Shown here: one piece after another, positions 1-64,000 of the stretch
How positions within the stretch are numbered: the stretch's first letter is position 1
Layout of the letters: the number at the start of each line of letters is the position of its first letter
The notes under the pieces: generated by a model
Databases searched by the model: none
Told to the model about the DNA's origin: nothing
Seen by the model: the letters and a program-made list of their open reading frames with translations, nothing else
NCBI RefSeq assembly: GCF_004118855.1
Contig: NZ_PDKF01000002.1
Location: 186,001-250,000 of the forward strand
Source of the DNA: Arcobacter sp. CECT 8983
GTDB lineage: Bacteria; Campylobacterota; Campylobacteria; Campylobacterales; Arcobacteraceae
Direction: 5' to 3'
Length of the DNA stretch: 64,000 nt
Position numbers and translations under genes: made by a program

Positions 1-1501
1 TATCTCCTATTTTAATTTTTGAATCAATACTAAATGCAAGATTTACTAATCTATAGTCTAAAAAAGGAGTTCTAACTTCTAAAGAGTTTCTCATAGAAAT
101 ACGATCTACTTTACTAAGTAATGCTTCTCCTAGCCATATTTTCAAATCAATATAACTCATCCAATCAACGGGGTCTTTTTTAGGGTTTTCTGTTTTAAAA
201 GTAGGCACTTTTTTAAATAGTTTTCTTTTTTGAATATCTGAATAAATTTCACCAAAAGAGTTATAAATATTTTGTTTTTTAACTACTCTTCTTAAGTATT
301 CACTCTCTTTTGTGTTGTTTTGTAAGGCACCAATAATAGAGTTTAGAAACTCATTTTGATTGCTTTGTAGTGATTTCGCAAAATCATAATAACCTAAAAA
401 CTTAGCATAGTTATCATACCCTAAAAATAGTTCATCACTTCCTTCTCCACTTAAAACTGTTTTTATTCCTGTTTGATGTATTTTGTTTGTAAGGATATTA
501 AGAGGAACTGCTGCACTATCTGCATGGGGTTGTTCAAGTGCAGTTAAAGTATCTTCAAAATAGTTTATAAAATCAGCTTTTCCTATTTCAAGTCTTGTGT
601 GATTTGAGTTTATATGTTTTGCAGTAATATCTGCATAATCTAACTCACAATAGTTTTTATATTCACTATATCCTACTGAAAAAGTGTTTATCTTCTTATG
701 TGTAATTTTAGAGTATAAAGCTGATACTAAGGAGCTATCAACTCCACCACTAAGTAAACTTCCAACTTCTACATCTGAAACAAGTCTTGATTCAATACTT
801 TTGATTAAAGTCTCTTCTATCTTTTCTAAAGCTTCATTTTCATCTTTTATAGCTTTATAGGTATTGATTTTATAGTATCTTTTCTTTTTTAAATCATTGT
901 TTTGCAAAGTAAAATAAGTTGCTGCTTCAAGAGAGTTTATATCTTGATAGAAAGTATTTGGTGAGATTGGAACAAAATATTGAACATATTGACTAAGAGC
1001 TACTTTATTTAGTTTAGGAGTACTTCCTAGTAATTTTATAATAGAGTTTATAGAAGAAGAGAAGATAAACTTATTGTCTTTGTGGTAATAAAAGAATGGT
1101 TTCTTTCCATATCTATCCCTTGCACAAAAGTATTTTTCTTTTTTCATATCATAAAGGCAAAAAGAGAACATACCATTTATTTTGTTTAAAAAGTCTTCTT
1201 CGTACTTTTGATATAGTCTTATTAAAACTTCTGTATCTGATGAGGTTTTGCACTCTAAGCTTTCGCTTTGTATTAATTCTTGATAGTTATAAATCTCTCC
1301 ATTAAAGACAATTAAAATATCATCAAAAACCATAGGTTGATTTGCTTCTTTGTCTAAATCAATAATAGCAAGTCTTGTGTGACCAAACTCTTTGTTTTTT
1401 ATTTTTAGTGAAGAGTTGTAATCAGGACCTCTATTGTTTAAGTTTTCTAAAGCCTCTTTAAAATTGTTTGATAAAAAGCTTGCACCTAAAATACCACACA
1501 T
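1..1501 (-). CDS. asnB: Asparagine synthetase, glutamine-hydrolysing (3' end outside window)
   Basis: Reading the minus strand from 1501 gives an unbroken frame of 500 codons that leaves the window, so the C-terminus is missing. It begins Met-Cys-Gly-Ile, placing Cys2 as the N-terminal nucleophile of a class II glutamine amidotransferase; NRGPD and GHTRLAIIDL follow as in AsnB. Around residue 250 the SGGVDSS pyrophosphate loop marks the synthetase domain that adenylates aspartate and accepts ammonia. A second ATG lies just upstream (1502-1504), but starting at 1501 puts Cys directly after Met, as catalysis needs; GGAG sits upstream. The upstream carrier gene stops at 1504, so the two are probably cotranscribed. 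It could serve asparagine synthesis or an amide transfer in surface polysaccharide; the window does not decide. Confidence 0.93.
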   Translation of the reverse strand, partial: MCGILGASFLSNNFKEALENLNNRGPDYNSSLKIKNKEFGHTRLAIIDLDKEANQPMVFDDILIVFNGEIYNYQELIQSESLECKTSSDTEVLIRLYQKYEEDFLNKINGMFSFCLYDMKKEKYFCARDRYGKKPFFYYHKDNKFIFSSSINSIIKLLGSTPKLNKVALSQYVQYFVPISPNTFYQDINSLEAATYFTLQNNDLKKKRYYKINTYKAIKDENEALEKIEETLIKSIESRLVSDVEVGSLLSGGVDSSLVSALYSKITHKKINTFSVGYSEYKNYCELDYADITAKHINSNHTRLEIGKADFINYFEDTLTALEQPHADSAAVPLNILTNKIHQTGIKTVLSGEGSDELFLGYDNYAKFLGYYDFAKSLQSNQNEFLNSIIGALQNNTKESEYLRRVVKKQNIYNSFGEIYSDIQKRKLFKKVPTFKTENPKKDPVDWMSYIDLKIWLGEALLSKVDRISMRNSLEVRTPFLDYRLVNLAFSIDSKIKIGD

Positions 1502-1503
1502 CA

Positions 1504-2418
1504 TTAAACTCCAAAGAACTTATTTAAAATGATTATATAAATAGCCATAAATCCAATAAAACTTAAAGTACTAATAATAACTGCAAAGGTTGTATCAATT
1601 GGTTTACAGTTGTATAAAGCTGAAATATTTACATTATTTACTGCAAGAGGAACAATTAGTTCTAAAAAGATGATTGAACCAACAAAAGGATCAATTTTAA
1701 AATAAATAATGACAAATAGTCCAATGATAGGTAAAATAATATGTTTAAACAAAGTGATGTTTATTGATAAATTCCAATTTGCACTTCTTATTTTAACTTG
1801 AGACATAAAAATACCAAATACAATAAGTTGCATAACTATCGCTGCATATGCTCCCATTGTAAATACTTTCTCAAAGTTTGCATTTAAAGTAAAACCATAA
1901 TGATTAAATAAAATAGCTAAAATAGCTGCATGAATAGCTGGTATTTTAAATATCTCTTTTATCGCATCAGCAAATTTAAACTTTTCTCCTGCAAAGAAAT
2001 AAACTGAAAAGATATAGATATAAAATATATTTGCAATATTTAAAATAGAAGTGTATGGTACGGATGCTTCGCCAAAAAGAGCAATCCCAAGGGGAATACC
2101 TAAATTTCCAGTATTTCCAACTAAGCAAGAAGCCAAAAATATAGAACGGTCTTGATAATCTTTAAATATTTTTTTTGAATAAAAAAAAGCTAAAAATAGT
2201 GTTATAAATATAGCGATTGCATAAATTAAAGGTGAAATTATAAATTCTTCAGTTACAGGAGCTCTTGTTAATCCCCAAAAGATAAGTATTGGTTGTAAAA
2301 AATATAGGTTTAAAAGTACAAAACTTTTTTCATTAACTTGTTGTTTAAAACTTCGTTTAAAAATAAAACCAATAACAATAAGAATATAGATTGTAGCAAC
2401 TGAAATAAGAGCGTCTAT
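1504..2418 (-). CDS. AEC-family (auxin efflux carrier-like) transporter, non-standard start
   Basis: A hydrophobic protein of about 304 residues with roughly ten membrane segments and the AEC signature GNTGNLGIPLG near residue 100; the C-terminal half again has a conserved proline/asparagine stretch (VPLAVNNVN). AEC carriers export small organic or amino acids. The first ATG, GTG or TTG in frame is the TTG at 2136, which would remove about 94 residues including the first three helices. The frame is open and clearly coding up to 2418, where ATA (2416-2418) follows AAGGA at good spacing; ATC at 2419-2421 is also possible. The full length matches the family's 300-310 residues, so I place the start at 2418. 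The ribosome-binding region lies inside a perfect inverted repeat. Confidence 0.8.
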   Translation of the reverse strand: MDALISVATIYILIVIGFIFKRSFKQQVNEKSFVLLNLYFLQPILIFWGLTRAPVTEEFIISPLIYAIAIFITLFLAFFYSKKIFKDYQDRSIFLASCLVGNTGNLGIPLGIALFGEASVPYTSILNIANIFYIYIFSVYFFAGEKFKFADAIKEIFKIPAIHAAILAILFNHYGFTLNANFEKVFTMGAYAAIVMQLIVFGIFMSQVKIRSANWNLSINITLFKHIILPIIGLFVIIYFKIDPFVGSIIFLELIVPLAVNNVNISALYNCKPIDTTFAVIISTLSFIGFMAIYIIILNKFFGV

Positions 2419-2421
2419 GAT

Positions 2422-2449
2422 AAATTCCTTTTAATTAAAAAAGGAATTT
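2422..2449. repeat. Perfect 11-bp inverted repeat over the AEC gene's ribosome-binding site
   Basis: Arms AAATTCCTTTT and AAAAGGAATTT are separated by six bases between the PiT stop and the AEC start. The right arm read on the minus strand contains the AAGGA that would serve the AEC gene. It may terminate PiT transcription weakly or control AEC translation. There is no strong downstream T run on the minus strand. Confidence 0.6.
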
Positions 2450-2476
2450 TATCAAAATAAAGTAGTTTGTTAGCTT

Positions 2477-4057
2477 TTAACTCATCATACCTTTTATCAT
2501 GAAGAAAATAGCTGCAGATAGACAAGCAGCTGCAGGAACAGTAATAACCCAAGCAGCAATAATTTTTTTAACAGCATCTCTTTTTACATATTTAACTTTT
2601 TTAGCTAATTTGAAATCTCTCTTTTCTTGTTTAACTTGCTCAACTTTTTCTTCAATAGCTTTATAAAGTTCAGCAATTCTAATATAATCAGATTTCTTTT
2701 TCTCTTTTAACTCTTCTAATTCTTTTAATTCATCTTCATACTCATCAAGAATTCTTTTATCCTTTTTGAACTTTTTTCTAGTATCTGCAATAAATTTTGA
2801 TTCTGATGAGTCAAGATATTCTCTTAAAAAACCAACACCAAAAACACCACCAACTGCAATATGAGTTGAAGAAACAGGAAGTCCTAGTTGAGAAGCAATA
2901 ATTACAGTAATAGCAGCAGCCATTGCAATAGCAAAAGCTCTTATTTGGTCAAGCTCAGTAATTTCTGAACCAACTGTTTTAATAAGCTTTGGTCCATATA
3001 AGGCAAGCCCAACTGCAATACCAACAGCACCAACAGCCATTACCCATAATGGAATTCCTACTTTTGAACTGATGCCATGATTCATAACAGCATCATTAAT
3101 AGCTGCTAATGGTCCAATAGCATTTGCAACGTCATTTGCACCATGGGCAAAAGAAAGTAGGGCAGCTGCAAAGATTAAAGGAATAGTAAATAATGAATTT
3201 ACCCCTTCTCTATCTTTTGAGATCTTTTTAGCAGCTTTTTTTATAAGAGGTTTAACAAAGTAGTAAACTACAATTGCAATAACAATACCAATTGCTGCAG
3301 CAGTTAAGAAATCAAGTTTAATTATTTTTTTAACACCTTTTAGAATTAAATATGTAGAGAAAGCCCAAGACATTGCAGCTACCAATATTGGTACAAATTT
3401 CTCAGCAGAAGGAATAAGATCTTTTTTAAAGATGATATTTCTTTTAATAAAATATAAAAAACCAGCAGCAATAATACCACCAAGTATGGGAGAAATAACC
3501 CATGATGCAGCAATTTTACTCATTGTTTCCCATGAAACAATAGAAAAACCAGCAGCTGCAATACCTGCACCCATAACTCCACCAACAATAGAGTGAGTAG
3601 TTGATACAGGAGCTCCAATTGAAGTTGCAAAGTTTAACCATAAAGCAGCTGATAAAAGTGCTGCTGTCATTGCCCAAATAAATATTTCTGGCTCAGAAAT
3701 AAGAGCAGGGTCGATAATACCTTTTTTGATTGTTTTAACAACATCACCACCAGCAATAAGTGCTCCAGCTGCTTCAAATATAGCAGCAATAACAATTGCC
3801 CACATTAAAGTCATAGCCTTTGAACCAACAGCTGGACCAACATTATTTGCAACATCATTTGCACCAATATTCATTGCCATATATGCACCAAATACTGCAC
3901 CAATGATTAGGAATGTATTATTTGGAATATCTCCGTGAGAAGTATAACTCCAAAGAAATACTAAAACAACAAATAAAAGAGCTAAAGAAAACTTAGCAAG
4001 AGTTGGTAAAGTCTCATTTGTTGCCTTTTCAAACTTGTGTATGGTTTTTATATCCAA
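2477..4057 (-). CDS. PiT-family inorganic phosphate transporter
   Basis: 526 residues. The two inverted PiT repeats are plain: GANDVANNVGP at about 65-75 and GANDVANAIGP at about 306-316, each followed by a serine/threonine-rich PVSTTH or PVSSTH loop (about 150 and 400). These proteins import phosphate, or metal phosphate, with H+ or Na+. A charged, lysine/glutamate-rich stretch of roughly 70 residues (about 415-490) between the last two helices looks like a cytoplasmic coiled coil. The start is TTG at 4057, with AAAGGG eight bases upstream; no earlier in-frame ATG is available. The gene is monocistronic or reads on into the AEC gene. A hairpin-forming inverted repeat lies just upstream. Confidence 0.93.
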   Translation of the reverse strand: MDIKTIHKFEKATNETLPTLAKFSLALLFVVLVFLWSYTSHGDIPNNTFLIIGAVFGAYMAMNIGANDVANNVGPAVGSKAMTLMWAIVIAAIFEAAGALIAGGDVVKTIKKGIIDPALISEPEIFIWAMTAALLSAALWLNFATSIGAPVSTTHSIVGGVMGAGIAAAGFSIVSWETMSKIAASWVISPILGGIIAAGFLYFIKRNIIFKKDLIPSAEKFVPILVAAMSWAFSTYLILKGVKKIIKLDFLTAAAIGIVIAIVVYYFVKPLIKKAAKKISKDREGVNSLFTIPLIFAAALLSFAHGANDVANAIGPLAAINDAVMNHGISSKVGIPLWVMAVGAVGIAVGLALYGPKLIKTVGSEITELDQIRAFAIAMAAAITVIIASQLGLPVSSTHIAVGGVFGVGFLREYLDSSESKFIADTRKKFKKDKRILDEYEDELKELEELKEKKKSDYIRIAELYKAIEEKVEQVKQEKRDFKLAKKVKYVKRDAVKKIIAAWVITVPAAACLSAAIFFMIKGMMS

Positions 4058-4094
4058 TATGTACCCTTTAATGTAACTTTTTTGTAATTAATAT

Positions 4095-4126
4095 TGTGTA
4101 GGATTTTATTGGGTAAATCCTTACAC
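4095..4126. repeat. Inverted repeat upstream of the PiT gene
   Basis: TGTGTAGGATTT is matched by AAATCCTTACACA with a one-base bulge and about seven bases between arms. It lies 40-70 bases upstream of the transporter start on its promoter side, so it could be a regulator site or a leader hairpin. It does not resemble a Pho box. Confidence 0.45.
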
Positions 4127-4257
4127 AACCTTTAAGTAAGCTTAATTTTTATATTACTAAACTAACTAATATATTTTATATCTCTATAATATATTCTACA
4201 CTTTTTTTTAAATTTATAGATATTTTTCAAAAAAAATATCTCCATTGTAATAAAAAC

Positions 4258-4286
4258 TTGACAAATTATACTTTTTTCTATAGAAT
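4258..4286 (+). promoter_or_regulatory. Sigma70 promoter of the 69-residue gene
   Basis: TTGACA (4258-4263) and TAGAAT (4281-4286) are separated by 17 bases, close to consensus and unusually complete for this group. It lies about 40 bases upstream of the small gene's start. A second TATAAT-like element is at 4292-4297. Confidence 0.65.
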
Positions 4287-4324
4287 AGTAATATAATATA
4301 GAGAAAAAACATAAAGGAGTTATA

Positions 4325-4534
4325 ATGAGTATTAAAATTTTAACTGCCAACGAAAATCCAAAGGTAGATAAATTAAAAAAAGAGTTTGATATTTTTAGAG
4401 TAATTGACATCAAAAAAGGTGAATTAGAAATGATTGAATTCTTTAATAAAGATGGAGCCTTTAGAGGTTTTGGTAGAGATACAAAAACAGCTTTTAAAAA
4501 AGCTAAAAAAGTTTTAAAAAACTACTATAGATAG
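4325..4534 (+). CDS. Small basic protein of unknown function (69 aa)
   Basis: A 69-residue, lysine-rich cytoplasmic protein with no signal peptide or membrane segment. AAAGGAG lies seven bases before the ATG, and a near-consensus promoter is upstream, so I take it as a real gene. The sequence alternates hydrophobic and charged residues: a predicted beta-alpha N-terminal half, a GAFRGFGRDT turn near residue 47, and a basic C-terminal helix (FKKAKKVLKNYYR). I do not recognise a family. It stands alone, converging on the helicase gene, and the open frame on the opposite strand here has no comparable start signals. A nucleic-acid or small-regulator role is only a guess from the charge. Confidence 0.75.
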   Translation: MSIKILTANENPKVDKLKKEFDIFRVIDIKKGELEMIEFFNKDGAFRGFGRDTKTAFKKAKKVLKNYYR

Positions 4535-4559
4535 TAGTTAAAGAGAAGAGGGAAGAAGA

Positions 4560-6026
4560 TTATCTTCTTCTTGGTCTTCTTCTTGAAGAATCAGAGTGAT
4601 TACTTCCTCCACCGTTTCTATTTCTAGAACCAGATCTTCTTTGACCATTTCTTCCTCTATTTCCATTTCTATTTCTAGAGTCTCTTCCACCTCTATCATC
4701 TTTCATTCTTTCGAATAATCTTGTGATATCTTGTTCAGACTTACCAATATTATTACTTCCTTTTACATAAGTGCTATTAGTAAGCATTGAAGCTAATTTG
4801 TGTGCAATTGTAGATAAGTCATACTCTTCTTTCATGCTTTCAACTAAATCAATACCTGAATCATATACTTTTTGTTCACTAATTTTTGCTCTTAGTGAAT
4901 CAGTTTTCTTCTCTTTTACCGATGCTACATTAGGAACAACTTTAGCTTCTAGTTTTCCACCAGTTGTTTTTTGAATCTTTTGTATCATTCTAAACTCATG
5001 GGGAGTTACAATTGAAACTGCAACACCTTCTTTTCCAGCTCTTCCTGTTCTTCCAATTCTATGAACGTAAGATTCTGAATCAAATGGTAAATGGTAGTTA
5101 AATACGTGAGTTACATCATTTACATCTAATCCTCTTGCAGCAACATCTGTTGCAATTAGTACATCAAGTGCACCTTTTTTGAAAGATTTAATTACTTCTT
5201 CTCTTTGTCTTTGTTCCATGTCTCCATGAAGACCTTTTGCCATATGACCTTGAGAAACTAAAAATGTAGATAGTCTATCAACTTCTTTTTTAGTTCTACA
5301 GAAAATAATTGATTTTTCAGGGTTTTTGAAATCATATAATCTAATTAATGCATCATCTCTTTCATATTCATCAACTACATAAAATGATTGCGTAATTTTA
5401 GAGTTAGTCATTTCAGATTTTGTTACTGTAATGAATTCTGGATCTTTTAGAATATTTTGTGCAAGTTTTTTAATTGCTGGAGGCATTGTTGCAGAAAATA
5501 ATAGTGTTTGTCTTTTTTCTGGAAGATATGTGAAAATCTCTTTGATATCATCTAAAAATCCCATATCTAACATTTCATCAGCTTCATCTAATACAACAAA
5601 TGAAGGTTTGATATTAATTTTTTTACCCTTAAGTAAGTCAATTAATCTTCCAGGTGTTGCAACAATGATTGATGCTCTATCAATATTTCTTAACTGCATA
5701 GAGTAAGATTGACCACCATAAACTGTAGCAGTGTTTAATCTTGAATTTTTACCAAATCTGAAAAGTTCATCAGATACTTGCATTGCAAGTTCTCTTGTTG
5801 GAACAATTACTACTGCTTCAACTCCACTATTACCTTTCATCATATTAATCATTGGAAGTCCAAATGCAGCTGTTTTACCAGTACCTGTTTGTGCTTGACC
5901 AACAATATCTCTTCCACTTAATACAACAGGAATTGCATCTTTTTGTATTGGACTAGGTTCTTTAAAACCTGCATCATTAATCGATTTTTGTAAGTCTTCT
6001 TTGAAATTAAATTCATTAAAAGTCAT
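4560..6026 (-). CDS. DEAD-box ATP-dependent RNA helicase
   Basis: 488 residues with all core motifs in order: Q motif around GFKEPSPIQ (20-28), Walker A GTGKT (48-52), PTREL (76-80), TPGR (124-127), DEAD (147-150), SAT (178-180) and HRIGRTGRAG near 320. The last 45 residues are an Arg/Gly/Asn/Ser-rich tail, typical of RhlE/CsdA-type helicases that remodel structured RNA, assemble ribosomes or assist the degradosome. AAAGGTAAT precedes the ATG. The 240-base region upstream up to accC is gene-free and could hold a long leader, as in cold-induced helicase genes, but I see no specific element. The tail distinguishes it from a minimal helicase; the exact subfamily is uncertain. Confidence 0.95.
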   Translation of the reverse strand: MTFNEFNFKEDLQKSINDAGFKEPSPIQKDAIPVVLSGRDIVGQAQTGTGKTAAFGLPMINMMKGNSGVEAVVIVPTRELAMQVSDELFRFGKNSRLNTATVYGGQSYSMQLRNIDRASIIVATPGRLIDLLKGKKINIKPSFVVLDEADEMLDMGFLDDIKEIFTYLPEKRQTLLFSATMPPAIKKLAQNILKDPEFITVTKSEMTNSKITQSFYVVDEYERDDALIRLYDFKNPEKSIIFCRTKKEVDRLSTFLVSQGHMAKGLHGDMEQRQREEVIKSFKKGALDVLIATDVAARGLDVNDVTHVFNYHLPFDSESYVHRIGRTGRAGKEGVAVSIVTPHEFRMIQKIQKTTGGKLEAKVVPNVASVKEKKTDSLRAKISEQKVYDSGIDLVESMKEEYDLSTIAHKLASMLTNSTYVKGSNNIGKSEQDITRLFERMKDDRGGRDSRNRNGNRGRNGQRRSGSRNRNGGGSNHSDSSRRRPRRR

Positions 6027-6236
6027 TTATTACCTTTTTTTTAGTTTATACTTGTGTAGTATATTTTTAAAACATACACTTATATAAACTTCTTCTATTT
6101 AATAGAACTAGATTAAAAAACTTAATGCTTAATGAATGAAAGCAGGGCCTTGAAATAAGAGATTCAAAGTAAAAATAGCATATATCTGTGTATCGTTTTG
6201 CGGATTATATCTAATTTAATATAAATTTAAGCTTCA
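6027..6236. other. Intergenic region between helicase and accC
   Basis: No open frame with a ribosome-binding site and no RNA gene was recognised. It should contain the helicase promoter and leader on the minus strand. Confidence 0.5.
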
Positions 6237-6237
6237 A

Positions 6238-6266
6238 GAAAAAAGGTAGGAAGTCCTACCTCTTTT
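6238..6266 (-). terminator. Rho-independent terminator of accBC
   Basis: On the minus strand GGTAGG-ACTT-CCTACC (6245-6260) is followed directly by six T residues. It begins just after the accC stop codon at 6267. Confidence 0.9.
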
Positions 6267-7619
6267 TTATAAGTCATCTAGACTTTTGTAACCTTCTAGA
6301 TATTTTGTGTCGTAGTTATTATTTATGAAATCTTCATTTTCCATCATTTTTTGGTGGAATGGAATAGTTGTTTTTATTCCTTCTACTTCAAATTCATTTA
6401 AAGCTCTTTTCATAATATTGATAGCTTTACTTCTATCTCTTCCCCAAACAATTAGTTTTCCAATCATTGAGTCATAATATGGTGGTACCACATATCCTGC
6501 ATATACATGTGAATCAACTCTTACGTTTCTTCCCCCAGGTACAAACCATTGTTTTACTTTACCTGGACTTGGTAAGAAAGAGTTTGGATCTTCTGCTGTG
6601 ATTCTAACTTCAATAGAGTGTCCTCTAAATTTAATAGCTTCTTGAGGTGGTAATTCATCACCTTCTGCTACTTTAATCATAAGTTCAATAATATCAACTC
6701 CTGAAACCATTTCAGAAACTGGATGTTCAACTTGAAGTCTTGTATTCATTTCCATAAAGTAAATGTTTTGTTGGTCATCTGCTAAGAATTCAAATGTTCC
6801 TGCACCTTCATATTTTAAGTATTTTGTAGCTTTAACTGCTACATCATGCAAGTGTTTTCTTGTTTCATCATTTAATAAAATAGCAGGAGACTCTTCAATA
6901 ACTTTTTGATGTCTTCTTTGTAAAGAACAATCTCTTTCACCAATGTGAATAGCATTTCCATGAGAATCACCCACAACTTGAACTTCAATATGTCTTGGTT
7001 TATTGATAAATCTTTCAAGATACATAGTTCCATCACCAAAGGCAGCTAAAGCTTCACTTGATGCAGCTGTGAAAAGTTGTTCGAACTTATCTTCTGATTC
7101 AATAAGTCTCATTCCTCTTCCACCACCACCAGCAGCAGCTTTTGCCATAATTGGATAACCAATTTCTAAGGCAACTTTTTTACCTTCTTCAACAGAATGA
7201 ACTGAACCATCAGATCCAGGTACAACTGGAACACCCGCTTTAATCATTTCATCTTTTGCTTTTGATTTATCAGCCATTTTTTCCATTACTTCAACAGAAG
7301 GACCAATAAATTTAATATTGTGTAATCTACAAATTTCTACAAAGTCTTGGTTTTCTGATAAGAAACCATACCCTGGGAAAATTGCATCACAACCTGTCAT
7401 CTCTGCAGCAGTAATAATTGCAGGAATGTTTAAGTATGAATCAATAGACTTTACATCTCCAATACAAATTGCTTCATCTGCATGTTTTAAGTATGAAGCA
7501 TTTTTATCTCCAGCAGAATAAACAGCAACAGACTTTTTACCCATTTCTCTAATAGTTCTAATAGCTCTTTGAACTATCTCACCCCTATTAGCAATTAGAA
7601 TTTTTTTAATTTCAGCCAT
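6267..7619 (-). CDS. accC: Acetyl-CoA carboxylase, biotin carboxylase subunit
   Basis: 450 residues, the usual AccC length, alignable over the full length. It starts with the ANRGEI N-terminal motif, has the glycine-rich ATP-grasp loop AAAGGGGRGMR near 165, the HIEVQV and ERDCSLQRRHQK motifs, and the catalytic stretch EMNTRLQVEHPV near 290. It carboxylates the biotin on AccB using ATP and bicarbonate, the first half-reaction of malonyl-CoA formation for fatty acid synthesis. It follows accB by 13 bases and ends in a strong terminator, so the two genes form an operon. The carboxyltransferase genes accA and accD are not in the window, as is common. Confidence 0.97.
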   Translation of the reverse strand: MAEIKKILIANRGEIVQRAIRTIREMGKKSVAVYSAGDKNASYLKHADEAICIGDVKSIDSYLNIPAIITAAEMTGCDAIFPGYGFLSENQDFVEICRLHNIKFIGPSVEVMEKMADKSKAKDEMIKAGVPVVPGSDGSVHSVEEGKKVALEIGYPIMAKAAAGGGGRGMRLIESEDKFEQLFTAASSEALAAFGDGTMYLERFINKPRHIEVQVVGDSHGNAIHIGERDCSLQRRHQKVIEESPAILLNDETRKHLHDVAVKATKYLKYEGAGTFEFLADDQQNIYFMEMNTRLQVEHPVSEMVSGVDIIELMIKVAEGDELPPQEAIKFRGHSIEVRITAEDPNSFLPSPGKVKQWFVPGGRNVRVDSHVYAGYVVPPYYDSMIGKLIVWGRDRSKAINIMKRALNEFEVEGIKTTIPFHQKMMENEDFINNNYDTKYLEGYKSLDDL

Positions 7620-7632
7620 AGCAAGCCTCTTA

Positions 7633-8091
7633 TTATAGTTTTTCTACAACGAACATTGGCATATCATATTCAACAGGGTTTCCGTTTTCAATTAAGATAT
7701 CAATGATTTTACAATCAAATTCAGCTTCAACTTCGTTCATGATTTTCATAGCTTCTAAGATACATAAAGTTTGACCTTTTTTAACTGTATCTCCTTTTTT
7801 AACAAAATTAGAAGCTTCTGGAGATGGCGCAGCATAGAAAGTACCAACCATTGGAGAATTTATAGTGTCCCCAGCTGGTGAAGTAGCAGGAGTTTCAGTT
7901 GTAGCTGCAGTTGCAACAGGTGCAGCAGGAGCAGCAACAGGAGCAGATGCAGGTGCAGAAGTTGTTACAAAAGTTCCTCCTTCAAAACCTTTTTGCATAG
8001 CTACTTCAAATTCACCTTCTTTAACTTTTAATTTATTTAATTCACTTTTATCAAAAACTCTAATTAGTTCTTTAATTTCTTTGAAATCCAT
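7633..8091 (-). CDS. accB: Acetyl-CoA carboxylase biotin carboxyl carrier protein
   Basis: 152 residues. A short N-terminal helical region (about 1-35) is followed by an Ala/Pro/Thr-rich flexible linker (45-75) and the biotinyl domain. The biotin-accepting lysine is Lys116 in EAMKIMNE. The protein carries carboxybiotin between AccC and the carboxyltransferase. AAAGGTTAAAC precedes the ATG. It is the first gene of the accBC operon and faces the deaminase gene across 222 bases. Confidence 0.96.
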   Translation of the reverse strand: MDFKEIKELIRVFDKSELNKLKVKEGEFEVAMQKGFEGGTFVTTSAPASAPVAAPAAPVATAATTETPATSPAGDTINSPMVGTFYAAPSPEASNFVKKGDTVKKGQTLCILEAMKIMNEVEAEFDCKIIDILIENGNPVEYDMPMFVVEKL

Positions 8092-8313
8092 GTTTAACCT
8101 TTAATAATTAAATTTTGGAAATAATACCATAAAAAATGTTATAAAATCTAGTACTAATTTTTCAAAATATGGTAAAATTAGCTTTTTTTTAATAAAAATA
8201 TGCAAAAAAATGTTAAAATATAAAGAAAATTTAACAAAATTAGAAGTTTTTACAAAATGAAATTTAAAAGTAATTTTTATGAAACTAATATGAAACTATT
8301 CTAGGAAAAATAA
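8092..8313. promoter_or_regulatory. Divergent promoter region accB / deaminase
   Basis: An AT-rich divergent intergenic region that must hold promoters for both directions. ATGAAACTA occurs twice just before the deaminase gene, but no open frame here has a ribosome-binding site. I could not assign -35/-10 pairs with confidence. Confidence 0.4.
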
Positions 8314-8748
8314 ATGATAAGTGATAAAAATTTTATAAACATCGCCCATGAAATAGCAAGTGCTTCAAAATGTGTATCAAAACAAGTTGGTGCTGTAATT
8401 GTAAAAGATGGAAGAATTCTCTCTACTGGATACAATGGAACTCCAGCAGGATATACAAATTGTAGTGCCCACTGGAATGGAGAATATACTAAAGATCACC
8501 ATGATTGGTCAAAAACTTATGAAATCCATGCAGAAATGAATGCTTTAATCTGGGCAGCTAGAAAAGGTATTTCTATTGAAAATGCAACAATTTATGTAAC
8601 CTTAGAGCCTTGTAGTGAGTGTTCAAAAAACTTAATTGCAGCTGGTATTAAAAGAATTGTTTATGATAAAGCTTATGAACATACAAACTCAGATGTTGTT
8701 TCTAAATTTATCAAAGAAAATGGTGTAGTAATTGAACAGATAAAATGA
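8314..8748 (+). CDS. Deoxycytidylate deaminase-like protein
   Basis: 144 residues of the zinc-dependent cytidine/dCMP deaminase fold. The zinc site is complete: HAE at 72-74 (His ligand and catalytic Glu) and PCSEC at 99-103 (two Cys ligands). GYNGTPAGYTNC near 40 matches the substrate loop of dCMP deaminases (ComEB-like). The expected reaction is dCMP to dUMP, feeding dTMP synthesis. Its stop overlaps the next gene's start (ATGA), so the two are translationally coupled. Other deaminase substrates are possible, but the ordering favours dCMP. Confidence 0.88.
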   Translation: MISDKNFINIAHEIASASKCVSKQVGAVIVKDGRILSTGYNGTPAGYTNCSAHWNGEYTKDHHDWSKTYEIHAEMNALIWAARKGISIENATIYVTLEPCSECSKNLIAAGIKRIVYDKAYEHTNSDVVSKFIKENGVVIEQIK

Positions 8749-9323
8749 TAGGTATAGATAATCACAAGTTTTATAAAAAAGCTATTGATAAATATGGAAT
8801 AAGTGCAAAAGGGGTTCACTGGCAATCACAATTTACTCAATATCTTAGATTTGAAATTATAAACTCATTTATTAAAGATGAGATTGAAAGTTCATCCATA
8901 GTAGATGCAGGTTGTGGTTTTGCGGAGTATTTAAACTATCTTAAAAAATCAAGCTTAAAACCTAAAAGTTATATTGGTTTAGATGTTGAACAAAAAATGA
9001 TTACTCTTAGTAAAGAGAGATTCCCTAGTGAAAAATTTATAGTTAAAGATATAGTAAAAGATAAGCTACCAAATGCAGACTACTATATTTGTAGTGGTGC
9101 TATGAATATACTTAGAAAAAAACAGATGTTTAAATTTATAGAAAACTGTTTAGCTTCATCTAATAAAGGCTTTGTTTTTAATTTTTTAAAAGCTCATAGT
9201 TTAAACAATGTTTCATGTGAGACAATTATAGATTTCTGCGAAGGTTTAGGCAAAGAAATTTATATAAAAGATTACTACTTAGATAACGATATAACTATTT
9301 GCTTAAAACACTTGACTACTTAG
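8745..9323 (+). CDS. Class I SAM-dependent methyltransferase-like protein
   Basis: 192 residues. Motif I of Rossmann-type methyltransferases is seen as VDAGCGFAEYL near residue 50, then an acidic ribose-binding position in YIGLDVEQKM and a motif II-like DYYICSGAMNIL near 120. The substrate cannot be told. The start overlaps the deaminase stop by four bases. The protein is short for a DNA or RNA methyltransferase, with no added substrate domain, suggesting a small-molecule or protein substrate; this is inference. Confidence 0.8.
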   Translation: MIGIDNHKFYKKAIDKYGISAKGVHWQSQFTQYLRFEIINSFIKDEIESSSIVDAGCGFAEYLNYLKKSSLKPKSYIGLDVEQKMITLSKERFPSEKFIVKDIVKDKLPNADYYICSGAMNILRKKQMFKFIENCLASSNKGFVFNFLKAHSLNNVSCETIIDFCEGLGKEIYIKDYYLDNDITICLKHLTT

Positions 9324-9414
9324 TTAAGTGAAATTAAAAATATCATAAGTTTTTCATATCAAGAATATATACTTACAGCATAATAATATAAAGAAAAGTT
9401 TTAAGGATTAGGTA

Positions 9415-10158
9415 ATGAAAGTAGGTTTATTTATCCCCTGTTATATGAATGAGCTATACCCAAATAGTGCGATGGCAACTTTAAGATTGTTGAAAAAAGT
9501 TGGGATGGAAGTTGAGTATCCAATGGATCAAACCTGTTGTGGGCAGCCAATGGCAAATTCAGGCTGCTCTAAAGATATGAAAACACTAGCACTTAGATTT
9601 GTAGAAATTTTTAAAGAGTATGACTATATAGTTGCTCCAACTGGTTCTTGTGTAACTATGGTAAAAGATCATTATGAACCATTTTTTGATGAAGATGATA
9701 AAGATTACAATAAAGTAAAAACTTCAATTTATGAAATATGTGAATTTTTACATGACATTATTAAAGTAGAAAAAATTGATTCTTCTTTTCCTCATAAAGT
9801 AGGAGTTCATAACTCATGTCATGGACATAGAGGATTAAAATTAGGAAGTGCTAGTGAACTTAATATTCCTAAAAACAATAAATTAAAAAATCTACTTAAT
9901 TTAGTAGAGGGAATAGAAATTGTTGAGTTAAATAGAGATGATGAATGTTGTGGATTTGGTGGAACATTTTCTGTAACAGAAGAAGATATTTCAGTTGCAA
10001 TGGGAAAAGATAGAATCAAAGACCATATTGATTCACATGTTGAGGTAATGACAGGCGCTGATATGTCATGTCTTATGCACATGGAAGGTTTAATTAATCG
10101 AGAAAATAAACCTCTAAAAATCATGCATATAACTGAAATCCTTGCAGGAAAGGCTTAA
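9415..10158 (+). CDS. lutA: L-lactate oxidation complex subunit LutA
   Basis: 247 residues, standard LutA (YkgE) size. Two CCG domains are present: CCGQPMANSGC near 42 and CCGFGGTFSV near 180, each with an upstream cysteine (FIPCY; NSCHGHRG). These cysteine-rich domains bind Fe-S clusters in LutA, GlpC and heterodisulfide reductases. With LutB and LutC it oxidises L-lactate to pyruvate and passes electrons to the respiratory chain. AAGGATTAGGTA precedes the ATG. It is the first gene of lutABC; lutB starts one base after its stop. Confidence 0.95.
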   Translation: MKVGLFIPCYMNELYPNSAMATLRLLKKVGMEVEYPMDQTCCGQPMANSGCSKDMKTLALRFVEIFKEYDYIVAPTGSCVTMVKDHYEPFFDEDDKDYNKVKTSIYEICEFLHDIIKVEKIDSSFPHKVGVHNSCHGHRGLKLGSASELNIPKNNKLKNLLNLVEGIEIVELNRDDECCGFGGTFSVTEEDISVAMGKDRIKDHIDSHVEVMTGADMSCLMHMEGLINRENKPLKIMHITEILAGKA

Positions 10159-10159
10159 T

Positions 10160-11542
10160 ATGAGTATTTTACATAATCATCCAGCAAAGGCAAAAGAGTT
10201 TGTAGCAAATGATGAAAGAATGCATTGGCACGATCAAGCTCTTTGGTTTGTAAGAGAAAAAAGAGACAAAACAACAAAAACAATTCCTGAATGGGAACAA
10301 TTAAGAAGATATGCAGACCAAATAAAGTCTCATACTATGGCAAACTTAGATAAATACCTTTTAGAGTTTGAAAAAAATGCAAATGAAAAAGGAATAAAAG
10401 TTCATTTTGCAAAAGATGCACAAGAACATAATGAAATTGTACATAAGATTTTAAGTGAAAACAATGTTAAAAAAGTAGTTAAATCAAAATCTATGTTAAC
10501 AGAAGAATGCCACTTAAATCCTTACTTAGAATCAAAAGGAATGGAAGTTGTTGATACAGATTTAGGTGAAAGAATTGTTCAATTAAGAAAGGAACCACCT
10601 TCTCATATTGTACTTCCAGCTATTCACTTAAAAAAACAAGATGTTTCAGATACTTTCCATGAAAAAATGGGAACAGAAAAAGGAAACTATGACCCAACAT
10701 ATTTAACAAGAGCAGCAAGAGCAGATTTAAGACAAAAATTCTTAGATGCAGATGCTGGTATCACTGGAGTTAACTTTGCAATTGCAAATACGGGTGGAGT
10801 TGTAGTTTGTACAAATGAGGGAAATGCAGATATGGGTGCTTCTTTACCTAAACTTCATATTGCATGTATGGGGATTGAGAAAGTAATTCCAAGACTTCAA
10901 GATTTATCTGTATTTACAAGATTACTTGCAAGATCTGCAACTGGTCAAGCAATCACGTCATATACTTCTCACTTCCATGGTCCAGTTGAAGGTGGACAGA
11001 TGCATATTGTAATTGTGGATAATAAAAGAACACCTTTTTTACAATCTGAATCATATAAAAAAGCACTAAATTGTATTAGATGTGGAGCTTGTATGAATAC
11101 TTGCCCTATTTATAGAAGATCAGGTGGTCACTCATATGACTATGTTATTCCTGGACCAATTGGTTCAACATTAGGAACATTTAGGGATCCAAAAAAACAT
11201 AAAACACTATCTTTTGCATGTACACTTTGTGGTTCATGTACAAATGTTTGTCCTGTAAAGATTGACCTAGATTCGCAGCTTTACACCCATAGACAAGATT
11301 TAAGGGAAATGAATATTATCTCAAATCAGAAAAGACTTTCTATGCAATTTGCTTCTTGGCTAATGAGTAAACCAGCACTATTTGACTTTATGGGTAAGGT
11401 AGCCAGAAAAGTGGTACCACTTTTACCAAAAGGTATGATTTATAATAGGTTTAATACTTGGGGTAAACAAAGAGATATACCAGATATGCCAAAGAAAAGT
11501 TTTAAAGAAATGTATAAAGAGGAGTTTGGAAATGACAAGTAA
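10160..11542 (+). CDS. lutB: L-lactate oxidation complex iron-sulfur subunit LutB
   Basis: 460 residues. The N-terminal two-thirds is a LUD domain (DUF162) with NTGGVVVCTNEGNADM near 215. The C-terminal third carries two 4Fe-4S motifs, CIRCGACMNTCP and CTLCGSCTNVCP. The frame is open to a TTG at 10142, but ATG at 10160, six bases after AGGAAAGG and one base after the lutA stop, is the better start. Spacing to lutA and overlap with lutC show a single operon. It is the electron-transfer subunit of the lactate-oxidising complex. Confidence 0.95.
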   Translation: MSILHNHPAKAKEFVANDERMHWHDQALWFVREKRDKTTKTIPEWEQLRRYADQIKSHTMANLDKYLLEFEKNANEKGIKVHFAKDAQEHNEIVHKILSENNVKKVVKSKSMLTEECHLNPYLESKGMEVVDTDLGERIVQLRKEPPSHIVLPAIHLKKQDVSDTFHEKMGTEKGNYDPTYLTRAARADLRQKFLDADAGITGVNFAIANTGGVVVCTNEGNADMGASLPKLHIACMGIEKVIPRLQDLSVFTRLLARSATGQAITSYTSHFHGPVEGGQMHIVIVDNKRTPFLQSESYKKALNCIRCGACMNTCPIYRRSGGHSYDYVIPGPIGSTLGTFRDPKKHKTLSFACTLCGSCTNVCPVKIDLDSQLYTHRQDLREMNIISNQKRLSMQFASWLMSKPALFDFMGKVARKVVPLLPKGMIYNRFNTWGKQRDIPDMPKKSFKEMYKEEFGNDK

Positions 11543-12116
11543 AGAATTAATATTAAAAAATATTAGAACAAATAATGTAGTTCAAAATACAACTCTTCCT
11601 GACTACTCAAACTTTGGATTAACATTTGAAGATAAGTATTCACATTTTTCAACTATGCTTGAATCAGTTGGTGGAAAAGCTTTATTTATAAAAAAAGAAG
11701 AGTTGGATGAAACTGTTAAATCTTTATATCCTAATGAAAAGAATATAACATCAAATATAGAAGGTTTTTCATTGGCAAACTTTGATGCTAATGAAGAAGC
11801 TGACCCTCATAATTTAAAAGATGTTGATTTAGCAGTTGTAAAAGGTGAGTTTGCAGTTGCAGAAAATGGTGCTGTTTGGGTGAAAAATAGAGATAATAGG
11901 CATAGAGCTTTATATTTTATTGCTCAAAATATAATTTTAGTATTAGAAAAAAGAGCAATAGTTAATAATATGCATGAAGCTTATGAATTAATATCTTTTA
12001 CTGACCCTTCATATGGGGCATTTATTAGCGGTCCTTCTAAAACTGCTGATATTGAGCAATCATTGGTAATTGGGGCTCATGGTCCTAAATCAGGATATGT
12101 GATCTTTGTAGAATAG
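11532..12116 (+). CDS. lutC: L-lactate oxidation complex subunit LutC
   Basis: 194 residues from the ATG at 11532, which GGAG precedes by seven bases; a TTG at 11526 is also open but less likely. It is a stand-alone LUD domain protein with AVAENGAVWV near 115 and the closing SGPSKTADIEQSLVIGAHGP, as in LutC/YkgG. It overlaps the lutB end by 11 bases and completes lutABC. The next gene is a sensor kinase 43 bases downstream, separated by an inverted repeat. Confidence 0.95.
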   Translation: MTSKELILKNIRTNNVVQNTTLPDYSNFGLTFEDKYSHFSTMLESVGGKALFIKKEELDETVKSLYPNEKNITSNIEGFSLANFDANEEADPHNLKDVDLAVVKGEFAVAENGAVWVKNRDNRHRALYFIAQNIILVLEKRAIVNNMHEAYELISFTDPSYGAFISGPSKTADIEQSLVIGAHGPKSGYVIFVE

Positions 12117-12124
12117 TTTACTAA

Positions 12125-12151
12125 TTATGTTATAATCAAAAGATAACATAA
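12125..12151. repeat. Perfect 9-bp inverted repeat before the lactate-island sensor kinase
   Basis: TTATGTTAT and ATAACATAA flank a nine-base loop. The right arm runs into the AAGGA ribosome-binding site of the kinase gene that starts at 12160. It could be an operator or an RNA hairpin limiting kinase translation. There is no following T run, so a terminator is unlikely. Confidence 0.55.
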
Positions 12152-12159
12152 GGATTATT

Positions 12160-14361
12160 TTGAAATTACTACTGATTTTATTTTTGTTTTTGAGCTCTTT
12201 ATTTGCCTCAAAAGAGGTTTTATTGCTTCATTCATACCATAAAGGGTATAAGTGGAGTGATGATATCTCTTTAGAGATAGAAAAGAAATTTAAAAATAAA
12301 AAAGACATAGACCTTACTACTTTTTATATGGATACCAAACATATAGCAACACCTGAGTATTTAAATAAACTAGCTGAAGTTTATAAAGAACAATTCTCTA
12401 CAAGGAATTTTAATTTAGTGATTCTTAGTGATAACAATGCGCTAGAATTTGTATTAAAATATCGTGATTCACTTTTTAAAGATTTACCAATTTTATTTTG
12501 TGGAATTAATAATTTTGATAAAACTCTACTTCGAAGGGATGATATTCAAGGGAATATGACCGGTGTTGTTGAACAAGTTGATTTAGAAAAAAATTTTAAA
12601 TTAATTCTTCGTATGCAACCACAATTAGAAAAACTACTTATTATAAACGATAAATCAAAAACGGGACTTGCAGTAAAAAAAGATTTAGATCCAATAATTA
12701 AAAAATATTCAAAAAGAATTGATATAGAGTATGTAGATAATTTAGATATTGATAATTTAAAAAAGAAAGTAGTTAATTTAGATAAAAAGAAAAGTGCTCT
12801 TTTATTTGTACTTTTGTTTAAAGATAAGACAGGGAAGTTTTTTACATATAAACAAAGTTTTAAAAAAGTATATGAAGTAAGCAAAGTTCCAATTTATGGA
12901 CTTTGGGATTTTTATTTAGATTATGGAATGGTTGGAGGTTTATTAACCTCTGCAAAAGCTCAAGGGGAAGCTGTTGCAAATATGGCTTTACAAGTTTTAA
13001 ATGGTAAAAGCGTAAAAGATATTCCTATTATTGAAAAATCTCCCAATAGATATATTTTTGACTATAAAGAATTGGATAGATTTGACTTAAGTGTTGAAGA
13101 TATTTTAAATGAGTACGAACTAATAAATGAACCTCGTGGTTTTTTTAGAAAATACACAAAATTTGTTATTCTTATAATTATAATTATAGGAGTTCTTTTA
13201 ATTATTGTTTTATCTATGAAAGCAAATATTCAAAAAAGAATGAGGGTTGAAAAAGATTTACAAAATAGAATTAAATTTGACAAAGTTTTATTAGATACTT
13301 TACCAAATGCAATATATTACAAGAATAAAGATGGAAAATTTTTAGGCTGTAATAAAGCTTTTTCTGAACTTCTTAATATCCCTAAAAAAGATGTAATAGG
13401 AAAAACTGCAAAAGATTTCTTTGCCCCTGATATTGCTAGAAAAAATGAGTCTGTTGATAAAAAGTTACTTAGAACTTTAGGAACAAATACTTCCGAAATA
13501 ACTTTACACTTAAGCGATAATCAGATGAAACATATAATTATCAAAAAAGCAGTTTATCTTAATAATGATAGCTCAATAGGTGGAATTGTATGTATTATGG
13601 ATGATATAACAGAACGAATACAGCAAAAACAGTTTTTAATCCAACAAGGAAAATTAGCAGAAATGGGTGATATGGTTGCAGCAATTGCTCATCAGTGGAA
13701 TGAACCCTTAGTTGAATTATCAGCACAAGTACAAGATATACAAACATCATTTTTATTAGGGGAATTGAAAAATCATCATGTTCAAGAGTTTGTGGATGAT
13801 TCAATGATACAAATTAAGTATATGTCAAAAACACTAAGTGATTTTAGAAATTTTTTAAAACCTTCAACTAAGAAAATATTTTTCTCAATTAAAAAATCAT
13901 TTGAAGAGATTTTTGAGATTATTGGTAAACAAATTTTTTATTCAAATATCAATATTAAAGTAAACTACAACTATATAGGTGATGATTTACTAATTTATGG
14001 ATATGAAAATGAGTTTAAACAAGTTTTACTAAATCTAATAAACAATGCAAAAAATAAGATTATAGAAAAGAACACAAACAAAAAATACAATTTAACAATT
14101 AATGTAGATGAAAGTAAAAAGTATAATATAATAGAGATTATTGATGATGGTGGAAATATTGAAGCAAGTATTATTGATAAAATCTTTGAGCCATATTTTA
14201 CAACTAAAAAAAGAGGTACGGGATTTGGACTATATATGGCAAAAGTAATTGTTGAAGATAAAATGAATGGTCAAATAACAGTACAAAATAGAGACAAAAA
14301 TGTAGTCTTTACTATAAAACTTCCAAAGAAAGAGGCACAAAATGAAAATTCTACTACTTGA
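12160..14361 (+). CDS. Hybrid-input sensor histidine kinase with periplasmic ABC-type binding domain
   Basis: 733 residues, TTG start with AAGGATT upstream. An N-terminal signal sequence leads into a periplasmic domain (about 18-320) resembling ABC_sub_bind proteins (VLLLHSYHKGYKWSDDI; LPILFCGINNF). One membrane helix lies near 330-352, then a PAS domain (about 370-485), an H box AAIAHQWNEP near 510, an N box NLINNAKN near 625 and a G2 box GTGFGLYMAK near 685. The G1 box reads DDGGNI rather than DNGGGI. The dimerisation region keeps the HQW..PL form common in Campylobacterota. It sits between lutABC and the TRAP transporter and probably senses lactate, a 2-oxo acid or the binding protein; the ligand is inferred from context. 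Confidence 0.9.
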   Translation: MKLLLILFLFLSSLFASKEVLLLHSYHKGYKWSDDISLEIEKKFKNKKDIDLTTFYMDTKHIATPEYLNKLAEVYKEQFSTRNFNLVILSDNNALEFVLKYRDSLFKDLPILFCGINNFDKTLLRRDDIQGNMTGVVEQVDLEKNFKLILRMQPQLEKLLIINDKSKTGLAVKKDLDPIIKKYSKRIDIEYVDNLDIDNLKKKVVNLDKKKSALLFVLLFKDKTGKFFTYKQSFKKVYEVSKVPIYGLWDFYLDYGMVGGLLTSAKAQGEAVANMALQVLNGKSVKDIPIIEKSPNRYIFDYKELDRFDLSVEDILNEYELINEPRGFFRKYTKFVILIIIIIGVLLIIVLSMKANIQKRMRVEKDLQNRIKFDKVLLDTLPNAIYYKNKDGKFLGCNKAFSELLNIPKKDVIGKTAKDFFAPDIARKNESVDKKLLRTLGTNTSEITLHLSDNQMKHIIIKKAVYLNNDSSIGGIVCIMDDITERIQQKQFLIQQGKLAEMGDMVAAIAHQWNEPLVELSAQVQDIQTSFLLGELKNHHVQEFVDDSMIQIKYMSKTLSDFRNFLKPSTKKIFFSIKKSFEEIFEIIGKQIFYSNINIKVNYNYIGDDLLIYGYENEFKQVLLNLINNAKNKIIEKNTNKKYNLTINVDESKKYNIIEIIDDGGNIEASIIDKIFEPYFTTKKRGTGFGLYMAKVIVEDKMNGQITVQNRDKNVVFTIKLPKKEAQNENSTT

Positions 14362-14986
14362 AGATAATAAGAAATTAAATACAACAATTAAAAAAAGATT
14401 AGAACTTAAAGGATATAAGGTATTTAACTATTTAGATGGGCAAGAAGCTTTAAATAACATAGATGAAGGTTTTTCTTGTTTTATTCTTGATATAAATGTG
14501 CCCAATGTTGATGGATTAAATATTTTAAAGAAAATTAGAAGTTATTATAGTGAAGTACCAATTATTATTATAAGTGCAACAGTAGAACTTGATATGATAA
14601 AAGAAGCTTATGACTTTGGTTGTAATGATTATTTAAAAAAACCATTCTTTATTGATGAATTGGAAATAAAAGTTGAAAGATTATGTCAAGTAAAAGATGA
14701 GAAAGAGTATTTTGATGAGAACTCTTATTTTGATTACAAATCTTCAACTTTGTGTATTGATAATGAAGAGCAAAGGTTAACAAAAAAAGAAAGACTTCTT
14801 ATGAATCTATTTTTAACAAAGAAAAATCAAGTACTTACTTATTCTACAATTGAAAGTTATGTTTGGGAAGGTTCGTTTGCTTCAATTGAATCAATAAGAT
14901 CTTTAGTAAGAAGACTTAGAAAAGTTGTAAAAAAAGATTATATTCAAACTGTTGTGGATACGGGATATATTTTTAAGATTGACTAA
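14342..14986 (+). CDS. OmpR-type response regulator of the lactate island
   Basis: 214 residues. The receiver domain (1-120) has the acidic pair ED at 7-8, the phospho-acceptor Asp in FILDINVPN near 51, and the signalling Lys in LKKPF near 100. A winged-helix output domain with SIRSLVRRLRK in the recognition region follows. It overlaps the kinase gene by 20 bases, so the pair is translationally coupled. The likely targets are the flanking lut and dct promoters. A terminator follows, so the downstream TRAP genes have their own promoter. Confidence 0.92.
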   Translation: MKILLLEDNKKLNTTIKKRLELKGYKVFNYLDGQEALNNIDEGFSCFILDINVPNVDGLNILKKIRSYYSEVPIIIISATVELDMIKEAYDFGCNDYLKKPFFIDELEIKVERLCQVKDEKEYFDENSYFDYKSSTLCIDNEEQRLTKKERLLMNLFLTKKNQVLTYSTIESYVWEGSFASIESIRSLVRRLRKVVKKDYIQTVVDTGYIFKID

Positions 14987-15038
14987 ATAGTTAAAAATAG
15001 CATTAAAATAGCAATTTCTTAAAAAATCTTTAATTTGG

Positions 15039-15052
15039 TGAGCATATGCTCA
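15039..15052. promoter_or_regulatory. 14-bp palindrome upstream of dctP
   Basis: TGAGCATATGCTCA is perfectly symmetric and sits between the response-regulator gene and the terminator before dctP. It could be an operator or an extra stem ahead of the terminator. No second copy was noticed in the window. Confidence 0.35.
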
Positions 15053-15080
15053 AAACCCTATATTTTATGGGGTTTTTTTC
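15052..15080 (+). terminator. Terminator after the lactate-island response regulator
   Basis: AAAACCC and GGGTTTT form a stem around an 11-base loop, followed by a run of T. It separates the regulatory pair from dctP. Confidence 0.75.
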
Positions 15081-15158
15081 AAAAAAAAACTCAAAATATC
15101 ATATCTTTTTCATTTCTGACAGTTACAATTTCCATGAGACACAAAAAAAGGAGATTAC

Positions 15159-16229
15159 ATGAAGATGTTTGGTAAATCAACTAAACTACTTTTAGCTGCA
15201 GCATTAATTGCAGGACTAGGTGTTGATGCAATGGCAAAAAGAGTGTATAAATTAACACTTGCAACAACTTGGGGACCAACACTATCACCATTTATTGATG
15301 CGCCTAAAAATATGGCAAGACTTGCAGAAGAAATGAGTGATGGAAGACTAAAAATTAGAGTGGATGCTGCAAACAAGCATAAATCACCATTAGGTGTATT
15401 TGATATGGTTAAGGGTGGTCAATATGATATGGCTCACACTGCATCTTATTACTGGAAAGGTAAAGATATTAATACAATGCCTTTTAGTACAATGCCTTTT
15501 GGTATGACAATGCCTGAACAATATTCTTGGTTCTACTATGGTGGTGGACAAGAATTAATGGAAAAAGTTTATAGTAAATATAAAGTTTTATCATTCCCTG
15601 GTGGTAGTTCAGGAAACCAAATGGGTGGATGGTTCAGAAAAGAAATTAAGACTTTAGAAGATTTAAAAGGTCTTAAAATGAGAATTCCAGGATTTGCTGG
15701 AGAAGTAATGGCACAGTTAGGATTAACAGTAACTAATATTGCTCCAGGTGAATTATATACTTCACTTGAAAGAGGAACTTTAGATGCGTTAGAGTGGGTT
15801 GGACCAGGTATGGACATCAACATGGGGTTCCACAAAATTGCTCCTTACTACTATACAGGATGGCATGAACCAGGATTAGATTTACAATTCTTAGTAAATG
15901 AAAGAACATATAAAAAGTTACCTGAAGATTTAAGACAAATTTTAGTTGTAGCAATGAGAGTATCTGCATATGATATGTATATTCAAAACTATCACATGAG
16001 TGCTGAAGCTTGGGCTAAAATGGAAAAAGAATATCCAAACATTAAAGTTAAAACTTTCCCTAAACCAGTTATGGACGCTATGAAAGCTTCAAATGCTAAG
16101 TTAAGAGAAAAAATGAAAGCTGAAAACCCAATGTTAAAAGAGATTCTAGAATCACAAGAGGCTTACCAAAAGAAAGTTAGAAAATGGACAGAAATGTCTG
16201 ATTATATCTACTTAAAAGACAATTTATAA
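15159..16229 (+). CDS. dctP: TRAP transporter periplasmic binding protein, TakP-like
   Basis: 356 residues with a signal peptide ending around AMA (residues 24-26). It belongs to the DctP superfamily; stretches such as FPGGSSGNQMGGW near 146 and LEWVGPGMDINMG followed by YYYTGWHEPG near 210-235 are characteristic of the TakP branch, whose members bind 2-oxo acids or lactate through a metal ion. A strong AAAAAAAGGAG precedes the ATG. It is followed by a terminator-like hairpin before dctQ, consistent with excess binding protein over membrane subunits. Lying among lactate oxidation genes, it most likely captures lactate or pyruvate; that substrate is inferred. Confidence 0.92.
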   Translation: MKMFGKSTKLLLAAALIAGLGVDAMAKRVYKLTLATTWGPTLSPFIDAPKNMARLAEEMSDGRLKIRVDAANKHKSPLGVFDMVKGGQYDMAHTASYYWKGKDINTMPFSTMPFGMTMPEQYSWFYYGGGQELMEKVYSKYKVLSFPGGSSGNQMGGWFRKEIKTLEDLKGLKMRIPGFAGEVMAQLGLTVTNIAPGELYTSLERGTLDALEWVGPGMDINMGFHKIAPYYYTGWHEPGLDLQFLVNERTYKKLPEDLRQILVVAMRVSAYDMYIQNYHMSAEAWAKMEKEYPNIKVKTFPKPVMDAMKASNAKLREKMKAENPMLKEILESQEAYQKKVRKWTEMSDYIYLKDNL

Positions 16230-16251
16230 GATTGTTCTTATTCTTACGAAG

Positions 16252-16274
16252 AATCCCCTTAGGGGGATTTTTAT
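16252..16274 (+). terminator. Hairpin between dctP and dctQ (partial terminator)
   Basis: AATCCCC-TTAG-GGGGATT followed by T residues. Placed between binding protein and membrane genes, it probably lets only some transcripts continue into dctQM. Confidence 0.8.
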
Positions 16275-16350
16275 ATAATGATAAGTAATATAAACATAAA
16301 ACAATAAGATATCTTTATCTTACTTATTACAACACACCCAAAGGATTTTT

Positions 16351-16977
16351 ATGTTGTTAAAACTTGAAAAAGGTTTCAATAAATTTGCAGACTTTATTGG
16401 AATGATAACTGCATTAGCAATGGTACTTATGATTTTAAATGTATTTTATGATGTAATCATGAGATACTTCTTTAACACTGGAAGTATTGCAATGCAAGAG
16501 ATGGAATGGCATCTATTTTCAGTAATTATACTTCTTGGAGTTGCTTATACTTTAAAAGAAGATGGTCACGTAAGAGTTGACTTAGTTTATGATAAATTTA
16601 GTCCAAAAAGAAAAGCTATGATTAATATGGTAGGTGCAGTATTATTTATTTTACCAATTGCTCTTTTAGTGGGAATAAGTTCAATTACCAATGCCCATGA
16701 AGCTTATTTATCAATGGAACAAAGTGGCGATCCAGGAGGACTTCCTTATAGATGGATTGTAAAATCATTAATTCCATTGTCATTTCTTTTATTAACAATT
16801 ACAACAATTGGTTTTTTTATTAGAAATTTAAATATTTATAAAGGTTTACACCCTATGGATGAATACAATTTAAAAGGTGAAATAGAAAATCTAAAATGTG
16901 ATTTAAAAGAGAAAAAATATCACGTAGTAGATATTGACCCTTATGAAAATGAAGATAAAAAAGGAGAATCAAAATGA
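16351..16977 (+). CDS. dctQ: TRAP transporter small membrane subunit
   Basis: 208 residues with four predicted membrane helices. The DctQ signature appears as MQEMEWHLFSVIILLG near 48-63 and DGHVRVDLVYD near 72-82. A charged C-terminal tail of about 40 residues extends beyond the usual domain. AAAGGA precedes the ATG. The stop overlaps the dctM start in ATGA, so the two membrane subunits are translationally coupled. DctQ joins DctM to form the Na+-driven channel that receives substrate from the binding protein. Confidence 0.93.
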   Translation: MLLKLEKGFNKFADFIGMITALAMVLMILNVFYDVIMRYFFNTGSIAMQEMEWHLFSVIILLGVAYTLKEDGHVRVDLVYDKFSPKRKAMINMVGAVLFILPIALLVGISSITNAHEAYLSMEQSGDPGGLPYRWIVKSLIPLSFLLLTITTIGFFIRNLNIYKGLHPMDEYNLKGEIENLKCDLKEKKYHVVDIDPYENEDKKGESK

Positions 16978-18347
16978 TTGGTATAGTAATGTTTTTTACA
17001 GCATTGTTTATGCTGATTATTGGATTCCCCGTAGCATTTACATTTGCAGCAGTTTCAGTTTTCTTTGGTATTTTTGCAGGATTTTATGAAATTTTTTCTT
17101 ATGCAGAAGAGGGTACAGCATTAGCACATCTTTTAAGTCAAGGTTGGATTGAAGGTATATCAATGTTTGACTACATGCCTTTTAGAATCTATGCTATTCA
17201 ACAAAGTACTATTTTAATGGCAATTCCTATGTTCATTTTTATGGGAATTGTTTTACAAAAAACTGGTCTTGCTGAAAAATTATTAGAATCTATGGGATTC
17301 TTATTTGGTGAAGTAAGAGGTGGTGTTGCCATTTCTACAGTTTTAGTTGGTACTTTACTTGCTGCTTCAACAGGAGTTGTAGGTGCATCAGTTGTTGCAA
17401 TGGGTGTTATTTCACTTCCTGTAATGCTTAAGTATAAATATAACACAGAGCTAGCCACAGGTACAATCTGTGCTTCAGGTACCTTAGGGCAGATTATCCC
17501 TCCTTCAATTGTATTAATTATTTTAGGGGATGTATTCCAAGTTCCAGTTGGAGATTTATTCTCAGCTGCTGTTGGACCAGGACTTGCTTTAGTTGTAGCA
17601 TATATTTTATTTATCTTAGTTGTTTCTTTTGTGAAAAAAGATATGGCTCCGGCAATTCCAGCTGATCCAAGTAGAGGAAACAAGAAGAAACAAGTAATTA
17701 GAGCTTTAATTGATATTATTCCATCATTAACTTTAATTATATTAGTTCTTGGTTCTATTTTTGCAGGTGTTGCTACTCCAACAGAATCAGCAGCAGTAGG
17801 TTGTATAGGTGCAGTAGGATTAGCTGTTTTATATAGAACTTTTACAGTTGGTATGGTAAAAGAAGCATCTTTAGAAGCAGTAAAAATTACTTCTATGGTA
17901 TTTGGAATCTTAATTGGTGCAACAGCATTCTCTATGGTATTCTCTTATACAGGTGGAGAAGAGATAGTTGAACATGCAATGATGAGTTTACCAGGTGATG
18001 ACAAATGGGGATTCGTAATCTTTACAATGCTAGCAATCTTAGTATTAGGATTCTTTATTGACTTTATTGAAATCTCATATATCATTGTTCCAATTTTATT
18101 ACCAGTAGCTGAAACGTTAGGAATAAACCCTGTTTGGTTTGCAATTTTAATTGCAATGAACTTACAAACATCATTCTTAACGCCACCATTTGGTTTCTCA
18201 CTATTTTATTTAAAAGGTTGTGCTCCAGCAGGTGTAACAACTGGACAAATATATAGAGGAGTGTTGCCATTTATTATAATACAAGTAATAGTCCTAGGAA
18301 TTGTAGCATTCTATCCAGAAGTATTTGGAATGTCTACTAATATGTAG
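16974..18347 (+). CDS. dctM: TRAP transporter large membrane subunit
   Basis: 457 residues, about 12-13 membrane helices, within the family's size range. Typical DctM features are seen: IPMFIFMGIVLQKTG near 82-97, GTLLAASTGVVGASVVAMG near 122-140, and IIPPSIVLIILGD near 178-190. It carries the Na+/solute translocation path of the tripartite transporter. It overlaps dctQ by four bases and is followed after 25 bases by a 38-residue small gene with its own ribosome-binding site. Confidence 0.95.
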   Translation: MIGIVMFFTALFMLIIGFPVAFTFAAVSVFFGIFAGFYEIFSYAEEGTALAHLLSQGWIEGISMFDYMPFRIYAIQQSTILMAIPMFIFMGIVLQKTGLAEKLLESMGFLFGEVRGGVAISTVLVGTLLAASTGVVGASVVAMGVISLPVMLKYKYNTELATGTICASGTLGQIIPPSIVLIILGDVFQVPVGDLFSAAVGPGLALVVAYILFILVVSFVKKDMAPAIPADPSRGNKKKQVIRALIDIIPSLTLIILVLGSIFAGVATPTESAAVGCIGAVGLAVLYRTFTVGMVKEASLEAVKITSMVFGILIGATAFSMVFSYTGGEEIVEHAMMSLPGDDKWGFVIFTMLAILVLGFFIDFIEISYIIVPILLPVAETLGINPVWFAILIAMNLQTSFLTPPFGFSLFYLKGCAPAGVTTGQIYRGVLPFIIIQVIVLGIVAFYPEVFGMSTNM

Positions 18348-18372
18348 TATAATACTGCTAAAAAAGGAGTAT

Positions 18373-18489
18373 ATGATGTCGATGTTTTTAAAACTTATAA
18401 CAAATCTAGTATTTAAAACCAAAGATAGAATGTACTCTTTTATAGATGATCCCCAACAAAGAATATATACTGTCCCACGCCTTGAATAA
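18373..18489 (+). CDS. 38-residue small protein between dctM and D-lactate dehydrogenase
   Basis: The frame ATG-ATG-TCG-ATG to TAA encodes 38 residues, with AAAAAAGGAG five bases before the first ATG, the best ribosome-binding site in this part of the operon. The N-terminal half is amphipathic to hydrophobic (MFLKLITNLVF); the C-terminal half is polar and includes IDDPQQRIYTVPRLE. It may lie at the membrane face or bind a partner such as the transporter or dehydrogenase. No family is recognised. The distance to the dehydrogenase gene (45 bases) fits an operon. Confidence 0.6.
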   Translation: MMSMFLKLITNLVFKTKDRMYSFIDDPQQRIYTVPRLE

Positions 18490-18533
18490 TATTTTTTATA
18501 AATTTAATAAAGAAAAATTTATAAGGACAAAAA

Positions 18534-21374
18534 ATGTTAGAAGGAAAATATCAAGAGTTTTATAATGAGGTATCAAAAATAATTGATACTAAAAATTTAT
18601 TTACAGATAAGTTACATACTTTAGCTTATGGAACAGATGCATCTTTTTATAGGTTAATCCCAAAGATAGTAATTAAAACAGATAATGCAAAAGAAGTAGA
18701 AGAGATTTTAAAACTATCAAATGCTATGGAGTTAAGTGTTACTTTTAGAGCTGCAGGAACTTCACTTTCAGGACAAGCTATTAGTGACTCTATTTTAATT
18801 ATTACATCAAGAAATTTTAGAGATTTTAGAATTTCTGATGATAAAAGTACAATTTCATTACAACCAGCACTTACAGGACAAGAAGCAAATAATTTATTAG
18901 CTCCTTATGGAAAGAAAATTGGACCAGATCCTGCAAGTATAAATGCTGCAATGATTGGTGGGATAGCTGCAAATAATGCTTCAGGTATGTGTTGTGGAAT
19001 TTCACAAAACTCATACAAAACTTTAAAATCTATGAAGTTAATCTTTGCCGATGGTACAAAATTAGATACTGCAAGTGAAGAGTCAAAACAAGCCTTTAGA
19101 ATTTCACATAAAGATTTAATTGAAGGTCTTGAAAAAATTGCCAATGAAACTAAAAGTGATGAAGAGTTATCTGCTTTAATATCTAAGAAATTTAAAATCA
19201 AAAATACATGTGGTTACTCAATAAACGCACTTATTGATTTTGATGATGTATTTGAAATTTTACAACACTTAATTATTGGAAGTGAAGGAACTTTAGCCTT
19301 TATTGAAGAGATTACTTATGAAACAGTTGAAGATTTAAAAGATAAAGCAAGTGCACTTATTTATTTTAAAGATGTAAAAGAAGCATGTAATGCGGTTACT
19401 AAAATTAAACTTGCACGTGAAGCAAAAACTATTACAGTAGATGCAGTTGAGCTTATGGATAGGGCTGGACTTGCAAGTATTGAAAATGACCCAGCTATGC
19501 CAGAGTTTATTAAAGATTTTGATGAAAATGTAACAGCACTTTTAATTGAAACAAGAGCAATAAATGATGAAGCATTAGATGTTCAAATTAAAGAGCTTGA
19601 AGAGTTACTTGAAGAGTTTGAAGTTGTAAGAGATATCTATTTTACAAAAGATATTGCAGAATATACTCTTTACTGGAAGATTAGAAAAGGACTATTCCCT
19701 GCCGTTGGAGCAGTAAGAGAAGTTGGAACAACTGTTATTATTGAAGATGTTGCTTATCCTATTGAAGTGTTAGCAGAAGCTACTTTAGAACTACAAGCAT
19801 TATTTAAAAAACATGGTTATAGTGAAGCTTTAATCTTTGGTCATGCTTTAGAAGGAAACTTCCACTTTGTATTTACTCAAGACTTCTCAATTGAATCTGA
19901 AGTAAAAAGATATGATGAGTTTATGAATGATGTTGTTTCATCTGTTGCAGTTAAGTATCAAGGAAGTTTAAAAGCTGAACATGGTACTGGAAGAAATATG
20001 GCTGCTTTTATTGAAGTAGAGTGGGGGAAAACTGCTTATTCAATGATGAAAAGAATCAAAAAAATATTTGATCCAAAAGCTTTATTAAACCCTGGAGTTA
20101 TCATAAATGATGATTCAGAGGCTCATTTAAAAAATCTTAAAGCAATGCCAGCAACAAATGAGATAGTTGATACTTGTATTGAGTGTGGTTTTTGTGAACC
20201 TACTTGCCCTTCAAATGATATTACTTTAACTCCTAGACAAAGAATTGTTATAAACAGAGAGATCTCTAAACTTGAAAGAGAAGGAAATCTTGAAGAAGCT
20301 AAAGAGTATAAAGACCTTTATCAATATGATGGAATAGAAACTTGTGCAGCATGTTCTTTATGCTCAACTGCCTGTCCTGTTAAGATTGATACAGGAAGTT
20401 TAACAAAACATTTAAGAGCAGAACAGTTGAGTCCAAGAGCCCAAAAGATAGCTTCGTTTGTTGCAAATAACTTCTCTACAACACTAAAGGGAATGAAGTT
20501 TGGATTAGGTGGGGCCAATTTACTTCATAAAATAATTGGAACATCAAATATGGAAGGTTTAACTTCTTCAATGAGAAGTATAAGTAAAAATTCTATACCA
20601 AAATGGAGTGCAAGTCTGCCTAGACCAACTTCAATAGATACAAACTTTGAACAAAAACTTGTAAATAAAAAAGTTGTATATTTCCCTTCTTGTATAAATA
20701 GAACTATGGGAAGAGATTCTAAAACAACAGTTGAAGAAGAGGTTTTTGATGTAACAGTAAGACTTCTTCAAAAAGCTGGTTACCAAGTATTATTCCCTAA
20801 TAATATAGATAGTTTATGTTGTGGAATGCCTTTCTCTTCAAAAGGTTTTATAAGTCAAGGAAAACAAAAAAGTGATGAGCTAGAACAAGCTTTAAAAGAG
20901 ATTAGTAATTTTGGAGAGTATCCAGTACTTTGTGATACAAGTCCTTGTACTAAAAAAATGCTTGAGAGTTTCCAGGAGGGAATGAAAGTTTATGAGCCTA
21001 TTGAGTTTACTTTAGATGTATTAAAAGAGAATTTAGAGTTTACACAAATAGATGAACCTATTACTATTCACTCAACTTGTTCTTCAAGAAAGATGGGCTT
21101 ACATGAGAAGTTTATAGAACTAGCAAAAATGTGTTCAACAAATGTAATTGTTCCAGATAATGTAAAATGTTGTGGATTTGCAGGGGATAGAGGTTTTAAC
21201 TTCCCTGAACTTAATCAATCTGCACTTAGGTTTTTAAAAGATGATGTAAAAGGGGCAAAATATGCATTTTCTACTTCTAAAACTTGTGAAATAGGTTTAA
21301 GTGAAACATCTGGCTTAGATTATAACTCTATTTTTTATTTAGTGGATAAGTGTACAGCTGCAAAAAATAAATAA
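18534..21374 (+). CDS. FAD-linked D-lactate dehydrogenase with C-terminal Fe-S and CCG domains
   Basis: 946 residues, size and order as in the large respiratory D-lactate dehydrogenases of Campylobacterota (the type I recall as C. jejuni Cj1585c). An FAD_binding_4 domain occupies about 30-260 (FRAAGTSLSGQ; GPDPASINAAMIGG) and a FAD oxidase C domain about 270-525 (ending AEHGTGRN and NPGVI). Two 4Fe-4S motifs follow, CIECGFCEPTCP near 545 and CAACSLCSTACP near 605, then two CCG domains (CCGMPFSSKGF; CCGFAGDRGF). It should oxidise D-lactate to pyruvate and pass electrons to quinone, complementing LutABC for the L isomer. AAGGACAAAA precedes the ATG; a terminator follows. Confidence 0.92.
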   Translation: MLEGKYQEFYNEVSKIIDTKNLFTDKLHTLAYGTDASFYRLIPKIVIKTDNAKEVEEILKLSNAMELSVTFRAAGTSLSGQAISDSILIITSRNFRDFRISDDKSTISLQPALTGQEANNLLAPYGKKIGPDPASINAAMIGGIAANNASGMCCGISQNSYKTLKSMKLIFADGTKLDTASEESKQAFRISHKDLIEGLEKIANETKSDEELSALISKKFKIKNTCGYSINALIDFDDVFEILQHLIIGSEGTLAFIEEITYETVEDLKDKASALIYFKDVKEACNAVTKIKLAREAKTITVDAVELMDRAGLASIENDPAMPEFIKDFDENVTALLIETRAINDEALDVQIKELEELLEEFEVVRDIYFTKDIAEYTLYWKIRKGLFPAVGAVREVGTTVIIEDVAYPIEVLAEATLELQALFKKHGYSEALIFGHALEGNFHFVFTQDFSIESEVKRYDEFMNDVVSSVAVKYQGSLKAEHGTGRNMAAFIEVEWGKTAYSMMKRIKKIFDPKALLNPGVIINDDSEAHLKNLKAMPATNEIVDTCIECGFCEPTCPSNDITLTPRQRIVINREISKLEREGNLEEAKEYKDLYQYDGIETCAACSLCSTACPVKIDTGSLTKHLRAEQLSPRAQKIASFVANNFSTTLKGMKFGLGGANLLHKIIGTSNMEGLTSSMRSISKNSIPKWSASLPRPTSIDTNFEQKLVNKKVVYFPSCINRTMGRDSKTTVEEEVFDVTVRLLQKAGYQVLFPNNIDSLCCGMPFSSKGFISQGKQKSDELEQALKEISNFGEYPVLCDTSPCTKKMLESFQEGMKVYEPIEFTLDVLKENLEFTQIDEPITIHSTCSSRKMGLHEKFIELAKMCSTNVIVPDNVKCCGFAGDRGFNFPELNQSALRFLKDDVKGAKYAFSTSKTCEIGLSETSGLDYNSIFYLVDKCTAAKNK

Positions 21375-21388
21375 TCTTTTTTTATAAC

Positions 21389-21432
21389 AAAACAGATATT
21401 TACCATTAATTTGGTAAAATGTCTGTTTTTAT
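21389..21432 (+). terminator. Terminator after the D-lactate dehydrogenase gene
   Basis: AAAACAGATATTTACC pairs with GGTAAAATGTCTGTTTT over about 16 positions with one bulge and one mismatch, followed by T residues. It closes the lactate island. Confidence 0.8.
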
Positions 21433-21472
21433 ATCAAATAAAAGTTTGATAGATACAAAAAGGATTAAAATT

Positions 21473-22297
21473 ATGACTAAACTACTTCTTGTTTTTTTAA
21501 CATTCACTACTATATCTTTTGCACAACTAGTTGATGCAATTGCTTTAACTGTAAATGATGAACCGATTACTCTTTATGATATTGAGAAGAGAAAAGCTCA
21601 AGCAAATCTTCCAAAAGATAAAGCTGTAGCTCAACTTATTGATGAGGTTTTATTTGAACAGTTAGTTGAAGAACACAATATAACAGCAGATATTTTTGAT
21701 GTGAATAACTATTTAGAAAAGATTGCTGCATCAAATGGTATGGATTTATATACATTTAAATCTTTAATTAAACAAAAATACCAAGATTACAATGCATATG
21801 AAGAGCAAATTAGAAAACAAATTATTACGCAAAAACTTACAAGAAAACTTGTTAGAGGAAATATAAAAATTGCCACTGAAGAGGATTTAAAAATCTTCTA
21901 TGACAATAATAAAAATCTTTTTACTACAGCTTCAACTGTAAGAGCAGTTCAATACTCTTCTGTTGATAATGCAGCATTAAAAAAAGCTATTAATAACCCA
22001 ATGGTAAATGTAAAAGATGTAAAAAAAGCTGCAATTGAGTTAAATCAAGCTAATTTAAATCCTCAATTAAAATATATTTTAAATGAGACAAAAGTTAATC
22101 AGTTCACTCCTATCTTTACATCAAATAAACAGTATGTTTCTTTATTAATCAAAGATAAAGGTAATCAACAAACATTAGCTTTTGAAGATGTAAAAGACAG
22201 AATTTTTAACATGATTATGCAAGATAGAGAAAAAGAGTATTTAAAAGACTATTTTGAAAAATTAAAACTATCTGCAGATATTAAAATAGTAAGATAA
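21473..22297 (+). CDS. SurA-like periplasmic chaperone / peptidyl-prolyl isomerase family protein
   Basis: 274 residues from ATG 21473, which AAAGGA precedes; the frame stays open 18 codons upstream, but those overlap the terminator. A signal peptide ends near SFA (residue 17). The next 120 residues are a SurA N-terminal domain: VDAIALTVNDEPITLYDIE, then helical repeats. The region after 150 resembles a degenerate PpiC rotamase domain. C. jejuni has a comparable short SurA-like protein. It should help outer-membrane protein folding. It precedes gatB by ten bases, so it leads an operon with gatB, gpsA and the FetB-like gene. Confidence 0.82.
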   Translation: MTKLLLVFLTFTTISFAQLVDAIALTVNDEPITLYDIEKRKAQANLPKDKAVAQLIDEVLFEQLVEEHNITADIFDVNNYLEKIAASNGMDLYTFKSLIKQKYQDYNAYEEQIRKQIITQKLTRKLVRGNIKIATEEDLKIFYDNNKNLFTTASTVRAVQYSSVDNAALKKAINNPMVNVKDVKKAAIELNQANLNPQLKYILNETKVNQFTPIFTSNKQYVSLLIKDKGNQQTLAFEDVKDRIFNMIMQDREKEYLKDYFEKLKLSADIKIVR

Positions 22298-22307
22298 AAG
22301 GAAATAG

Positions 22308-23735
22308 ATGTTTGAAGTAATTATTGGATTAGAGGTACATGTTCAATTAAATACAAAAAGTAAGCTGTTTTGTTCTTGTGCGACAAGTTTTGGAGAAAAA
22401 CCAAATACAAATGTATGCCCAACTTGTTTAGGACTTCCTGGAGCACTTCCTGTATTAAATAAAGAAGCAGTACATAAAGCAATTATGCTAGGAACTGCTT
22501 TAAAATCACAAATTAATCAGAAATCTATCTTTAATAGAAAAAATTACTTCTATCCAGACTTACCAAATGGATACCAAATTTCTCAATTTGAAGTTCCTGT
22601 TGTAGGGCTTGGTGAGTTAGTAATTGATTTTGAAGATGGAAGTAGTAAAAAAATTGGTGTAACAAGAGCTCACTTAGAGAATGATGCAGGTAAAAATATT
22701 CATGCTGGAAGTGTTTCTCATGTAGATTTAAACCGTGCAGGAACACCACTTCTTGAAATCGTTTCTGAGCCAGATATGAGAAATGCTGAAGAAGCTATTT
22801 TATATCTTAAAAAACTTCATTCAATTGTAAGATATTTAGGTATTTCAGATGCAAATATGCAAGAAGGTTCTTTCAGATGTGATGTTAACGTATCAATTAG
22901 ACCAAAGGGTGATGATAAGTTATACACAAGATGTGAAATCAAAAATATGAACTCATTTAAGTTTATTGAAAAAGCTATTAAATATGAAGTAAATAGACAT
23001 ATTGAAGCTTGGGAAGATGGAGTTCATGATACAGAAATTGTACAAGAAACAAGACTATTTGACCCGGAAAAAGGTGAAACAAGATCAATGAGAGGTAAAG
23101 AAGATGCTGCTGATTATAGATATTTCCCAGACCCAGATCTTTTACCTTTAATCATTACAGATGAGATGATGGAAAAATATTCACAAATTCCAGAACTTCC
23201 AGATGAGAAAAAACAAAGATTTGTAAATGAGTTTGGCATCAAAGAGTATGATGCTTCTGTTATCACTGCTTCTTTAGAGACTGCAAACTTCTTTGATGAA
23301 ATGATGAAAGAGGGAATTTCTGGTAAAAATGCTGCAACATGGTTAACTGTTGAGTTACCAGCAAGATTTACAGAAGGAATGACTTTAGAAAATTCTCCTG
23401 TTGGAGCTAAAAAGCTTGCAGGTGTTGTAAAAGCTATTGAAGATGGAACTATCTCTGGAAAAGCAGCTAAAGAAGTACTTGATTTCTTAATGGAAAAACC
23501 TGATTCTGAAATTGATGCAGTTATTGAGGAGCTTGGATTAAAACAAGTATCTGACGATGGCGCTATTTTAGAAATCATTGATGGAATATTAGCTGCAAAC
23601 GAAGATAAAGTTGCAGAATATAAAGGTGGAAAAGAGAAACTATTTGGATTCTTTGTAGGACAAACTATGAAAGCATCTAAAGGTAGTGCAAATCCAGCTA
23701 AAGTAAACGAACTTTTAAAACAAAGATTAGGGTAA
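22308..23735 (+). CDS. gatB: Aspartyl/glutamyl-tRNA amidotransferase subunit B
   Basis: 475 residues, normal GatB length. The N-terminal [20 protein letters not shown] is diagnostic, with zinc-binding cysteines CPTCLGLPG near 37-45; the C-terminal GatB/YqeY domain runs from about 325. In the GatCAB complex it phosphorylates mischarged Asp-tRNA(Asn) or Glu-tRNA(Gln) and amidates it. gatA and gatC are not adjacent. AAAAGGAAATAG precedes the ATG; gpsA starts three bases after the stop. Confidence 0.97.
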
Positions 23736-23738
23736 TAA

Positions 23739-24635
23739 ATGGCTGAAAAATCTATTGCAGTAATTGGAGCAGGTAAGTGGGGTCAAGCCTTACATTTTGC
23801 TCTTAGTCAAAATCAAAAATGTTTAATAACTTCAAGAACAAAAAGAGATATTAACAATTTTGTAGATTTACAAACTGCATTGGAGTGTGAATATTTAATT
23901 ATTGCTATTCCTGCACAAGAAGTAAGAGAATGGCTAGAAGGAAACTTTGTATTCTCAGGACAAAAAATACTTGTAGCAGCTAAAGGTATTGAAGCTAGTA
24001 CCGGAGAGTTTTTAAATGAAATTTATGAAGAGTTTGTTCCAAGTAAAAATATAGGTTTTATTTCGGGACCATCTTTTGCAAGTGAAGTTATGCAAGCTTT
24101 ACCAGCAGCTATTGTAATAAACTCAAAATCTAAAAAGCTTTATGATAAATTCGCTCCTATGTTTCCACGATTTTTAAAAACTTATTATAGTGATGATGTA
24201 ATAGGTGCAGAAATTTGTGGTGCATATAAAAATGTACTTGCCATTGCAAGTGGAATCTGTCAAGGACTAAAACTTGGAAATAATGCTAGAGCTTCACTTA
24301 TTTCAAGAGGTCTTGTGGAAATGCAAAGGTTTGGCAAAAAGTTTGGAGCTAAAAAAGATAGTTTCCTTGGTCTTAGTGGAGCAGGAGATTTGTTTTTAAC
24401 TGCAAGTAGTGAATTAAGTAGAAACTTTCGTGTAGGGCTTGGATTAGCAAGTGGGAAAAGTTTAGAAACTATCTTAGAAGAGCTTGGAGAAGTTGCAGAA
24501 GGTGTGAAAACAGCAGAGGCAGTATTTAAACTATCTAACAAAAATAAAATATATACTCCAATTGCAAATGAAGTTAAACTTATTCTCGATGGAAAAAACC
24601 CTCATGATAGTTTGAAGGACTTATTAAGAAGTTAG
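23739..24635 (+). CDS. gpsA: Glycerol-3-phosphate dehydrogenase (NAD(P)+)
   Basis: 298 residues. An N-terminal Rossmann loop GAGKWGQALHFAL (residues 10-22) and the GpsA stretches AAKGIE near 87 and GPSFASEV near 107, with a helical C-terminal domain containing NNARASLISRGLVEM near 187 and LSGAGDLFLT near 210. It reduces dihydroxyacetone phosphate to sn-glycerol 3-phosphate for phospholipids. It is somewhat shorter than the E. coli enzyme, as is usual in this group. It lies three bases after gatB and three before the permease gene. Confidence 0.95.
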   Translation: MAEKSIAVIGAGKWGQALHFALSQNQKCLITSRTKRDINNFVDLQTALECEYLIIAIPAQEVREWLEGNFVFSGQKILVAAKGIEASTGEFLNEIYEEFVPSKNIGFISGPSFASEVMQALPAAIVINSKSKKLYDKFAPMFPRFLKTYYSDDVIGAEICGAYKNVLAIASGICQGLKLGNNARASLISRGLVEMQRFGKKFGAKKDSFLGLSGAGDLFLTASSELSRNFRVGLGLASGKSLETILEELGEVAEGVKTAEAVFKLSNKNKIYTPIANEVKLILDGKNPHDSLKDLLRS

Positions 24636-24638
24636 AAA

Positions 24639-25340
24639 ATGAGTACAATTTCATTTTTTAACTTATCCCTTTCTTTTCTTCCTTTACTTTTTATATGGTA
24701 TTTTTACTACAAATGGACAAAAGATAAATCTGATATTATAATAGCTAGTATAAGAATGATTATTCAGCTTATAGCTATTGGATATTTACTTGTTTTTATA
24801 TTTAAATCAAATGATATAACAGTAGGTATTTTTATTGTTTTCTTTATGATTGTAGTCTCTTCTTGGATTACTCTTAGAAATACACTTGATAAAAGTTTTA
24901 AACACTATTTTCAAATACTCTCAGCAGTAGCTTTAGCTGGACTAATAAATCTTTTTTTAATAGTTGTATTTGTATTAGAGTTAGAAAAATTATACGAACC
25001 ACGATACGTAATACCACTTGCAGGAATGGTTTTTGCGAATACTATGAATGCCCTTTCTTTAGCTGTTGAACGCTTTGAAAAAGAGATTGAAAGGTCAAGC
25101 TTCGAAGAAGCAAGACAAATAGCTTTTAAAGCTTGTATGATACCTCAAATAAACTCACTATTAGCAGTTGGATTAGTTGCTCTTCCTGGAATGATGACAG
25201 GACAAATATTATCAGGTATTGATCCATTGATTGCAGTTAGATATCAAATTATGATTATGGCAATGACTCTTTCTAGTGCAGGATTAAGTGCAATAGTTTA
25301 TTTTCTTTTGAAAGGGAAATTATTAAAAAGGGAGTTTTAG
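24639..25340 (+). CDS. FetB-like (UPF0014) ABC transporter permease
   Basis: 233 residues with about seven hydrophobic segments. The UPF0014/FetB signature is clear: IPLAGMVFANTMNALSLA near 125-145, then ERFEKEIE, and ALPGMMTGQILSGIDPL near 182-198. In E. coli FetAB exports iron under oxidative stress. No ATP-binding partner (FetA) is adjacent, so it is an orphan or works with an ATPase encoded elsewhere. It follows gpsA closely and its 3' end overlaps the convergent kinase gene by 18 bases. Confidence 0.88.
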   Translation: MSTISFFNLSLSFLPLLFIWYFYYKWTKDKSDIIIASIRMIIQLIAIGYLLVFIFKSNDITVGIFIVFFMIVVSSWITLRNTLDKSFKHYFQILSAVALAGLINLFLIVVFVLELEKLYEPRYVIPLAGMVFANTMNALSLAVERFEKEIERSSFEEARQIAFKACMIPQINSLLAVGLVALPGMMTGQILSGIDPLIAVRYQIMIMAMTLSSAGLSAIVYFLLKGKLLKREF

Positions 25341-27179
25341 TATAAATTTTGCTCCAAAGGGAGTGTTTTTTGCTAATATCTTACCTTCAAGTTTTTTTTC
25401 AGTAAGGGTTTTAGCTAGGCTAAGTCCCACCCCACTTCCTTCATGAAGTTTAGTTGAGTAGTTAGGGTCAAAGATTGTTTCTTCACACTTTAAACCTTTT
25501 CCTGAGTCTTCTATTTCAATATATATTAGGTCATTAATTGTTTTAGTAGTAATTCTAATAACTCTTGTTGCATCAAGATTTTTTAATTCATAAATTGCAT
25601 TTTCAAGTATTACCATAATAATATTAGAAAAAGTACCTCTATATGTTTTTATTTCAATATTTTCAAACTCTTTTTTAACTTTAATATTATGTTTTAATAA
25701 GTAGTCACTTACTAGATTAATTAAAGTATTTAATTGTTGATTTAGATCGAAAGTTTCTTTTCCATTAGGGTTTAAAAATAGTGTGTTTACACTATGATTT
25801 ACTTCATTTATATATTGAAGAGTATTTTTTATTTTTGGTAGAGTATCTTTTACAGTAGAAGTTAGATTATCTTTGTCAAGCATATAAGTTGCTTCTATTA
25901 AATTAATTTGACTTCCCAACTGTGAAATAGGTCTTTTTATCTGATGAATTATATAAGAAATAGTTCTTCCTGCATTTGTAAATCTAGATTGTTCTAAAAG
26001 TTGTTGTTCCATTTCTTTTTTTTCTTTTTCAGCTGTATTCATTTTTGCATTAAGAGCTAAAGAGATAAAAATAACTTCTAATAGTAATCCTATTGGTAAA
26101 ATTAACCAAGAGTATTGCAGGGCTTCTTTTATACCAATAACTTCTAAAGTGTAGTAACTAAAACACAATATATAGATGCTTTGTCCTATTAGAAAGTATA
26201 TAGAGTAATTATTCTGTTTTTTAAACTCAAAAATAGCAATAAAGAAGATGAAAATAAAAGAAAATAAAGCAAAAGTATCAATTTTTGATGTTATATAATG
26301 GTATGAATTATCATAAAAACCAATACTTAGTAGTAAAATTGAAACTATCTGAAAAATTATTAATGCTCTAGTTAGTTTATAAAGTCTTGAATCTTTTTCT
26401 CCATTAAAAAATTTAATTATAAAGAGTAAAAGAAATATTACATAAGAGTAAACAAAATACCAAGTTGAGATAGTAATAAAATATAAATTGATTCCTAAAT
26501 TTAATTGATATGTAATACCATTTAATGTTAAAAGGTAAAAGCTAGATGAAAGAGTTGATAAAACATAAAATAAAAATGCACTATTTTTTGTTGTTAAGTA
26601 TAAAACACTATTATAAATCATTAAAGAAAGAAAAATACCATAGATAACACCCCAAATCATTGATTCTAAAGTTTCTACTCTAAAAAAATTATGAGGAGTA
26701 AATATCTCCCATTGATTTGTAATAGCTCCTAAGTTTTTATATTTAATATATATTTCATATGAGGATTTCTTTTCAAAAACAAAATTAAAAATACTTTTTC
26801 TAGAAAGGATTCTTTCTTCTTTATAAGGTCTTAGGTCACCTAATAAGAAGCTTGCAATTACTTTTTTATCTTTTAAAATATAAACATCAATATAATCAAT
26901 ACCTGGTCTTAAGTTTCTAAAAAATAGTTCTTGATCTTTATTTGACTTATTTAATAAAACAAATCTTGACCATATATAGTTTGGGGTTTTTTCAAAGTTT
27001 GATTTTTTAGTGCTATAAAACTTTTTTTCTTGAATATTTCTAATAGATAAGTTTTCAGAAGTAGAAAATATTTCTTTTGAACTTTTATATAAAGCTTTTT
27101 CAAAATTATTGTCAATAGTTATTGTTTCTGCAAAAGAGAATTGAATAAAAAAAGATAGAATAATTATAAATTTAATCAT
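25323..27179 (-). CDS. 7TMR-DISM sensor histidine kinase
   Basis: 618 residues. A signal peptide precedes a periplasmic 7TMR-DISM extracellular beta-sandwich domain (about 20-160; WSRFVLLNKSN, FRNLRPGIDYIDVYI), then seven membrane helices (about 175-385), a short coiled coil and the kinase core. The H box is TISYIIHQIKRPI near 412; the G boxes read DSGKGL and GSGVGLSLAKTL near the end. DISM sensors often bind carbohydrates or other surface ligands. Its ATG overlaps the regulator's stop in ATGA. The pair follows the two-partner secretion genes on the same strand and may regulate them. Confidence 0.92.
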   Translation of the reverse strand: MIKFIIILSFFIQFSFAETITIDNNFEKALYKSSKEIFSTSENLSIRNIQEKKFYSTKKSNFEKTPNYIWSRFVLLNKSNKDQELFFRNLRPGIDYIDVYILKDKKVIASFLLGDLRPYKEERILSRKSIFNFVFEKKSSYEIYIKYKNLGAITNQWEIFTPHNFFRVETLESMIWGVIYGIFLSLMIYNSVLYLTTKNSAFLFYVLSTLSSSFYLLTLNGITYQLNLGINLYFITISTWYFVYSYVIFLLLFIIKFFNGEKDSRLYKLTRALIIFQIVSILLLSIGFYDNSYHYITSKIDTFALFSFIFIFFIAIFEFKKQNNYSIYFLIGQSIYILCFSYYTLEVIGIKEALQYSWLILPIGLLLEVIFISLALNAKMNTAEKEKKEMEQQLLEQSRFTNAGRTISYIIHQIKRPISQLGSQINLIEATYMLDKDNLTSTVKDTLPKIKNTLQYINEVNHSVNTLFLNPNGKETFDLNQQLNTLINLVSDYLLKHNIKVKKEFENIEIKTYRGTFSNIIMVILENAIYELKNLDATRVIRITTKTINDLIYIEIEDSGKGLKCEETIFDPNYSTKLHEGSGVGLSLAKTLTEKKLEGKILAKNTPFGAKFILKLPF

Positions 27180-27856
27180 ATGTTTAACGCGTAACCTAGG
27201 TTTCTATGTGCTGAGATTAAATCAGCAGGAAGTTTTTTTCTTAGTCTATAAACAATATTTTTAACACTATTTTTATTTATTTCTTCATTTTCATTATTCA
27301 AAAAATTGATAATAGTATCAAATTCAATAATTTCATTTTTATAATTACATAAAAGTTCAAGTAATTTTGATTCATTAAAAGTTAATTCTATTTTATCATC
27401 TTTAATGAATAAACACTTTTTCTTTTTACAATAGGTGATTTCTTTAGTGAGTTTGTACTTTAGTCTACTACTCTTTTCAAGTTTTTCTATAGAGTTATTT
27501 ATTTGTTCTAAAAGTTTATCAAAGGCAATAGGTTTTTCTAAAAAACTTGTAAGTTCTAAGGGAATACATTTTTGTAGTTTTTCAATATCCATAAAGCTTG
27601 AAAGTATAATTATAGGTATATCGTCTTTTTCTTCTCTAATTTTTCTACTTAACTCATAGCCATCCATGTTTGGCATTACATAGTCACTTATAATTATATC
27701 TATTTCAAGTTCTTTATAGTTTCTAAAGGCTTCCAGTCCATCTTTTGCTGTGAAGACTTGTTTAAAAAGTAAGGATAGAGTTTTTTTTAGATTATTTTGT
27801 ATTTCAATATCATCTTCAACAATTAAAATATTTAAATACTTTGTTGTATCTTTCAA
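27176..27856 (-). CDS. OmpR-type response regulator paired with the DISM kinase
   Basis: 226 residues; TTG start after AAAAGGAT. Receiver domain: ED near 16, phospho-acceptor Asp in IIISDYVMPNMDG near 57, Lys in LEKPI near 108. The effector winged helix (about 135-226) includes NSVKNIVYRLRKKLP. It starts 53 bases after the TpsB stop and is coupled to the kinase downstream. Probably it controls the secretion genes or its own operon. Confidence 0.9.
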   Translation of the reverse strand: MKDTTKYLNILIVEDDIEIQNNLKKTLSLLFKQVFTAKDGLEAFRNYKELEIDIIISDYVMPNMDGYELSRKIREEKDDIPIIILSSFMDIEKLQKCIPLELTSFLEKPIAFDKLLEQINNSIEKLEKSSRLKYKLTKEITYCKKKKCLFIKDDKIELTFNESKLLELLCNYKNEIIEFDTIINFLNNENEEINKNSVKNIVYRLRKKLPADLISAHRNLGYALNI

Positions 27857-27909
27857 TTCTATCCTTTTTTAAGATATAGAAATTTATCTTAAACTTAGTA
27901 AATATTTTA

Positions 27910-29586
27910 TTAAAATACCCATCCTGCCTGAAGTAAAAACCTAGAAGAATAATCTTTTTGGCTAGTAACATCATGTTTGATATTTTGAGCTAAATGTGCA
28001 TTAACAAACATATCTTTATATGAACCATAATATCCTAAACCAAATGATTGTAATGTTCTAGGAGCTTCATTTGTAGTATCCTGACTCATAAATGTTCTCC
28101 CTACATCATAAAAAACAGATACAGAAGAGTTTAATTCTTTATAGTTTGGAAGTGTATAAAATAACTCTGTATTAAAGATAAATCCATTTTCAGCACTTTC
28201 TTCTCCATCAGGATAGTATTTAACACCATAAATACCTCCAATACTTAAATCTTGACTTCCATCTAAATTTTTATCTCCTAAAGCATATTGAGCTTGGAAA
28301 GAGTTTTCCCATCTGATTTTTGGAGTTAATTCAAAGTCTTGTCCTAACTCTAGGTTTAACTTTGTAAATGTTCCATTTGTATTAGCACCATTTTCATCAT
28401 TTTGTCTATCTTCATCACTATTAAACTTTAGTTTTCCAGTTGTTAAAGATAATTTAGCTCTTGATTGAGAATTTTTATTAAATACAATTTTGTCTTCAGT
28501 ATAATCAACACCTACTGTTAATACCTTAGAACTTTTCTTTGTATATACATCTGTTTCTTGAATTTCATCTTTCATTTTATTAAATGAAATTTCTGCAAAA
28601 AGATTTATATTTTTAAGTTTTGATCTTACATAAGGATACTCTGTTCTGAAAGTAATTGAATCAGAGCTTCCTAAAGCATCTAGATTCTCATAAGTACTTC
28701 CAAGCTCATAAGTAGTTTTAGAAATACTAACTTCTCCTCTTAAACCTTTTTCATTCATTGGAAAGTTATAAGCTACTCTTCCATTAATAAGTCCAATCTC
28801 TTCTGATGTAAGACCTGAGAATGTTAGTTTATCTCCTATATCAAATGGTGAATTAATATCAGCTCCTGCCATGATTCTATGTTTACCTGTATATTGAGAA
28901 CCATAGTTGTCACCTAATACATAGCCACTATATTTTTTAGTAGCTTGAGTTCCAATAATAAAATCACTAGTTCCTACTTTTTTACCTGGTCTAACTTCTG
29001 CTTTATTTACAACAACACCAGTAGTATCGTTAATAATAAGCATAGCTCTTTCAAGTGTATTTGTAGAAACAATATTATCATCTTTAATTGCATTTAAGTT
29101 TGCTTGTACGATTTCATCTTTAACTAATGAATTATTTTCTAAGATAAAATCTCCATAGTTTCCTTCAATTATGTTTATTTTTAAAACACCTTCTTGTGAA
29201 AAGATATTTTGTTTTGGAATATATGCCCTTGCTACAAAGTATCCTTCTTGTCTATATGCTTTTGTAATTAAAGTTGTTGCATCTTGCATATCTTTAAAGC
29301 TTAACTCTTTGTTTTCATAAGAAGAAACTATTTTTTTTATTTTTTCAGTTGATAACTTCTCATTACCTTTTATTTCAATTGTTTTAATAAATACTTTTTT
29401 ACTATCATCAAACTTTTTTAAAGGTTCTTCTACTTTGTTATCTAAAGAAGGAAGCTTGGTTTCTTTTTCTTTTTTTAGTTTTGGAGGTTGCACTTGTTTT
29501 AGTGCATCACCAATGTTTGGAACATTGGCAGCACTTAAAGATAGTGATGTGATTATTGATAATGCTATAATATTTCTTGTTTTCAT
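27910..29586 (-). CDS. Two-partner secretion outer-membrane translocator (TpsB/ShlB/FhaC family)
   Basis: 558 residues from ATG 29586, with AGGAAAG well spaced upstream; an in-frame ATG 21 bases earlier overlaps the TpsA gene and has a poorer site. Signal peptide to about residue 22, a charged linker, POTRA-type domains (about 65-200; FIKTIEIKGNEKLS, VLKINIIEGNYGD) and a C-terminal 16-strand barrel ending in aromatic residues (LLQAGWVF). GYVLGDNYGSQYTGKHR begins the barrel. It exports the exoprotein encoded just upstream. Adjacent placement in one operon strongly supports the partnership. Confidence 0.92.
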   Translation of the reverse strand: MKTRNIIALSIITSLSLSAANVPNIGDALKQVQPPKLKKEKETKLPSLDNKVEEPLKKFDDSKKVFIKTIEIKGNEKLSTEKIKKIVSSYENKELSFKDMQDATTLITKAYRQEGYFVARAYIPKQNIFSQEGVLKINIIEGNYGDFILENNSLVKDEIVQANLNAIKDDNIVSTNTLERAMLIINDTTGVVVNKAEVRPGKKVGTSDFIIGTQATKKYSGYVLGDNYGSQYTGKHRIMAGADINSPFDIGDKLTFSGLTSEEIGLINGRVAYNFPMNEKGLRGEVSISKTTYELGSTYENLDALGSSDSITFRTEYPYVRSKLKNINLFAEISFNKMKDEIQETDVYTKKSSKVLTVGVDYTEDKIVFNKNSQSRAKLSLTTGKLKFNSDEDRQNDENGANTNGTFTKLNLELGQDFELTPKIRWENSFQAQYALGDKNLDGSQDLSIGGIYGVKYYPDGEESAENGFIFNTELFYTLPNYKELNSSVSVFYDVGRTFMSQDTTNEAPRTLQSFGLGYYGSYKDMFVNAHLAQNIKHDVTSQKDYSSRFLLQAGWVF

Positions 29587-29596
29587 TCTTACTTTC

Positions 29597-32500
29597 CTAT
29601 ATTTCATCTTCTGCTACATAAAACTCTTGTTCAACACCTTCTGGTAAAAGTATTCCATTCCCTACAATTACAATTTGAGAACTTCTTGATAATGGTACTT
29701 TTACTTCATCTACTTTTTCTCCAGTTGCATCTTCTTGCATTTTTTTTGCTTCACTCATAGAGACTCTTTTTGTAGCTTGTCCTTCTATTGGTTTTGAAAT
29801 AATCTGTTTATTACCTTCCGTATCAACTGCTATTTTAGTTAGATTAGTTGGTGTTGTTGTAACTTTTGGAGGTAATGGGGTTTTAATTGCTTCTTTATTT
29901 GTAATCGTAGTAACTATTTTTTCTATTTCTTTAGATTTATTATCAGTTTTTGTTTCACTTTCTTGTGTTGTCTCAATAATTTTTGGACCTACATACACAT
30001 TATAGTTTTTATTTACATTCCCTGCTTCTGCATTTAGTTTAATTGCATCATCTGTTCTTTTTTCCGTAATTACATCTTTTTCAACAGTAATATCTCCAGA
30101 TAAAGTATTAACTTCAATATTATTTTTAGCATTTAAACCTTTTGAGTCATCAACTTTACCGATTTTAACATCATCTTTATCTTTATAATATAATTGTCCA
30201 ATTGGAGACTCTTTTGTTCCTGCTGCTAATATATCAACATCATTGTTATCGTTATCTAAATTAAAGTTTCCACTTCCTTTTAGATTTAAATTTTTTGCTT
30301 GAATATAGCCATTACCAGAATCTGTTGTTGTTCCTGTTGAATTTAACGTTAGTGTATTTGTTCCAGCATCTAAAGTATTTGCAATTTCAATTTCATTTGC
30401 TGCATGAAGTTCAATATCATAGTTAGTTGTAATATCTCCAGTAGTAACTACTTTCCCAGTATTTGAATCACCAAAAATAACATTAGTAAAGTCTTGAATA
30501 TTTGCTAAATCAGAACTTGTAAAGTCTAAAATATTAGAATCATTATTTACATTTCCACCTAATTCAATTGTTCCTCCAGCTGTTCTTTTGTTAATTTTTA
30601 GAGTATTTTTTCCTGAAATAGTACTATTAAAGTTGATTTTATCAGCTTTAATTTGGATTTCACTAGAACCACCATTTAAAGTGTTGTTAAAGGTTACATT
30701 AGAACCTATAAAAGATTTATTACTATATGTTGTAATATTATCAATATATAAGTTAGCACCTAGGGCTCTTCCTCCACTAGCATCCCATGAACCAGCAACG
30801 AAAATAAACTTATAATTTCCAGCTTTGTTAGCAGTTACTGAAGCAGATGCCCAGTTTGTAGTCGCACTTCCTGTTGCTCCTGTTTCATTTAAAATAACTT
30901 GTGTTTCTCCTGTATCAACATTTAAAATATATCCAAATACATCATATGCATCACTTCCACCTTGTGCTTTCCACTTAAATGATACTCCATCCCCTTCTTC
31001 TAATGAAACAGAATTATCACTTACAACAGAAGGACCATGAACAACACCATATCCTTCTGTTACCTGACCACTAGAGTATGTTAATTGTAAAGAATTACTT
31101 CCTCCATCAGTATCAGTATCTCCTGAGAGTGTTGCAGAATAGTTTCCAGTTGAATCGTAATCATCATATGCTCCACTTTCACTATCTTTAGTTGGTACAG
31201 TGTTTGGTAATATATCATCATTTGGAGTATTGTATCCTGCTATAACACTTCCCCCATTTAGATATATGGTGTTTGTTGTATCTATTGTCCAGTTTGAAGT
31301 ATTTCCATCTTCAAAACCAGAGTTTGCAAATTGTGCAGTGGCTAGGGAATTTATTATTGCATTATAAACTTGCTCATCTTTTGTAATAATTTTATGTAGT
31401 TTACTACCTAAATTTAAATTATTTGCAGTCACTGTAAGAGATTTTAATCTTTTACTTTCACCTAAATCATCATTTAAATTTATATCACCAGTTCCTGCAT
31501 TAATAACAAGTGGAGTTTCTCCATCAACGTTTCCATCAATTTTATTATTAATAGTTACATTTCCATTATTTGTCAAAATACTATTTCCTGTTGATCCAGA
31601 AACTATAATTTGTCCAGATCCACTATTGTTATTATCAGCAGTTAAAATAACATTTAATTTATTAGTATTTGCGTTTTGTGTTGCATCAATATTAATTCCA
31701 TCTGCAAAAGTAATATTATTATCTGCAAGTAGAGTAAAGGTTCTATCTGCTGATCCTAAGTTATTAGTTATAATATTAGCATTCACAAATATATTCCCAT
31801 TACTTCCACTTTCACTATTTGTACCACTTGAACTTGTATCAATATCTGAATAATCACTTTGATCAGTTTCAATAGTAACATCCCCAGTATCCAATGCACT
31901 TACTATTGCACTTGCTAAAGCAGTATCAATAGTAATATTAACAGGATCAATTAACCATTTTCCTGCTTCAATTTTTGCATCATTAAAAGTAAACTCTTTA
32001 CCAGAAGTTTCAACAAACCCCTCTTTAGCAGTTATTGTCCCACCAATCTTAGCTTCACCACCATGGGCAAATAATTCTACATATCCAGTAACACCTTCAA
32101 AAGAGTTTGCTTCAATGATACCTTCATTATTTACTACACCTTTTAATAGTTCATTTACAGCATTAGTTGTAAGATAAATTTCTCCACCATCAGCATAAAT
32201 AGCACCTTTATTTTCAACAAGTGAATCAAGTACTCCTTTATTTACTGTTAAATCTACAATTGAGTTTCCATTTAGGTTTATAGTTACGTCATCTGCACCT
32301 ACAAGTCTTACAGAACCTTTTACTGCTTTTATTGTTCCTTCATTTGAAACTGTGTTTGCTAAAAGTGTTGCATATCCTGAGTCTGAGATATCTATTTCAC
32401 CTAAGTTAATTATTGCTTCTGTTGAAGAACCTTTGAAATTATAATTAGCTGCATTAAAATCTTGGTCACTTAAGTTTTTTGTAGTAGCTAAAAGTCCTGA

Positions 32501-32893
32501 TGTATTTATCTTTGCATTTTTACCAAATAAAACTCCATTTGAATTTAATATCCAAACCTGTCCATTTGCATTAAGTGCACCATTGATAATAGATTTTTCA
32601 TTTCCTACTACTCTGTTTAAGGCAATAGAATTAACATTTGGCTGTTTAAAATTTACAACTTCATCAGTAGCAATGTTAAACTTATTCCAGTTTATAGAAA
32701 CTTTGTTCGTATTTTGAACAATATTTGTGGTATTTCCACTTTGAGAGATATTTGCATTTCCACTAGTTACAACACCACCAGATGGAGCTGCAAATGTTAA
32801 AGTAGTAGTTCCAAGTAAGGCACTTACAACTAAACTGATTTTACCACCTTTTAAAATTCTAAATCTAGAACTAAAATCAATTAGTCTTTTCAT
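29597..32893 (-). CDS. Two-partner secretion exoprotein (TpsA, filamentous haemagglutinin-like)
   Basis: 1098 residues. A long signal (1-36, ending TFAAPSGG) with a charged N-terminal extension is followed by the TPS/haemagglutination domain (about 38-250): NTNKVSINWNKFNI, then NSNGVLFGKNAKIN at 117-130, a variant of the usual NPNGI. The rest looks like a right-handed beta-helix rich in Asn, Gly, Ser and Thr. Around 520-720 the pattern breaks to a jelly-roll-like module (NSGFEDGN ... WTID; LYIDNIT), as in carbohydrate-binding domains. The tail (about 980-1098) is Lys/Thr/Glu-rich without cysteines. It is probably a surface or released adhesin. AAGGGAAAGAAG precedes the ATG. Confidence 0.9.
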   Translation of the reverse strand: MKRLIDFSSRFRILKGGKISLVVSALLGTTTLTFAAPSGGVVTSGNANISQSGNTTNIVQNTNKVSINWNKFNIATDEVVNFKQPNVNSIALNRVVGNEKSIINGALNANGQVWILNSNGVLFGKNAKINTSGLLATTKNLSDQDFNAANYNFKGSSTEAIINLGEIDISDSGYATLLANTVSNEGTIKAVKGSVRLVGADDVTINLNGNSIVDLTVNKGVLDSLVENKGAIYADGGEIYLTTNAVNELLKGVVNNEGIIEANSFEGVTGYVELFAHGGEAKIGGTITAKEGFVETSGKEFTFNDAKIEAGKWLIDPVNITIDTALASAIVSALDTGDVTIETDQSDYSDIDTSSSGTNSESGSNGNIFVNANIITNNLGSADRTFTLLADNNITFADGINIDATQNANTNKLNVILTADNNNSGSGQIIVSGSTGNSILTNNGNVTINNKIDGNVDGETPLVINAGTGDINLNDDLGESKRLKSLTVTANNLNLGSKLHKIITKDEQVYNAIINSLATAQFANSGFEDGNTSNWTIDTTNTIYLNGGSVIAGYNTPNDDILPNTVPTKDSESGAYDDYDSTGNYSATLSGDTDTDGGSNSLQLTYSSGQVTEGYGVVHGPSVVSDNSVSLEEGDGVSFKWKAQGGSDAYDVFGYILNVDTGETQVILNETGATGSATTNWASASVTANKAGNYKFIFVAGSWDASGGRALGANLYIDNITTYSNKSFIGSNVTFNNTLNGGSSEIQIKADKINFNSTISGKNTLKINKRTAGGTIELGGNVNNDSNILDFTSSDLANIQDFTNVIFGDSNTGKVVTTGDITTNYDIELHAANEIEIANTLDAGTNTLTLNSTGTTTDSGNGYIQAKNLNLKGSGNFNLDNDNNDVDILAAGTKESPIGQLYYKDKDDVKIGKVDDSKGLNAKNNIEVNTLSGDITVEKDVITEKRTDDAIKLNAEAGNVNKNYNVYVGPKIIETTQESETKTDNKSKEIEKIVTTITNKEAIKTPLPPKVTTTPTNLTKIAVDTEGNKQIISKPIEGQATKRVSMSEAKKMQEDATGEKVDEVKVPLSRSSQIVIVGNGILLPEGVEQEFYVAEDEI

Positions 32894-32968
32894 TCTTCTT
32901 TCCCTTGTAATTGAATATTTAAATATTTTAACAAGTGAAAGTCAAATGAAAGTCAAAATAAATTAATA

Positions 32969-33790
32969 TTAAAAAAGATAGTTGTTATTTAATATTTTTA
33001 TCCAGTTTTCTTCCCAGCCTTTTTGATGGGTAAAATCTTTAAAAATAGTGTGTTTTATATTCGAAGTATTCTTAAAATAAGAGTAGTAAGAGTTGAAAAT
33101 AGAGCTATCAATAATAGTATCTTTTTCTCCAATTAAATGAACTTGTTTTATTTTTTCTAAACTTTTAGCAAACTGTGGTGGATTTAAAGAACCATATAAA
33201 GAGTTTATATTATGTTTTTGAGTCCAGTATTTGTGGTCTATATTTCCTGCAACTGTTAACAAAAACCTTACATCCTCTCTTTTCACACTTATAAGTGTGG
33301 CAATTGCTCCTCCACCTGAATATCCTATAAGTTCAAACTCTTTATTTAAAAAATTTTGTTTTAATAAATCTAAGGCATTTAAATAAGAACTTAAAACTTC
33401 TTTTGAGTATCTATGTGAAGTCCAGTATTTCTTCTCACATTTACTATCCTTTGTATATTGACAAGGTCTTGCTAAATAGATTTTACAAGAGCTTTTGTCT
33501 TTTAAAAATAGTTTCATTGCTAGAGGATTTATAGGAGTAGGGTTATTTGAGATTCTTGTTCTGCTAAGCCATGATAAACCGTCTCCTTCAATATATACTC
33601 TTAAAGTATTGCATGAAGAAGTTTTTTGCAAAGAGTATAAAGAAAAAATATTTGTATGTAGTATCTCTTTTTTGATTTGTTTTTCTTGAATAAGTTTATT
33701 TGAAGTAGTTATTCTTTCTTCAACTGTAGCAATAGAAGAACATGCATTAAAAAATAAAACAATTAATAAAAATAGTAAAAGAGACTTCAT
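32969..33790 (-). CDS. Alpha/beta-hydrolase lipoprotein
   Basis: 273 residues. The first 17 form a lipoprotein signal with lipobox FFNAC, so Cys17 would be lipidated. The nucleophile elbow GYSGGG is near residue 155, an acid is plausible in LIGEKDTIIDSS near 225, and a His in FKDFTHQKGWEENW near 250. This gives a complete Ser-Asp-His arrangement. Substrate unknown; esterase, peptidase or depolymerase are all possible. It lies directly after the HxlR gene and 75 bases before the two-partner secretion genes, so it may share their transcript. Confidence 0.82.
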   Translation of the reverse strand: MKSLLLFLLIVLFFNACSSIATVEERITTSNKLIQEKQIKKEILHTNIFSLYSLQKTSSCNTLRVYIEGDGLSWLSRTRISNNPTPINPLAMKLFLKDKSSCKIYLARPCQYTKDSKCEKKYWTSHRYSKEVLSSYLNALDLLKQNFLNKEFELIGYSGGGAIATLISVKREDVRFLLTVAGNIDHKYWTQKHNINSLYGSLNPPQFAKSLEKIKQVHLIGEKDTIIDSSIFNSYYSYFKNTSNIKHTIFKDFTHQKGWEENWIKILNNNYLF

Positions 33791-34135
33791 TTATTTATTA
33801 AACTTCTCTTTATGAACTTCACCCCAAAGGTATAGCTGTTTTAGAATAGGTTTTAAACTCTGTCCATATTCTGTGAGAGAGTACTCTACTTTTGGTGGAA
33901 CTACAGGATATACTTCTCTATGGACAATATTGTCTTTTTCTAATTCTCTTAGTTTTTGAATTAACATCTTTTCTGTAGTTCTTGGAAGCATCTTTTGAAG
34001 TTCACTAAATCTTAGGGTATCTCGCCTTAAATACCATAAAATCAATATTTTCCATTTACCTGCAAGTACATCAAGGGCAGTTTCTACAGGACATTTTTCA
34101 ATGTTTTCTTCTAATTCATTAATTTTTTTATTCAT
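33791..34135 (-). CDS. HxlR-family transcriptional regulator (first copy)
   Basis: 114 residues with the HxlR winged helix: LAGKWKILILWYLRRD near 27-40, FSELQKMLPRTTEKMLIQKLRELE, and PPKVEYSLTEYGQSL. Cys18 in EKCPVETAL occupies the position of the redox-sensing cysteine in YodB- and HypR-type members. It is divergent from an AcuI-like quinone reductase gene with a perfect inverted repeat between them, so it probably represses that gene and senses electrophiles or quinones. AAAGGTATCT precedes the ATG. Confidence 0.9.
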   Translation of the reverse strand: MNKKINELEENIEKCPVETALDVLAGKWKILILWYLRRDTLRFSELQKMLPRTTEKMLIQKLRELEKDNIVHREVYPVVPPKVEYSLTEYGQSLKPILKQLYLWGEVHKEKFNK

Positions 34136-34158
34136 TATAGATACCTTTAATTCGCTTA

Positions 34159-34176
34159 ACTATCTTTTTTGATAGT
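34159..34176. promoter_or_regulatory. Candidate HxlR operator
   Basis: ACTATC-N6-GATAGT lies in the divergent region between the HxlR gene and the acuI-like gene. A half-site GATAGTT is repeated about 15 bases further (34189-34195). The size and symmetry suit a dimeric winged-helix repressor. Confidence 0.6.
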
Positions 34177-34267
34177 ACATTTCTTTTTAGATAGTTCTTG
34201 TCTCTTTGTCTAATTTTAGCTAAAGTTTTAATATAAAACAAATAAAGAAGAATTCAAAGGATAATTC

Positions 34268-35242
34268 ATGAAAGCATTTGTAGTAGAAAAAATAGAAGAT
34301 AAGAAGTTTGATTGTGGAATTCAAGATATTGAAGTTCCAGCTTTAGAAGAAAATGAAGTATTAATAAAAGCAACGTACTCATCTTTAAACTATAAAGATG
34401 CTCTAAGTTCAATAGGTAATCCAGGAGTTACAAGAGTATTTCCTCATATTACTGGAATAGATGTAGCTGGAACTGTAGAAAAATCAACAAGTTCAGATTT
34501 TGAAGTAGGGCAAAAAGTTCTTGTGACAGGCTATGATTTAGGTATGAATACTAATGGGGGACATAGTGAATATGTAAGGGTGCCAGCTTCATGGGTGGTT
34601 ACTATGCCAGAAGGTATTTCTGATAGAGAAATTATGACTTATGGAACAGCAGGTTTAACAGCAGCTTTAAGTGTAAATGAGCTTTTAAACAATGGTGTTA
34701 CAAGTGGAGAAGTACTTGTTACAGGTGCTACTGGAGGTGTTGGAAGTATTGCTGTTGCTATTTTAAGCAAGCTTGGATTTTGCGTAACTGCTATTTCTGG
34801 GAAAGAAGATAAAATTCCTTTCTTAAAAGATTTAGGAGCTAAAGAGGTTATCTTAAGAGCTGATTTTGATGTTGAAAATAAAAGACCAATGGGAAGTGAA
34901 AAGTATGATGGGGTAGTTGATACTGTTGGTGGAAATATTTTAGCAGAAGCTTTAAAAGTAATAAAATATGATGGAGTAGCAACTTGTTGTGGTTTAACTT
35001 CATCACATGAATTACCAACAAATGTTTTTCCATTTATATTAAGAGGCGTAAGACTTATTGGTATTGATTCAGTTGAGTGTAAAATAGAAAAGAAAACAGC
35101 TGCTTGGGAAAAGTTAGCTTCTGATTTTGCCATTGAGTCTTTAGCTGCTTTAACAACTGAAATAAATTTAGATGAAGTAAAAGAAGCTTATGAAAACTTA
35201 TTAGCTGGTAAAGCTGTAGGAAGATATTTAGTAAAAATATAA
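34268..35242 (+). CDS. YhdH/AcuI-family NADPH-dependent oxidoreductase (acryloyl-CoA reductase-like)
   Basis: 324 residues, medium-chain dehydrogenase/reductase without structural zinc. AcuI/YhdH signatures: NYKDALSSIG near 42-51, FPHITGIDVAGTV near 60, the cofactor loop GATGGVGSIAVA near 155, and the C-terminal AGKAVGRYLVKI. AcuI reduces acryloyl-CoA to propionyl-CoA, relevant to DMSP use in marine bacteria; YhdH homologues may act on other enones. Divergent from an HxlR regulator and preceded by AAAGGATAATTC. The real substrate could be a quinone or a reactive carbonyl, given the regulator. Confidence 0.88.
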   Translation: MKAFVVEKIEDKKFDCGIQDIEVPALEENEVLIKATYSSLNYKDALSSIGNPGVTRVFPHITGIDVAGTVEKSTSSDFEVGQKVLVTGYDLGMNTNGGHSEYVRVPASWVVTMPEGISDREIMTYGTAGLTAALSVNELLNNGVTSGEVLVTGATGGVGSIAVAILSKLGFCVTAISGKEDKIPFLKDLGAKEVILRADFDVENKRPMGSEKYDGVVDTVGGNILAEALKVIKYDGVATCCGLTSSHELPTNVFPFILRGVRLIGIDSVECKIEKKTAAWEKLASDFAIESLAALTTEINLDEVKEAYENLLAGKAVGRYLVKI

Positions 35243-35245
35243 AGT

Positions 35246-35268
35246 ATTAGCAACATTTAGTTGCTAAT
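35246..35268. terminator. Bidirectional hairpin between acuI-like gene and mocA
   Basis: ATTAGCAAC-ATTTA-GTTGCTAAT, nine perfect pairs, starts four bases after the reductase stop and includes the stop codon of the convergent mocA-like gene. Confidence 0.65.
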
Positions 35269-35837
35269 ATTCTATCAAAATCTTCTTTTGTATCAATATC
35301 AATGGCATATTTATCTTCTAAAATAACATAATCTTTGTCATACTCTTTTAAAATATTTTTTGCTCCTTTGTCCCCACTTAGTTTTTTAAATAAATCAAAA
35401 TATTTATTAGGAAAAATTGCAGGAACTAAAAACTTATCTTTATATTTAGAACATACTATTTTATTTTTATTATTTGAATAAACTTTTACTAAACTTTCAT
35501 AATGAGTAAGAGGAACAAGGGGCATATCACATAGCATGACTAAAATATCTTTATTATTTTCAACTTTTGAAATACCAAGTTTTAAAGAGCTTGCCATTCC
35601 TGATTCAAACTCTTTATTTATGTGATATTTTATATTAAAATCTTTAATCTTCTCAATGCATAAATCAGCATATGACCCTAAAATCACATTTACATCATCA
35701 CTTATAGTTAATGCTTTTTTTATTGAAAGTTCTAAAAGTGTTTGCCCTTGTATTTCAAGAAGTTGTTTTGCTTTTCCAAATCTACTTGCTTTGCCAGCTG
35801 CTAAAATTACAACTGATAAGTTTTTAGATTTTTCCAT
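35247..35837 (-). CDS. mocA: Molybdenum cofactor cytidylyltransferase-like protein (MocA family)
   Basis: 196 residues from ATG 35837; the frame is open further upstream inside xdhC, but MEKSKNLSVVILAAGKASRFG is the natural N-terminus of this nucleotidyltransferase fold. LAAGKASRFGKAKQLL is the nucleotide-binding loop and LCDMPLV near 105 the metal-binding acidic site. MocA makes the molybdopterin cytosine dinucleotide used by xanthine-oxidase-family enzymes. It overlaps the xdhC end by 14 bases, the last gene of a four-gene operon supplying and maturing the Ior-type hydroxylase. Confidence 0.87.
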   Translation of the reverse strand: MEKSKNLSVVILAAGKASRFGKAKQLLEIQGQTLLELSIKKALTISDDVNVILGSYADLCIEKIKDFNIKYHINKEFESGMASSLKLGISKVENNKDILVMLCDMPLVPLTHYESLVKVYSNNKNKIVCSKYKDKFLVPAIFPNKYFDLFKKLSGDKGAKNILKEYDKDYVILEDKYAIDIDTKEDFDRILATKCC

Positions 35838-36711
35838 TTTTTTTAGCCTCAATTTGAGAACAAATAGATAAAGCAATGGTTTCAGGAGTATTTCCACCAA
35901 TGTCAAATCCTACAGGAGCAAAAAACCTTTTGTCATTTTGTAAGGAGAACTTTTCTACTTTCTTTTTCATATTTGTTTTATTGCCCATAATTCCTATATA
36001 TTCTACAGAAGACTTGAGTAAAGCTTCTAAATAGATATCATCTTTTTTGGGAGAGTGACTTAATATAACAGAAGCATTATAAGAACTTAAATCTAAAGAA
36101 AATATCTCATTTAAACTTTTTAATTCTATTAAATTATCTGCACTTTTTACATTTTCATTATCAATTTTCATGTCAATAACTGTTGTCTTCCAACCTAAAA
36201 GATTACACATGGAAATAAAAGGTTCAACATGGCGTCCTGAACCAAAAGCTAAAATAGAATAGGGCAGTTGTATATATTGATAAAACATACCATTTTCAAA
36301 CTTATTCTCTTTTTTATCAATAAAACTAAACTCTTCACTATCAATTGACCTAATCCAGCTTTTACCAGAGCTATTTAAAGCTTTGCCTAAAGCACAATAC
36401 TCATCTTTATAAAAAAAAGCTTGTATTATATATTCACTTACTCCATGCCCAGAGTTTTTATCTATTGGCGTGTTCTCATAATAAATTGTTTTTTTACTTT
36501 TAAAAGCTTCTTTTGAAAATTCTAAAAATTTATTATGTAATAAAGGACTTCCTAATACGCCAATAGATTCACCTTTGTTATTTATAAGCATCATATTTCC
36601 AGCTTTTGCATAGGTAGAACCCTGTGTTTTTACCACAGAAACTACAACTATGTCTAAGCCTTCTAGTCTAGATTTTTCTATAAAATCAATATATTGCTTA
36701 TTTGAAAACAT
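35824..36711 (-). CDS. xdhC: XdhC/CoxI-family molybdoenzyme maturation factor
   Basis: 295 residues. The XdhC N-terminal part is seen as VVSVVKTQGSTYAKAG near 22-38 and the C-terminal Rossmann domain as SILAFGSGRHVEPFI near 150-165, with GIMGNKTNMKKKVEKF and PVGFDIGGNTPETIALSI near the end. XdhC protects and inserts sulfurated molybdenum cofactor into the apoenzyme. It lies one base after the iorB-like gene and overlaps mocA, so assembly factors and enzyme are co-expressed. Confidence 0.9.
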   Translation of the reverse strand: MFSNKQYIDFIEKSRLEGLDIVVVSVVKTQGSTYAKAGNMMLINNKGESIGVLGSPLLHNKFLEFSKEAFKSKKTIYYENTPIDKNSGHGVSEYIIQAFFYKDEYCALGKALNSSGKSWIRSIDSEEFSFIDKKENKFENGMFYQYIQLPYSILAFGSGRHVEPFISMCNLLGWKTTVIDMKIDNENVKSADNLIELKSLNEIFSLDLSSYNASVILSHSPKKDDIYLEALLKSSVEYIGIMGNKTNMKKKVEKFSLQNDKRFFAPVGFDIGGNTPETIALSICSQIEAKKNGKI

Positions 36712-36712
36712 A

Positions 36713-38842
36713 TTAAATCTCTTTTATAGGCATTGAACTATAAACTTTTCCTGTTGCATCAAATAAAGCATTTGGAACAGCTGCTAAAATTGGAGGAACT
36801 CCAGGTTCTCCTATTCCACCGATTTTATCTCCTGAATTTATAATACTTACTTCAATCTCAGGAGCATCAGATATCCTAGAAACTTTATAGTCATAAAAAT
36901 TGTTTTGTACTGTGGCACCTTTTTCAAGGGTGATTTCTGAATATTTTAAAGCTGCAATACCAAAGTTAATACAACTAATCATCTGATTTTCTACATTTTG
37001 TGGATTAAAAGCAAATCCACAATCCACACTACACCAAACTTTTTCAACTGTAAAGTCATTGTCAATAACTCTTACCTTTGCTATTTGAGCGCAAATAGTA
37101 CCAAAAGATTCAACTAAAGCTACTCCATAACCTACATTCTTTTCTTTTTTTCTATTTTTCCAATTGGCTTTTTTAGCCACATCATTTAAAATATCTATAA
37201 ATCTTTGGTCACTTAACATTCCTATTCTATACTCAATAGGGTCTTTTTTTGCAAGGGCTGCTGCTTGTTCTATCATCCCTTCAACTGTTAATGATGTTTG
37301 AGTATGTCCTACTGATCTCCACCATAATACAGGAATAGGAGACTCTACAATTTTTGCTTGCATATCATGGTTATCTATATTATATGGATGATCAACTAAT
37401 CCCTCTTTTTGAGCCCCATCTACTCCATTTTTATATCCAAACCCTTCTAGTGCGGTTCCTTTAAAAATAGATTGAGAGATAACCTTTGCATCAAATGCAG
37501 TTATATCACCATGTTCATCTAGAGCCATTTTTACTTTATTTTTATATTTTGGTCTATAATTCCCCATTTTAATATCATCTTCTCTTGTCCAAATAGTCAT
37601 TACAGGAAAATCTTCCCCTTTTGCACTATATAGTCCATCTAAAATGAAGTCCATATTTAATGTTCCTCTTCTACCAAAAGCTCCACCTAAATAAGGAGTA
37701 TTATAAGTAATATTATTAAAATCAACTTCTAAAACTTCTGCAGCTTTTTTTTGCGTAAGAGTTTGAAATTGAGAAGAAGACCAAATAGAAGCTGAATTTT
37801 TATCATGTTGTACAACAAAGTTTAAAGGTTCCATTGCAGCATGGGCTAAAAAAGGAAAATCATATTGGGTTTCTATTGTATTTGGTGCTTCATCAAATGC
37901 TTTTTTACTATCTCCATCTTTTCTCATTGTAAAAGCAGGTTCTGAAAGTAACTCTTTATACTCTTTATCTATATCAAGGCTACTTGTATTTTCAAAATCT
38001 AAGTTATCCCAAGTTACATCAATGTCTTTTAAGGCTTCTTTAGCAAGCCACCAATAATCAGCAATAACAGCAATTCCTGAAGGGATTTGTTTTACTTTTA
38101 CAATTCCATCTCTTTTTAAAACTTTTGAAGCATCATAAGATTTAATCTTAGCACCAAAAACTCTTGGGTGTAATATTGCTGCATACTTCATTCCATCAAT
38201 TCTAACATCTATACCAAATTGGGCTTTTCCTGTTACTTTAGCTTCCATTTCTTTTGGATGTCTTGATCTTGGTTTTCCAACTATTTTGCAATCTTTTAAA
38301 TCTTTTATTTTAGGATTTGTTGGTACTTTAATATCAGATAAAGATGAGACTAGTTCTCCAAAACTAAATTTCTCTTTTGTTTTTTTGTTTATAACATAAG
38401 AAGAGTCTGTATATACATCATAAGTTCTAATCTTCCATTTTTTTGCAGCAGCAGTTTTTAGCATCTCATTTAATGCAGCTCCAACTTTTCTCATATCTTG
38501 TTGTTTAGCTAAAATAGAAGAAGAACCACCAGTGAACATCATAGGAGCCCAGGCATGATTATATACAGGCGCTACAGGCGCTCCTACAATATTTATTTCA
38601 TCCCATTTTACATTTAACTCTTCTGCTATACACATAGCTAATGTTGTATATGTTCCTTGCCCCATCTCCACTTGACCTATTATAAAGTCTATTGTATTAT
38701 CGTCACTAATTTTTACAAAAGCATTAGGTTTTAATACCTTTTTTTTAGGTTCTTCTGCTCTTGATTTAGTAGGAATATAAAACCCAATAACAAAAGATGA
38801 AGCAACTAAAGAACTTGTTTTTAAAAAATCTCTTCTTTTCAT
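36713..38842 (-). CDS. iorB: Molybdopterin-binding subunit of an Ior-type hydroxylase / aldehyde oxidoreductase
   Basis: 709 residues. A Tat signal is present: KRRDFLK at 2-8 and a hydrophobic stretch to about 22, so the folded enzyme is exported to the periplasm. Molybdopterin-binding stretches include GGAFGRRG near 390 and QVEMGQGTYTTLAM near 57. The C-terminal GGIGEPGVPP near 675 carries the expected catalytic Glu. Related enzymes hydroxylate isoquinoline, nicotinate or aldehydes; the sequence alone does not decide. It starts one base after the small subunit; no FAD subunit is encoded, so electrons probably go to a cytochrome. Confidence 0.9.
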   Translation of the reverse strand: MKRRDFLKTSSLVASSFVIGFYIPTKSRAEEPKKKVLKPNAFVKISDDNTIDFIIGQVEMGQGTYTTLAMCIAEELNVKWDEINIVGAPVAPVYNHAWAPMMFTGGSSSILAKQQDMRKVGAALNEMLKTAAAKKWKIRTYDVYTDSSYVINKKTKEKFSFGELVSSLSDIKVPTNPKIKDLKDCKIVGKPRSRHPKEMEAKVTGKAQFGIDVRIDGMKYAAILHPRVFGAKIKSYDASKVLKRDGIVKVKQIPSGIAVIADYWWLAKEALKDIDVTWDNLDFENTSSLDIDKEYKELLSEPAFTMRKDGDSKKAFDEAPNTIETQYDFPFLAHAAMEPLNFVVQHDKNSASIWSSSQFQTLTQKKAAEVLEVDFNNITYNTPYLGGAFGRRGTLNMDFILDGLYSAKGEDFPVMTIWTREDDIKMGNYRPKYKNKVKMALDEHGDITAFDAKVISQSIFKGTALEGFGYKNGVDGAQKEGLVDHPYNIDNHDMQAKIVESPIPVLWWRSVGHTQTSLTVEGMIEQAAALAKKDPIEYRIGMLSDQRFIDILNDVAKKANWKNRKKEKNVGYGVALVESFGTICAQIAKVRVIDNDFTVEKVWCSVDCGFAFNPQNVENQMISCINFGIAALKYSEITLEKGATVQNNFYDYKVSRISDAPEIEVSIINSGDKIGGIGEPGVPPILAAVPNALFDATGKVYSSMPIKEI

Positions 38843-38843
38843 C

Positions 38844-39299
38844 TTATGCCTCCTTTATAGCAGATTTAATAGCTATTTTAATTTTATTATAAGTACCACA
38901 TCTACAAATATTTCCATCCATAGCTGAAATAATCTCTTTATCACTAGGATTTGAGTTTGATTTTAGTAAACCTGCTGCATTCATTATTTGCCCAGATTGA
39001 CAATATCCACATTGTACAACATCTTCTTGTGTCCAAAATCTTTGAAGCTTTTGAACTGTTTTATCTTCTTTTGTTTCAATAGTAGTAACTTTTCCATCTT
39101 TTATTTTACTTAAAGGAGTTTGACAGCTTCTAGTTGCAACCCCATCAACTAATACGGTACAGGCTCCACATTGGGAAACCCCACAACCAAACTTTGTACC
39201 AGTCATATTTAAATAATCTCTTAATACCCACAATAAAGGGGTGTCTAAAGGAGCATTAACACTATACTCTTTACCATCAATTGTTATTTTAGTAGCCAT
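38844..39299 (-). CDS. iorA: [2Fe-2S] subunit of the Ior-type hydroxylase
   Basis: 151 residues, the standard small-subunit size. Two [2Fe-2S] centres are visible: plant-type CGVSQCGACTVLVDG with a fourth Cys in RSC (about 39-61) and the helical centre CGYCQSGQIM near 97-106 plus CRCGTY near 137. It transfers electrons from the molybdenum site. It has no signal peptide, so it would be carried out by the Tat signal on the partner. AAAAGGAAAACA precedes the ATG. First gene of the operon, facing the TetR regulator. Confidence 0.94.
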   Translation of the reverse strand: MATKITIDGKEYSVNAPLDTPLLWVLRDYLNMTGTKFGCGVSQCGACTVLVDGVATRSCQTPLSKIKDGKVTTIETKEDKTVQKLQRFWTQEDVVQCGYCQSGQIMNAAGLLKSNSNPSDKEIISAMDGNICRCGTYNKIKIAIKSAIKEA

Positions 39300-39333
39300 T
39301 GTTTTCCTTTTAAAAGTATAAAACCTTTTTATT

Positions 39334-39360
39334 TAATAAACTAAACAGTTTAGTTTATTA
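39334..39360. promoter_or_regulatory. TetR operator 1 (perfect 27-bp palindrome)
   Basis: TAATAAACTAAAC-A-GTTTAGTTTATTA: 13-bp arms around one base, about 35 bases upstream of iorA. It is nearly the same as operator 2 and is suited to repress iorA. Confidence 0.8.
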
Positions 39361-39420
39361 TAAAAAAATAATCTAAAATTTAATATGCATTATTATAAAA
39401 GAAATCAAAGTTTTATTTAA

Positions 39421-39447
39421 TACTAAACTATACAGTATAGTATATTA
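39421..39447. promoter_or_regulatory. TetR operator 2 (imperfect copy)
   Basis: TACTAAACTATAC-A-GTATAGTATATTA matches operator 1 at most positions, with changes in both arms. The inner 15 bases (39427-39441) are perfectly symmetric. It lies on the TetR gene side, 87 bases centre-to-centre from operator 1, and suggests autoregulation. Confidence 0.75.
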
Positions 39448-39479
39448 ATAAATAAGTGCTTTTAAGATAAGATAATCTT

Positions 39480-40091
39480 ATGAAAAGAAATAGACCTCTA
39501 AATGAAGAAAAAAGAAAAGATATTATTAAAGCAGCAATAAAAGAGTTTTATAACAAAGGTTTTGATGGCTCAAGTATGGATTCTATCTCAACTATTGCAA
39601 AAGTATCAAAAGCCACAGTATATAAACATTTTAAAAATAAAGAAGAACTTTTTTTGCACCTTGCTTCTATTTTTAAAGAAAGACTTGAAGAAGCATATAA
39701 ATATACTTATGATTCTAAAAAAGATATTGAACAACAACTTTTTGAAATTGCAAAAAAAGAGATGAACTTTTTGCGAAAAGAGGAAAATATAAAGCTTATT
39801 AGAATTATGACTGTGGTTATGGTTCAACGAAGTAATGTTGGGCAAAAAATTCTTGATAATACAAAAGATGAGTATGTGACTATGACTGCAAAATGGTTTG
39901 AAGAAGCTAAAGAAGACAACAAACTACATTTTGAAGATTCATTATTTGTGGCTAAACAATTTATTGGAGTGATTAAATCTTTTGCTTTTATTCCTCAACT
40001 TTATGGAGCAGAAATTATCACCGAAGAGGAAGAATTAAAAGTAATAACTAAAGCCATTGAAATGATAAAAACAATGTATATGGCTAACTAG
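39480..40091 (+). CDS. TetR-family transcriptional regulator
   Basis: 203 residues. The N-terminal helix-turn-helix is typical: RKDIIKAAIKEFYNKGFDG near 12-30, MDSISTIAKVSKATVYKHFKNKEELF near 33-58. The C-terminal ligand domain is unrelated in sequence to named families I know. It is divergent from the hydroxylase operon with two operators between, so it probably represses both and responds to the substrate. No clear ribosome-binding site precedes the ATG; a TAAGAT/ATCTTA stem touches the start codon. It overlaps the convergent HxlR gene by four bases. Confidence 0.92.
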   Translation: MKRNRPLNEEKRKDIIKAAIKEFYNKGFDGSSMDSISTIAKVSKATVYKHFKNKEELFLHLASIFKERLEEAYKYTYDSKKDIEQQLFEIAKKEMNFLRKEENIKLIRIMTVVMVQRSNVGQKILDNTKDEYVTMTAKWFEEAKEDNKLHFEDSLFVAKQFIGVIKSFAFIPQLYGAEIITEEEELKVITKAIEMIKTMYMAN

Positions 40092-40435
40092 CAGTTTGTA
40101 GCTTTTTCTATAGTGATTTTATTTTCAATTGCATAATCTTTACCCCAATCATGTAATTCTTGTAAAATGGGAATAAGTTTTTCACCATGTTTAGTTAATT
40201 TGTATTCAACTTTAGGAGGAATAACTGGGTATGCAATTCTTTGTACAATACCAACTTCTTCAAGTTCTCTTAGTTGTTGAGTTAACATCTTTTGGCTAAT
40301 TCCTGGAATAAGTTTTTTTAACTCACCATTTCTTTTTACACCTTTTTTAAGTGACCAAAGAACCATTGCTTTCCATTTTCCACCTATCATATCAGTTGCT
40401 AATTGAAAAAAACAGTTGTAATTTCTTGTTTCCAT
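40088..40435 (-). CDS. HxlR-family transcriptional regulator (second copy)
   Basis: 115 residues from ATG 40435 (AAAGGC upstream); the frame continues to an ATG at 40468 with no better signal. HxlR core: IGGKWKAMVLWSLKKG near 16-31, LIPGISQKMLTQQLRELEEVG, PPKVEYKLTKHGEKL. NCFFQL carries a Cys at residue 7, before the winged helix, where redox-sensing members keep theirs. It is divergent from trxA; a TTGACA-TT-TGTCAA palindrome covers the trxA -35 element. A thiol-stress sensor controlling thioredoxin is the natural hypothesis. Confidence 0.9.
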   Translation of the reverse strand: METRNYNCFFQLATDMIGGKWKAMVLWSLKKGVKRNGELKKLIPGISQKMLTQQLRELEEVGIVQRIAYPVIPPKVEYKLTKHGEKLIPILQELHDWGKDYAIENKITIEKATNC

Positions 40436-40498
40436 AATAAAAGCCTTTATAGTGTTTATAGTTACCAAAAAGTTCCTATATTACTATTGGGTATATAC

Positions 40499-40527
40499 TT
40501 GACATTTGTCAACTAATAAGTTAATAT
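40499..40527 (+). promoter_or_regulatory. trxA promoter with palindromic -35 region
   Basis: TTGACA (40499-40504) and TAATAT (40522-40527) are 17 bases apart. TTGACATTTGTCAA (40499-40512) is a perfect inverted repeat overlapping the -35 box, so a dimeric repressor bound there would block polymerase. Confidence 0.6.
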
Positions 40528-40559
40528 ACTACAATAAAAATAAAAAAAAGGATAATTAA

Positions 40560-40874
40560 ATGGGTAAATATATTGAATTAACAAATGATAATTTTGAAGC
40601 AACTGTAAATGAAGGTGTATCTTTAGTAGATTTCTGGGCTCCATGGTGTGGACCTTGTAGAATGCTTGCTCCCGTAATTGATGAATTAGCAGAAGATTTT
40701 GATGGTAAAGCAAATATCTGTAAAGTAAATACAGATGAGCAACAAGATTTAGCGGTTAAATATGGAGTTAGATCAATTCCTACAATTGTATTCATGAAAG
40801 ATGGAGAAGTAGTTGATACTTTAGTTGGTGCACAATCTAAACAAGCACTTGCTGATAAATTAAACTCACTATAA
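40560..40874 (+). CDS. trxA: Thioredoxin
   Basis: 104 residues, full-length thioredoxin with active-site WCGPC (Cys30 and Cys33) in FWAPWCGPCRMLAP and the cis-Pro stretch SIPTIV near 74-79. It is cytoplasmic, with no signal peptide, and reduces protein disulfides with electrons from thioredoxin reductase, which is not encoded nearby. AAAAAAAGGATAATTAA precedes the ATG. Monocistronic, with a terminator after it and an HxlR regulator facing it. Confidence 0.97.
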   Translation: MGKYIELTNDNFEATVNEGVSLVDFWAPWCGPCRMLAPVIDELAEDFDGKANICKVNTDEQQDLAVKYGVRSIPTIVFMKDGEVVDTLVGAQSKQALADKLNSL

Positions 40875-40895
40875 TATTAAATAACAATATTTATA

Positions 40896-40935
40896 AAAGA
40901 GGCAGTATCTCACTGCTTCTTTAACTTCTTCTTTT
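40896..40935 (+). terminator. trxA terminator
   Basis: AGAGGCAGT-ATCTC-ACTGCTTCT (one G-U pair) followed by a pyrimidine-rich, T-containing tract. Confidence 0.7.
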
Positions 40936-41005
40936 CATAAACTTTCATATTTAAAATAAGTATAATTAGATAAAATAACGAATTAAAAAATAATTAGGAA
41001 AATTG

Positions 41006-42238
41006 ATGCAACAATTTTTAGAAGAATCAAAAAAAGTTAGTAGAGAAATTGCTACACTTAGTGGTGAAGTAAAAAATAGAGTATTAAATGAGATGGCTGA
41101 TGCTTTAATTGAAAATTGTGATTATATAGTAGGTTGCAATGAAAAAGATATGAGTGTTGGCAGACTTGGAAATCTTGATGATGCGTTATTAGATAGATTA
41201 CTTCTAACAGGTGAGCGAGTTGAAGGTATGGCAAAGGCTATTAGAGAAATAGCCTCTTTAAAAGAACCAGTTGGAAGAACTCTTGATGGATGGGTTACAG
41301 AAAATGGTTTAAATATTCAAAAAGTTTCTATTCCTATTGGAGTAATTGGTATTATTTATGAAAGCAGACCAAATGTTACTTCTGATACTGCAGCACTTTG
41401 TTTTAAAAGTGGAAATGTATGTGTATTAAAAGGTGGGAAAGAAGCTGAACACTCAAATAAAGCCATTGCAAATATTTTAAGACATGTATTAGCAAAAAAC
41501 AAGTTACCTGAACAAGCTATCTCATTACTTCCCGATTCAAGTAGAGAAGGGGTTGCAAACCTAATAAAACAAGATAAATATGTAGATTTAATAGTTCCAA
41601 GGGGTGGAGAAGCACTTATTAAGTATGTAAGTGAAAACTCAACAGTTCCAGTTGTAAAACATGATAAAGGACTTTGTCATATCTATTTAGATAGAGATGC
41701 AAATCACCAAAAAGCAATTGAAATAGCAATTAATGCAAAATGTTCAAGACCAGGTGTTTGTAATGCAATGGAAACTTTACTTGTACATAAAGATGTTGCT
41801 GGATATATTTTACCGCCATTACATGAAGCATATGAAAAGTATGGAACAGAACTTAAAGGTTGTGATGCAACAAGAAAGTTCATTGATATTCAATGTGCAA
41901 CCCATGAAGATTATGATACTGAGTATTTAGCAAACAAGTTAAATATTAAGATTGTAGATAATGTTGATGAGGCAATTTCGCATATTTCAAAATATGGTTC
42001 TGGGCACTCAGAGGCTATTATTAGTGAAAACTACTCTATTGTAAATAAGTTTTTAAATGAAGTAGATGCAGCTTGTGTATATGCAAATGCAAGTACAAGA
42101 TTTACAGATGGTGGAGCTTTTGGACTTGGAGCTGAGGTTGGTATTTCAACAAATAAACTTCACTCAAGAGGACCAATGGGAATAAATGATTTAACAACAT
42201 TTAAATATAAAGTTTATGGAACAGGACAGGTAAGATAG
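41006..42238 (+). CDS. proA: Gamma-glutamyl phosphate reductase
   Basis: 410 residues from ATG 41006, with AGGA six bases upstream; a TTG three bases earlier is also in frame but too close to it. The ALDH-fold motifs include GVIGIIYESRPNVTSD near 112-127 and KGGKEAEHSNKAI near 145. The catalytic Cys is in NAKCSRPGVCNAMETLL near 245-260, and the C-terminal GLGAEVGISTNKLHSRGPMG is a ProA hallmark. It reduces gamma-glutamyl phosphate to the semialdehyde for proline synthesis. proB is not adjacent. The next gene starts directly after its stop. Confidence 0.96.
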   Translation: MQQFLEESKKVSREIATLSGEVKNRVLNEMADALIENCDYIVGCNEKDMSVGRLGNLDDALLDRLLLTGERVEGMAKAIREIASLKEPVGRTLDGWVTENGLNIQKVSIPIGVIGIIYESRPNVTSDTAALCFKSGNVCVLKGGKEAEHSNKAIANILRHVLAKNKLPEQAISLLPDSSREGVANLIKQDKYVDLIVPRGGEALIKYVSENSTVPVVKHDKGLCHIYLDRDANHQKAIEIAINAKCSRPGVCNAMETLLVHKDVAGYILPPLHEAYEKYGTELKGCDATRKFIDIQCATHEDYDTEYLANKLNIKIVDNVDEAISHISKYGSGHSEAIISENYSIVNKFLNEVDAACVYANASTRFTDGGAFGLGAEVGISTNKLHSRGPMGINDLTTFKYKVYGTGQVR

Positions 42239-42565
42239 ATGTCAAAAAAGATTTATTGTATTGCTTCATTTAAAGCAAAAGAAGGTAAAGAACAAGAGCT
42301 TTTAGAAGTACTTCAAGCACTTGAACCACAAACAACAAGAGAAGATGGGTGTATTCAATATATTGTTACAAAACATATAGAGCATCCAAATGCAATGGGA
42401 AAATCATTTCCTATAGTATTTAATGAAATCTGGGAGTCAAAAGAGGCTTTTGCATTACATTGCAATAAACCGTACATAACAAACTTTTTTCAAACACATT
42501 GTGTAGATAAAGATGGATTTGTAGAAGACTTTAATGTATGTGTTTACTCTGATGAAGTAAATTAG
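42239..42565 (+). CDS. Antibiotic biosynthesis monooxygenase (ABM)-domain protein, YgiN-like
   Basis: 108 residues, a single ABM ferredoxin-like fold: IASFKAKEGKEQELLEVLQAL near 8-28, EDGCIQYIV near 36-44 and FNEIWESKEAFALH near 61-74. Relatives include quinol monooxygenase YgiN and small dimeric oxygenases that need no cofactor. It starts immediately at the proA stop codon, so it is co-transcribed. The exact reaction is unknown. Confidence 0.82.
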   Translation: MSKKIYCIASFKAKEGKEQELLEVLQALEPQTTREDGCIQYIVTKHIEHPNAMGKSFPIVFNEIWESKEAFALHCNKPYITNFFQTHCVDKDGFVEDFNVCVYSDEVN

Positions 42566-42591
42566 TTCTATCTTGAAGATAGAGCTAATTT
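42559..42591. terminator. Bidirectional terminator across two gene ends
   Basis: AAATTAG-x-TCTATCTT pairs with AAGATAGA-x-CTAATTT around a single central base. It contains the stop codons of both the ABM-domain gene and the convergent LysE-type gene. Confidence 0.7.
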
Positions 42592-43197
42592 AACTGCTAA
42601 AGCACCTAATACAAAAGAAGTAAGCATATTTAGAATTTTAGAAATATTAGGATTTTCCATAAGTTTACTACTTAACATATTCCCTGCTATTCCAATTGAA
42701 GAAAAAACAACTACTGTTAAAGCCATAAATACTAAACCTAAAATAATCATTTGCATAGGCACATTTCCTAGTTCAGGGTTTACAAATTGAGGAAGAAATG
42801 CTAAGAAAAATATAGATACTTTAGGATTTAAAATATTCATAATAAAACCTTTGGCATACATTTTTTTTAACTCATTGCTTGAATCTTGCACACTTAAATC
42901 TAATTTGTCATTTCTATGTCTAAATGCTTGATAAGCTATATAAAGTAAATAAGCAGCACCAATATACTTAACAAGATTAAAAGCTAACTCTGATGTTTGG
43001 AAAATAACTGATATACCAAAAGCAGCAGCTGAAGTGTGAATAATAATTCCTGAACAAAGTCCAAGAGTTGTAACTATTGCAGCTTTTTTACTTTTTGTCA
43101 TACCTTGTGTTAACACATAAATATTATCAGGCCCTGGTGCTAAACATAAAAGAAATGAAGCAGCTATAAACATATATAAAGATGTAAAATCTATCAT
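42568..43197 (-). CDS. LysE/RhtB-family amino acid exporter
   Basis: 209 residues with about six membrane helices. The family motif is LLCLAPGPDNIYVLTQG near 16-32 (Gly-Pro-Asp), then GLCSGIIIHTSAAAFG near 45-60 and FIMNILNPKVSIFFLAFLPQF near 118-138. RhtB proteins export homoserine, threonine or related compounds; the substrate here is unknown. AGGAGAAAAATA precedes the ATG. It is divergent from ccoG. Confidence 0.93.
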   Translation of the reverse strand: MIDFTSLYMFIAASFLLCLAPGPDNIYVLTQGMTKSKKAAIVTTLGLCSGIIIHTSAAAFGISVIFQTSELAFNLVKYIGAAYLLYIAYQAFRHRNDKLDLSVQDSSNELKKMYAKGFIMNILNPKVSIFFLAFLPQFVNPELGNVPMQMIILGLVFMALTVVVFSSIGIAGNMLSSKLMENPNISKILNMLTSFVLGALAVKLALSSR

Positions 43198-43302
43198 TAT
43201 TTTTCTCCTTTAAAGAAAAGATTATATAAAAATACTACTTATACCACCAAATGAACACCATTTCTTAATAGACTACTTCTTATAAACTGAAGGAGGTTTG
43301 AT

Positions 43303-44640
43303 TTGAGCTATTCAAAAAAAAGATATCTAACATATCTAATCATCACTATACTGGTATTTGTAATACCTTTTATTAAAATAAATGGTAACCATTTATTACT
43401 TTTATCTTTTGATAAAATGCAATTTCACTTTTTAGGTTTAGTATTTAATATGAATGAGCTTTATGTTATGCCATTTTTATTAATGCTTCTATTTATTGGA
43501 ATCTTTGCAATGACATCTATGTTTGGTAGAGTTTGGTGTGGTTGGGCCTGTCCCCAAACTATTTTTAGAGTTATTTATAGAGATTTAATTGAAACAAAGA
43601 TTTTAGGTCTAAGAAGAATTAAAAATAAACAAAAAGATATTGACTATTCTAAAACATCTACTAAAATTAAAAAATATATATCTTTAGTTATTTGGGGTAT
43701 TTTATCTTTAATTGCAGCAATGAACTTTATGTGGTACTTCGTTCCACCAGAGGATTTCTTTAAGTATATAATAAATCCTAATGAACATTTTTTATTACTT
43801 ATGTTTGTGGTGAGTATAACTTTATTTTTAATATATGATATTGTTTTTATGAAAGAACATTTTTGTACATATGTTTGTCCGTATTCAAGAATTCAATCAG
43901 CACTTTATGATGATGATACAAAGCAGGTTGTTTATAATACAAATAGAGGTGGAAATATTTATGAAAAAGGTACAAAATCTATTTTTGATGTTAAACAGTG
44001 GAGTGGAAATCAAGAATGTACAACTTGTGAAGCTTGTGTAAAAATTTGTCCTACTCATATTGATATTAGAAAAGGTTTACAAGTTCAGTGTATCAACTGT
44101 TTAGAGTGTTCTGATGCTTGTGCAACTGTTATGGGAAAACTTGGGAAAAAATCATTAATTGATTGGGGAAGTACAAACACAGTAATAAATAAAAAGAAAT
44201 CACCACTTTTTACAATAAAAAATATTGTATATATCGTATCTCTTCTTGCTTGTTTAATGCTAGCAATATTCTATACAGGTGAAAAAGAAGACTTCTTAGT
44301 AAATGTGAATAAAACTACAAAACTGTATGGTATCAAAGAAGGAACAGTTACAAATAACTATTTATTAACAATCCATAACACAAATAAAAAAGAGTATACC
44401 TTTGAAGTAGAAGTTTTAGATCCAAGATTTGAAGTAAAAAGATATAGAGCATTAAAATTAAAACCAAAACAGAGACTAAAAACAGTATTAATTTTAAATA
44501 CTACTAGAAAACTAGCCTCAACAAATAGAAAAGATACTCCTTATAAAGCAAAGATTAAAATATTTGCAAAAGAGAATAAAGAAGTAAGTGTTATAAGAGA
44601 AATCTCTTTTATGTATCCAAGAAGAGATTTACTTAAATAG
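43303..44640 (+). CDS. ccoG: Cytochrome c oxidase accessory protein CcoG
   Basis: 445 residues, TTG start seven bases after AAGGAGG. Five membrane helices and Fe-S motifs: CGWACPQTIFR near 83, CTTCEACVKICP near 245 and CINCLECSDAC near 267. An immunoglobulin-like IG domain follows the last helix (about 325-445). CcoG reduces Cu(II) to Cu(I) during assembly of the cbb3 oxidase copper site. No ccoNOP genes are in the window. Its link to copper is relevant to the MNIO operon 12 kb downstream, but nothing ties them directly. The 3' end overlaps the convergent kinase gene by eight bases. Confidence 0.93.
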   Translation: MSYSKKRYLTYLIITILVFVIPFIKINGNHLLLLSFDKMQFHFLGLVFNMNELYVMPFLLMLLFIGIFAMTSMFGRVWCGWACPQTIFRVIYRDLIETKILGLRRIKNKQKDIDYSKTSTKIKKYISLVIWGILSLIAAMNFMWYFVPPEDFFKYIINPNEHFLLLMFVVSITLFLIYDIVFMKEHFCTYVCPYSRIQSALYDDDTKQVVYNTNRGGNIYEKGTKSIFDVKQWSGNQECTTCEACVKICPTHIDIRKGLQVQCINCLECSDACATVMGKLGKKSLIDWGSTNTVINKKKSPLFTIKNIVYIVSLLACLMLAIFYTGEKEDFLVNVNKTTKLYGIKEGTVTNNYLLTIHNTNKKEYTFEVEVLDPRFEVKRYRALKLKPKQRLKTVLILNTTRKLASTNRKDTPYKAKIKIFAKENKEVSVIREISFMYPRRDLLK

Positions 44641-45952
44641 CTTTTTCAATAATAAGACAGAAGCAAGAACCTTTTTTTAAAGGTTTTGCTTCAATTTTTC
44701 CATTAAAACTTTTTTCAATAATAAGTTTAGATAAATAAAGTCCTAATCCAGTACCTTCTTCTTTTGTTGTAAAGTATGGTTCAAATAGTTTTTCTTGACT
44801 TCTTTTATTAATTCCTATTCCATTATCTTTTATATTAATAATTACATCTGCTGAAGTTGAATCAACACAAATTTCAATAAGAGGTTTTTCAGTATCTTTT
44901 AAAGCATCACTTGCATTTGAAACAAGAGAAAGAATAACTTGTGAAAGTTCATTTTTACTCCCAATGATTTGTATATTTTCATCTTTTAAGAACTCTATTT
45001 GGTATTTGATATTTCTTTTTTTTAGGTCTTCATTTACTATAGACATAGTATTTAAAATAGCATCTTTAACTTTGAATTTTTCTTTTTGCTTTGAAGGAGT
45101 GTAAAACTCTTTAAACTCTTCTACTGTGTGAGAAAGAAACTCTAATTGCTCTTTTGCTTGAGAGTATTTTTTATCAAAATAGTTTTCATCTAATTTTTCA
45201 TTTTCATATCTTTTTTTTAAATTTATTAAAATATATGAAAGATTATTTAGTGGTTGCTTAAATTGATGGGCAATATTTGCTAACATTTCTCCACTTTTTG
45301 CCATTTTTGATTGTTGTAAAAGCATATTTTCAAAATCTTCATTTTTTTGTTCAAGACGGTTATATCTATGTGAGACTGAAAAAGTAAATAAAATGGCTTC
45401 TACAGCAAAGGCAATAAGTACAATATCTAAAAAGTGATTTTGCTCATAATAATTTTTAAAATCAAAAATAAAAAGCATAAAGCAAACTATTGACCAACCA
45501 GCGCTGTAAATAAGAGTTGGACCAAAGTTTTTTATATTAAAAATTACAGAAATAAAAAGTATGGCATAAATAATTGTAAAGGGTAAATATTCAAAAAGTA
45601 CATAGTGATAAAAAGCTGTTAATATAACTATATTTAAAAGTAAAGTATTTATTATTAAGTCTTTATAGTTTTGGGAATTTGGAATAAACTTACCCTCATA
45701 AAAATTTATAGCAAAAACTAAAGCAAGTAAGGTAGCAAATAGTAATGAAATCTGCTCTATAAAGTGTGGAATATTAAATAAAGAACTATATGAAACTATA
45801 TAAACAAGAGAAAAAACTTGCATTAAACAATAAGAGATATAAAATATTTCTTTTGAATAGATGTACCTAATAAAGGTATATACAATCGTCATAATAACAA
45901 TACCAAAGGTTATTCCATAAAGAAGAATTGTATTCAAACTATCTAGGCTCAA
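44633..45952 (-). CDS. 7TM sensor histidine kinase without periplasmic domain
   Basis: 439 residues, TTG start inside the regulator's end. Seven hydrophobic helices (about 5-195) resemble the 7TMR-DISM membrane part but lack an extracellular domain, so the signal is probably within or at the membrane. The kinase core has H box ANIAHQFKQPLNNLSYI near 232, N box VSNASDALK near 350, G1 DNGIGINKRS and G2 GTGLGLYLSK. It overlaps the response regulator by 14 bases. Ligand unknown. Confidence 0.9.
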   Translation of the reverse strand: MSLDSLNTILLYGITFGIVIMTIVYTFIRYIYSKEIFYISYCLMQVFSLVYIVSYSSLFNIPHFIEQISLLFATLLALVFAINFYEGKFIPNSQNYKDLIINTLLLNIVILTAFYHYVLFEYLPFTIIYAILFISVIFNIKNFGPTLIYSAGWSIVCFMLFIFDFKNYYEQNHFLDIVLIAFAVEAILFTFSVSHRYNRLEQKNEDFENMLLQQSKMAKSGEMLANIAHQFKQPLNNLSYILINLKKRYENEKLDENYFDKKYSQAKEQLEFLSHTVEEFKEFYTPSKQKEKFKVKDAILNTMSIVNEDLKKRNIKYQIEFLKDENIQIIGSKNELSQVILSLVSNASDALKDTEKPLIEICVDSTSADVIINIKDNGIGINKRSQEKLFEPYFTTKEEGTGLGLYLSKLIIEKSFNGKIEAKPLKKGSCFCLIIEKAI

Positions 45953-46622
45953 TTTTATATCCTGTACCTGAAAGGTTTGTGATTAAATCTTTAGGAATCT
46001 TATTTTTAAGATTTTTAATAACTGTTTTTAAAGCATCTTTACTCATAGCACTATCTTGCCAAACATAGTTTTCAATCTCTTCATATGTTACAAATCTATT
46101 TAAATTTTTAGATAGTAAATATAATAAATCTTGCTCTTTTTTTCTAAGTTTAATTATTTCATTTTTTACAAGTAGTACTTGATTAAAGATGTCAAAAGTA
46201 GTATTTTCATCTAGTTTTATAATATTTGAGTTAGAGTTTTTTAAAGTATCTACACAGATTTCAAGAGCTTTATTAAGTTCATTTTCACAAATAGGCTTAG
46301 TAAGATATTTTACAAGTTGTAGTTCAATGGCTTCAAAAAGATACTCTTTTGTAGAGAATGCAGAAAGAATAATAACTTGAGTCTCTTTATCTTTTTGTCT
46401 TATTCTTTTTACAAACTCTAAACCATTTAATTTTGGCATTTGAATATCTGTAATTATAATATGAGGTTTGTGCTTGTCATAAATTTTTAAAGCACTTAAC
46501 GCGTCACTTGCTTCATAAATATGTTCAAAGTAATTTTCTAGATACTCAACACCATTTTCTCTAGCTATATCATCGTCTTCTACATATAATATTTTTATGT
46601 TTTTTGTTAACTCTTTTTGCAT
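45939..46622 (-). CDS. OmpR-type response regulator paired with the 7TM kinase
   Basis: 227 residues. Receiver: EDDD near 16-19, phospho-Asp in IIITDIQMPKLNG near 59, Lys in LTKPI near 109. Output winged helix with SKDALKTVIKNLKNKIP near 195-210. It starts 42 bases after the ferritin-like gene stop on the same strand, so all three genes may share one transcript. Targets are unknown. Confidence 0.9.
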   Translation of the reverse strand: MQKELTKNIKILYVEDDDIARENGVEYLENYFEHIYEASDALSALKIYDKHKPHIIITDIQMPKLNGLEFVKRIRQKDKETQVIILSAFSTKEYLFEAIELQLVKYLTKPICENELNKALEICVDTLKNSNSNIIKLDENTTFDIFNQVLLVKNEIIKLRKKEQDLLYLLSKNLNRFVTYEEIENYVWQDSAMSKDALKTVIKNLKNKIPKDLITNLSGTGYKIEPR

Positions 46623-46664
46623 TTTATATTATATCTAGTAATAGCTATAGTTGATATTTGATTA

Positions 46665-46976
46665 TTAATTATCTTTAGTCATTTCCTCTTCATTTCCAAC
46701 AACATTTCCATCTTTAAAAAGAAATTCTCTAAGCATTTTGTCCCAAACAGGAGAATTTTTTCTTAACCATTCTATTCCCATACATGCATGTTCAATCTCT
46801 TCATCACGATTATGTTCCATAATCGCTTTTGCTTCAGGGTCAGTAGCGCATTCTGCTCTTTGGTTGTACCAATCAACTGCTTCAAGCTCTTCCATAGTAC
46901 TTTCTATCATTCTATGATAATCTTTTGCAAAATCCGAAAGTTGATTTGGATCTTCATGATATCCTTCATGTGCCAT
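46665..46976 (-). CDS. Encapsulated-ferritin-like (EncFtn) protein
   Basis: 103 residues, two-helix ferritin-like fold. MEELEAVDWYNQR (28-40) and HNRDEEIEHACMGIEWLR (55-72) closely match the EncFtn protein of Rhodospirillum rubrum as I remember it. Ferroxidase ligands correspond to Glu30, Glu60 and His63, with entry-site acids at Glu29 and Glu32 and a conserved Trp36. EncFtn assembles as a ring of dimers, oxidises Fe(II), and normally sits inside an encapsulin shell. Here no shell gene is adjacent, and the C-terminus (GNVVGNEEEMTKDN) lacks the LTVGSL-type targeting peptide. It may work freely or with a distant shell. AAAAGGAGTAATT precedes the ATG. Confidence 0.88.
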   Translation of the reverse strand: MAHEGYHEDPNQLSDFAKDYHRMIESTMEELEAVDWYNQRAECATDPEAKAIMEHNRDEEIEHACMGIEWLRKNSPVWDKMLREFLFKDGNVVGNEEEMTKDN

Positions 46977-47018
46977 AATTACTCCTTTTTTTTATTTAAG
47001 TAAAAAACATAACATAAA

Positions 47019-47049
47019 GAATTTTATATTTATATTAGAATTTTATATT
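47019..47049. repeat. Direct repeat upstream of the EncFtn-like gene
   Basis: GAATTTTATATT occurs twice with a 19-base period in the divergent region between the ferritin-like gene and the phosphomutase gene. It may be a regulator site for iron or oxidative control, but the AT-rich composition makes chance plausible. Confidence 0.35.
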
Positions 47050-47069
47050 AAAAAGCTTTTAATATATTT

Positions 47070-47091
47070 ACTACTTAGTAGTTGGTATAAT
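47070..47091 (+). promoter_or_regulatory. Phosphohexomutase promoter with palindrome
   Basis: TATAAT at 47086-47091 is preceded by ACTAC-TTA-GTAGT (47070-47082). It lies 22 bases before the gene start. Confidence 0.45.
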
Positions 47092-47113
47092 AACAAAAAA
47101 ATCAAGGGTAGTT

Positions 47114-48520
47114 ATGGTAAATAAATCAATCTTTAGAGAGTATGATATTAGAGGAATTGTAGGTAGTGAATTAAATAAAGAATCAGTAAAACTTATTGGA
47201 TACTTTTTTGGAAAGAAAGTTTTTGAAAAGTTTGGGAAAGACTCTTTTGTTGCAATAGGCTATGATGCAAGAACTCACTCTCCTGAACTTTTCTCTTATT
47301 TAGCGAGTGGATTAAATGCCTCTGGTTGCAAAGTATTAAATATGCACATGGTTGCAACTGGAATAAACTATTTTGCAAATTATCAAACTTTTAATATTGA
47401 AGATAAGAATATTACACCAACTGCTTCTATTATGATAACAGGAAGTCATAATCCAAGTGAATATAATGGCTTTAAAATAACTTTTGATAAAAAACCTTTT
47501 TTTGCTGAAGATATCTACTCTTTAGGTGATGAAATTATTGCTTCTAATATTGAGATTGAAGATAATGATAAAGCCTATGAAATAGATGTTAAATCTTTAT
47601 ATGTAGATTTTATGATTAAAGAGTTTTCTCACTTAAAAGGCATGAAAGAAAAAATCATCATTGACTGCGGTAATGGAGTAGCTGACACCGTTTTGACACT
47701 TCTTTTAGATAAACTACAATTGAATTATGAAGGTTTATATTGCGAACCAGATGGAACATTCCCAAATCATCATCCAGATCCAAGTGTTGAAGAGAATTTA
47801 GTTGATATTAAAAAGAAACTAGAGGGTGATTTTGATTATGGCTTTGCTTATGATGGAGATGCGGATAGAATTGCATTTTTAACGAAAAAGCATAATGTAA
47901 AAGGTGACATTATGGCTTTATTATTCTCAAAAGATATTGAGAACCCTATTGTTGTAGGTGAAGTAAAATGTACTCAAGTAATGTATGACCTTATAAATCA
48001 AAGAGGTGAAGCTTATATGTATAAAACTGGGCATTCAAACTTGAAGGTAAAACTAAAAGAGGTAAATGCCCACTTAGCAGCTGAGGTTTCTGGACATATC
48101 TTTTTCAATGATAGGTATTATGGTTTTGATGATGCTATTTATGCAACATTTAGAACTTTGGAGCTTATCAAAAATGGAATGGATATAGATAAAGAAATAG
48201 AAAGCTTACCAAAAACATACTCTACTGAAGAGATAAAAGTTGAAACAACAGAGGATGAGAAGTTTATTTTAATTGATAAATTAAAAACACTTTTAGAAAA
48301 TCCTCCAGCAGGCTTCCCAAAAATCAGAGATATCATCGATGTAGATGGTGTTAGAGTTATTTTTGATAAGGGATGGGGATTAGTAAGAGCATCAAATACT
48401 ACTCCTGTACTTGTGACAAGATTTGAATCAACTGATGAAAATGAAGCAAAAGAGTATGAAAGACAATTAAATAATTTAATAAAAGAAGCGAAAGATGAAC
48501 TTAGTAGCACTACAAACTAA
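47114..48520 (+). CDS. Phosphomannomutase/phosphoglucomutase
   Basis: 468 residues, four-domain alpha-D-phosphohexomutase. Active-site phosphoserine in TGSHNPSEYNGFKI near 111, metal-binding DGDADR near 245, sugar-binding GEVSGH near 315 and phosphate-binding RASNTTPVLVTRFES near 425. It interconverts mannose or glucose 6- and 1-phosphates for surface polysaccharides. AAGGGTAGTT precedes the ATG. The 3' end overlaps the amidase gene by 26 bases, starting a three-gene operon. Confidence 0.93.
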   Translation: MVNKSIFREYDIRGIVGSELNKESVKLIGYFFGKKVFEKFGKDSFVAIGYDARTHSPELFSYLASGLNASGCKVLNMHMVATGINYFANYQTFNIEDKNITPTASIMITGSHNPSEYNGFKITFDKKPFFAEDIYSLGDEIIASNIEIEDNDKAYEIDVKSLYVDFMIKEFSHLKGMKEKIIIDCGNGVADTVLTLLLDKLQLNYEGLYCEPDGTFPNHHPDPSVEENLVDIKKKLEGDFDYGFAYDGDADRIAFLTKKHNVKGDIMALLFSKDIENPIVVGEVKCTQVMYDLINQRGEAYMYKTGHSNLKVKLKEVNAHLAAEVSGHIFFNDRYYGFDDAIYATFRTLELIKNGMDIDKEIESLPKTYSTEEIKVETTEDEKFILIDKLKTLLENPPAGFPKIRDIIDVDGVRVIFDKGWGLVRASNTTPVLVTRFESTDENEAKEYERQLNNLIKEAKDELSSTTN

Positions 48521-49217
48521 AATAGATAATGATTTTAAAAAGAATTTAAAAAAATTAAAAGAGCAAATACAAGCTTGTGATGATGGCTCTTTTATTTTAG
48601 CACCAGAAGTATGTTTAACAGGCTTTGCATATGATAGAATGGATGAAGCAGCAGAGTTTGCCCAAAAGGCTGTAAAAAAGCTAAAAAAATACTCAGAAAG
48701 TAAAACAATTGCAATAACACTTATTGAAAAAGAAGATATTGACTTTTTTAATACTCTGTATATTTTTCATAATAAAAAAATAGTACACACTCAATCAAAA
48801 CATAAACTATTTCCTTTAGGGGATGAGCCTGCACATTTCTCAGAAGGGAAATTAGATAATATGAAAATAATTGATATAGATGGAATTAAAGTAGCTACAT
48901 TAATTTGTTTTGAGATTAGATTCCCTGAATATTGGTTAAAGGTTCGAGGGGCTGATTTAATTTTAAATCCATCTATGTGGGGAATAAAAAGAAAAGCTCA
49001 TTTTGAGACTATGACAAAAGCTCTTGCTGTAGCAAATCAATGTTATGTGTTAGCTGCAAATGGAGCAGATGATAATATGGCAAAAGGAAGTGGAATAATT
49101 ACTCCTTGGGGAGATGAATATAGAGATGATTCTAAAGAAAAAATTGAACATAAAATGCAGCTTTCTGAGATTAAGAAGATAAGAAAATATATTGATATAG
49201 GATTAAAGAAAAAATGA
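48495..49217 (+). CDS. Carbon-nitrogen hydrolase (nitrilase superfamily amidase)
   Basis: 240 residues. Catalytic triad visible: Glu in LAPEVCLTGFAYD near 37, Lys in KHKLFPLGDEP near 99, Cys in TLICFEIRFPEYW near 137. Short size and the motifs resemble the omega-amidase/NIT2-like branch that removes amides from 2-oxoacid amides; other amide substrates are possible. It overlaps both neighbours, so it is translated from one transcript with the mutase and phosphatase. Confidence 0.88.
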   Translation: MNLVALQTKIDNDFKKNLKKLKEQIQACDDGSFILAPEVCLTGFAYDRMDEAAEFAQKAVKKLKKYSESKTIAITLIEKEDIDFFNTLYIFHNKKIVHTQSKHKLFPLGDEPAHFSEGKLDNMKIIDIDGIKVATLICFEIRFPEYWLKVRGADLILNPSMWGIKRKAHFETMTKALAVANQCYVLAANGADDNMAKGSGIITPWGDEYRDDSKEKIEHKMQLSEIKKIRKYIDIGLKKK

Positions 49218-49660
49218 GTAAATCAATAATTTTTGTTTGTCTGGGAAATATTTGTAGGTCTCCTCTTGCAGAAGGGATAGCCAAAGAGTATATAAAAAGC
49301 AATAATCTTGATATCTATGTTGAAAGTGCAGGAACAGGAGACTGGCATATAGGTGAACCTCCTTGTGAAAACTCAATAAAAGTAGCTTCTCAAAATGGTA
49401 TTGATATTTCAATGCAAAGGGCAAGACAAGTTAAAACAGAAGATTTTGAAAAGTTTGATTATATAATTGGACTTGATGATTCAAACGTAAAAAACTTAAA
49501 AAGTCTTGGATGTAAAACTGTAATAAAACTAGGTGATTATGGATATGAGGGCAAAGACGTTCCTGACCCATACTTCTTTGATGGTTTTGAAGGCTTTGAT
49601 AAAGTCTTTTCAATGATAAATACCTGCACAAAAAACTTCATTAAAACAATTAAAAACTAA
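49214..49660 (+). CDS. Low-molecular-weight protein-tyrosine phosphatase
   Basis: 148 residues. The P loop CLGNICRS (Cys9 to Arg15) begins the protein, and the general acid lies in DVPDPYFF near 116-122. These enzymes dephosphorylate tyrosine kinases of capsule export or other phosphoproteins; no kinase gene is nearby. The start overlaps the amidase stop (ATGA). A strong terminator follows directly. Confidence 0.94.
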   Translation: MSKSIIFVCLGNICRSPLAEGIAKEYIKSNNLDIYVESAGTGDWHIGEPPCENSIKVASQNGIDISMQRARQVKTEDFEKFDYIIGLDDSNVKNLKSLGCKTVIKLGDYGYEGKDVPDPYFFDGFEGFDKVFSMINTCTKNFIKTIKN

Positions 49661-49707
49661 TAGAAAAGCTAAATTCTGTAAAAAAATATAGCTTTTCTAT
49701 TCTTTTT
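49659..49707 (+). terminator. Terminator after the phosphatase gene
   Basis: AATAGAAAAGCTA and TAGCTTTTCTATT, 13 perfect pairs around a 17-base loop, followed by CTTTTT. The stem starts at the stop codon. Confidence 0.85.
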
Positions 49708-49827
49708 GCTAAAAAAAACAAAATTACATTTAAAAAAAATTATTATAAAAAGCCTCAAAAAAAGCCACTTTCTTATAAATCTAAACTATTTTAAGAAAAT
49801 TTTAAGTTTCTTTTTCAAAATTGGATT

Positions 49828-49937
49828 TATAATTCCTATATAGAATAAGGAGTTCAGCAAAAGAAAACTCAACTTTTGGTGTACTTAAGTTAATTAAGTA
49901 CGTTTAAATGAAGTCTTATTAAGTAGGAGACACATAA
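49828..49937 (+). promoter_or_regulatory. Promoter and structured leader of the Cys-rich secreted protein
   Basis: TATAAT at 49828-49833 would give a leader of roughly 95 bases. The leader contains GTACTTAA-GTTAA-TTAAGTAC (49881-49901), a perfect eight-pair stem, and near the start GTCT could pair with AGAC around AGGAG. A leader this long is unusual here and suggests RNA-level control. Confidence 0.45.
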
Positions 49938-50192
49938 ATGTTAAAAAAAATTGCTTTTTTAGCTTTTTTATCAATTGCAATGTTATATGCAAACAAAGAT
50001 TTAGATCAAACAATTGAAGATAAATATGCTTCATGTGAAAAAAAATATGATGAGTGTATTACTCAATGTGAAGAAAAAAATGGTTCTTTTGAAGAATGTA
50101 GTGCTGATTGTGAAACTAAACTATATGCTTGTCAAGCAGAAGTTGAAGAGGCTTTAGACAAAACAATCGAAAAAGAAGAGCCAACAAACTAA
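49938..50192 (+). CDS. Small secreted protein with six symmetrically spaced cysteines
   Basis: 84 residues. A signal peptide ends near YAN (17-19). The mature part has cysteines at 33, 40, 44, 54, 58 and 65, giving C-x6-C-x3-C-x9-C-x3-C-x6-C, a mirror-symmetric pattern with twin CX3C motifs. This predicts a helical hairpin tied by three disulfides. The rest is strongly acidic and helical (Glu/Asp/Lys). AGGAG precedes the ATG. No family is recognised; a periplasmic metal- or partner-binding role is possible but unproven. It could be co-expressed with the peptidase 37 bases downstream. Confidence 0.75.
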   Translation: MLKKIAFLAFLSIAMLYANKDLDQTIEDKYASCEKKYDECITQCEEKNGSFEECSADCETKLYACQAEVEEALDKTIEKEEPTN

Positions 50193-50235
50193 TATTTAAA
50201 TTACCTTATTCTATGCAATTTTAGAGGGCATGAAA

Positions 50236-51357
50236 ATGAAATTTAGAAAGTTATCTATTGAGAAGTCATCAAAACTTATAGAAGAGATTGAAAACTATAC
50301 TTCTTTTTTAGATACATTAAAACAGTTAATTAGAGTACCATCTGTAATAGGATATGAACACTCATTTTTCTTATATTTAAAACGAGAATTAGATGAGCTG
50401 GGAATAAGAACAGAATATTATGATGGTTTGTTAGTTGCACAAGGTAATGAACCAACAGATGGTATGTTAAGTGCACATATAGATAGACATGGCTTAGTTT
50501 GTACTGGACCAAATGAGTTTCAATTTGCAGCTTATCAAAGTAAAAATAGAATTGATTTAAAAGGAAACTCAGTATCAGAGCAAACATATCAAGCTATTGC
50601 ATCAAGATTTTTAAACCAACAAGTTCAAGCTTATGAACCTTGGAGTGGAAGTTATTTAGGCATTGGTGAAATAAGCGATGTTTATATGAATGAGCAAATA
50701 AATAACTTAATGTTTAAAGTAAAAGGCTTAGAGCATTTACTTCCAGGTACACCTGTTGCATTTGTAGATAAGTTAGAAGTTAATGATGAGCTTATAAGTG
50801 CCCAGTTAGATAATGTTATTTCTGCTGCAATTATAATATATCTATATCAAAATGGTTACCAAGGTACAGCTTTTTTTACTGCACAAGAAGAAGCAGGTAG
50901 AAGCTGGAGATTTGTATATGATTGGTTCAAAAAGAACGAAATGACAACTTCTGAACTTTTAGTTTTAGATACAAGTCCTTATAATACAAGGCAAGAGGCT
51001 GAAGTTCAAGATATAGTTTTAAGAAATAGAGATGCAAATGCAAGGTTTAAATCTCCATTATTAAAACTTTTAAAGAATTTTTGTCATAAAAATAATATAG
51101 CTTTTTCTTGTAAAGATAGTTATATTCAAGAAACAAACAAGTCTTTAAGTAAAGAGAATCTTCCTTTATTATCTTTAGGAAGTACAGAGCTTGGAAGAAT
51201 AGTAAAAGAGTCAAAAGGTTCAATACAAGGTTCAACTTTGCAGTTACCTACAACTGGTTACCATACAGTTGAGGAAACAACAACTGTAAAGTCTATAAAA
51301 AGTGTATTGTATATATTAAAAAATATATTAATAAAAGAAAATGAAAATAAAAACTAA
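50236..51357 (+). CDS. M42-like metallo-aminopeptidase
   Basis: 373 residues from ATG 50236, seven bases after AGAGGG; the ATG at 50230 is too close to it. The M42/M20-type metal site is suggested by LSAHIDRHGLV near 76-86 (His), SAQLDNVISA near 190-199 (bridging Asp), TAQEEAG near 216-222 (catalytic Glu), LDTSPY near 243-248 and TTGYHTVEET near 341-350 (His). It should release N-terminal residues from peptides in the cytoplasm; no signal peptide. The next gene starts 17 bases before its end. Confidence 0.82.
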   Translation: MKFRKLSIEKSSKLIEEIENYTSFLDTLKQLIRVPSVIGYEHSFFLYLKRELDELGIRTEYYDGLLVAQGNEPTDGMLSAHIDRHGLVCTGPNEFQFAAYQSKNRIDLKGNSVSEQTYQAIASRFLNQQVQAYEPWSGSYLGIGEISDVYMNEQINNLMFKVKGLEHLLPGTPVAFVDKLEVNDELISAQLDNVISAAIIIYLYQNGYQGTAFFTAQEEAGRSWRFVYDWFKKNEMTTSELLVLDTSPYNTRQEAEVQDIVLRNRDANARFKSPLLKLLKNFCHKNNIAFSCKDSYIQETNKSLSKENLPLLSLGSTELGRIVKESKGSIQGSTLQLPTTGYHTVEETTTVKSIKSVLYILKNILIKENENKN

Positions 51358-51748
51358 TAAAAGTCTTGTAAAAGAGTATTATGAAGAACTTTGGAATAAA
51401 CAAAATAAAGAGTATATCGATATTTTATTCCATGAAGATATAGAGTTTCACGGTTCTTTAAATATCGATACAAAAGGTAAAAAAGAGTTTGAAGAGTATA
51501 TGGATAAGGTTTTATTTGGTATTCCTAACTTATACCATGGTATAGAAACAATGGTTGAGGAGAATAACTGTATAGCTGTAAAAGCTGTATATAATGGAAC
51601 TCACAAAGGACAACTTTTTGAGTTTGAAGCAAGTAATAATAGAATCAAATACAATGGGGCTTCATTTTTTAGATTTGAAGATGGAAAGATAATAAGTATT
51701 TGGGTATTAGGTGACTTGGCTTCTTTATATAAGCAGTTAAAAAAATAG
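51341..51748 (+). CDS. SnoaL-like / NTF2-fold protein
   Basis: 135 residues. The pattern LVKEYYEELWNKQN, then FHEDIEFHG, an internal VEENNCIAVKAVYNGTHKG, and a closing GASFFRFEDGKIISIWVLGD is typical of the SnoaL/ester-cyclase NTF2-like cone fold, which binds small hydrophobic ligands or acts as an isomerase. Substrate unknown. It overlaps the peptidase gene and so is probably co-transcribed. No strong ribosome-binding site is seen. Confidence 0.8.
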   Translation: MKIKTNKSLVKEYYEELWNKQNKEYIDILFHEDIEFHGSLNIDTKGKKEFEEYMDKVLFGIPNLYHGIETMVEENNCIAVKAVYNGTHKGQLFEFEASNNRIKYNGASFFRFEDGKIISIWVLGDLASLYKQLKK

Positions 51749-51849
51749 ATAAAACATTGGTGTATTTACAAAAATAAATACTTACATACTAACGAGAAAA
51801 CTTAGGTTTTATTAATGGTAGTTTGCTGTTGTGATTATGAGGATTTAAG

Positions 51850-52077
51850 ATGGCAAGTTATTATGAAGAATTCATTCAAAGACATGAGTTCGAAAATCCT
51901 TTAAATAGGATTGTTTATGAGATTGTTAACTGCATTAAGTTAAGAAAAGATTACAATGGTGCAGTTGGTTTAATATTACAAAATAAGATAACTTTAGAAG
52001 ATGTTGCTTTAAGAACAGTTAGGTTATCACTTAATGATTTTATTACATTAGCAGATACGCTAATTTCAAGGAAGTAA
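51850..52077 (+). CDS. Hypothetical protein (75 aa), first of a pair
   Basis: 75 residues, predicted all-helical, cytoplasmic, no cysteines. GAGGATTTAAG precedes the ATG. The next gene's start (GTG 52079) sits one base after the stop, so the two are coupled. I do not recognise a family. ENPLNRIVYEIVNCIKLRKDY suggests an amphipathic helix, perhaps a dimerisation surface. Confidence 0.7.
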   Translation: MASYYEEFIQRHEFENPLNRIVYEIVNCIKLRKDYNGAVGLILQNKITLEDVALRTVRLSLNDFITLADTLISRK

Positions 52078-52078
52078 A

Positions 52079-52282
52079 GTGGTTGAGTCATATATTTATG
52101 AATTAAGAGCCAATGATATAAAAGAAGAAGATATTCAAAGTATCATGGAAAGTGTTAAGAATAGGTTGTCTGAAGAGAATGTTGATGCTGAACTTGTAAA
52201 GTTAGGTTATCAAAAAGTTTTTACAGTAGATTATGATTCTTACGATGAGTTCTATAATTATGATTTAGATGATGAGTCTTAA
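52079..52282 (+). CDS. Hypothetical acidic protein (67 aa), second of a pair
   Basis: 67 residues with GTG start; AAGGAAG lies four bases upstream, at the end of the partner gene. Strongly acidic, with an Asp/Tyr-rich C-terminus (VDYDSYDEFYNYDLDDES). The N-terminal half is helical (DIKEEDIQSIMESVKNRL). Unknown function; the tight coupling to the 75-residue gene suggests a two-protein complex. A terminator follows at once. Confidence 0.65.
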   Translation: MVESYIYELRANDIKEEDIQSIMESVKNRLSEENVDAELVKLGYQKVFTVDYDSYDEFYNYDLDDES

Positions 52283-52310
52283 CTCTCATCATCTAAGAAG
52301 TTTTTTATCT
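52266..52310 (+). terminator. Terminator after the small unknown pair
   Basis: TAGATGATGAG-N8-CTCATCATCTA, 11 perfect pairs, then a T-rich tract. It begins inside the last codons of the acidic protein. Confidence 0.8.
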
Positions 52311-52718
52311 TATTTTCGGGTTTTTAGATAAATTTCTAGCTTCTATAAGCCAATTTTCTTCTTCTATTTGATTATGTTCAAGTTTTAAGTATTCTTCAAT
52401 CCATTTACAATTTTTTGGTGTCCACTCTGCAATTTGATCAAAATGAAAAATCCCTATTTCATTTAGCCTTACTTCAAGGTTTTTATCAATACCTTCTATT
52501 TCTTGTAGGGAGTCTTTTCCCATAGGTCTAGGAGCACTTCTAATTAGAGGTTTATTATAAATATTGCTTTGAGCACCTACATGTGAAACCGTATTTGCAC
52601 TATAAATTGAGCTTTGGTTCTTTTCACCAATAAGCTTTCCAACTATTAATCCAATAAAGAAACCTATTAAGGCTGCAATTACTAAACATAAAACTATTTG
52701 AGATGCTATTTCTATCAT
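52305..52718 (-). CDS. Membrane-anchored helix-hairpin-helix domain protein
   Basis: 137 residues. One N-terminal membrane helix with glycines (VIAALIGFFIGLIVGKLIG, about 13-32), a short linker, then a domain with LQEIEGIDKNLEVRLNEIGI near 72-91 and FDQIAEWTPKNCKWIEEYL near 93-111. This helix-hairpin-helix module is often found attached to NuoE-like or ribosomal proteins; its role is unclear. It starts one base after the OmpA-domain gene and is likely co-expressed with it. Confidence 0.8.
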   Translation of the reverse strand: MIEIASQIVLCLVIAALIGFFIGLIVGKLIGEKNQSSIYSANTVSHVGAQSNIYNKPLIRSAPRPMGKDSLQEIEGIDKNLEVRLNEIGIFHFDQIAEWTPKNCKWIEEYLKLEHNQIEEENWLIEARNLSKNPKIR

Positions 52719-52719
52719 G

Positions 52720-53493
52720 TTATTCCTCTATAATATTGAACTCTACTCTTCTATTTACTTTTGAGTAGCCTTTGGCATTGTTTTCTACAATAGGTATATT
52801 TTCTCCATATCCTCTTGCTTTTATTCTATTTTTATCAAAGCCATAGGCTATCATTTGTTTTTTAACTGCAACAGCACGGCTTATAGAAACACCTAAATTG
52901 AATTTTTTTGAGCCTGATGCATCAGTATGCCCTGCTACTTCTATTTTTATATTAGGATAATTTTTTAAAATTTTAACAACAGTACTAATTGTATTTAAAC
53001 TTTTTTTAGTAATTCTATTACTTGATGTCTCAAATGTTATTGGATATTTAGTTACATAATCTCTTATTCTAATTTGCAGAAGTTGAGTATTTATAGACAT
53101 CTCTTCTATTGGTTTTTCATTTCCAGTTCTTTTATATTTTTTGTCAGTAGTAATAAGTGGCTCATCTTCAGTTTTTTCTTCACTAAGATTTATTTCTTCT
53201 TTTTGAGGTTCTTCTTTTGAAATTTTTAATTCATCTTTTATTTGATTTTCAGAGCTTTCTTTAATAGGGGCAGATGTTTCTTCTTTATTAGGTTCTTGTT
53301 CTGTTGTTATCTCTTGTGTATCTTTTTGTTCTGTAATCTTTTTCTCTAAAGTTATTGGTTTAGATGGTTTAGATTCTTGAACTTGTTCAATAACTGTGGT
53401 TTTTGATAATTTTTCAAGGTGTGTATTTACACATAAAACAATTAAAATGATTAATGCTAAACATAAAAAAAATATTTTTTTTGCTGGACTCAT
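52720..53493 (-). CDS. OmpA-domain protein with membrane anchor and acidic linker
   Basis: 257 residues. An N-terminal hydrophobic segment (6-24) acts as anchor or uncleaved signal. A Glu/Lys/Thr-rich disordered linker runs from about 30 to 130. The C-terminal OmpA/MotB peptidoglycan-binding domain (about 140-257) has IKIEVAGHTDASGSKKFN and LGVSISRAVAVKKQM, then NRRVEF. It probably spans from the inner membrane to the cell wall. It forms a two-gene unit with the following protein. Confidence 0.9.
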   Translation of the reverse strand: MSPAKKIFFLCLALIILIVLCVNTHLEKLSKTTVIEQVQESKPSKPITLEKKITEQKDTQEITTEQEPNKEETSAPIKESSENQIKDELKISKEEPQKEEINLSEEKTEDEPLITTDKKYKRTGNEKPIEEMSINTQLLQIRIRDYVTKYPITFETSSNRITKKSLNTISTVVKILKNYPNIKIEVAGHTDASGSKKFNLGVSISRAVAVKKQMIAYGFDKNRIKARGYGENIPIVENNAKGYSKVNRRVEFNIIEE

Positions 53494-53666
53494 GCTCTAT
53501 CTTTGCCTAATTTTATTTGAAATCTAATTATTTTATCTTATTTTAAATCAAAAGTTTTTGAAACATGCCTATTTTTTCAATATTTACTCTAATTGTGTAA
53601 TTAAAAAATCTAAGTTTTGATTATAAATAAAAGCAATATACTTTATTTAAATACAAAGGAGCTGTT

Positions 53667-54149
53667 ATGAAAGTTTTATTTTTAGTAGTTTTATTGATAA
53701 GTTCTTTGATTGCTTTACCCAATGAGTTTGATAGAGAAACTTACAATAAAGGGGAAAAGGTCTTTGATAATAAATGTAGTGAATGTCATGTAAAATCGAT
53801 GGATATTCAACTATTAATGAAAAACTTTATTGAAGAAGATAATAAACTCTTAAACCTAAAGGCTCCCACTGGAAATGAAATCTCTTTTAGACTTAAAAGT
53901 CAGATTGGAAGTAGGGATGATATAGAGTTTCAGCTTTTAGAAGCAATGGATTTTGTAAAAGACTATTTGTATAATCCAAATAAAGCTAAAACAATCTGTT
54001 TAGAAGGTGTGATAAAACATTTTGACACAATGCCAAGTATGAAAGGAAAAATTTCTGAAGAAGAAATAAAAGATGTAACTTTCTTTTTATATTTTTTAGA
54101 AGGCTTTAATGGTGTTAATAAATATTATCACAATGAAGAAGAGTTTTAA
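53667..54149 (+). CDS. Monohaem c-type cytochrome
   Basis: 160 residues with a signal peptide (1-17) and a CSECH haem site near 37-41. Met in FDTMPSMKGKISEEEI near 133-138 is a likely axial ligand. The long insertion between the haem site and the Met is unusual for a class I cytochrome. It should be periplasmic, passing electrons to an oxidase or reductase. AAAGGAGCTGTT precedes the ATG. The 3' end overlaps the convergent kinase gene by four bases. Confidence 0.85.
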   Translation: MKVLFLVVLLISSLIALPNEFDRETYNKGEKVFDNKCSECHVKSMDIQLLMKNFIEEDNKLLNLKAPTGNEISFRLKSQIGSRDDIEFQLLEAMDFVKDYLYNPNKAKTICLEGVIKHFDTMPSMKGKISEEEIKDVTFFLYFLEGFNGVNKYYHNEEEF

Positions 54150-55324
54150 GACTCCTCTTCTTTTTTATTTAATTTAAAAGTAAAACAACTTCCCTTATTT
54201 TCTTCTGATTCTACACTTACTTTGATATTATAAGTTCTACAAATATGATGAACAATATTTAGTCCAACACCAAAACCACCTTGCTCTTTTGTTCCTCTAT
54301 AATACCTTTTAAATATATCTTTTATTTTATCTTTTTTTATTCCAATACCCGAGTCTTGAACTTTTAAAATATTTCCTTTTAAAGATACATGTATTGTTCC
54401 TTCTATTTTATTGTATTTTATGGCATTGGAAATGATATTATTGAACATTCTTATAAAACTCTCTTTATCTATTTTATATATAGTTTTTTCTAGGTCTGAT
54501 GTTATTGTAATCTTTTTCTTTTGGGCAAAGGCTTCAAAATAATTTAGTTGTTCTTTGATTACTTTATCTACTTCTAAATTTGATATTAAATCAATCTTTT
54601 TTTTATCTTGTAAAAATAAATAAACTAAGTCTTTATAAATTTCTGAGATTCTTTTTGCACTTAAATTGATTCTTTGCATATTTTTTTCTGTAAGGGCTGC
54701 ATCTTTTCCAGTGGACATTAAAATAGCAGTAATAGGAGTATTTAACTCATGGGTTGTATCTTTTATAAAGTTATTTAATTTTCTTCTTTCATTTATGATA
54801 GGACTTATAAAAAGATTTGCAAGATAATATCCAACAAGAGAAATTAAAGTGAAAATTATCACAAAATAAAATATAATATCTTCCAATAATGTGTTAATTA
54901 TTTCCTTAAAATTACTTTCTTGGATTGCAATATGATAAACACCAAGATGACCTCTTGGAGTATTATCAACTAAAATATAGTCACCTTCAATTCTTTGCAT
55001 TCGTTTATTTACATCTATTTTAGTAGTAATATTTCCTGCTAGTTTTTCATGCTTTTTATTATATAAAGCATACTTATAATGAATAGTATTTGTTATCTTG
55101 GTAGTATCAATACTCAAGTTTGACATATCTGCATATATAATATTTGCGGAGATCTTAGAAGCAATACTTTGCATATTAGATGAAATTAAATCATAATAAA
55201 GTTTGTATTCAATTTTATAAAATTGCCAAAATATAATTGTTAGAAGAATAAAGGATGAACCTAAGTATAAACCTAAAAATCTAAAAAATGTACTCTTTTC
55301 ATTTCTTGTTAAATCTATAACCAA
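54146..55324 (-). CDS. Sensor histidine kinase facing the yceI/MNIO operon
   Basis: 392 residues. Two membrane helices (about 14-36 and 148-170) flank a periplasmic domain of about 110 residues without an obvious metal motif (no Cys; a few His and Met). H box TTHELNTPITAIL near 190, N box NNIISNAIKYN, G1 DSGIGIKKD and G2 GGFGVGLNIVHH. The start is uncertain: TTG at 55324 lies directly after GGAG, and other in-frame starts are late. It overlaps the regulator gene by 26 bases. By position it probably governs yceI and the peptide operon. Confidence 0.88.
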   Translation of the reverse strand: MVIDLTRNEKSTFFRFLGLYLGSSFILLTIIFWQFYKIEYKLYYDLISSNMQSIASKISANIIYADMSNLSIDTTKITNTIHYKYALYNKKHEKLAGNITTKIDVNKRMQRIEGDYILVDNTPRGHLGVYHIAIQESNFKEIINTLLEDIIFYFVIIFTLISLVGYYLANLFISPIINERRKLNNFIKDTTHELNTPITAILMSTGKDAALTEKNMQRINLSAKRISEIYKDLVYLFLQDKKKIDLISNLEVDKVIKEQLNYFEAFAQKKKITITSDLEKTIYKIDKESFIRMFNNIISNAIKYNKIEGTIHVSLKGNILKVQDSGIGIKKDKIKDIFKRYYRGTKEQGGFGVGLNIVHHICRTYNIKVSVESEENKGSCFTFKLNKKEEES

Positions 55325-55958
55325 CTCCTTTTATTGTTTCTATGTATTCATCTCCTATAATTTTTCTTATATTTTTTATATAAGTTCTTATAGTTGAAGA
55401 AGTAGGTGCAGACTCATATGACCAAATATTTGAAGATAATTCATCTTGTGAAACACATCTATTTGTATTTTTTAATAGATATTTTAACACTTGAGCTTCT
55501 TTTAGAGGTAACTTTGTTTTAATTCCTTCATAGTTTATATAATTTAATTTTGTATTAAAGCTGATATTCTCTCCAATATCTAATTCATCGGAATCAAGAT
55601 GAAGTAACCTTTTTATATTATTTATTCTAAGTTCAAGTTCTTTTAGTTCAAAAGGTTTTTTAAGATAATCATCTGCTCCTACATTAAACCCTTCTTCTAT
55701 ATCTTCTATTGAGTTTAGTGAGGTTATAAAAATAGCAGGAGTTGTAATAGATTCTTCCCTTAAACTTTTTAAGAAGTCAAAACCTGTGATATTTGGAACA
55801 TTTACATCAAGTATCAATAAATCAAAGTGTTCATCATACATAATTTCACTTGCTTTCATTCCATCATAGACACAAGTAACGTTATATCCTAAGCCTTGTA
55901 AAAACTCTTCAATTATTTCATTTAATATTAAATCATCTTCTAGTAGTAAAATTTTCAT
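55299..55958 (-). CDS. OmpR-type response regulator facing the yceI/MNIO operon
   Basis: 219 residues. Receiver: EDD at 7-9, phospho-Asp in LLILDVNVPNITG near 51, Lys in LKKPFE near 101. The winged helix has SSTIRTYIKNIRKIIG near 190-205. An extended -10 (TGC-TATACT on the minus strand, 55965-55973) lies just upstream. Between this gene and yceI are two CTACACA repeats 11 bases apart, the spacing of OmpR/PhoB-type sites, so control of both directions is likely. Confidence 0.92.
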   Translation of the reverse strand: MKILLLEDDLILNEIIEEFLQGLGYNVTCVYDGMKASEIMYDEHFDLLILDVNVPNITGFDFLKSLREESITTPAIFITSLNSIEDIEEGFNVGADDYLKKPFELKELELRINNIKRLLHLDSDELDIGENISFNTKLNYINYEGIKTKLPLKEAQVLKYLLKNTNRCVSQDELSSNIWSYESAPTSSTIRTYIKNIRKIIGDEYIETIKGVGYRFNKK

Positions 55959-55991
55959 AAATAAAGTATAGCATACATTGAAAAAATATAT

Positions 55992-56009
55992 CTACACAGG
56001 TGCTACACA
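55992..56009. promoter_or_regulatory. Tandem CTACACA repeats (candidate response-regulator site)
   Basis: CTACACA at 55992-55998 and 56003-56009, one helical turn apart, in the 107-base divergent region. They fall just upstream of the expected -35 position for yceI (TATATT at 56041-56046 as -10). Confidence 0.6.
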
Positions 56010-56065
56010 ATAACTTAACAAAACTTTATTAGAATTTCAGTATATTAAATAAAAAGGAGATTAAA

Positions 56066-56644
56066 ATGAAATCACTAACAAAAATCTTATTATCATCGGT
56101 ACTTGCAATGTCATTAGCAAATGCAGCACCTTATAAACTGGATAAAGTTCACTCTGATGTAGGCTTTTCAGTAAAGCATTTAATGATTACAAACGTAAAA
56201 GGTAACTTTACTAATTTTGAGGGAAAAATTGATTTTGACCAAGAGAATAAAACATTTAATGTTTTTGAAGGAACTATTAAAACAAATTCGATTAATACAG
56301 GAATTCTTAAAAGAGATAATCATTTAAGAAGTGATGATTTCTTTGCAGCTGATAAATACCCAGAAATGACATTTAAAATGAAATCTTACAAAAAAGATGG
56401 AGATGAAGGTTTAATGGTTGGTGATCTTACTATTAGAGGGGTAACAAAAGAAGTAGAACTAGAAGTTGAAGATATAGCAACAGTAAAAGATTTCGAAGGA
56501 AATAATAGAGTAGGATTTACTTTAGAAGGCAAAATAAATAGAATGGATTATGGACTTAAATGGAATAAAGCCTTAGAATTTGGTGGAGTTGCTGTTAGTG
56601 AAACTGTAAACATAATTGTAGAAATACAAGCAGTAGAAAAATAA
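56066..56644 (+). CDS. YceI-family periplasmic protein
   Basis: 192 residues. Signal peptide ending NAA (about 19-21); the YceI lipocalin-like barrel begins APYKLDKVHSDVGFSVKHL and contains NHLRSDDFFAADKYPEMTF near 92-110 and the closing EFGGVAVSETVNI. Family members bind isoprenoid or other amphipathic lipids; the link to metal peptides is not established. AAAAAGGAG precedes the ATG. It is 30 bases before the precursor gene and probably shares its transcript. Confidence 0.93.
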   Translation: MKSLTKILLSSVLAMSLANAAPYKLDKVHSDVGFSVKHLMITNVKGNFTNFEGKIDFDQENKTFNVFEGTIKTNSINTGILKRDNHLRSDDFFAADKYPEMTFKMKSYKKDGDEGLMVGDLTIRGVTKEVELEVEDIATVKDFEGNNRVGFTLEGKINRMDYGLKWNKALEFGGVAVSETVNIIVEIQAVEK

Positions 56645-56674
56645 AAAATATAAGTGACTAATAAAGGGGAAAAG

Positions 56675-57004
56675 ATGAAAAATAAATCAAAATTAAAATT
56701 AGCTGGTGTACTTTTAGGTGCAGCACTATCAAGTACAGGAGCATACGCAGGTAATGGTTCTTGCGGAGCTTCAAAATGTGGTGGTGAAGCTAAAAAGATG
56801 GAAAAGAAAGGTGCTTGTGGTTCTGGTAAATGTGGTTCTAAAGATGAGATGAAAGGAAACGCAGGTAAAAAAGCTTCTGGAGCTTGCGGTGCTGGTAAAT
56901 GTGGTGCAAACGACAAAGGTCAAGAAATGAAACAGCAAAACATGATGAAAAAAGAAGCTAAACAAAAAGCAAAAGGTGCTTGTGGCGCTGGAAAATGTGG
57001 ATGA
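56675..57004 (+). CDS. MNIO-type (HvfA/bufferin-like) peptide precursor with four CGxxKCG motifs
   Basis: 109 residues from ATG 56675, five bases after AAAGGGG; a GTG seven codons earlier is less likely. A Sec signal peptide ends near AYA-GN (23-27). The mature part carries four CG-x-x-KCG motifs at 30-36, 48-54, 71-77 and 103-109, one reading CGAS and three CG[SA]G before KCG, with the last at the extreme C-terminus. All eight cysteines lie in these motifs. The linkers are Lys/Glu/Met-rich. This matches the cysteine-rich, GKCG-bearing precursors of HvfABC and bufferin clusters, where cysteines are converted to copper-binding heterocycles. The two following genes are the matching enzymes. Modification and metal are inferred. 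Confidence 0.85.
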   Translation: MKNKSKLKLAGVLLGAALSSTGAYAGNGSCGASKCGGEAKKMEKKGACGSGKCGSKDEMKGNAGKKASGACGAGKCGANDKGQEMKQQNMMKKEAKQKAKGACGAGKCG

Positions 57005-57022
57005 AATGGTGAAGACAACTAG

Positions 57023-57844
57023 ATGATAAACTTAAAAGGGTGTGGCTTAGGCTTACGAAGTGACTTTTTATTAGATGTTAAAAGTAGTGATTTCCAACCA
57101 GATTGGTGGGAAGTTACTCCTGAAAACTGGATGCACATGCCAAAAGTTTATGAAAAAGCTTTTGAAGAAGCTGTATTTTCAAGACCAACAGTTGCACATG
57201 GTTTATCTTTGTCTATTGGATCTGTTGATGGATTAAATAAAAAATTCATCAAACAGATGAAAACTTTTCTAGATAGATATGAAATAGAGTATTATTCTGA
57301 ACATCTTTCTTTCTCTTCAATGAATGGTAAACAATCTTATGAACTATTGCCTGTTCCTATGACTAAAAAAATGGTTCAAATTATTAGTGATAGAGTAAAA
57401 GAAGTTGAGGATATTATTCAAAGAAACTTGATTCTTGAAAATGCAACATACTATTATGTTCCTTACGCAGAAATGCGAGAAGTTGATTTTATAAATGAGG
57501 TTTTAGAAAAATCTGGTGCTAAAATGCTTCTTGATGTAAATAATGTATTTGTAAACTCTGTAAACCACTCTTTTAAAGCAAGAAAATTTATTGATGAGAT
57601 AGATACAAGTAAAGTTGCCTATATGCATATGGCAGGTCATTATAATGATGAAGAACTAGGTTTAAAAATTGATTCTCATGGAATGCCTATTGCAAGTGGT
57701 GCTTGGAAACTCTTAGAATATACATTAAAGCAAACAAATGCTCCTGTTATGATAGAAAGAGATAATAATATTCCCCCATTAAGTGAGCTTGAAAAAGAGT
57801 ATATTCAAATGAGTGATATAGTTAGAAAGACAAGACATGGCTAA
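57023..57844 (+). CDS. DUF692 multinuclear non-haem iron oxidase (MNIO)
   Basis: 273 residues, TIM-barrel DUF692 enzyme related to MbnB and HvfB. Likely metal ligands and conserved acids: His59 in AHGLSLS, Glu93-His94 in SEHLSF, Glu139-Asn140, Asp171-Asn173-Asn174 in LDVNNV, His202 and His206 in HMAGH, Asp217-His219 in DSHG, and Glu245 in IERDNN. MNIOs use two or three irons and oxygen to remodel cysteine side chains of the partner peptide. The start follows GGTGAAGAC, 18 bases after the precursor stop; it overlaps the partner gene by eight bases. Confidence 0.93.
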   Translation: MINLKGCGLGLRSDFLLDVKSSDFQPDWWEVTPENWMHMPKVYEKAFEEAVFSRPTVAHGLSLSIGSVDGLNKKFIKQMKTFLDRYEIEYYSEHLSFSSMNGKQSYELLPVPMTKKMVQIISDRVKEVEDIIQRNLILENATYYYVPYAEMREVDFINEVLEKSGAKMLLDVNNVFVNSVNHSFKARKFIDEIDTSKVAYMHMAGHYNDEELGLKIDSHGMPIASGAWKLLEYTLKQTNAPVMIERDNNIPPLSELEKEYIQMSDIVRKTRHG

Positions 57845-58529
57845 GAAGATACTAGAAAAAGATATACAAGAAAGGTTTTTAGATAATCTTTTAACCCAAA
57901 CTGATGAGGTAGAAAACTCTTCAGTAGCTGTTTATCAAAAACTTGTGTATATGAGATATCATGAAGTTATAAAAAACTCTTTTCCTCTTTTTATGGATAT
58001 TGTAGATGATGATACTTTGCAAACTTCAATAAAAGCTTTTATGAAGAATGCCCCTGAAACACCATATGTGTGGAAAATGGCAAATGACTATAGAAAGTTT
58101 GTAAAGAAAAACAAACTTTTTGATGATAAAAAATATATTTATGAATTGCTTTATTATGATTGGATAGAAATAGAACTTTATATGAAAGAGTATAAAGAGA
58201 AAAAACAAAAGAAATTTTCTTATAAAAATAGTTATAAATTAAGTAAAAGTGCTAGAATCAAAAGATTTAAATATGACTTGATAAATAAAGATATTACTTC
58301 AAAAAGAGAAAACTTTTTAGTAATATATTATGATTTTCAAACAGATGATATTATTTATAGAGAAATAAACCCTATCATCTACTACTTGCTAAAAAGTCTA
58401 AATAAAAAGCAGACTATAGGAAACTCTTTAAAGAAACTATGTAAGCAAAATAATATAGATTTTAAAGAAGCAAAAGAGGCGTTAAAAGAGCCTCTTTTAG
58501 AGCTTTATAGAAATAGAGTATTTATTTAA
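57837..58529 (+). CDS. DUF2063-type partner protein of the MNIO
   Basis: 230 residues. The N-terminal region has the DUF2063 pattern: VAVYQKLVYMRYHEVIKNSFPLF near 31-53, then YVWKMANDYRKFVKKN and a YDW..IELYM stretch. In HvfC/MbnC-like partners this domain presents the precursor to the oxidase and forms a heterodimer with it. The C-terminal 100 residues are lysine-rich with no recognised fold. Translationally coupled to the MNIO; its 3' end overlaps the convergent MATE gene by eight bases. No DoxX gene, frequent in related clusters, follows. Confidence 0.88.
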   Translation: MAKKILEKDIQERFLDNLLTQTDEVENSSVAVYQKLVYMRYHEVIKNSFPLFMDIVDDDTLQTSIKAFMKNAPETPYVWKMANDYRKFVKKNKLFDDKKYIYELLYYDWIEIELYMKEYKEKKQKKFSYKNSYKLSKSARIKRFKYDLINKDITSKRENFLVIYYDFQTDDIIYREINPIIYYLLKSLNKKQTIGNSLKKLCKQNNIDFKEAKEALKEPLLELYRNRVFI

Positions 58530-59871
58530 TACAAACCTCTTTTAGTAATCTTTGAGTATAAATATATGCAAAAATTGCAGCACTATAAATCATAATTAAT
58601 ACCCCCATCCAAAGATATATATAATCTAAAGCAAACAAAATAACAAGAACATATGCAATAGCAAATTTTGCAATTATTTGTCGATATAATGCAATATATA
58701 AAATCATTTTAGGTCTTTTTATTCCTTGTAGTGTTGATACACAAATAAATAAGATTACATATGCATAGAAAATCAATACTTCAACTACTAAATAATCATA
58801 TCCAAAGCCAATTACAATAGGATCCGAATCAAACTGTGAAATAATAGTTTTTCCAAAAATATATAAAAAGACTATTCCAAATGTAGCAATTATAAAACCA
58901 TATTTTAGTGCTTTGTTAACTGTTTCTTGAACTCTATCATATCTTCTAGCACCAAAATTATTTGATACTAATGATAATACTGCGGAACTAAGCCCAAGTG
59001 CTGGTAAAAGCATAATTTGTTCAACTCTAAAGCCTATTCCATATCCTGCAACGGCTTTTACTCCATAAAGTGAAACAAAATACATCAAAATAAGTGAACC
59101 AATAGACATAATAAGCATATTCATTGAAGATGGAATCCCTTGATTAATCATCTCTTTATATATTTTTTTATGGGGGAAAAAGTAGCTTATTTTTTCAAAA
59201 TGTACAAGTTTAGTATTCATAACCTTTCTAAGTAGATAAAGAGCATTTATAAGTTGTATTAAAACTGTTGAAAGAGCAATACCTTTTATTCCCATTGCAG
59301 GAATAAACAAAAATCCATAAATAAATAATGGGTTTAATACTAAGTTTGCAAAAAATCCAAAAATAAGAGTATTTCTATAAGATTTTGTATCTCCCCTTGA
59401 TACAAGTATTGCATTTAAAGCAAAGTTTGTCATAAAGAAGATTGTTCCAGCAAGAATTATATTTATATAATCTAAAGCCATATTCATATATTCTCCACTA
59501 GCTCCTAAAAGCGTAAATAAATATGGAGATATTAAAAAACCTATAAAAGTTAAAGCAAGAGCAATAAGCTGCATAAAGAAAATACCTTTATGGGCATAAA
59601 GTGAAGCCAAAAATCTTTTTGACCTTCCACTTGCATTTCCTATTAAAGCAGTGATTGCAGCAGAAAACCCATATCCTAGTCCAATTATTGTGAAAAATAT
59701 CATAAATGAAAGTGAAAGTGCAGAGATAGCTTGAGTTGAAATAAGTCCAGCATAGAAGGTATCTACTACATTATACATTGTATTAAAAAACATACCTGTA
59801 CTTGCAGGAATAGTAATTTGTTTTAATAGAGTTGGTATATCATTATTAATTAAGTGTGAGTTTTGTTTCAA
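58522..59871 (-). CDS. MATE-family multidrug/Na+ antiporter
   Basis: 449 residues with 12 predicted helices. The MATE fold is seen as two repeats: IPASTGMFFNTMYNVVDTFYAG near 21-42 and NQGIPSSMNMLIMSIGSLI near 242-260, plus GVKAVAGYGIGFRVEQIMLLP. It exports drugs or metabolites in exchange for Na+ or H+. TTG start after AGGC. It is convergent on the MNIO operon and need not be functionally linked; export of a modified peptide by it is unlikely because the precursor has its own Sec signal. Confidence 0.92.
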   Translation of the reverse strand: MKQNSHLINNDIPTLLKQITIPASTGMFFNTMYNVVDTFYAGLISTQAISALSLSFMIFFTIIGLGYGFSAAITALIGNASGRSKRFLASLYAHKGIFFMQLIALALTFIGFLISPYLFTLLGASGEYMNMALDYINIILAGTIFFMTNFALNAILVSRGDTKSYRNTLIFGFFANLVLNPLFIYGFLFIPAMGIKGIALSTVLIQLINALYLLRKVMNTKLVHFEKISYFFPHKKIYKEMINQGIPSSMNMLIMSIGSLILMYFVSLYGVKAVAGYGIGFRVEQIMLLPALGLSSAVLSLVSNNFGARRYDRVQETVNKALKYGFIIATFGIVFLYIFGKTIISQFDSDPIVIGFGYDYLVVEVLIFYAYVILFICVSTLQGIKRPKMILYIALYRQIIAKFAIAYVLVILFALDYIYLWMGVLIMIYSAAIFAYIYTQRLLKEVCIK

Positions 59872-59939
59872 GTTTTAGCCTAATAATAGTTTTAAGCAAT
59901 ATTATCGAATATAAGTTTTAAAGAGGTTAGAATTAAGGA

Positions 59940-61199
59940 TTAATCCTCAATTCTAATCATCGCAGGTTTTTCTGTTACAACACTTGCATCTTCTAATGCT
60001 TTAAGTGCTTCATTAATATCTTTTTCTATACAAGTGTGAGTAGAAAGAAGTAAATGAGCACAAGAGTTATCAAGTGGTTTTTGAATCATTTTTTCTACTG
60101 AAATATTTTTATCTGCAAAAATATTAGCTACTTTTGCTAAAACACCTGCTTTGTCTTCAATTTTAAGTCTTAAATAGTATTTTGTTTCAATTTCATCACT
60201 TGGCATTAAAGATAAATCTTCCCCGTGTGAAGACTCAAAACCAAGCATAGGAGAACCTTTTCCTCGTCTTGCAATATCAACAATATTTGCAATTACTGCA
60301 CTTGCAGTTGCATCTCCACCTGCTCCTGGTCCATAATACATAGTTTCACCAACTTTGTCCCCAATTACAGACACACCATTCATTACACCATCAACTTTTG
60401 CAATCATCTCATTGTTTGGAATAAGTACAGGGTGAACTCTTAGTTCTATTTTACTTTCAACTTTTTTTGCAATTGTTAAAAGCTTAATTGAATAATTAAA
60501 TTCATTAGCAAAATCAATATCTGCTGGTGTAATATTTTGGATACCTTCAATTAAAATATCTTCTGGTTTTGCATCAATTCCATATGCAATAGAACCTAAG
60601 ATAAGTAGCTTATGAGCTGCATCAAAACCACCTACATCAAATGTTGGATCAGCTTCTGCATATCCTAACTCTTGTGATTCAGCAAGAATAGTATCATAAT
60701 CAACACCTTCACCAATCATTTTTGTAAGCATGTAGTTACAAGTACCATTCATGATACCTCTGATTGATTCAATATGATTTGCTGTTAAGCCATCTCTTAA
60801 AGCATTGATAATTGGAATTCCTCCAGCTACAGCAGCTTCATACTCAAATGGAGTATCACCTGCTAAATCTTGTAATTCATATCTATGATAAGCAAGAAGT
60901 GCTTTATTTGCAGTAACCACAGCTTTACCTTTTGCTAAAGCTTTTTTGATTATTTCATATGGTTTTTCAACTCCACCCATAAGCTCAACTATAATATCAA
61001 TTGAGTCATCATTTAAAATCTCATCAACATTATCTGTTAGTTTAATTGATACATTTCTTTTTTTGTTTAGGTCGTTAACTAAACCGATAACTGGTTCTAA
61101 TTCAATACCTGCACGAGCAGTAATAATATCTTTATTGTCTTTTAGTATATTTGCAACACTTGCACCAACTGTTCCAACACCTAATATACCTATTTTCAT
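59940..61199 (-). CDS. hom: Homoserine dehydrogenase
   Basis: 419 residues. N-terminal NAD(P) loop GVGTVGASVANIL at 6-18, catalytic-domain stretches MGGVEKPYEIIKKAL and GTCNYMLTKM near 150, Lys in DGVNG loop region, and a C-terminal ACT domain (about 345-419; YYLRLKIEDKAGVLAKVA). It converts aspartate semialdehyde to homoserine for threonine and methionine. ATAGGATGAATT precedes the ATG. It follows an aminotransferase gene by nine bases, an order I recall from C. jejuni. Confidence 0.96.
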   Translation of the reverse strand: MKIGILGVGTVGASVANILKDNKDIITARAGIELEPVIGLVNDLNKKRNVSIKLTDNVDEILNDDSIDIIVELMGGVEKPYEIIKKALAKGKAVVTANKALLAYHRYELQDLAGDTPFEYEAAVAGGIPIINALRDGLTANHIESIRGIMNGTCNYMLTKMIGEGVDYDTILAESQELGYAEADPTFDVGGFDAAHKLLILGSIAYGIDAKPEDILIEGIQNITPADIDFANEFNYSIKLLTIAKKVESKIELRVHPVLIPNNEMIAKVDGVMNGVSVIGDKVGETMYYGPGAGGDATASAVIANIVDIARRGKGSPMLGFESSHGEDLSLMPSDEIETKYYLRLKIEDKAGVLAKVANIFADKNISVEKMIQKPLDNSCAHLLLSTHTCIEKDINEALKALEDASVVTEKPAMIRIED

Positions 61200-61208
61200 T
61201 AATTCATC

Positions 61209-62417
61209 CTATAACGTATTTAAATATTTTTTTATATTTTTTGCAGCTTGTCTAATTCTTTTTTCATTTTCAATTAAAGCAATTCTAACATATCCATCAC
61301 CATAGTGACCAAATCCAATACCTGGACTTACTGCTACTTTTGCTTCAGTTAAAAGTTGTTTACTAAATTCCATACTTCCAAGATGTTGTGCTTTTTTTGG
61401 GATTTTTGCCCAGATAAACATTGATGCATTAGGAACATCCATTTCCCATCCTGCATCTTTAAATGCATCAACCATAACATCTCTTCTTCTTCTATATTTT
61501 TCAATATGTTCTTCAACACACTCTTGTGGTCCATCAAGTGCAACAGTAGCTGCAACTTGAATAGGAGTAAACATTCCATAGTCAAGCCAAGATTTGATTC
61601 TTTTAAGAGCTCCGATTAGTTTTTCATTTCCAACCATAAAACCAACTCTCCATCCTGCCATGTTGTATGACTTAGAAAGAGTAAAAGACTCAACTGCAAC
61701 ATCAAGTGCACCTTCAGCTTGGAAAATTGATGGTGTTTTATATCCATCAAATGTGATATCTGCATAAGCAATATCAGAGATGATATAAAATCTCTCTTTT
61801 TTTGCTAAATCTACTAATCTTTGGTAAAACTCTGGTCTAACTGTCGCACAAGTTGGGTTGTGTGGAAAGTTAACTAATACATATTTTACTTTTGGAATTG
61901 ATTCGTTTAATGTCTTTTGTAATCTTTCAAAAAATAGTTCTTCATCAACTCTAAAGTCTCTTCCAAATGGTAACTCAAAATTGTGGATACCTGCACCTGC
62001 TAGCATAAATGCATATGAGTGAATTGGATATGTTGGATCTGGAACAACTGCAACATCACCGACATTTACAATTGCTTGAACTAGGTGAACATAACCCTCT
62101 TTACTTCCCATAGTTGCACAAGCATGTTTATTAGGGTCTAAATAGTCAACCCCATATTTTCTTTTATACCAATTACAAATAGCTAGTCTTAATTTATAAA
62201 TACCAGCACTTGCAGAGTAACCATGATTTTTTGGTTTGTCTGCTGTTTCTTTTAGTTTATCTGTAATATGTTGTGGAGCTGGACCATCTGGATTACCCAT
62301 TGAAAAATCTATAATATCTTCACCAGCTCTTCTTGCTTCCATTTTTATATTATTAACTTCTGCAAACACGTAGTTAGGAAGTCTTCTCATTCTTTCAAAT
62401 TCTATCTCTGGAAACAT
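61209..62417 (-). CDS. PLP-dependent class I/II aminotransferase (AlaC-like)
   Basis: 402 residues. The N-terminus (DFSMGNPDGPAPQHI) and LSKSYNMAGWRVGFMVGN, with the PLP lysine near residue 240, closely resemble E. coli AlaC; R in VRIALIENEKRI binds the substrate carboxylate. Homologues are annotated variously as LL-diaminopimelate, aspartate or alanine aminotransferases. Position before hom suggests a role in amino-acid synthesis, and the upstream gene is one base away. AGGAGAAATAAA precedes the ATG. Confidence 0.9.
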   Translation of the reverse strand: MFPEIEFERMRRLPNYVFAEVNNIKMEARRAGEDIIDFSMGNPDGPAPQHITDKLKETADKPKNHGYSASAGIYKLRLAICNWYKRKYGVDYLDPNKHACATMGSKEGYVHLVQAIVNVGDVAVVPDPTYPIHSYAFMLAGAGIHNFELPFGRDFRVDEELFFERLQKTLNESIPKVKYVLVNFPHNPTCATVRPEFYQRLVDLAKKERFYIISDIAYADITFDGYKTPSIFQAEGALDVAVESFTLSKSYNMAGWRVGFMVGNEKLIGALKRIKSWLDYGMFTPIQVAATVALDGPQECVEEHIEKYRRRRDVMVDAFKDAGWEMDVPNASMFIWAKIPKKAQHLGSMEFSKQLLTEAKVAVSPGIGFGHYGDGYVRIALIENEKRIRQAAKNIKKYLNTL

Positions 62418-62418
62418 T

Positions 62419-63246
62419 TTATTTCTCCTTAATTGTTACACTTAATCCTCGCTTGATATTAGCAAGGGTAAAAAGATCATCTATTTTCATATATCTTGTA
62501 TATTGTGGTACTTCCACTTCTAATTTTTGATGTCTTTGTTCTTTTTTTATAACTTCTACAATTGTTAAATGTCTGTCATAAAAAACAATATGCGGAAACC
62601 ATCTATTACCAAACTTTGAATTTATTAATATTTTATTTGCACTAGAAACTTTTAAAAAGTATGGTCTTAGTGGCTTTTTCAAATCAATCTCTTCACCTGA
62701 TACTAAACTTTTTGCATCATTGAATGTTGATAAGGATGTATCTACATCATATACCCAAGTTAATTGTCCCTCTTTTATGATATCAGTTGGTTTTGTTTTG
62801 TGCTTCTCAAACTCTTTTGATAACATAAGAGGGTCAATGGCGGCTTCAGTTTTTAGGTTTATTACCCATTGTAAGCTACCTTCTTTTGTATATAATAATT
62901 TTTTAGTAAAGTAGTGATAATATCCTAGTGATTTAAGTGAATCAGAAATAATTTTAAGTGATTTTATTGGGTCATAGTTTATATTAAAAGTAATTGTCAA
63001 ATCTTCAGGTTTTGAAAAACCTAAGTGAAGTAAACCATTTTCTTGAAGTGTATTTAATAAATCAACATATTTTACATTTCCATTTACATCATAATAGATA
63101 TCTTGTTTTGAAAAAAGGTAGTTTATTAAACCTTTATTTTCTACAAACTTGTTATTTCCAATAAGATGGATAATCTTTTCATTAAGGTTGTTTGCATTTA
63201 AAACAATAGCACATGTAAAAATTAGTAGTAGTTTCTTTATCATCAC
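62419..63246 (-). CDS. Conserved periplasmic protein of unknown function
   Basis: 275 residues. A signal peptide ends near NAN (17-19). The mature protein mixes beta-strands and helices without cysteines; blocks such as NGLLHLGFSKPEDLTITF and WFPHIVFYDRHLTIVEVIKKE look conserved but name no family. Start codons at 63246 and 63243 are adjacent. C. jejuni has a putative periplasmic gene at the same place in hom-aminotransferase-x-rlmB order. It may act in envelope maintenance, but that is a guess. Confidence 0.8.
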   Translation of the reverse strand: MMIKKLLLIFTCAIVLNANNLNEKIIHLIGNNKFVENKGLINYLFSKQDIYYDVNGNVKYVDLLNTLQENGLLHLGFSKPEDLTITFNINYDPIKSLKIISDSLKSLGYYHYFTKKLLYTKEGSLQWVINLKTEAAIDPLMLSKEFEKHKTKPTDIIKEGQLTWVYDVDTSLSTFNDAKSLVSGEEIDLKKPLRPYFLKVSSANKILINSKFGNRWFPHIVFYDRHLTIVEVIKKEQRHQKLEVEVPQYTRYMKIDDLFTLANIKRGLSVTIKEK

Positions 63247-63254
63247 TTTTTCTC

Positions 63255-63938
63255 TTATTTTTTTAAGTTATAAATTAATATTCCACCTGCAACAGAAACA
63301 TTTAAAGAATCAAAGCTATTTTGCATTTTAATTGAGATCTTTTTATCAAGTTTTTTTATTACCTTGTTTGAAAGTCCAAAGCCTTCACTCCCTAAAAATA
63401 GCGCAGTTTTTTCATTTTCATTTTTAAACTCTTTTAGGTCTTCTCCATCCATAGATGCACCCATAAGAGTAAAATTGTTTTGTTTTAGTTCGTTTACTAC
63501 GTCTAAAACATTTTGTGTTTGGCAAAAAGGTATGTCAAATAATGCACCACTACTTGTTCTTGCAATACCTTCGTAGTTTAGTTGCTTAATATTAGAAGCA
63601 ATAATCGCATCAACTCCAAGGGAATAAGCAGTTCTACAAATAGCACCAATATTCCCAACATCTGTTAGTCCATCAAGAACAACTACAAAGTTAGAGTTTT
63701 TAATCTCTTTCAAGCTAGTAAGTTCAAACTCTTTTAGTTTTAAGAAGAAGCCTTGGTGGTTTCCTCCATGTGCCATACTTTGCGCTTTTTTATTATCTAG
63801 TTTGATAATTTTTTTATCTAGCTTTGCAAATCTTTTAAAAAGTTTTGGCTCTAGTTCTTTTGAGAACATTACCTCTTCAATAAGGTCGGGGTGTTTATCT
63901 AGTACATAAAGTACTACTTGTTTGCCATATATAATCAT
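63255..63938 (-). CDS. rlmB: 23S rRNA 2'-O-methyltransferase, TrmH/RlmB family
   Basis: 227 residues. The SPOUT knot motifs are complete: LDGLTDVGNIGAICRTAYSLG near 88-108 (motif 1), ALFLGSEGFGLS near 175-186 (motif 2) and SLNVSVAGGILIYNL near the end (motif 3). A short N-terminal L30e-like substrate-binding domain (1-70) is typical of RlmB, which methylates a guanosine in 23S rRNA. It is nine bases upstream of the unknown periplasmic gene and two bases after the rsmI stop. Confidence 0.93.
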   Translation of the reverse strand: MIIYGKQVVLYVLDKHPDLIEEVMFSKELEPKLFKRFAKLDKKIIKLDNKKAQSMAHGGNHQGFFLKLKEFELTSLKEIKNSNFVVVLDGLTDVGNIGAICRTAYSLGVDAIIASNIKQLNYEGIARTSSGALFDIPFCQTQNVLDVVNELKQNNFTLMGASMDGEDLKEFKNENEKTALFLGSEGFGLSNKVIKKLDKKISIKMQNSFDSLNVSVAGGILIYNLKK

Positions 63939-63940
63939 GG

Positions 63941-64000
63941 CTAGATTTTATCTAAAAGTTGTTGATAAATCTCTTTTGTATTTTTCCCTGTCATTTTTGC
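63941..64000 (-). CDS. Likely RsmI (16S rRNA cytidine methyltransferase), C-terminal fragment
   Basis: Only the last 19 codons and stop lie in the window. The residues (MTGKNTKEIYQQLLDKI at the end) resemble the C-terminal helix of RsmI, and the Campylobacter order rlmB-rsmI supports this. Too short for certainty. Confidence 0.5.
   Translation of the reverse strand, partial: AKMTGKNTKEIYQQLLDKI

Follow-up and report, generated by a model that had tools for sequence, protein, structure and literature searches.

The window, a stretch of 64,000 nucleotides from the genome of the marine bacterium Arcobacter sp. CECT 8983, carries a four-gene operon that very probably encodes a copper-induced 5-thiooxazole captophorin (an oxazolin/HvfA-like RiPP) belonging to a Crd-type copper regulon. 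All four genes are located on the + strand and form one tight unit (56066–58529), encoding in this order a YceI-family lipocalin-like protein (56066–56644), a captophorin/HvfA-family precursor of 109 residues (56675–57004), an HvfB-like MNIO (DUF692) peptide oxidase (57023–57844) and a DUF2063 (HvfC/PME-type 1) partner protein (57837–58529). The gaps between the genes are 30, 18 and -8 bases, the end of the MNIO gene overlapping the start of the DUF2063 gene by 8 bp. This order and these distances had been given in a preliminary description of the same DNA, and both the ORF calls and the Pfam matches agree with them. All the Pfam families concerned scored above cut-off, i.e. YceI (PF04264, 153.8 bits) in the first protein, which also has a Sec signal, MbnB_TglH_ChrH (PF05114, 287.1 bits) in the MNIO, and both DUF2063 (PF09836, 34.9 bits) and NGO1945_C (PF22106, 32.6 bits) in the partner, whose earlier recognition as a DUF2063 protein is thereby confirmed. 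Gene content, conservation across genera, synteny and a common promoter repeat are described below, and from these we infer the product, its metal binding, its regulation and the role of YceI.

The precursor gene has an ATG start behind AAAGGGG. Its product begins with a 25-residue Sec signal peptide, MKNKSKLKLAGVLLGAALSSTGAYA (56675–56749, + strand), which as read from the sequence has a KxK n-region and a hydrophobic core and ends in AYA, with G26 as the start of the mature peptide. All eight cysteines are situated in four CG[AS][GS]KCG motifs, namely CGASKCG (56762–56782), CGSGKCG (56816–56836) and two copies of CGAGKCG (56885–56905 and, at the C-terminus, 56981–57001). The precursor passes the NCBIfam HvfA-family domain model NF050137 (21.8 bits, cut-off 19.5), in agreement with the cysteine-rich, Sec-exported precursor with CGxxKCG motifs that had been noticed earlier. 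It falls below the HvfA equivalog NF050188 (14.2 bits, cut-off 95), and a Pfam search, DUF2282 included, gave no match. A search of the remainder of the genome for another captophorin precursor or MNIO found none. In the window motifs, A or S instead of K precedes the first Cys of each pair, and the Glu is missing. In substrate scans, FonBC accepted Ala at the Lys position (3) and, at the Glu position (1), most residues, but required a small residue after the Cys (PMC13097082). Given these tolerances, both cysteines of CGAGKCG could plausibly be modified.

The best NCBIfam models for the MNIO and its partner are HvfB (NF003818, 307 bits) and HvfC (NF050145, 83.7 bits), respectively. Both scores are below the equivalog cut-offs (360 and 142 bits), so the two proteins are to be regarded as relatives of HvfB and HvfC rather than as certified members of these families; a Haemophilus-type hvf operon sensu stricto was rejected on these scores and on the absence of DoxX from the operon. 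The closest solved structure to the window MNIO is 3BWW (E 2e-47), an MNIO with a diiron cluster and a close relative of HvfB (PMC13419390). Residues H59, H94, E139, D171, N174, H202, D217, H219 and E245 of the window MNIO are invariant in an alignment of Campylobacterota MNIOs (50/50), which bears out the DUF692 ligand residues pointed out earlier. Three of these, N174, D217 and H219, correspond to HvfB N175, D242 and H244 when matched through the 3BWW numbering, and loss of any of the latter residues abolishes HvfB activity (PMC13419390).

PF05114 was found in 37 of the 104 genomes of the family and in 28 of the 397 genomes drawn from the phylum, two of these 28 being below cut-off. Weak matches of 18–19 bits over about 100 residues of 274-residue frames (L053 and L054, in genomes G256 and G284) are probably to other TIM-barrel proteins. 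A small ORF with a signal peptide adjoins the MNIO gene in all 49 full-length Campylobacterota loci, and in 48 of them the encoded precursor has at least four cysteines, mostly in CGAGKCG motifs. Related genomes carrying the oxidase without any such precursor would have spoken against the preliminary description; as a precursor lies beside every full-length MNIO, this objection falls away. The one precursor with a single Cys (...GKHATSKCG; L095, in G418) is encoded about 0.2 kb upstream of an intact MNIO gene and has kept its signal peptide; it is rich in Met and Lys and is either degenerate or a single-site substrate. The precursors of L086 and L087 (family f11), of 128 residues with at most 10 Cys, 14–19 Met and mostly single KCG motifs, represent the same peptide in a form richer in Met.

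Family tree analysis of the MNIO proteins by maximum likelihood assigns the window protein to a clade of 31 Arcobacteraceae loci (support 100/100). The search for the gene order that had been suggested earlier was carried out, and YceI comes first in 21 loci of this clade; no locus of the clade has DoxX. Outside the clade, a DoxX-like gene is present in 12 of the 19 loci (one representative was tested with the NCBIfam HvfX model, 131.7 vs. 80 bits) and YceI in none. The order YceI–precursor–MNIO–DUF2063 is found in 20 other loci from six genera, with varying intergenic lengths (in one of them, L076, the DUF2063 position lies beyond the contig), which rules out that YceI stands there by chance. 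BLAST searches of the clade loci with 12 HvfX proteins and the genome's own DoxX found no DoxX/HvfX, so that a gene overlooked in annotation can be discarded too. The only DoxX of the window genome is encoded on another contig, and the earlier observation that YceI leads an operon without DoxX is thus correct. In 68 named records, most of them non-Campylobacterota and with flanks of at most 8 kb, no YceI was found near an MNIO outside Arcobacteraceae-type loci; among these loci YceI is an Arcobacteraceae trait. The operon-encoded YceI proteins form a group of their own, with 62–90% identity to the window YceI; for the genome's second full-length YceI this value is 45%. PDB relatives of the window YceI include 5w37 (E 4e-43).

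None of the nine Poseidonibacter-type loci (g19) has YceI, nor does one locus of genus g1 (L065). All of these are nested inside the clade, making an early gain followed by loss the simplest reading, and their existence implies that YceI is dispensable for the pathway. The retention of the pathway after this loss, and the fact that YceI proteins are common (four in the window genome), are what would be expected if YceI were a passenger on a copper promoter, unrelated to the peptide. We give this explanation a substantial, though less than even, chance, as YceI has stayed beside the precursor in six genera despite rearrangement upstream. The role that we favour for YceI, by analogy with the lipocalin BcnA (PMC9113575), is a protective one, in which it would keep copper from driving the peroxidation of membrane lipids or quinones; it is the weakest step of our explanation, and the passenger role is equally likely. 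BcnA/LcoA, a Burkholderia YceI lipocalin of lipid-peroxyl detoxification, is likewise a periplasmic YceI-family protein (PMC9113575), but is linked to cytochrome b561, whereas the window YceI is linked to a putative copper-binding RiPP operon. More tentatively, YceI may have replaced the membrane protein HvfX/DoxX as a captophorin accessory acting on or with the peptide, for example as a copper-protected lipid or quinone carrier, with the pathway being an arm of the CrdRS efflux regulon; this combination we consider rather doubtful. The mutually exclusive swap of YceI and DoxX (HvfX) provides a handle on the function of the accessory protein.

A two-component system is encoded divergently from the operon, consisting of a CrdR-like OmpR-family response regulator (55299–55958, - strand; Pfam Response_reg and Trans_reg_C) and a Crd-type sensor histidine kinase (54146–55324, - strand). 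The kinase has a clear HATPase_c domain (83.4 bits) and a HisKA match just under cut-off (26.0 vs. 26.9 bits), and is kept beside the operon in genus g1. The g1 orthologues of the regulator form a single clade in the regulator tree (support 100/99). Its closest paralogue in the genome (56%; G000:C2:153607-154254) adjoins a crdAB-czcBA-type operon, which is intact and lies on the same contig at a distance of about 80 kb (L183, C2:153.6-161.3 kb); the gene order in this region (G000:C2:150000-164000) is regulator (- strand), kinase, YtkA, TolC-like, CzcB, CzcA. The arrangement of an OmpR-family regulator and a kinase beside CrdA-CrdB-CzcB-CzcA genes thus holds for the paralogous pair of this genome as well as for related genera. 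In the tree the regulators group cleanly by neighbourhood, while the branching among the groups is not resolved, so that a duplication of one CrdRS is what we infer rather than what the tree tells.

CrdA(YtkA)/CrdB/CzcB/CzcA-type genes are located within about 8 kb of the operon in 19 of the 31 clade loci, and also in one locus outside the clade (L035). In 13 clade loci (g2, g13, g16, g5 and g19) a gene for a CusA/CzcA-family pump lies directly upstream on the same strand, preceded, where the contig reaches, by genes for a YtkA-like protein, a TolC-like protein and a CzcB-like adaptor, in that order; in g15 and several g1 loci, the efflux genes are found beyond the divergent regulator genes. 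The YtkA-like protein matches PDB entry 9ll2, a 'copper resistance protein' (E 2e-15). In H. pylori, CrdRS activates crdAB-czcBA in response to copper (PMC4557348, PMC9182242). The best reading of the divergent two-component system and the shared operator-like repeat is that the window operon would belong to a Crd-type copper-resistance regulon.

This repeat, CTACACA-N4-CTACACA-N4-CTTAACA (55992–56020, + strand), lies ahead of YceI in the divergent intergenic region of 107 bp. Sites of the OmpR family typically have such an 11-bp period, and the repeat never arises in shuffles of the window (0 expected). Across 15 aligned g1 promoters the best-kept stretch is made up of the second repeat and the ACT--ACA behind it, which are present in all 15. 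The pattern CYACACA-N4-CYACACA has a single exact occurrence in the 2.74-Mb genome, at the window operon, and occurs exactly once in each of four sister genomes, by position at the captophorin operon. The genome of Poseidonibacter lekithochrous (G092) has two exact copies, one before crdA and one before the precursor gene. Two one-mismatch matches in the window genome lack a copper gene downstream and were set aside as looking like chance. A matrix derived from g1 promoters alone (hand-aligned 18-mers) has its best match 30–150 bp ahead of the gene for the precursor, YceI or CrdA in 12 of the 16 clade loci from other genera, which had not been used for training (expected about 0.9%), and at the same positions in 6 of the 19 loci outside the clade (expected about 0.5%); the nominal p values (3e-22 and 3e-10, respectively) are overstated, since the loci are related and not independent. 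In the crdA promoter of the window genome itself, the repeat is present only weakly (7.5 bits, ranking second in 14 kb). Two specialised regulator pairs in g1 would be consistent with this, but it also makes shared control less convincing for this genome. A possible -10 hexamer, TAGAAT (56030–56035, + strand), can be read from the sequence, relative to which the second CTACACA lies about where a -35 would be; the -10 region reads ATTA-AAT in most g1 promoters. Scans of the region for consensus sigma-70 promoters and terminators gave nothing above shuffles.

We propose that copper in the envelope would be sensed by the kinase and signalled to the CrdR-like regulator, which would bind the CTACACA repeat and turn the operon on. 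The precursor would be made in the cytoplasm and presented by the DUF2063 partner to the iron enzyme MNIO, which would convert the CGxxKCG cysteines into 5-thiooxazoles by oxidation (-4 Da each, at most -32 Da for all eight). The modified chain would then leave by the Sec pathway and bind Cu(I) in the periplasm, where this sequestration would operate alongside CrdA and the Czc-type pump; in related genera the regulon would also include CrdA-CrdB-CzcB-CzcA efflux. The shared transcript would also yield YceI, which would shield envelope lipids or quinones under high copper. The first and last steps of the main route, i.e. the copper signal and the sequestration of Cu(I), are suggested by homology and context only. 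The preliminary description had proposed that the operon is of the MNIO RiPP type and gives rise to a periplasmic peptide that binds copper, and this reading fits the evidence gathered here, with two refinements: the chemistry now to be expected is 5-thiooxazole rather than oxazolone/thioamide (PMC13097082, PMC13419390), and the operon is assigned to a Crd-type copper-resistance regulon, a context that had escaped notice there.

It is unlikely that the product serves mainly against another stress or metal (NO, gold or silver, zinc, oxidative stress) and that copper is not the natural signal. A response to NO has also been reported for CrdRS of H. pylori (PMC9927306), the CzcA-type pump family exports other metals too, and a related Legionella operon responds to gold as well as copper (PMC5413113), but the CrdA-type protein is similar to one for copper resistance, and Cu is bound by those 5-thiooxazole peptides that have been tested (PMC13097082). 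Use of the same chemistry for copper acquisition by a methanobactin-like chalkophore, instead of detoxification, seems quite improbable to us: MNIO chemistry is indeed common to methanobactin, and Microbulbifer bulbicupramide has been discussed as a chalkophore (PMC12538549), but the neighbourhood and the common repeat point to copper efflux and CrdRS, and no TonB receptor or importer is among the genes identified around the loci, where part of the neighbours are annotated. A decayed operon, or a peptide that is never modified and acts as a plain Cys-rich metal binder, is hardly credible, for although modification is a prediction from the genes, none of the metal-ligand positions of the MNIO varies, and the four genes are all intact and have been conserved across genera.

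The 5-thiooxazole captophorin operon proposed here is of an already known kind of captophorin/oxazolin RiPP cluster. The hvfABCX operon of nontypeable H. influenzae, whose product contains Cu-binding 5-thiooxazoles, has the same signal-peptide precursor with xxxCG repeats, MNIO, DUF2063 protein and gene order (PMC13419390). The window differs in having CGAGKCG pairs where Haemophilus has AEGKCGEGKCG, and in the absence of the DoxX-like HvfX, the YceI gene in first position and the divergent CrdRS-like system. The captophorins fontiphorin and gonophorin, as well as bulbicupramide, share the core of RiPP, MNIO and PME1/DUF2063 protein (PMC13097082, PMC12538549), and the bulbicupramide cluster mmrA-C likewise lacks DoxX (PMC12538549). 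These systems are, unlike the window operon, from Pseudomonadota and have EGKCG repeats, and the main text of these papers mentions no YceI, two-component or efflux genes (PMC13097082, PMC12538549). The bufferins (Buf1/DUF2282 and Buf2) are also Sec-exported, associated with an MNIO and a DUF2063 protein, and related to copper stress (PMC12452194), but their precursor families differ and Buf1 clusters have a sigma factor/NrsF instead of a two-component system. A bufferin identity was rejected, as the precursor has no DUF2282 and the maturase model scores 245.8 bits against 307 for HvfB; nor do eight Cys in CGxxKCG pairs fit the 6/12-Cys domain of Buf2.

The copper-sensing system and gene order of H. 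pylori CrdRS/CrdAB-CzcBA recur in the window genome and adjoin the operon in related genera; we know of no MNIO peptide described in that system. The published account of the H. pylori Crd system likewise describes none (PMC4557348). In the literature searched, with subscription papers and supplements outside its scope, no text joins YceI with DUF692, DUF2063 or MNIO, or MNIO with Campylobacterota. As far as this literature goes, novelty lies in the YceI variant, in the mutual exclusion of YceI and HvfX and, for Campylobacterota, in the link to a Crd-type copper regulon. These features bear on what thiooxazole peptides do in the cell and how they are regulated; the clusters described so far are mostly from Pseudomonadota. 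As the predicted operator ties the peptide to a copper-efflux regulon, copper detoxification becomes directly testable.

Two further genes flank the region. A small gene for a mono-haem cytochrome c-like protein (53667–54149, + strand) is convergent with the kinase gene and kept only in the closest relatives (L033, L036 and L075). At the other side, a MATE efflux gene (58522–59871, - strand) runs tail to tail into the DUF2063 gene, the two sharing their last 8 bases; a MATE gene is found near the operon in 26 loci, in some of which inserts separate the two.
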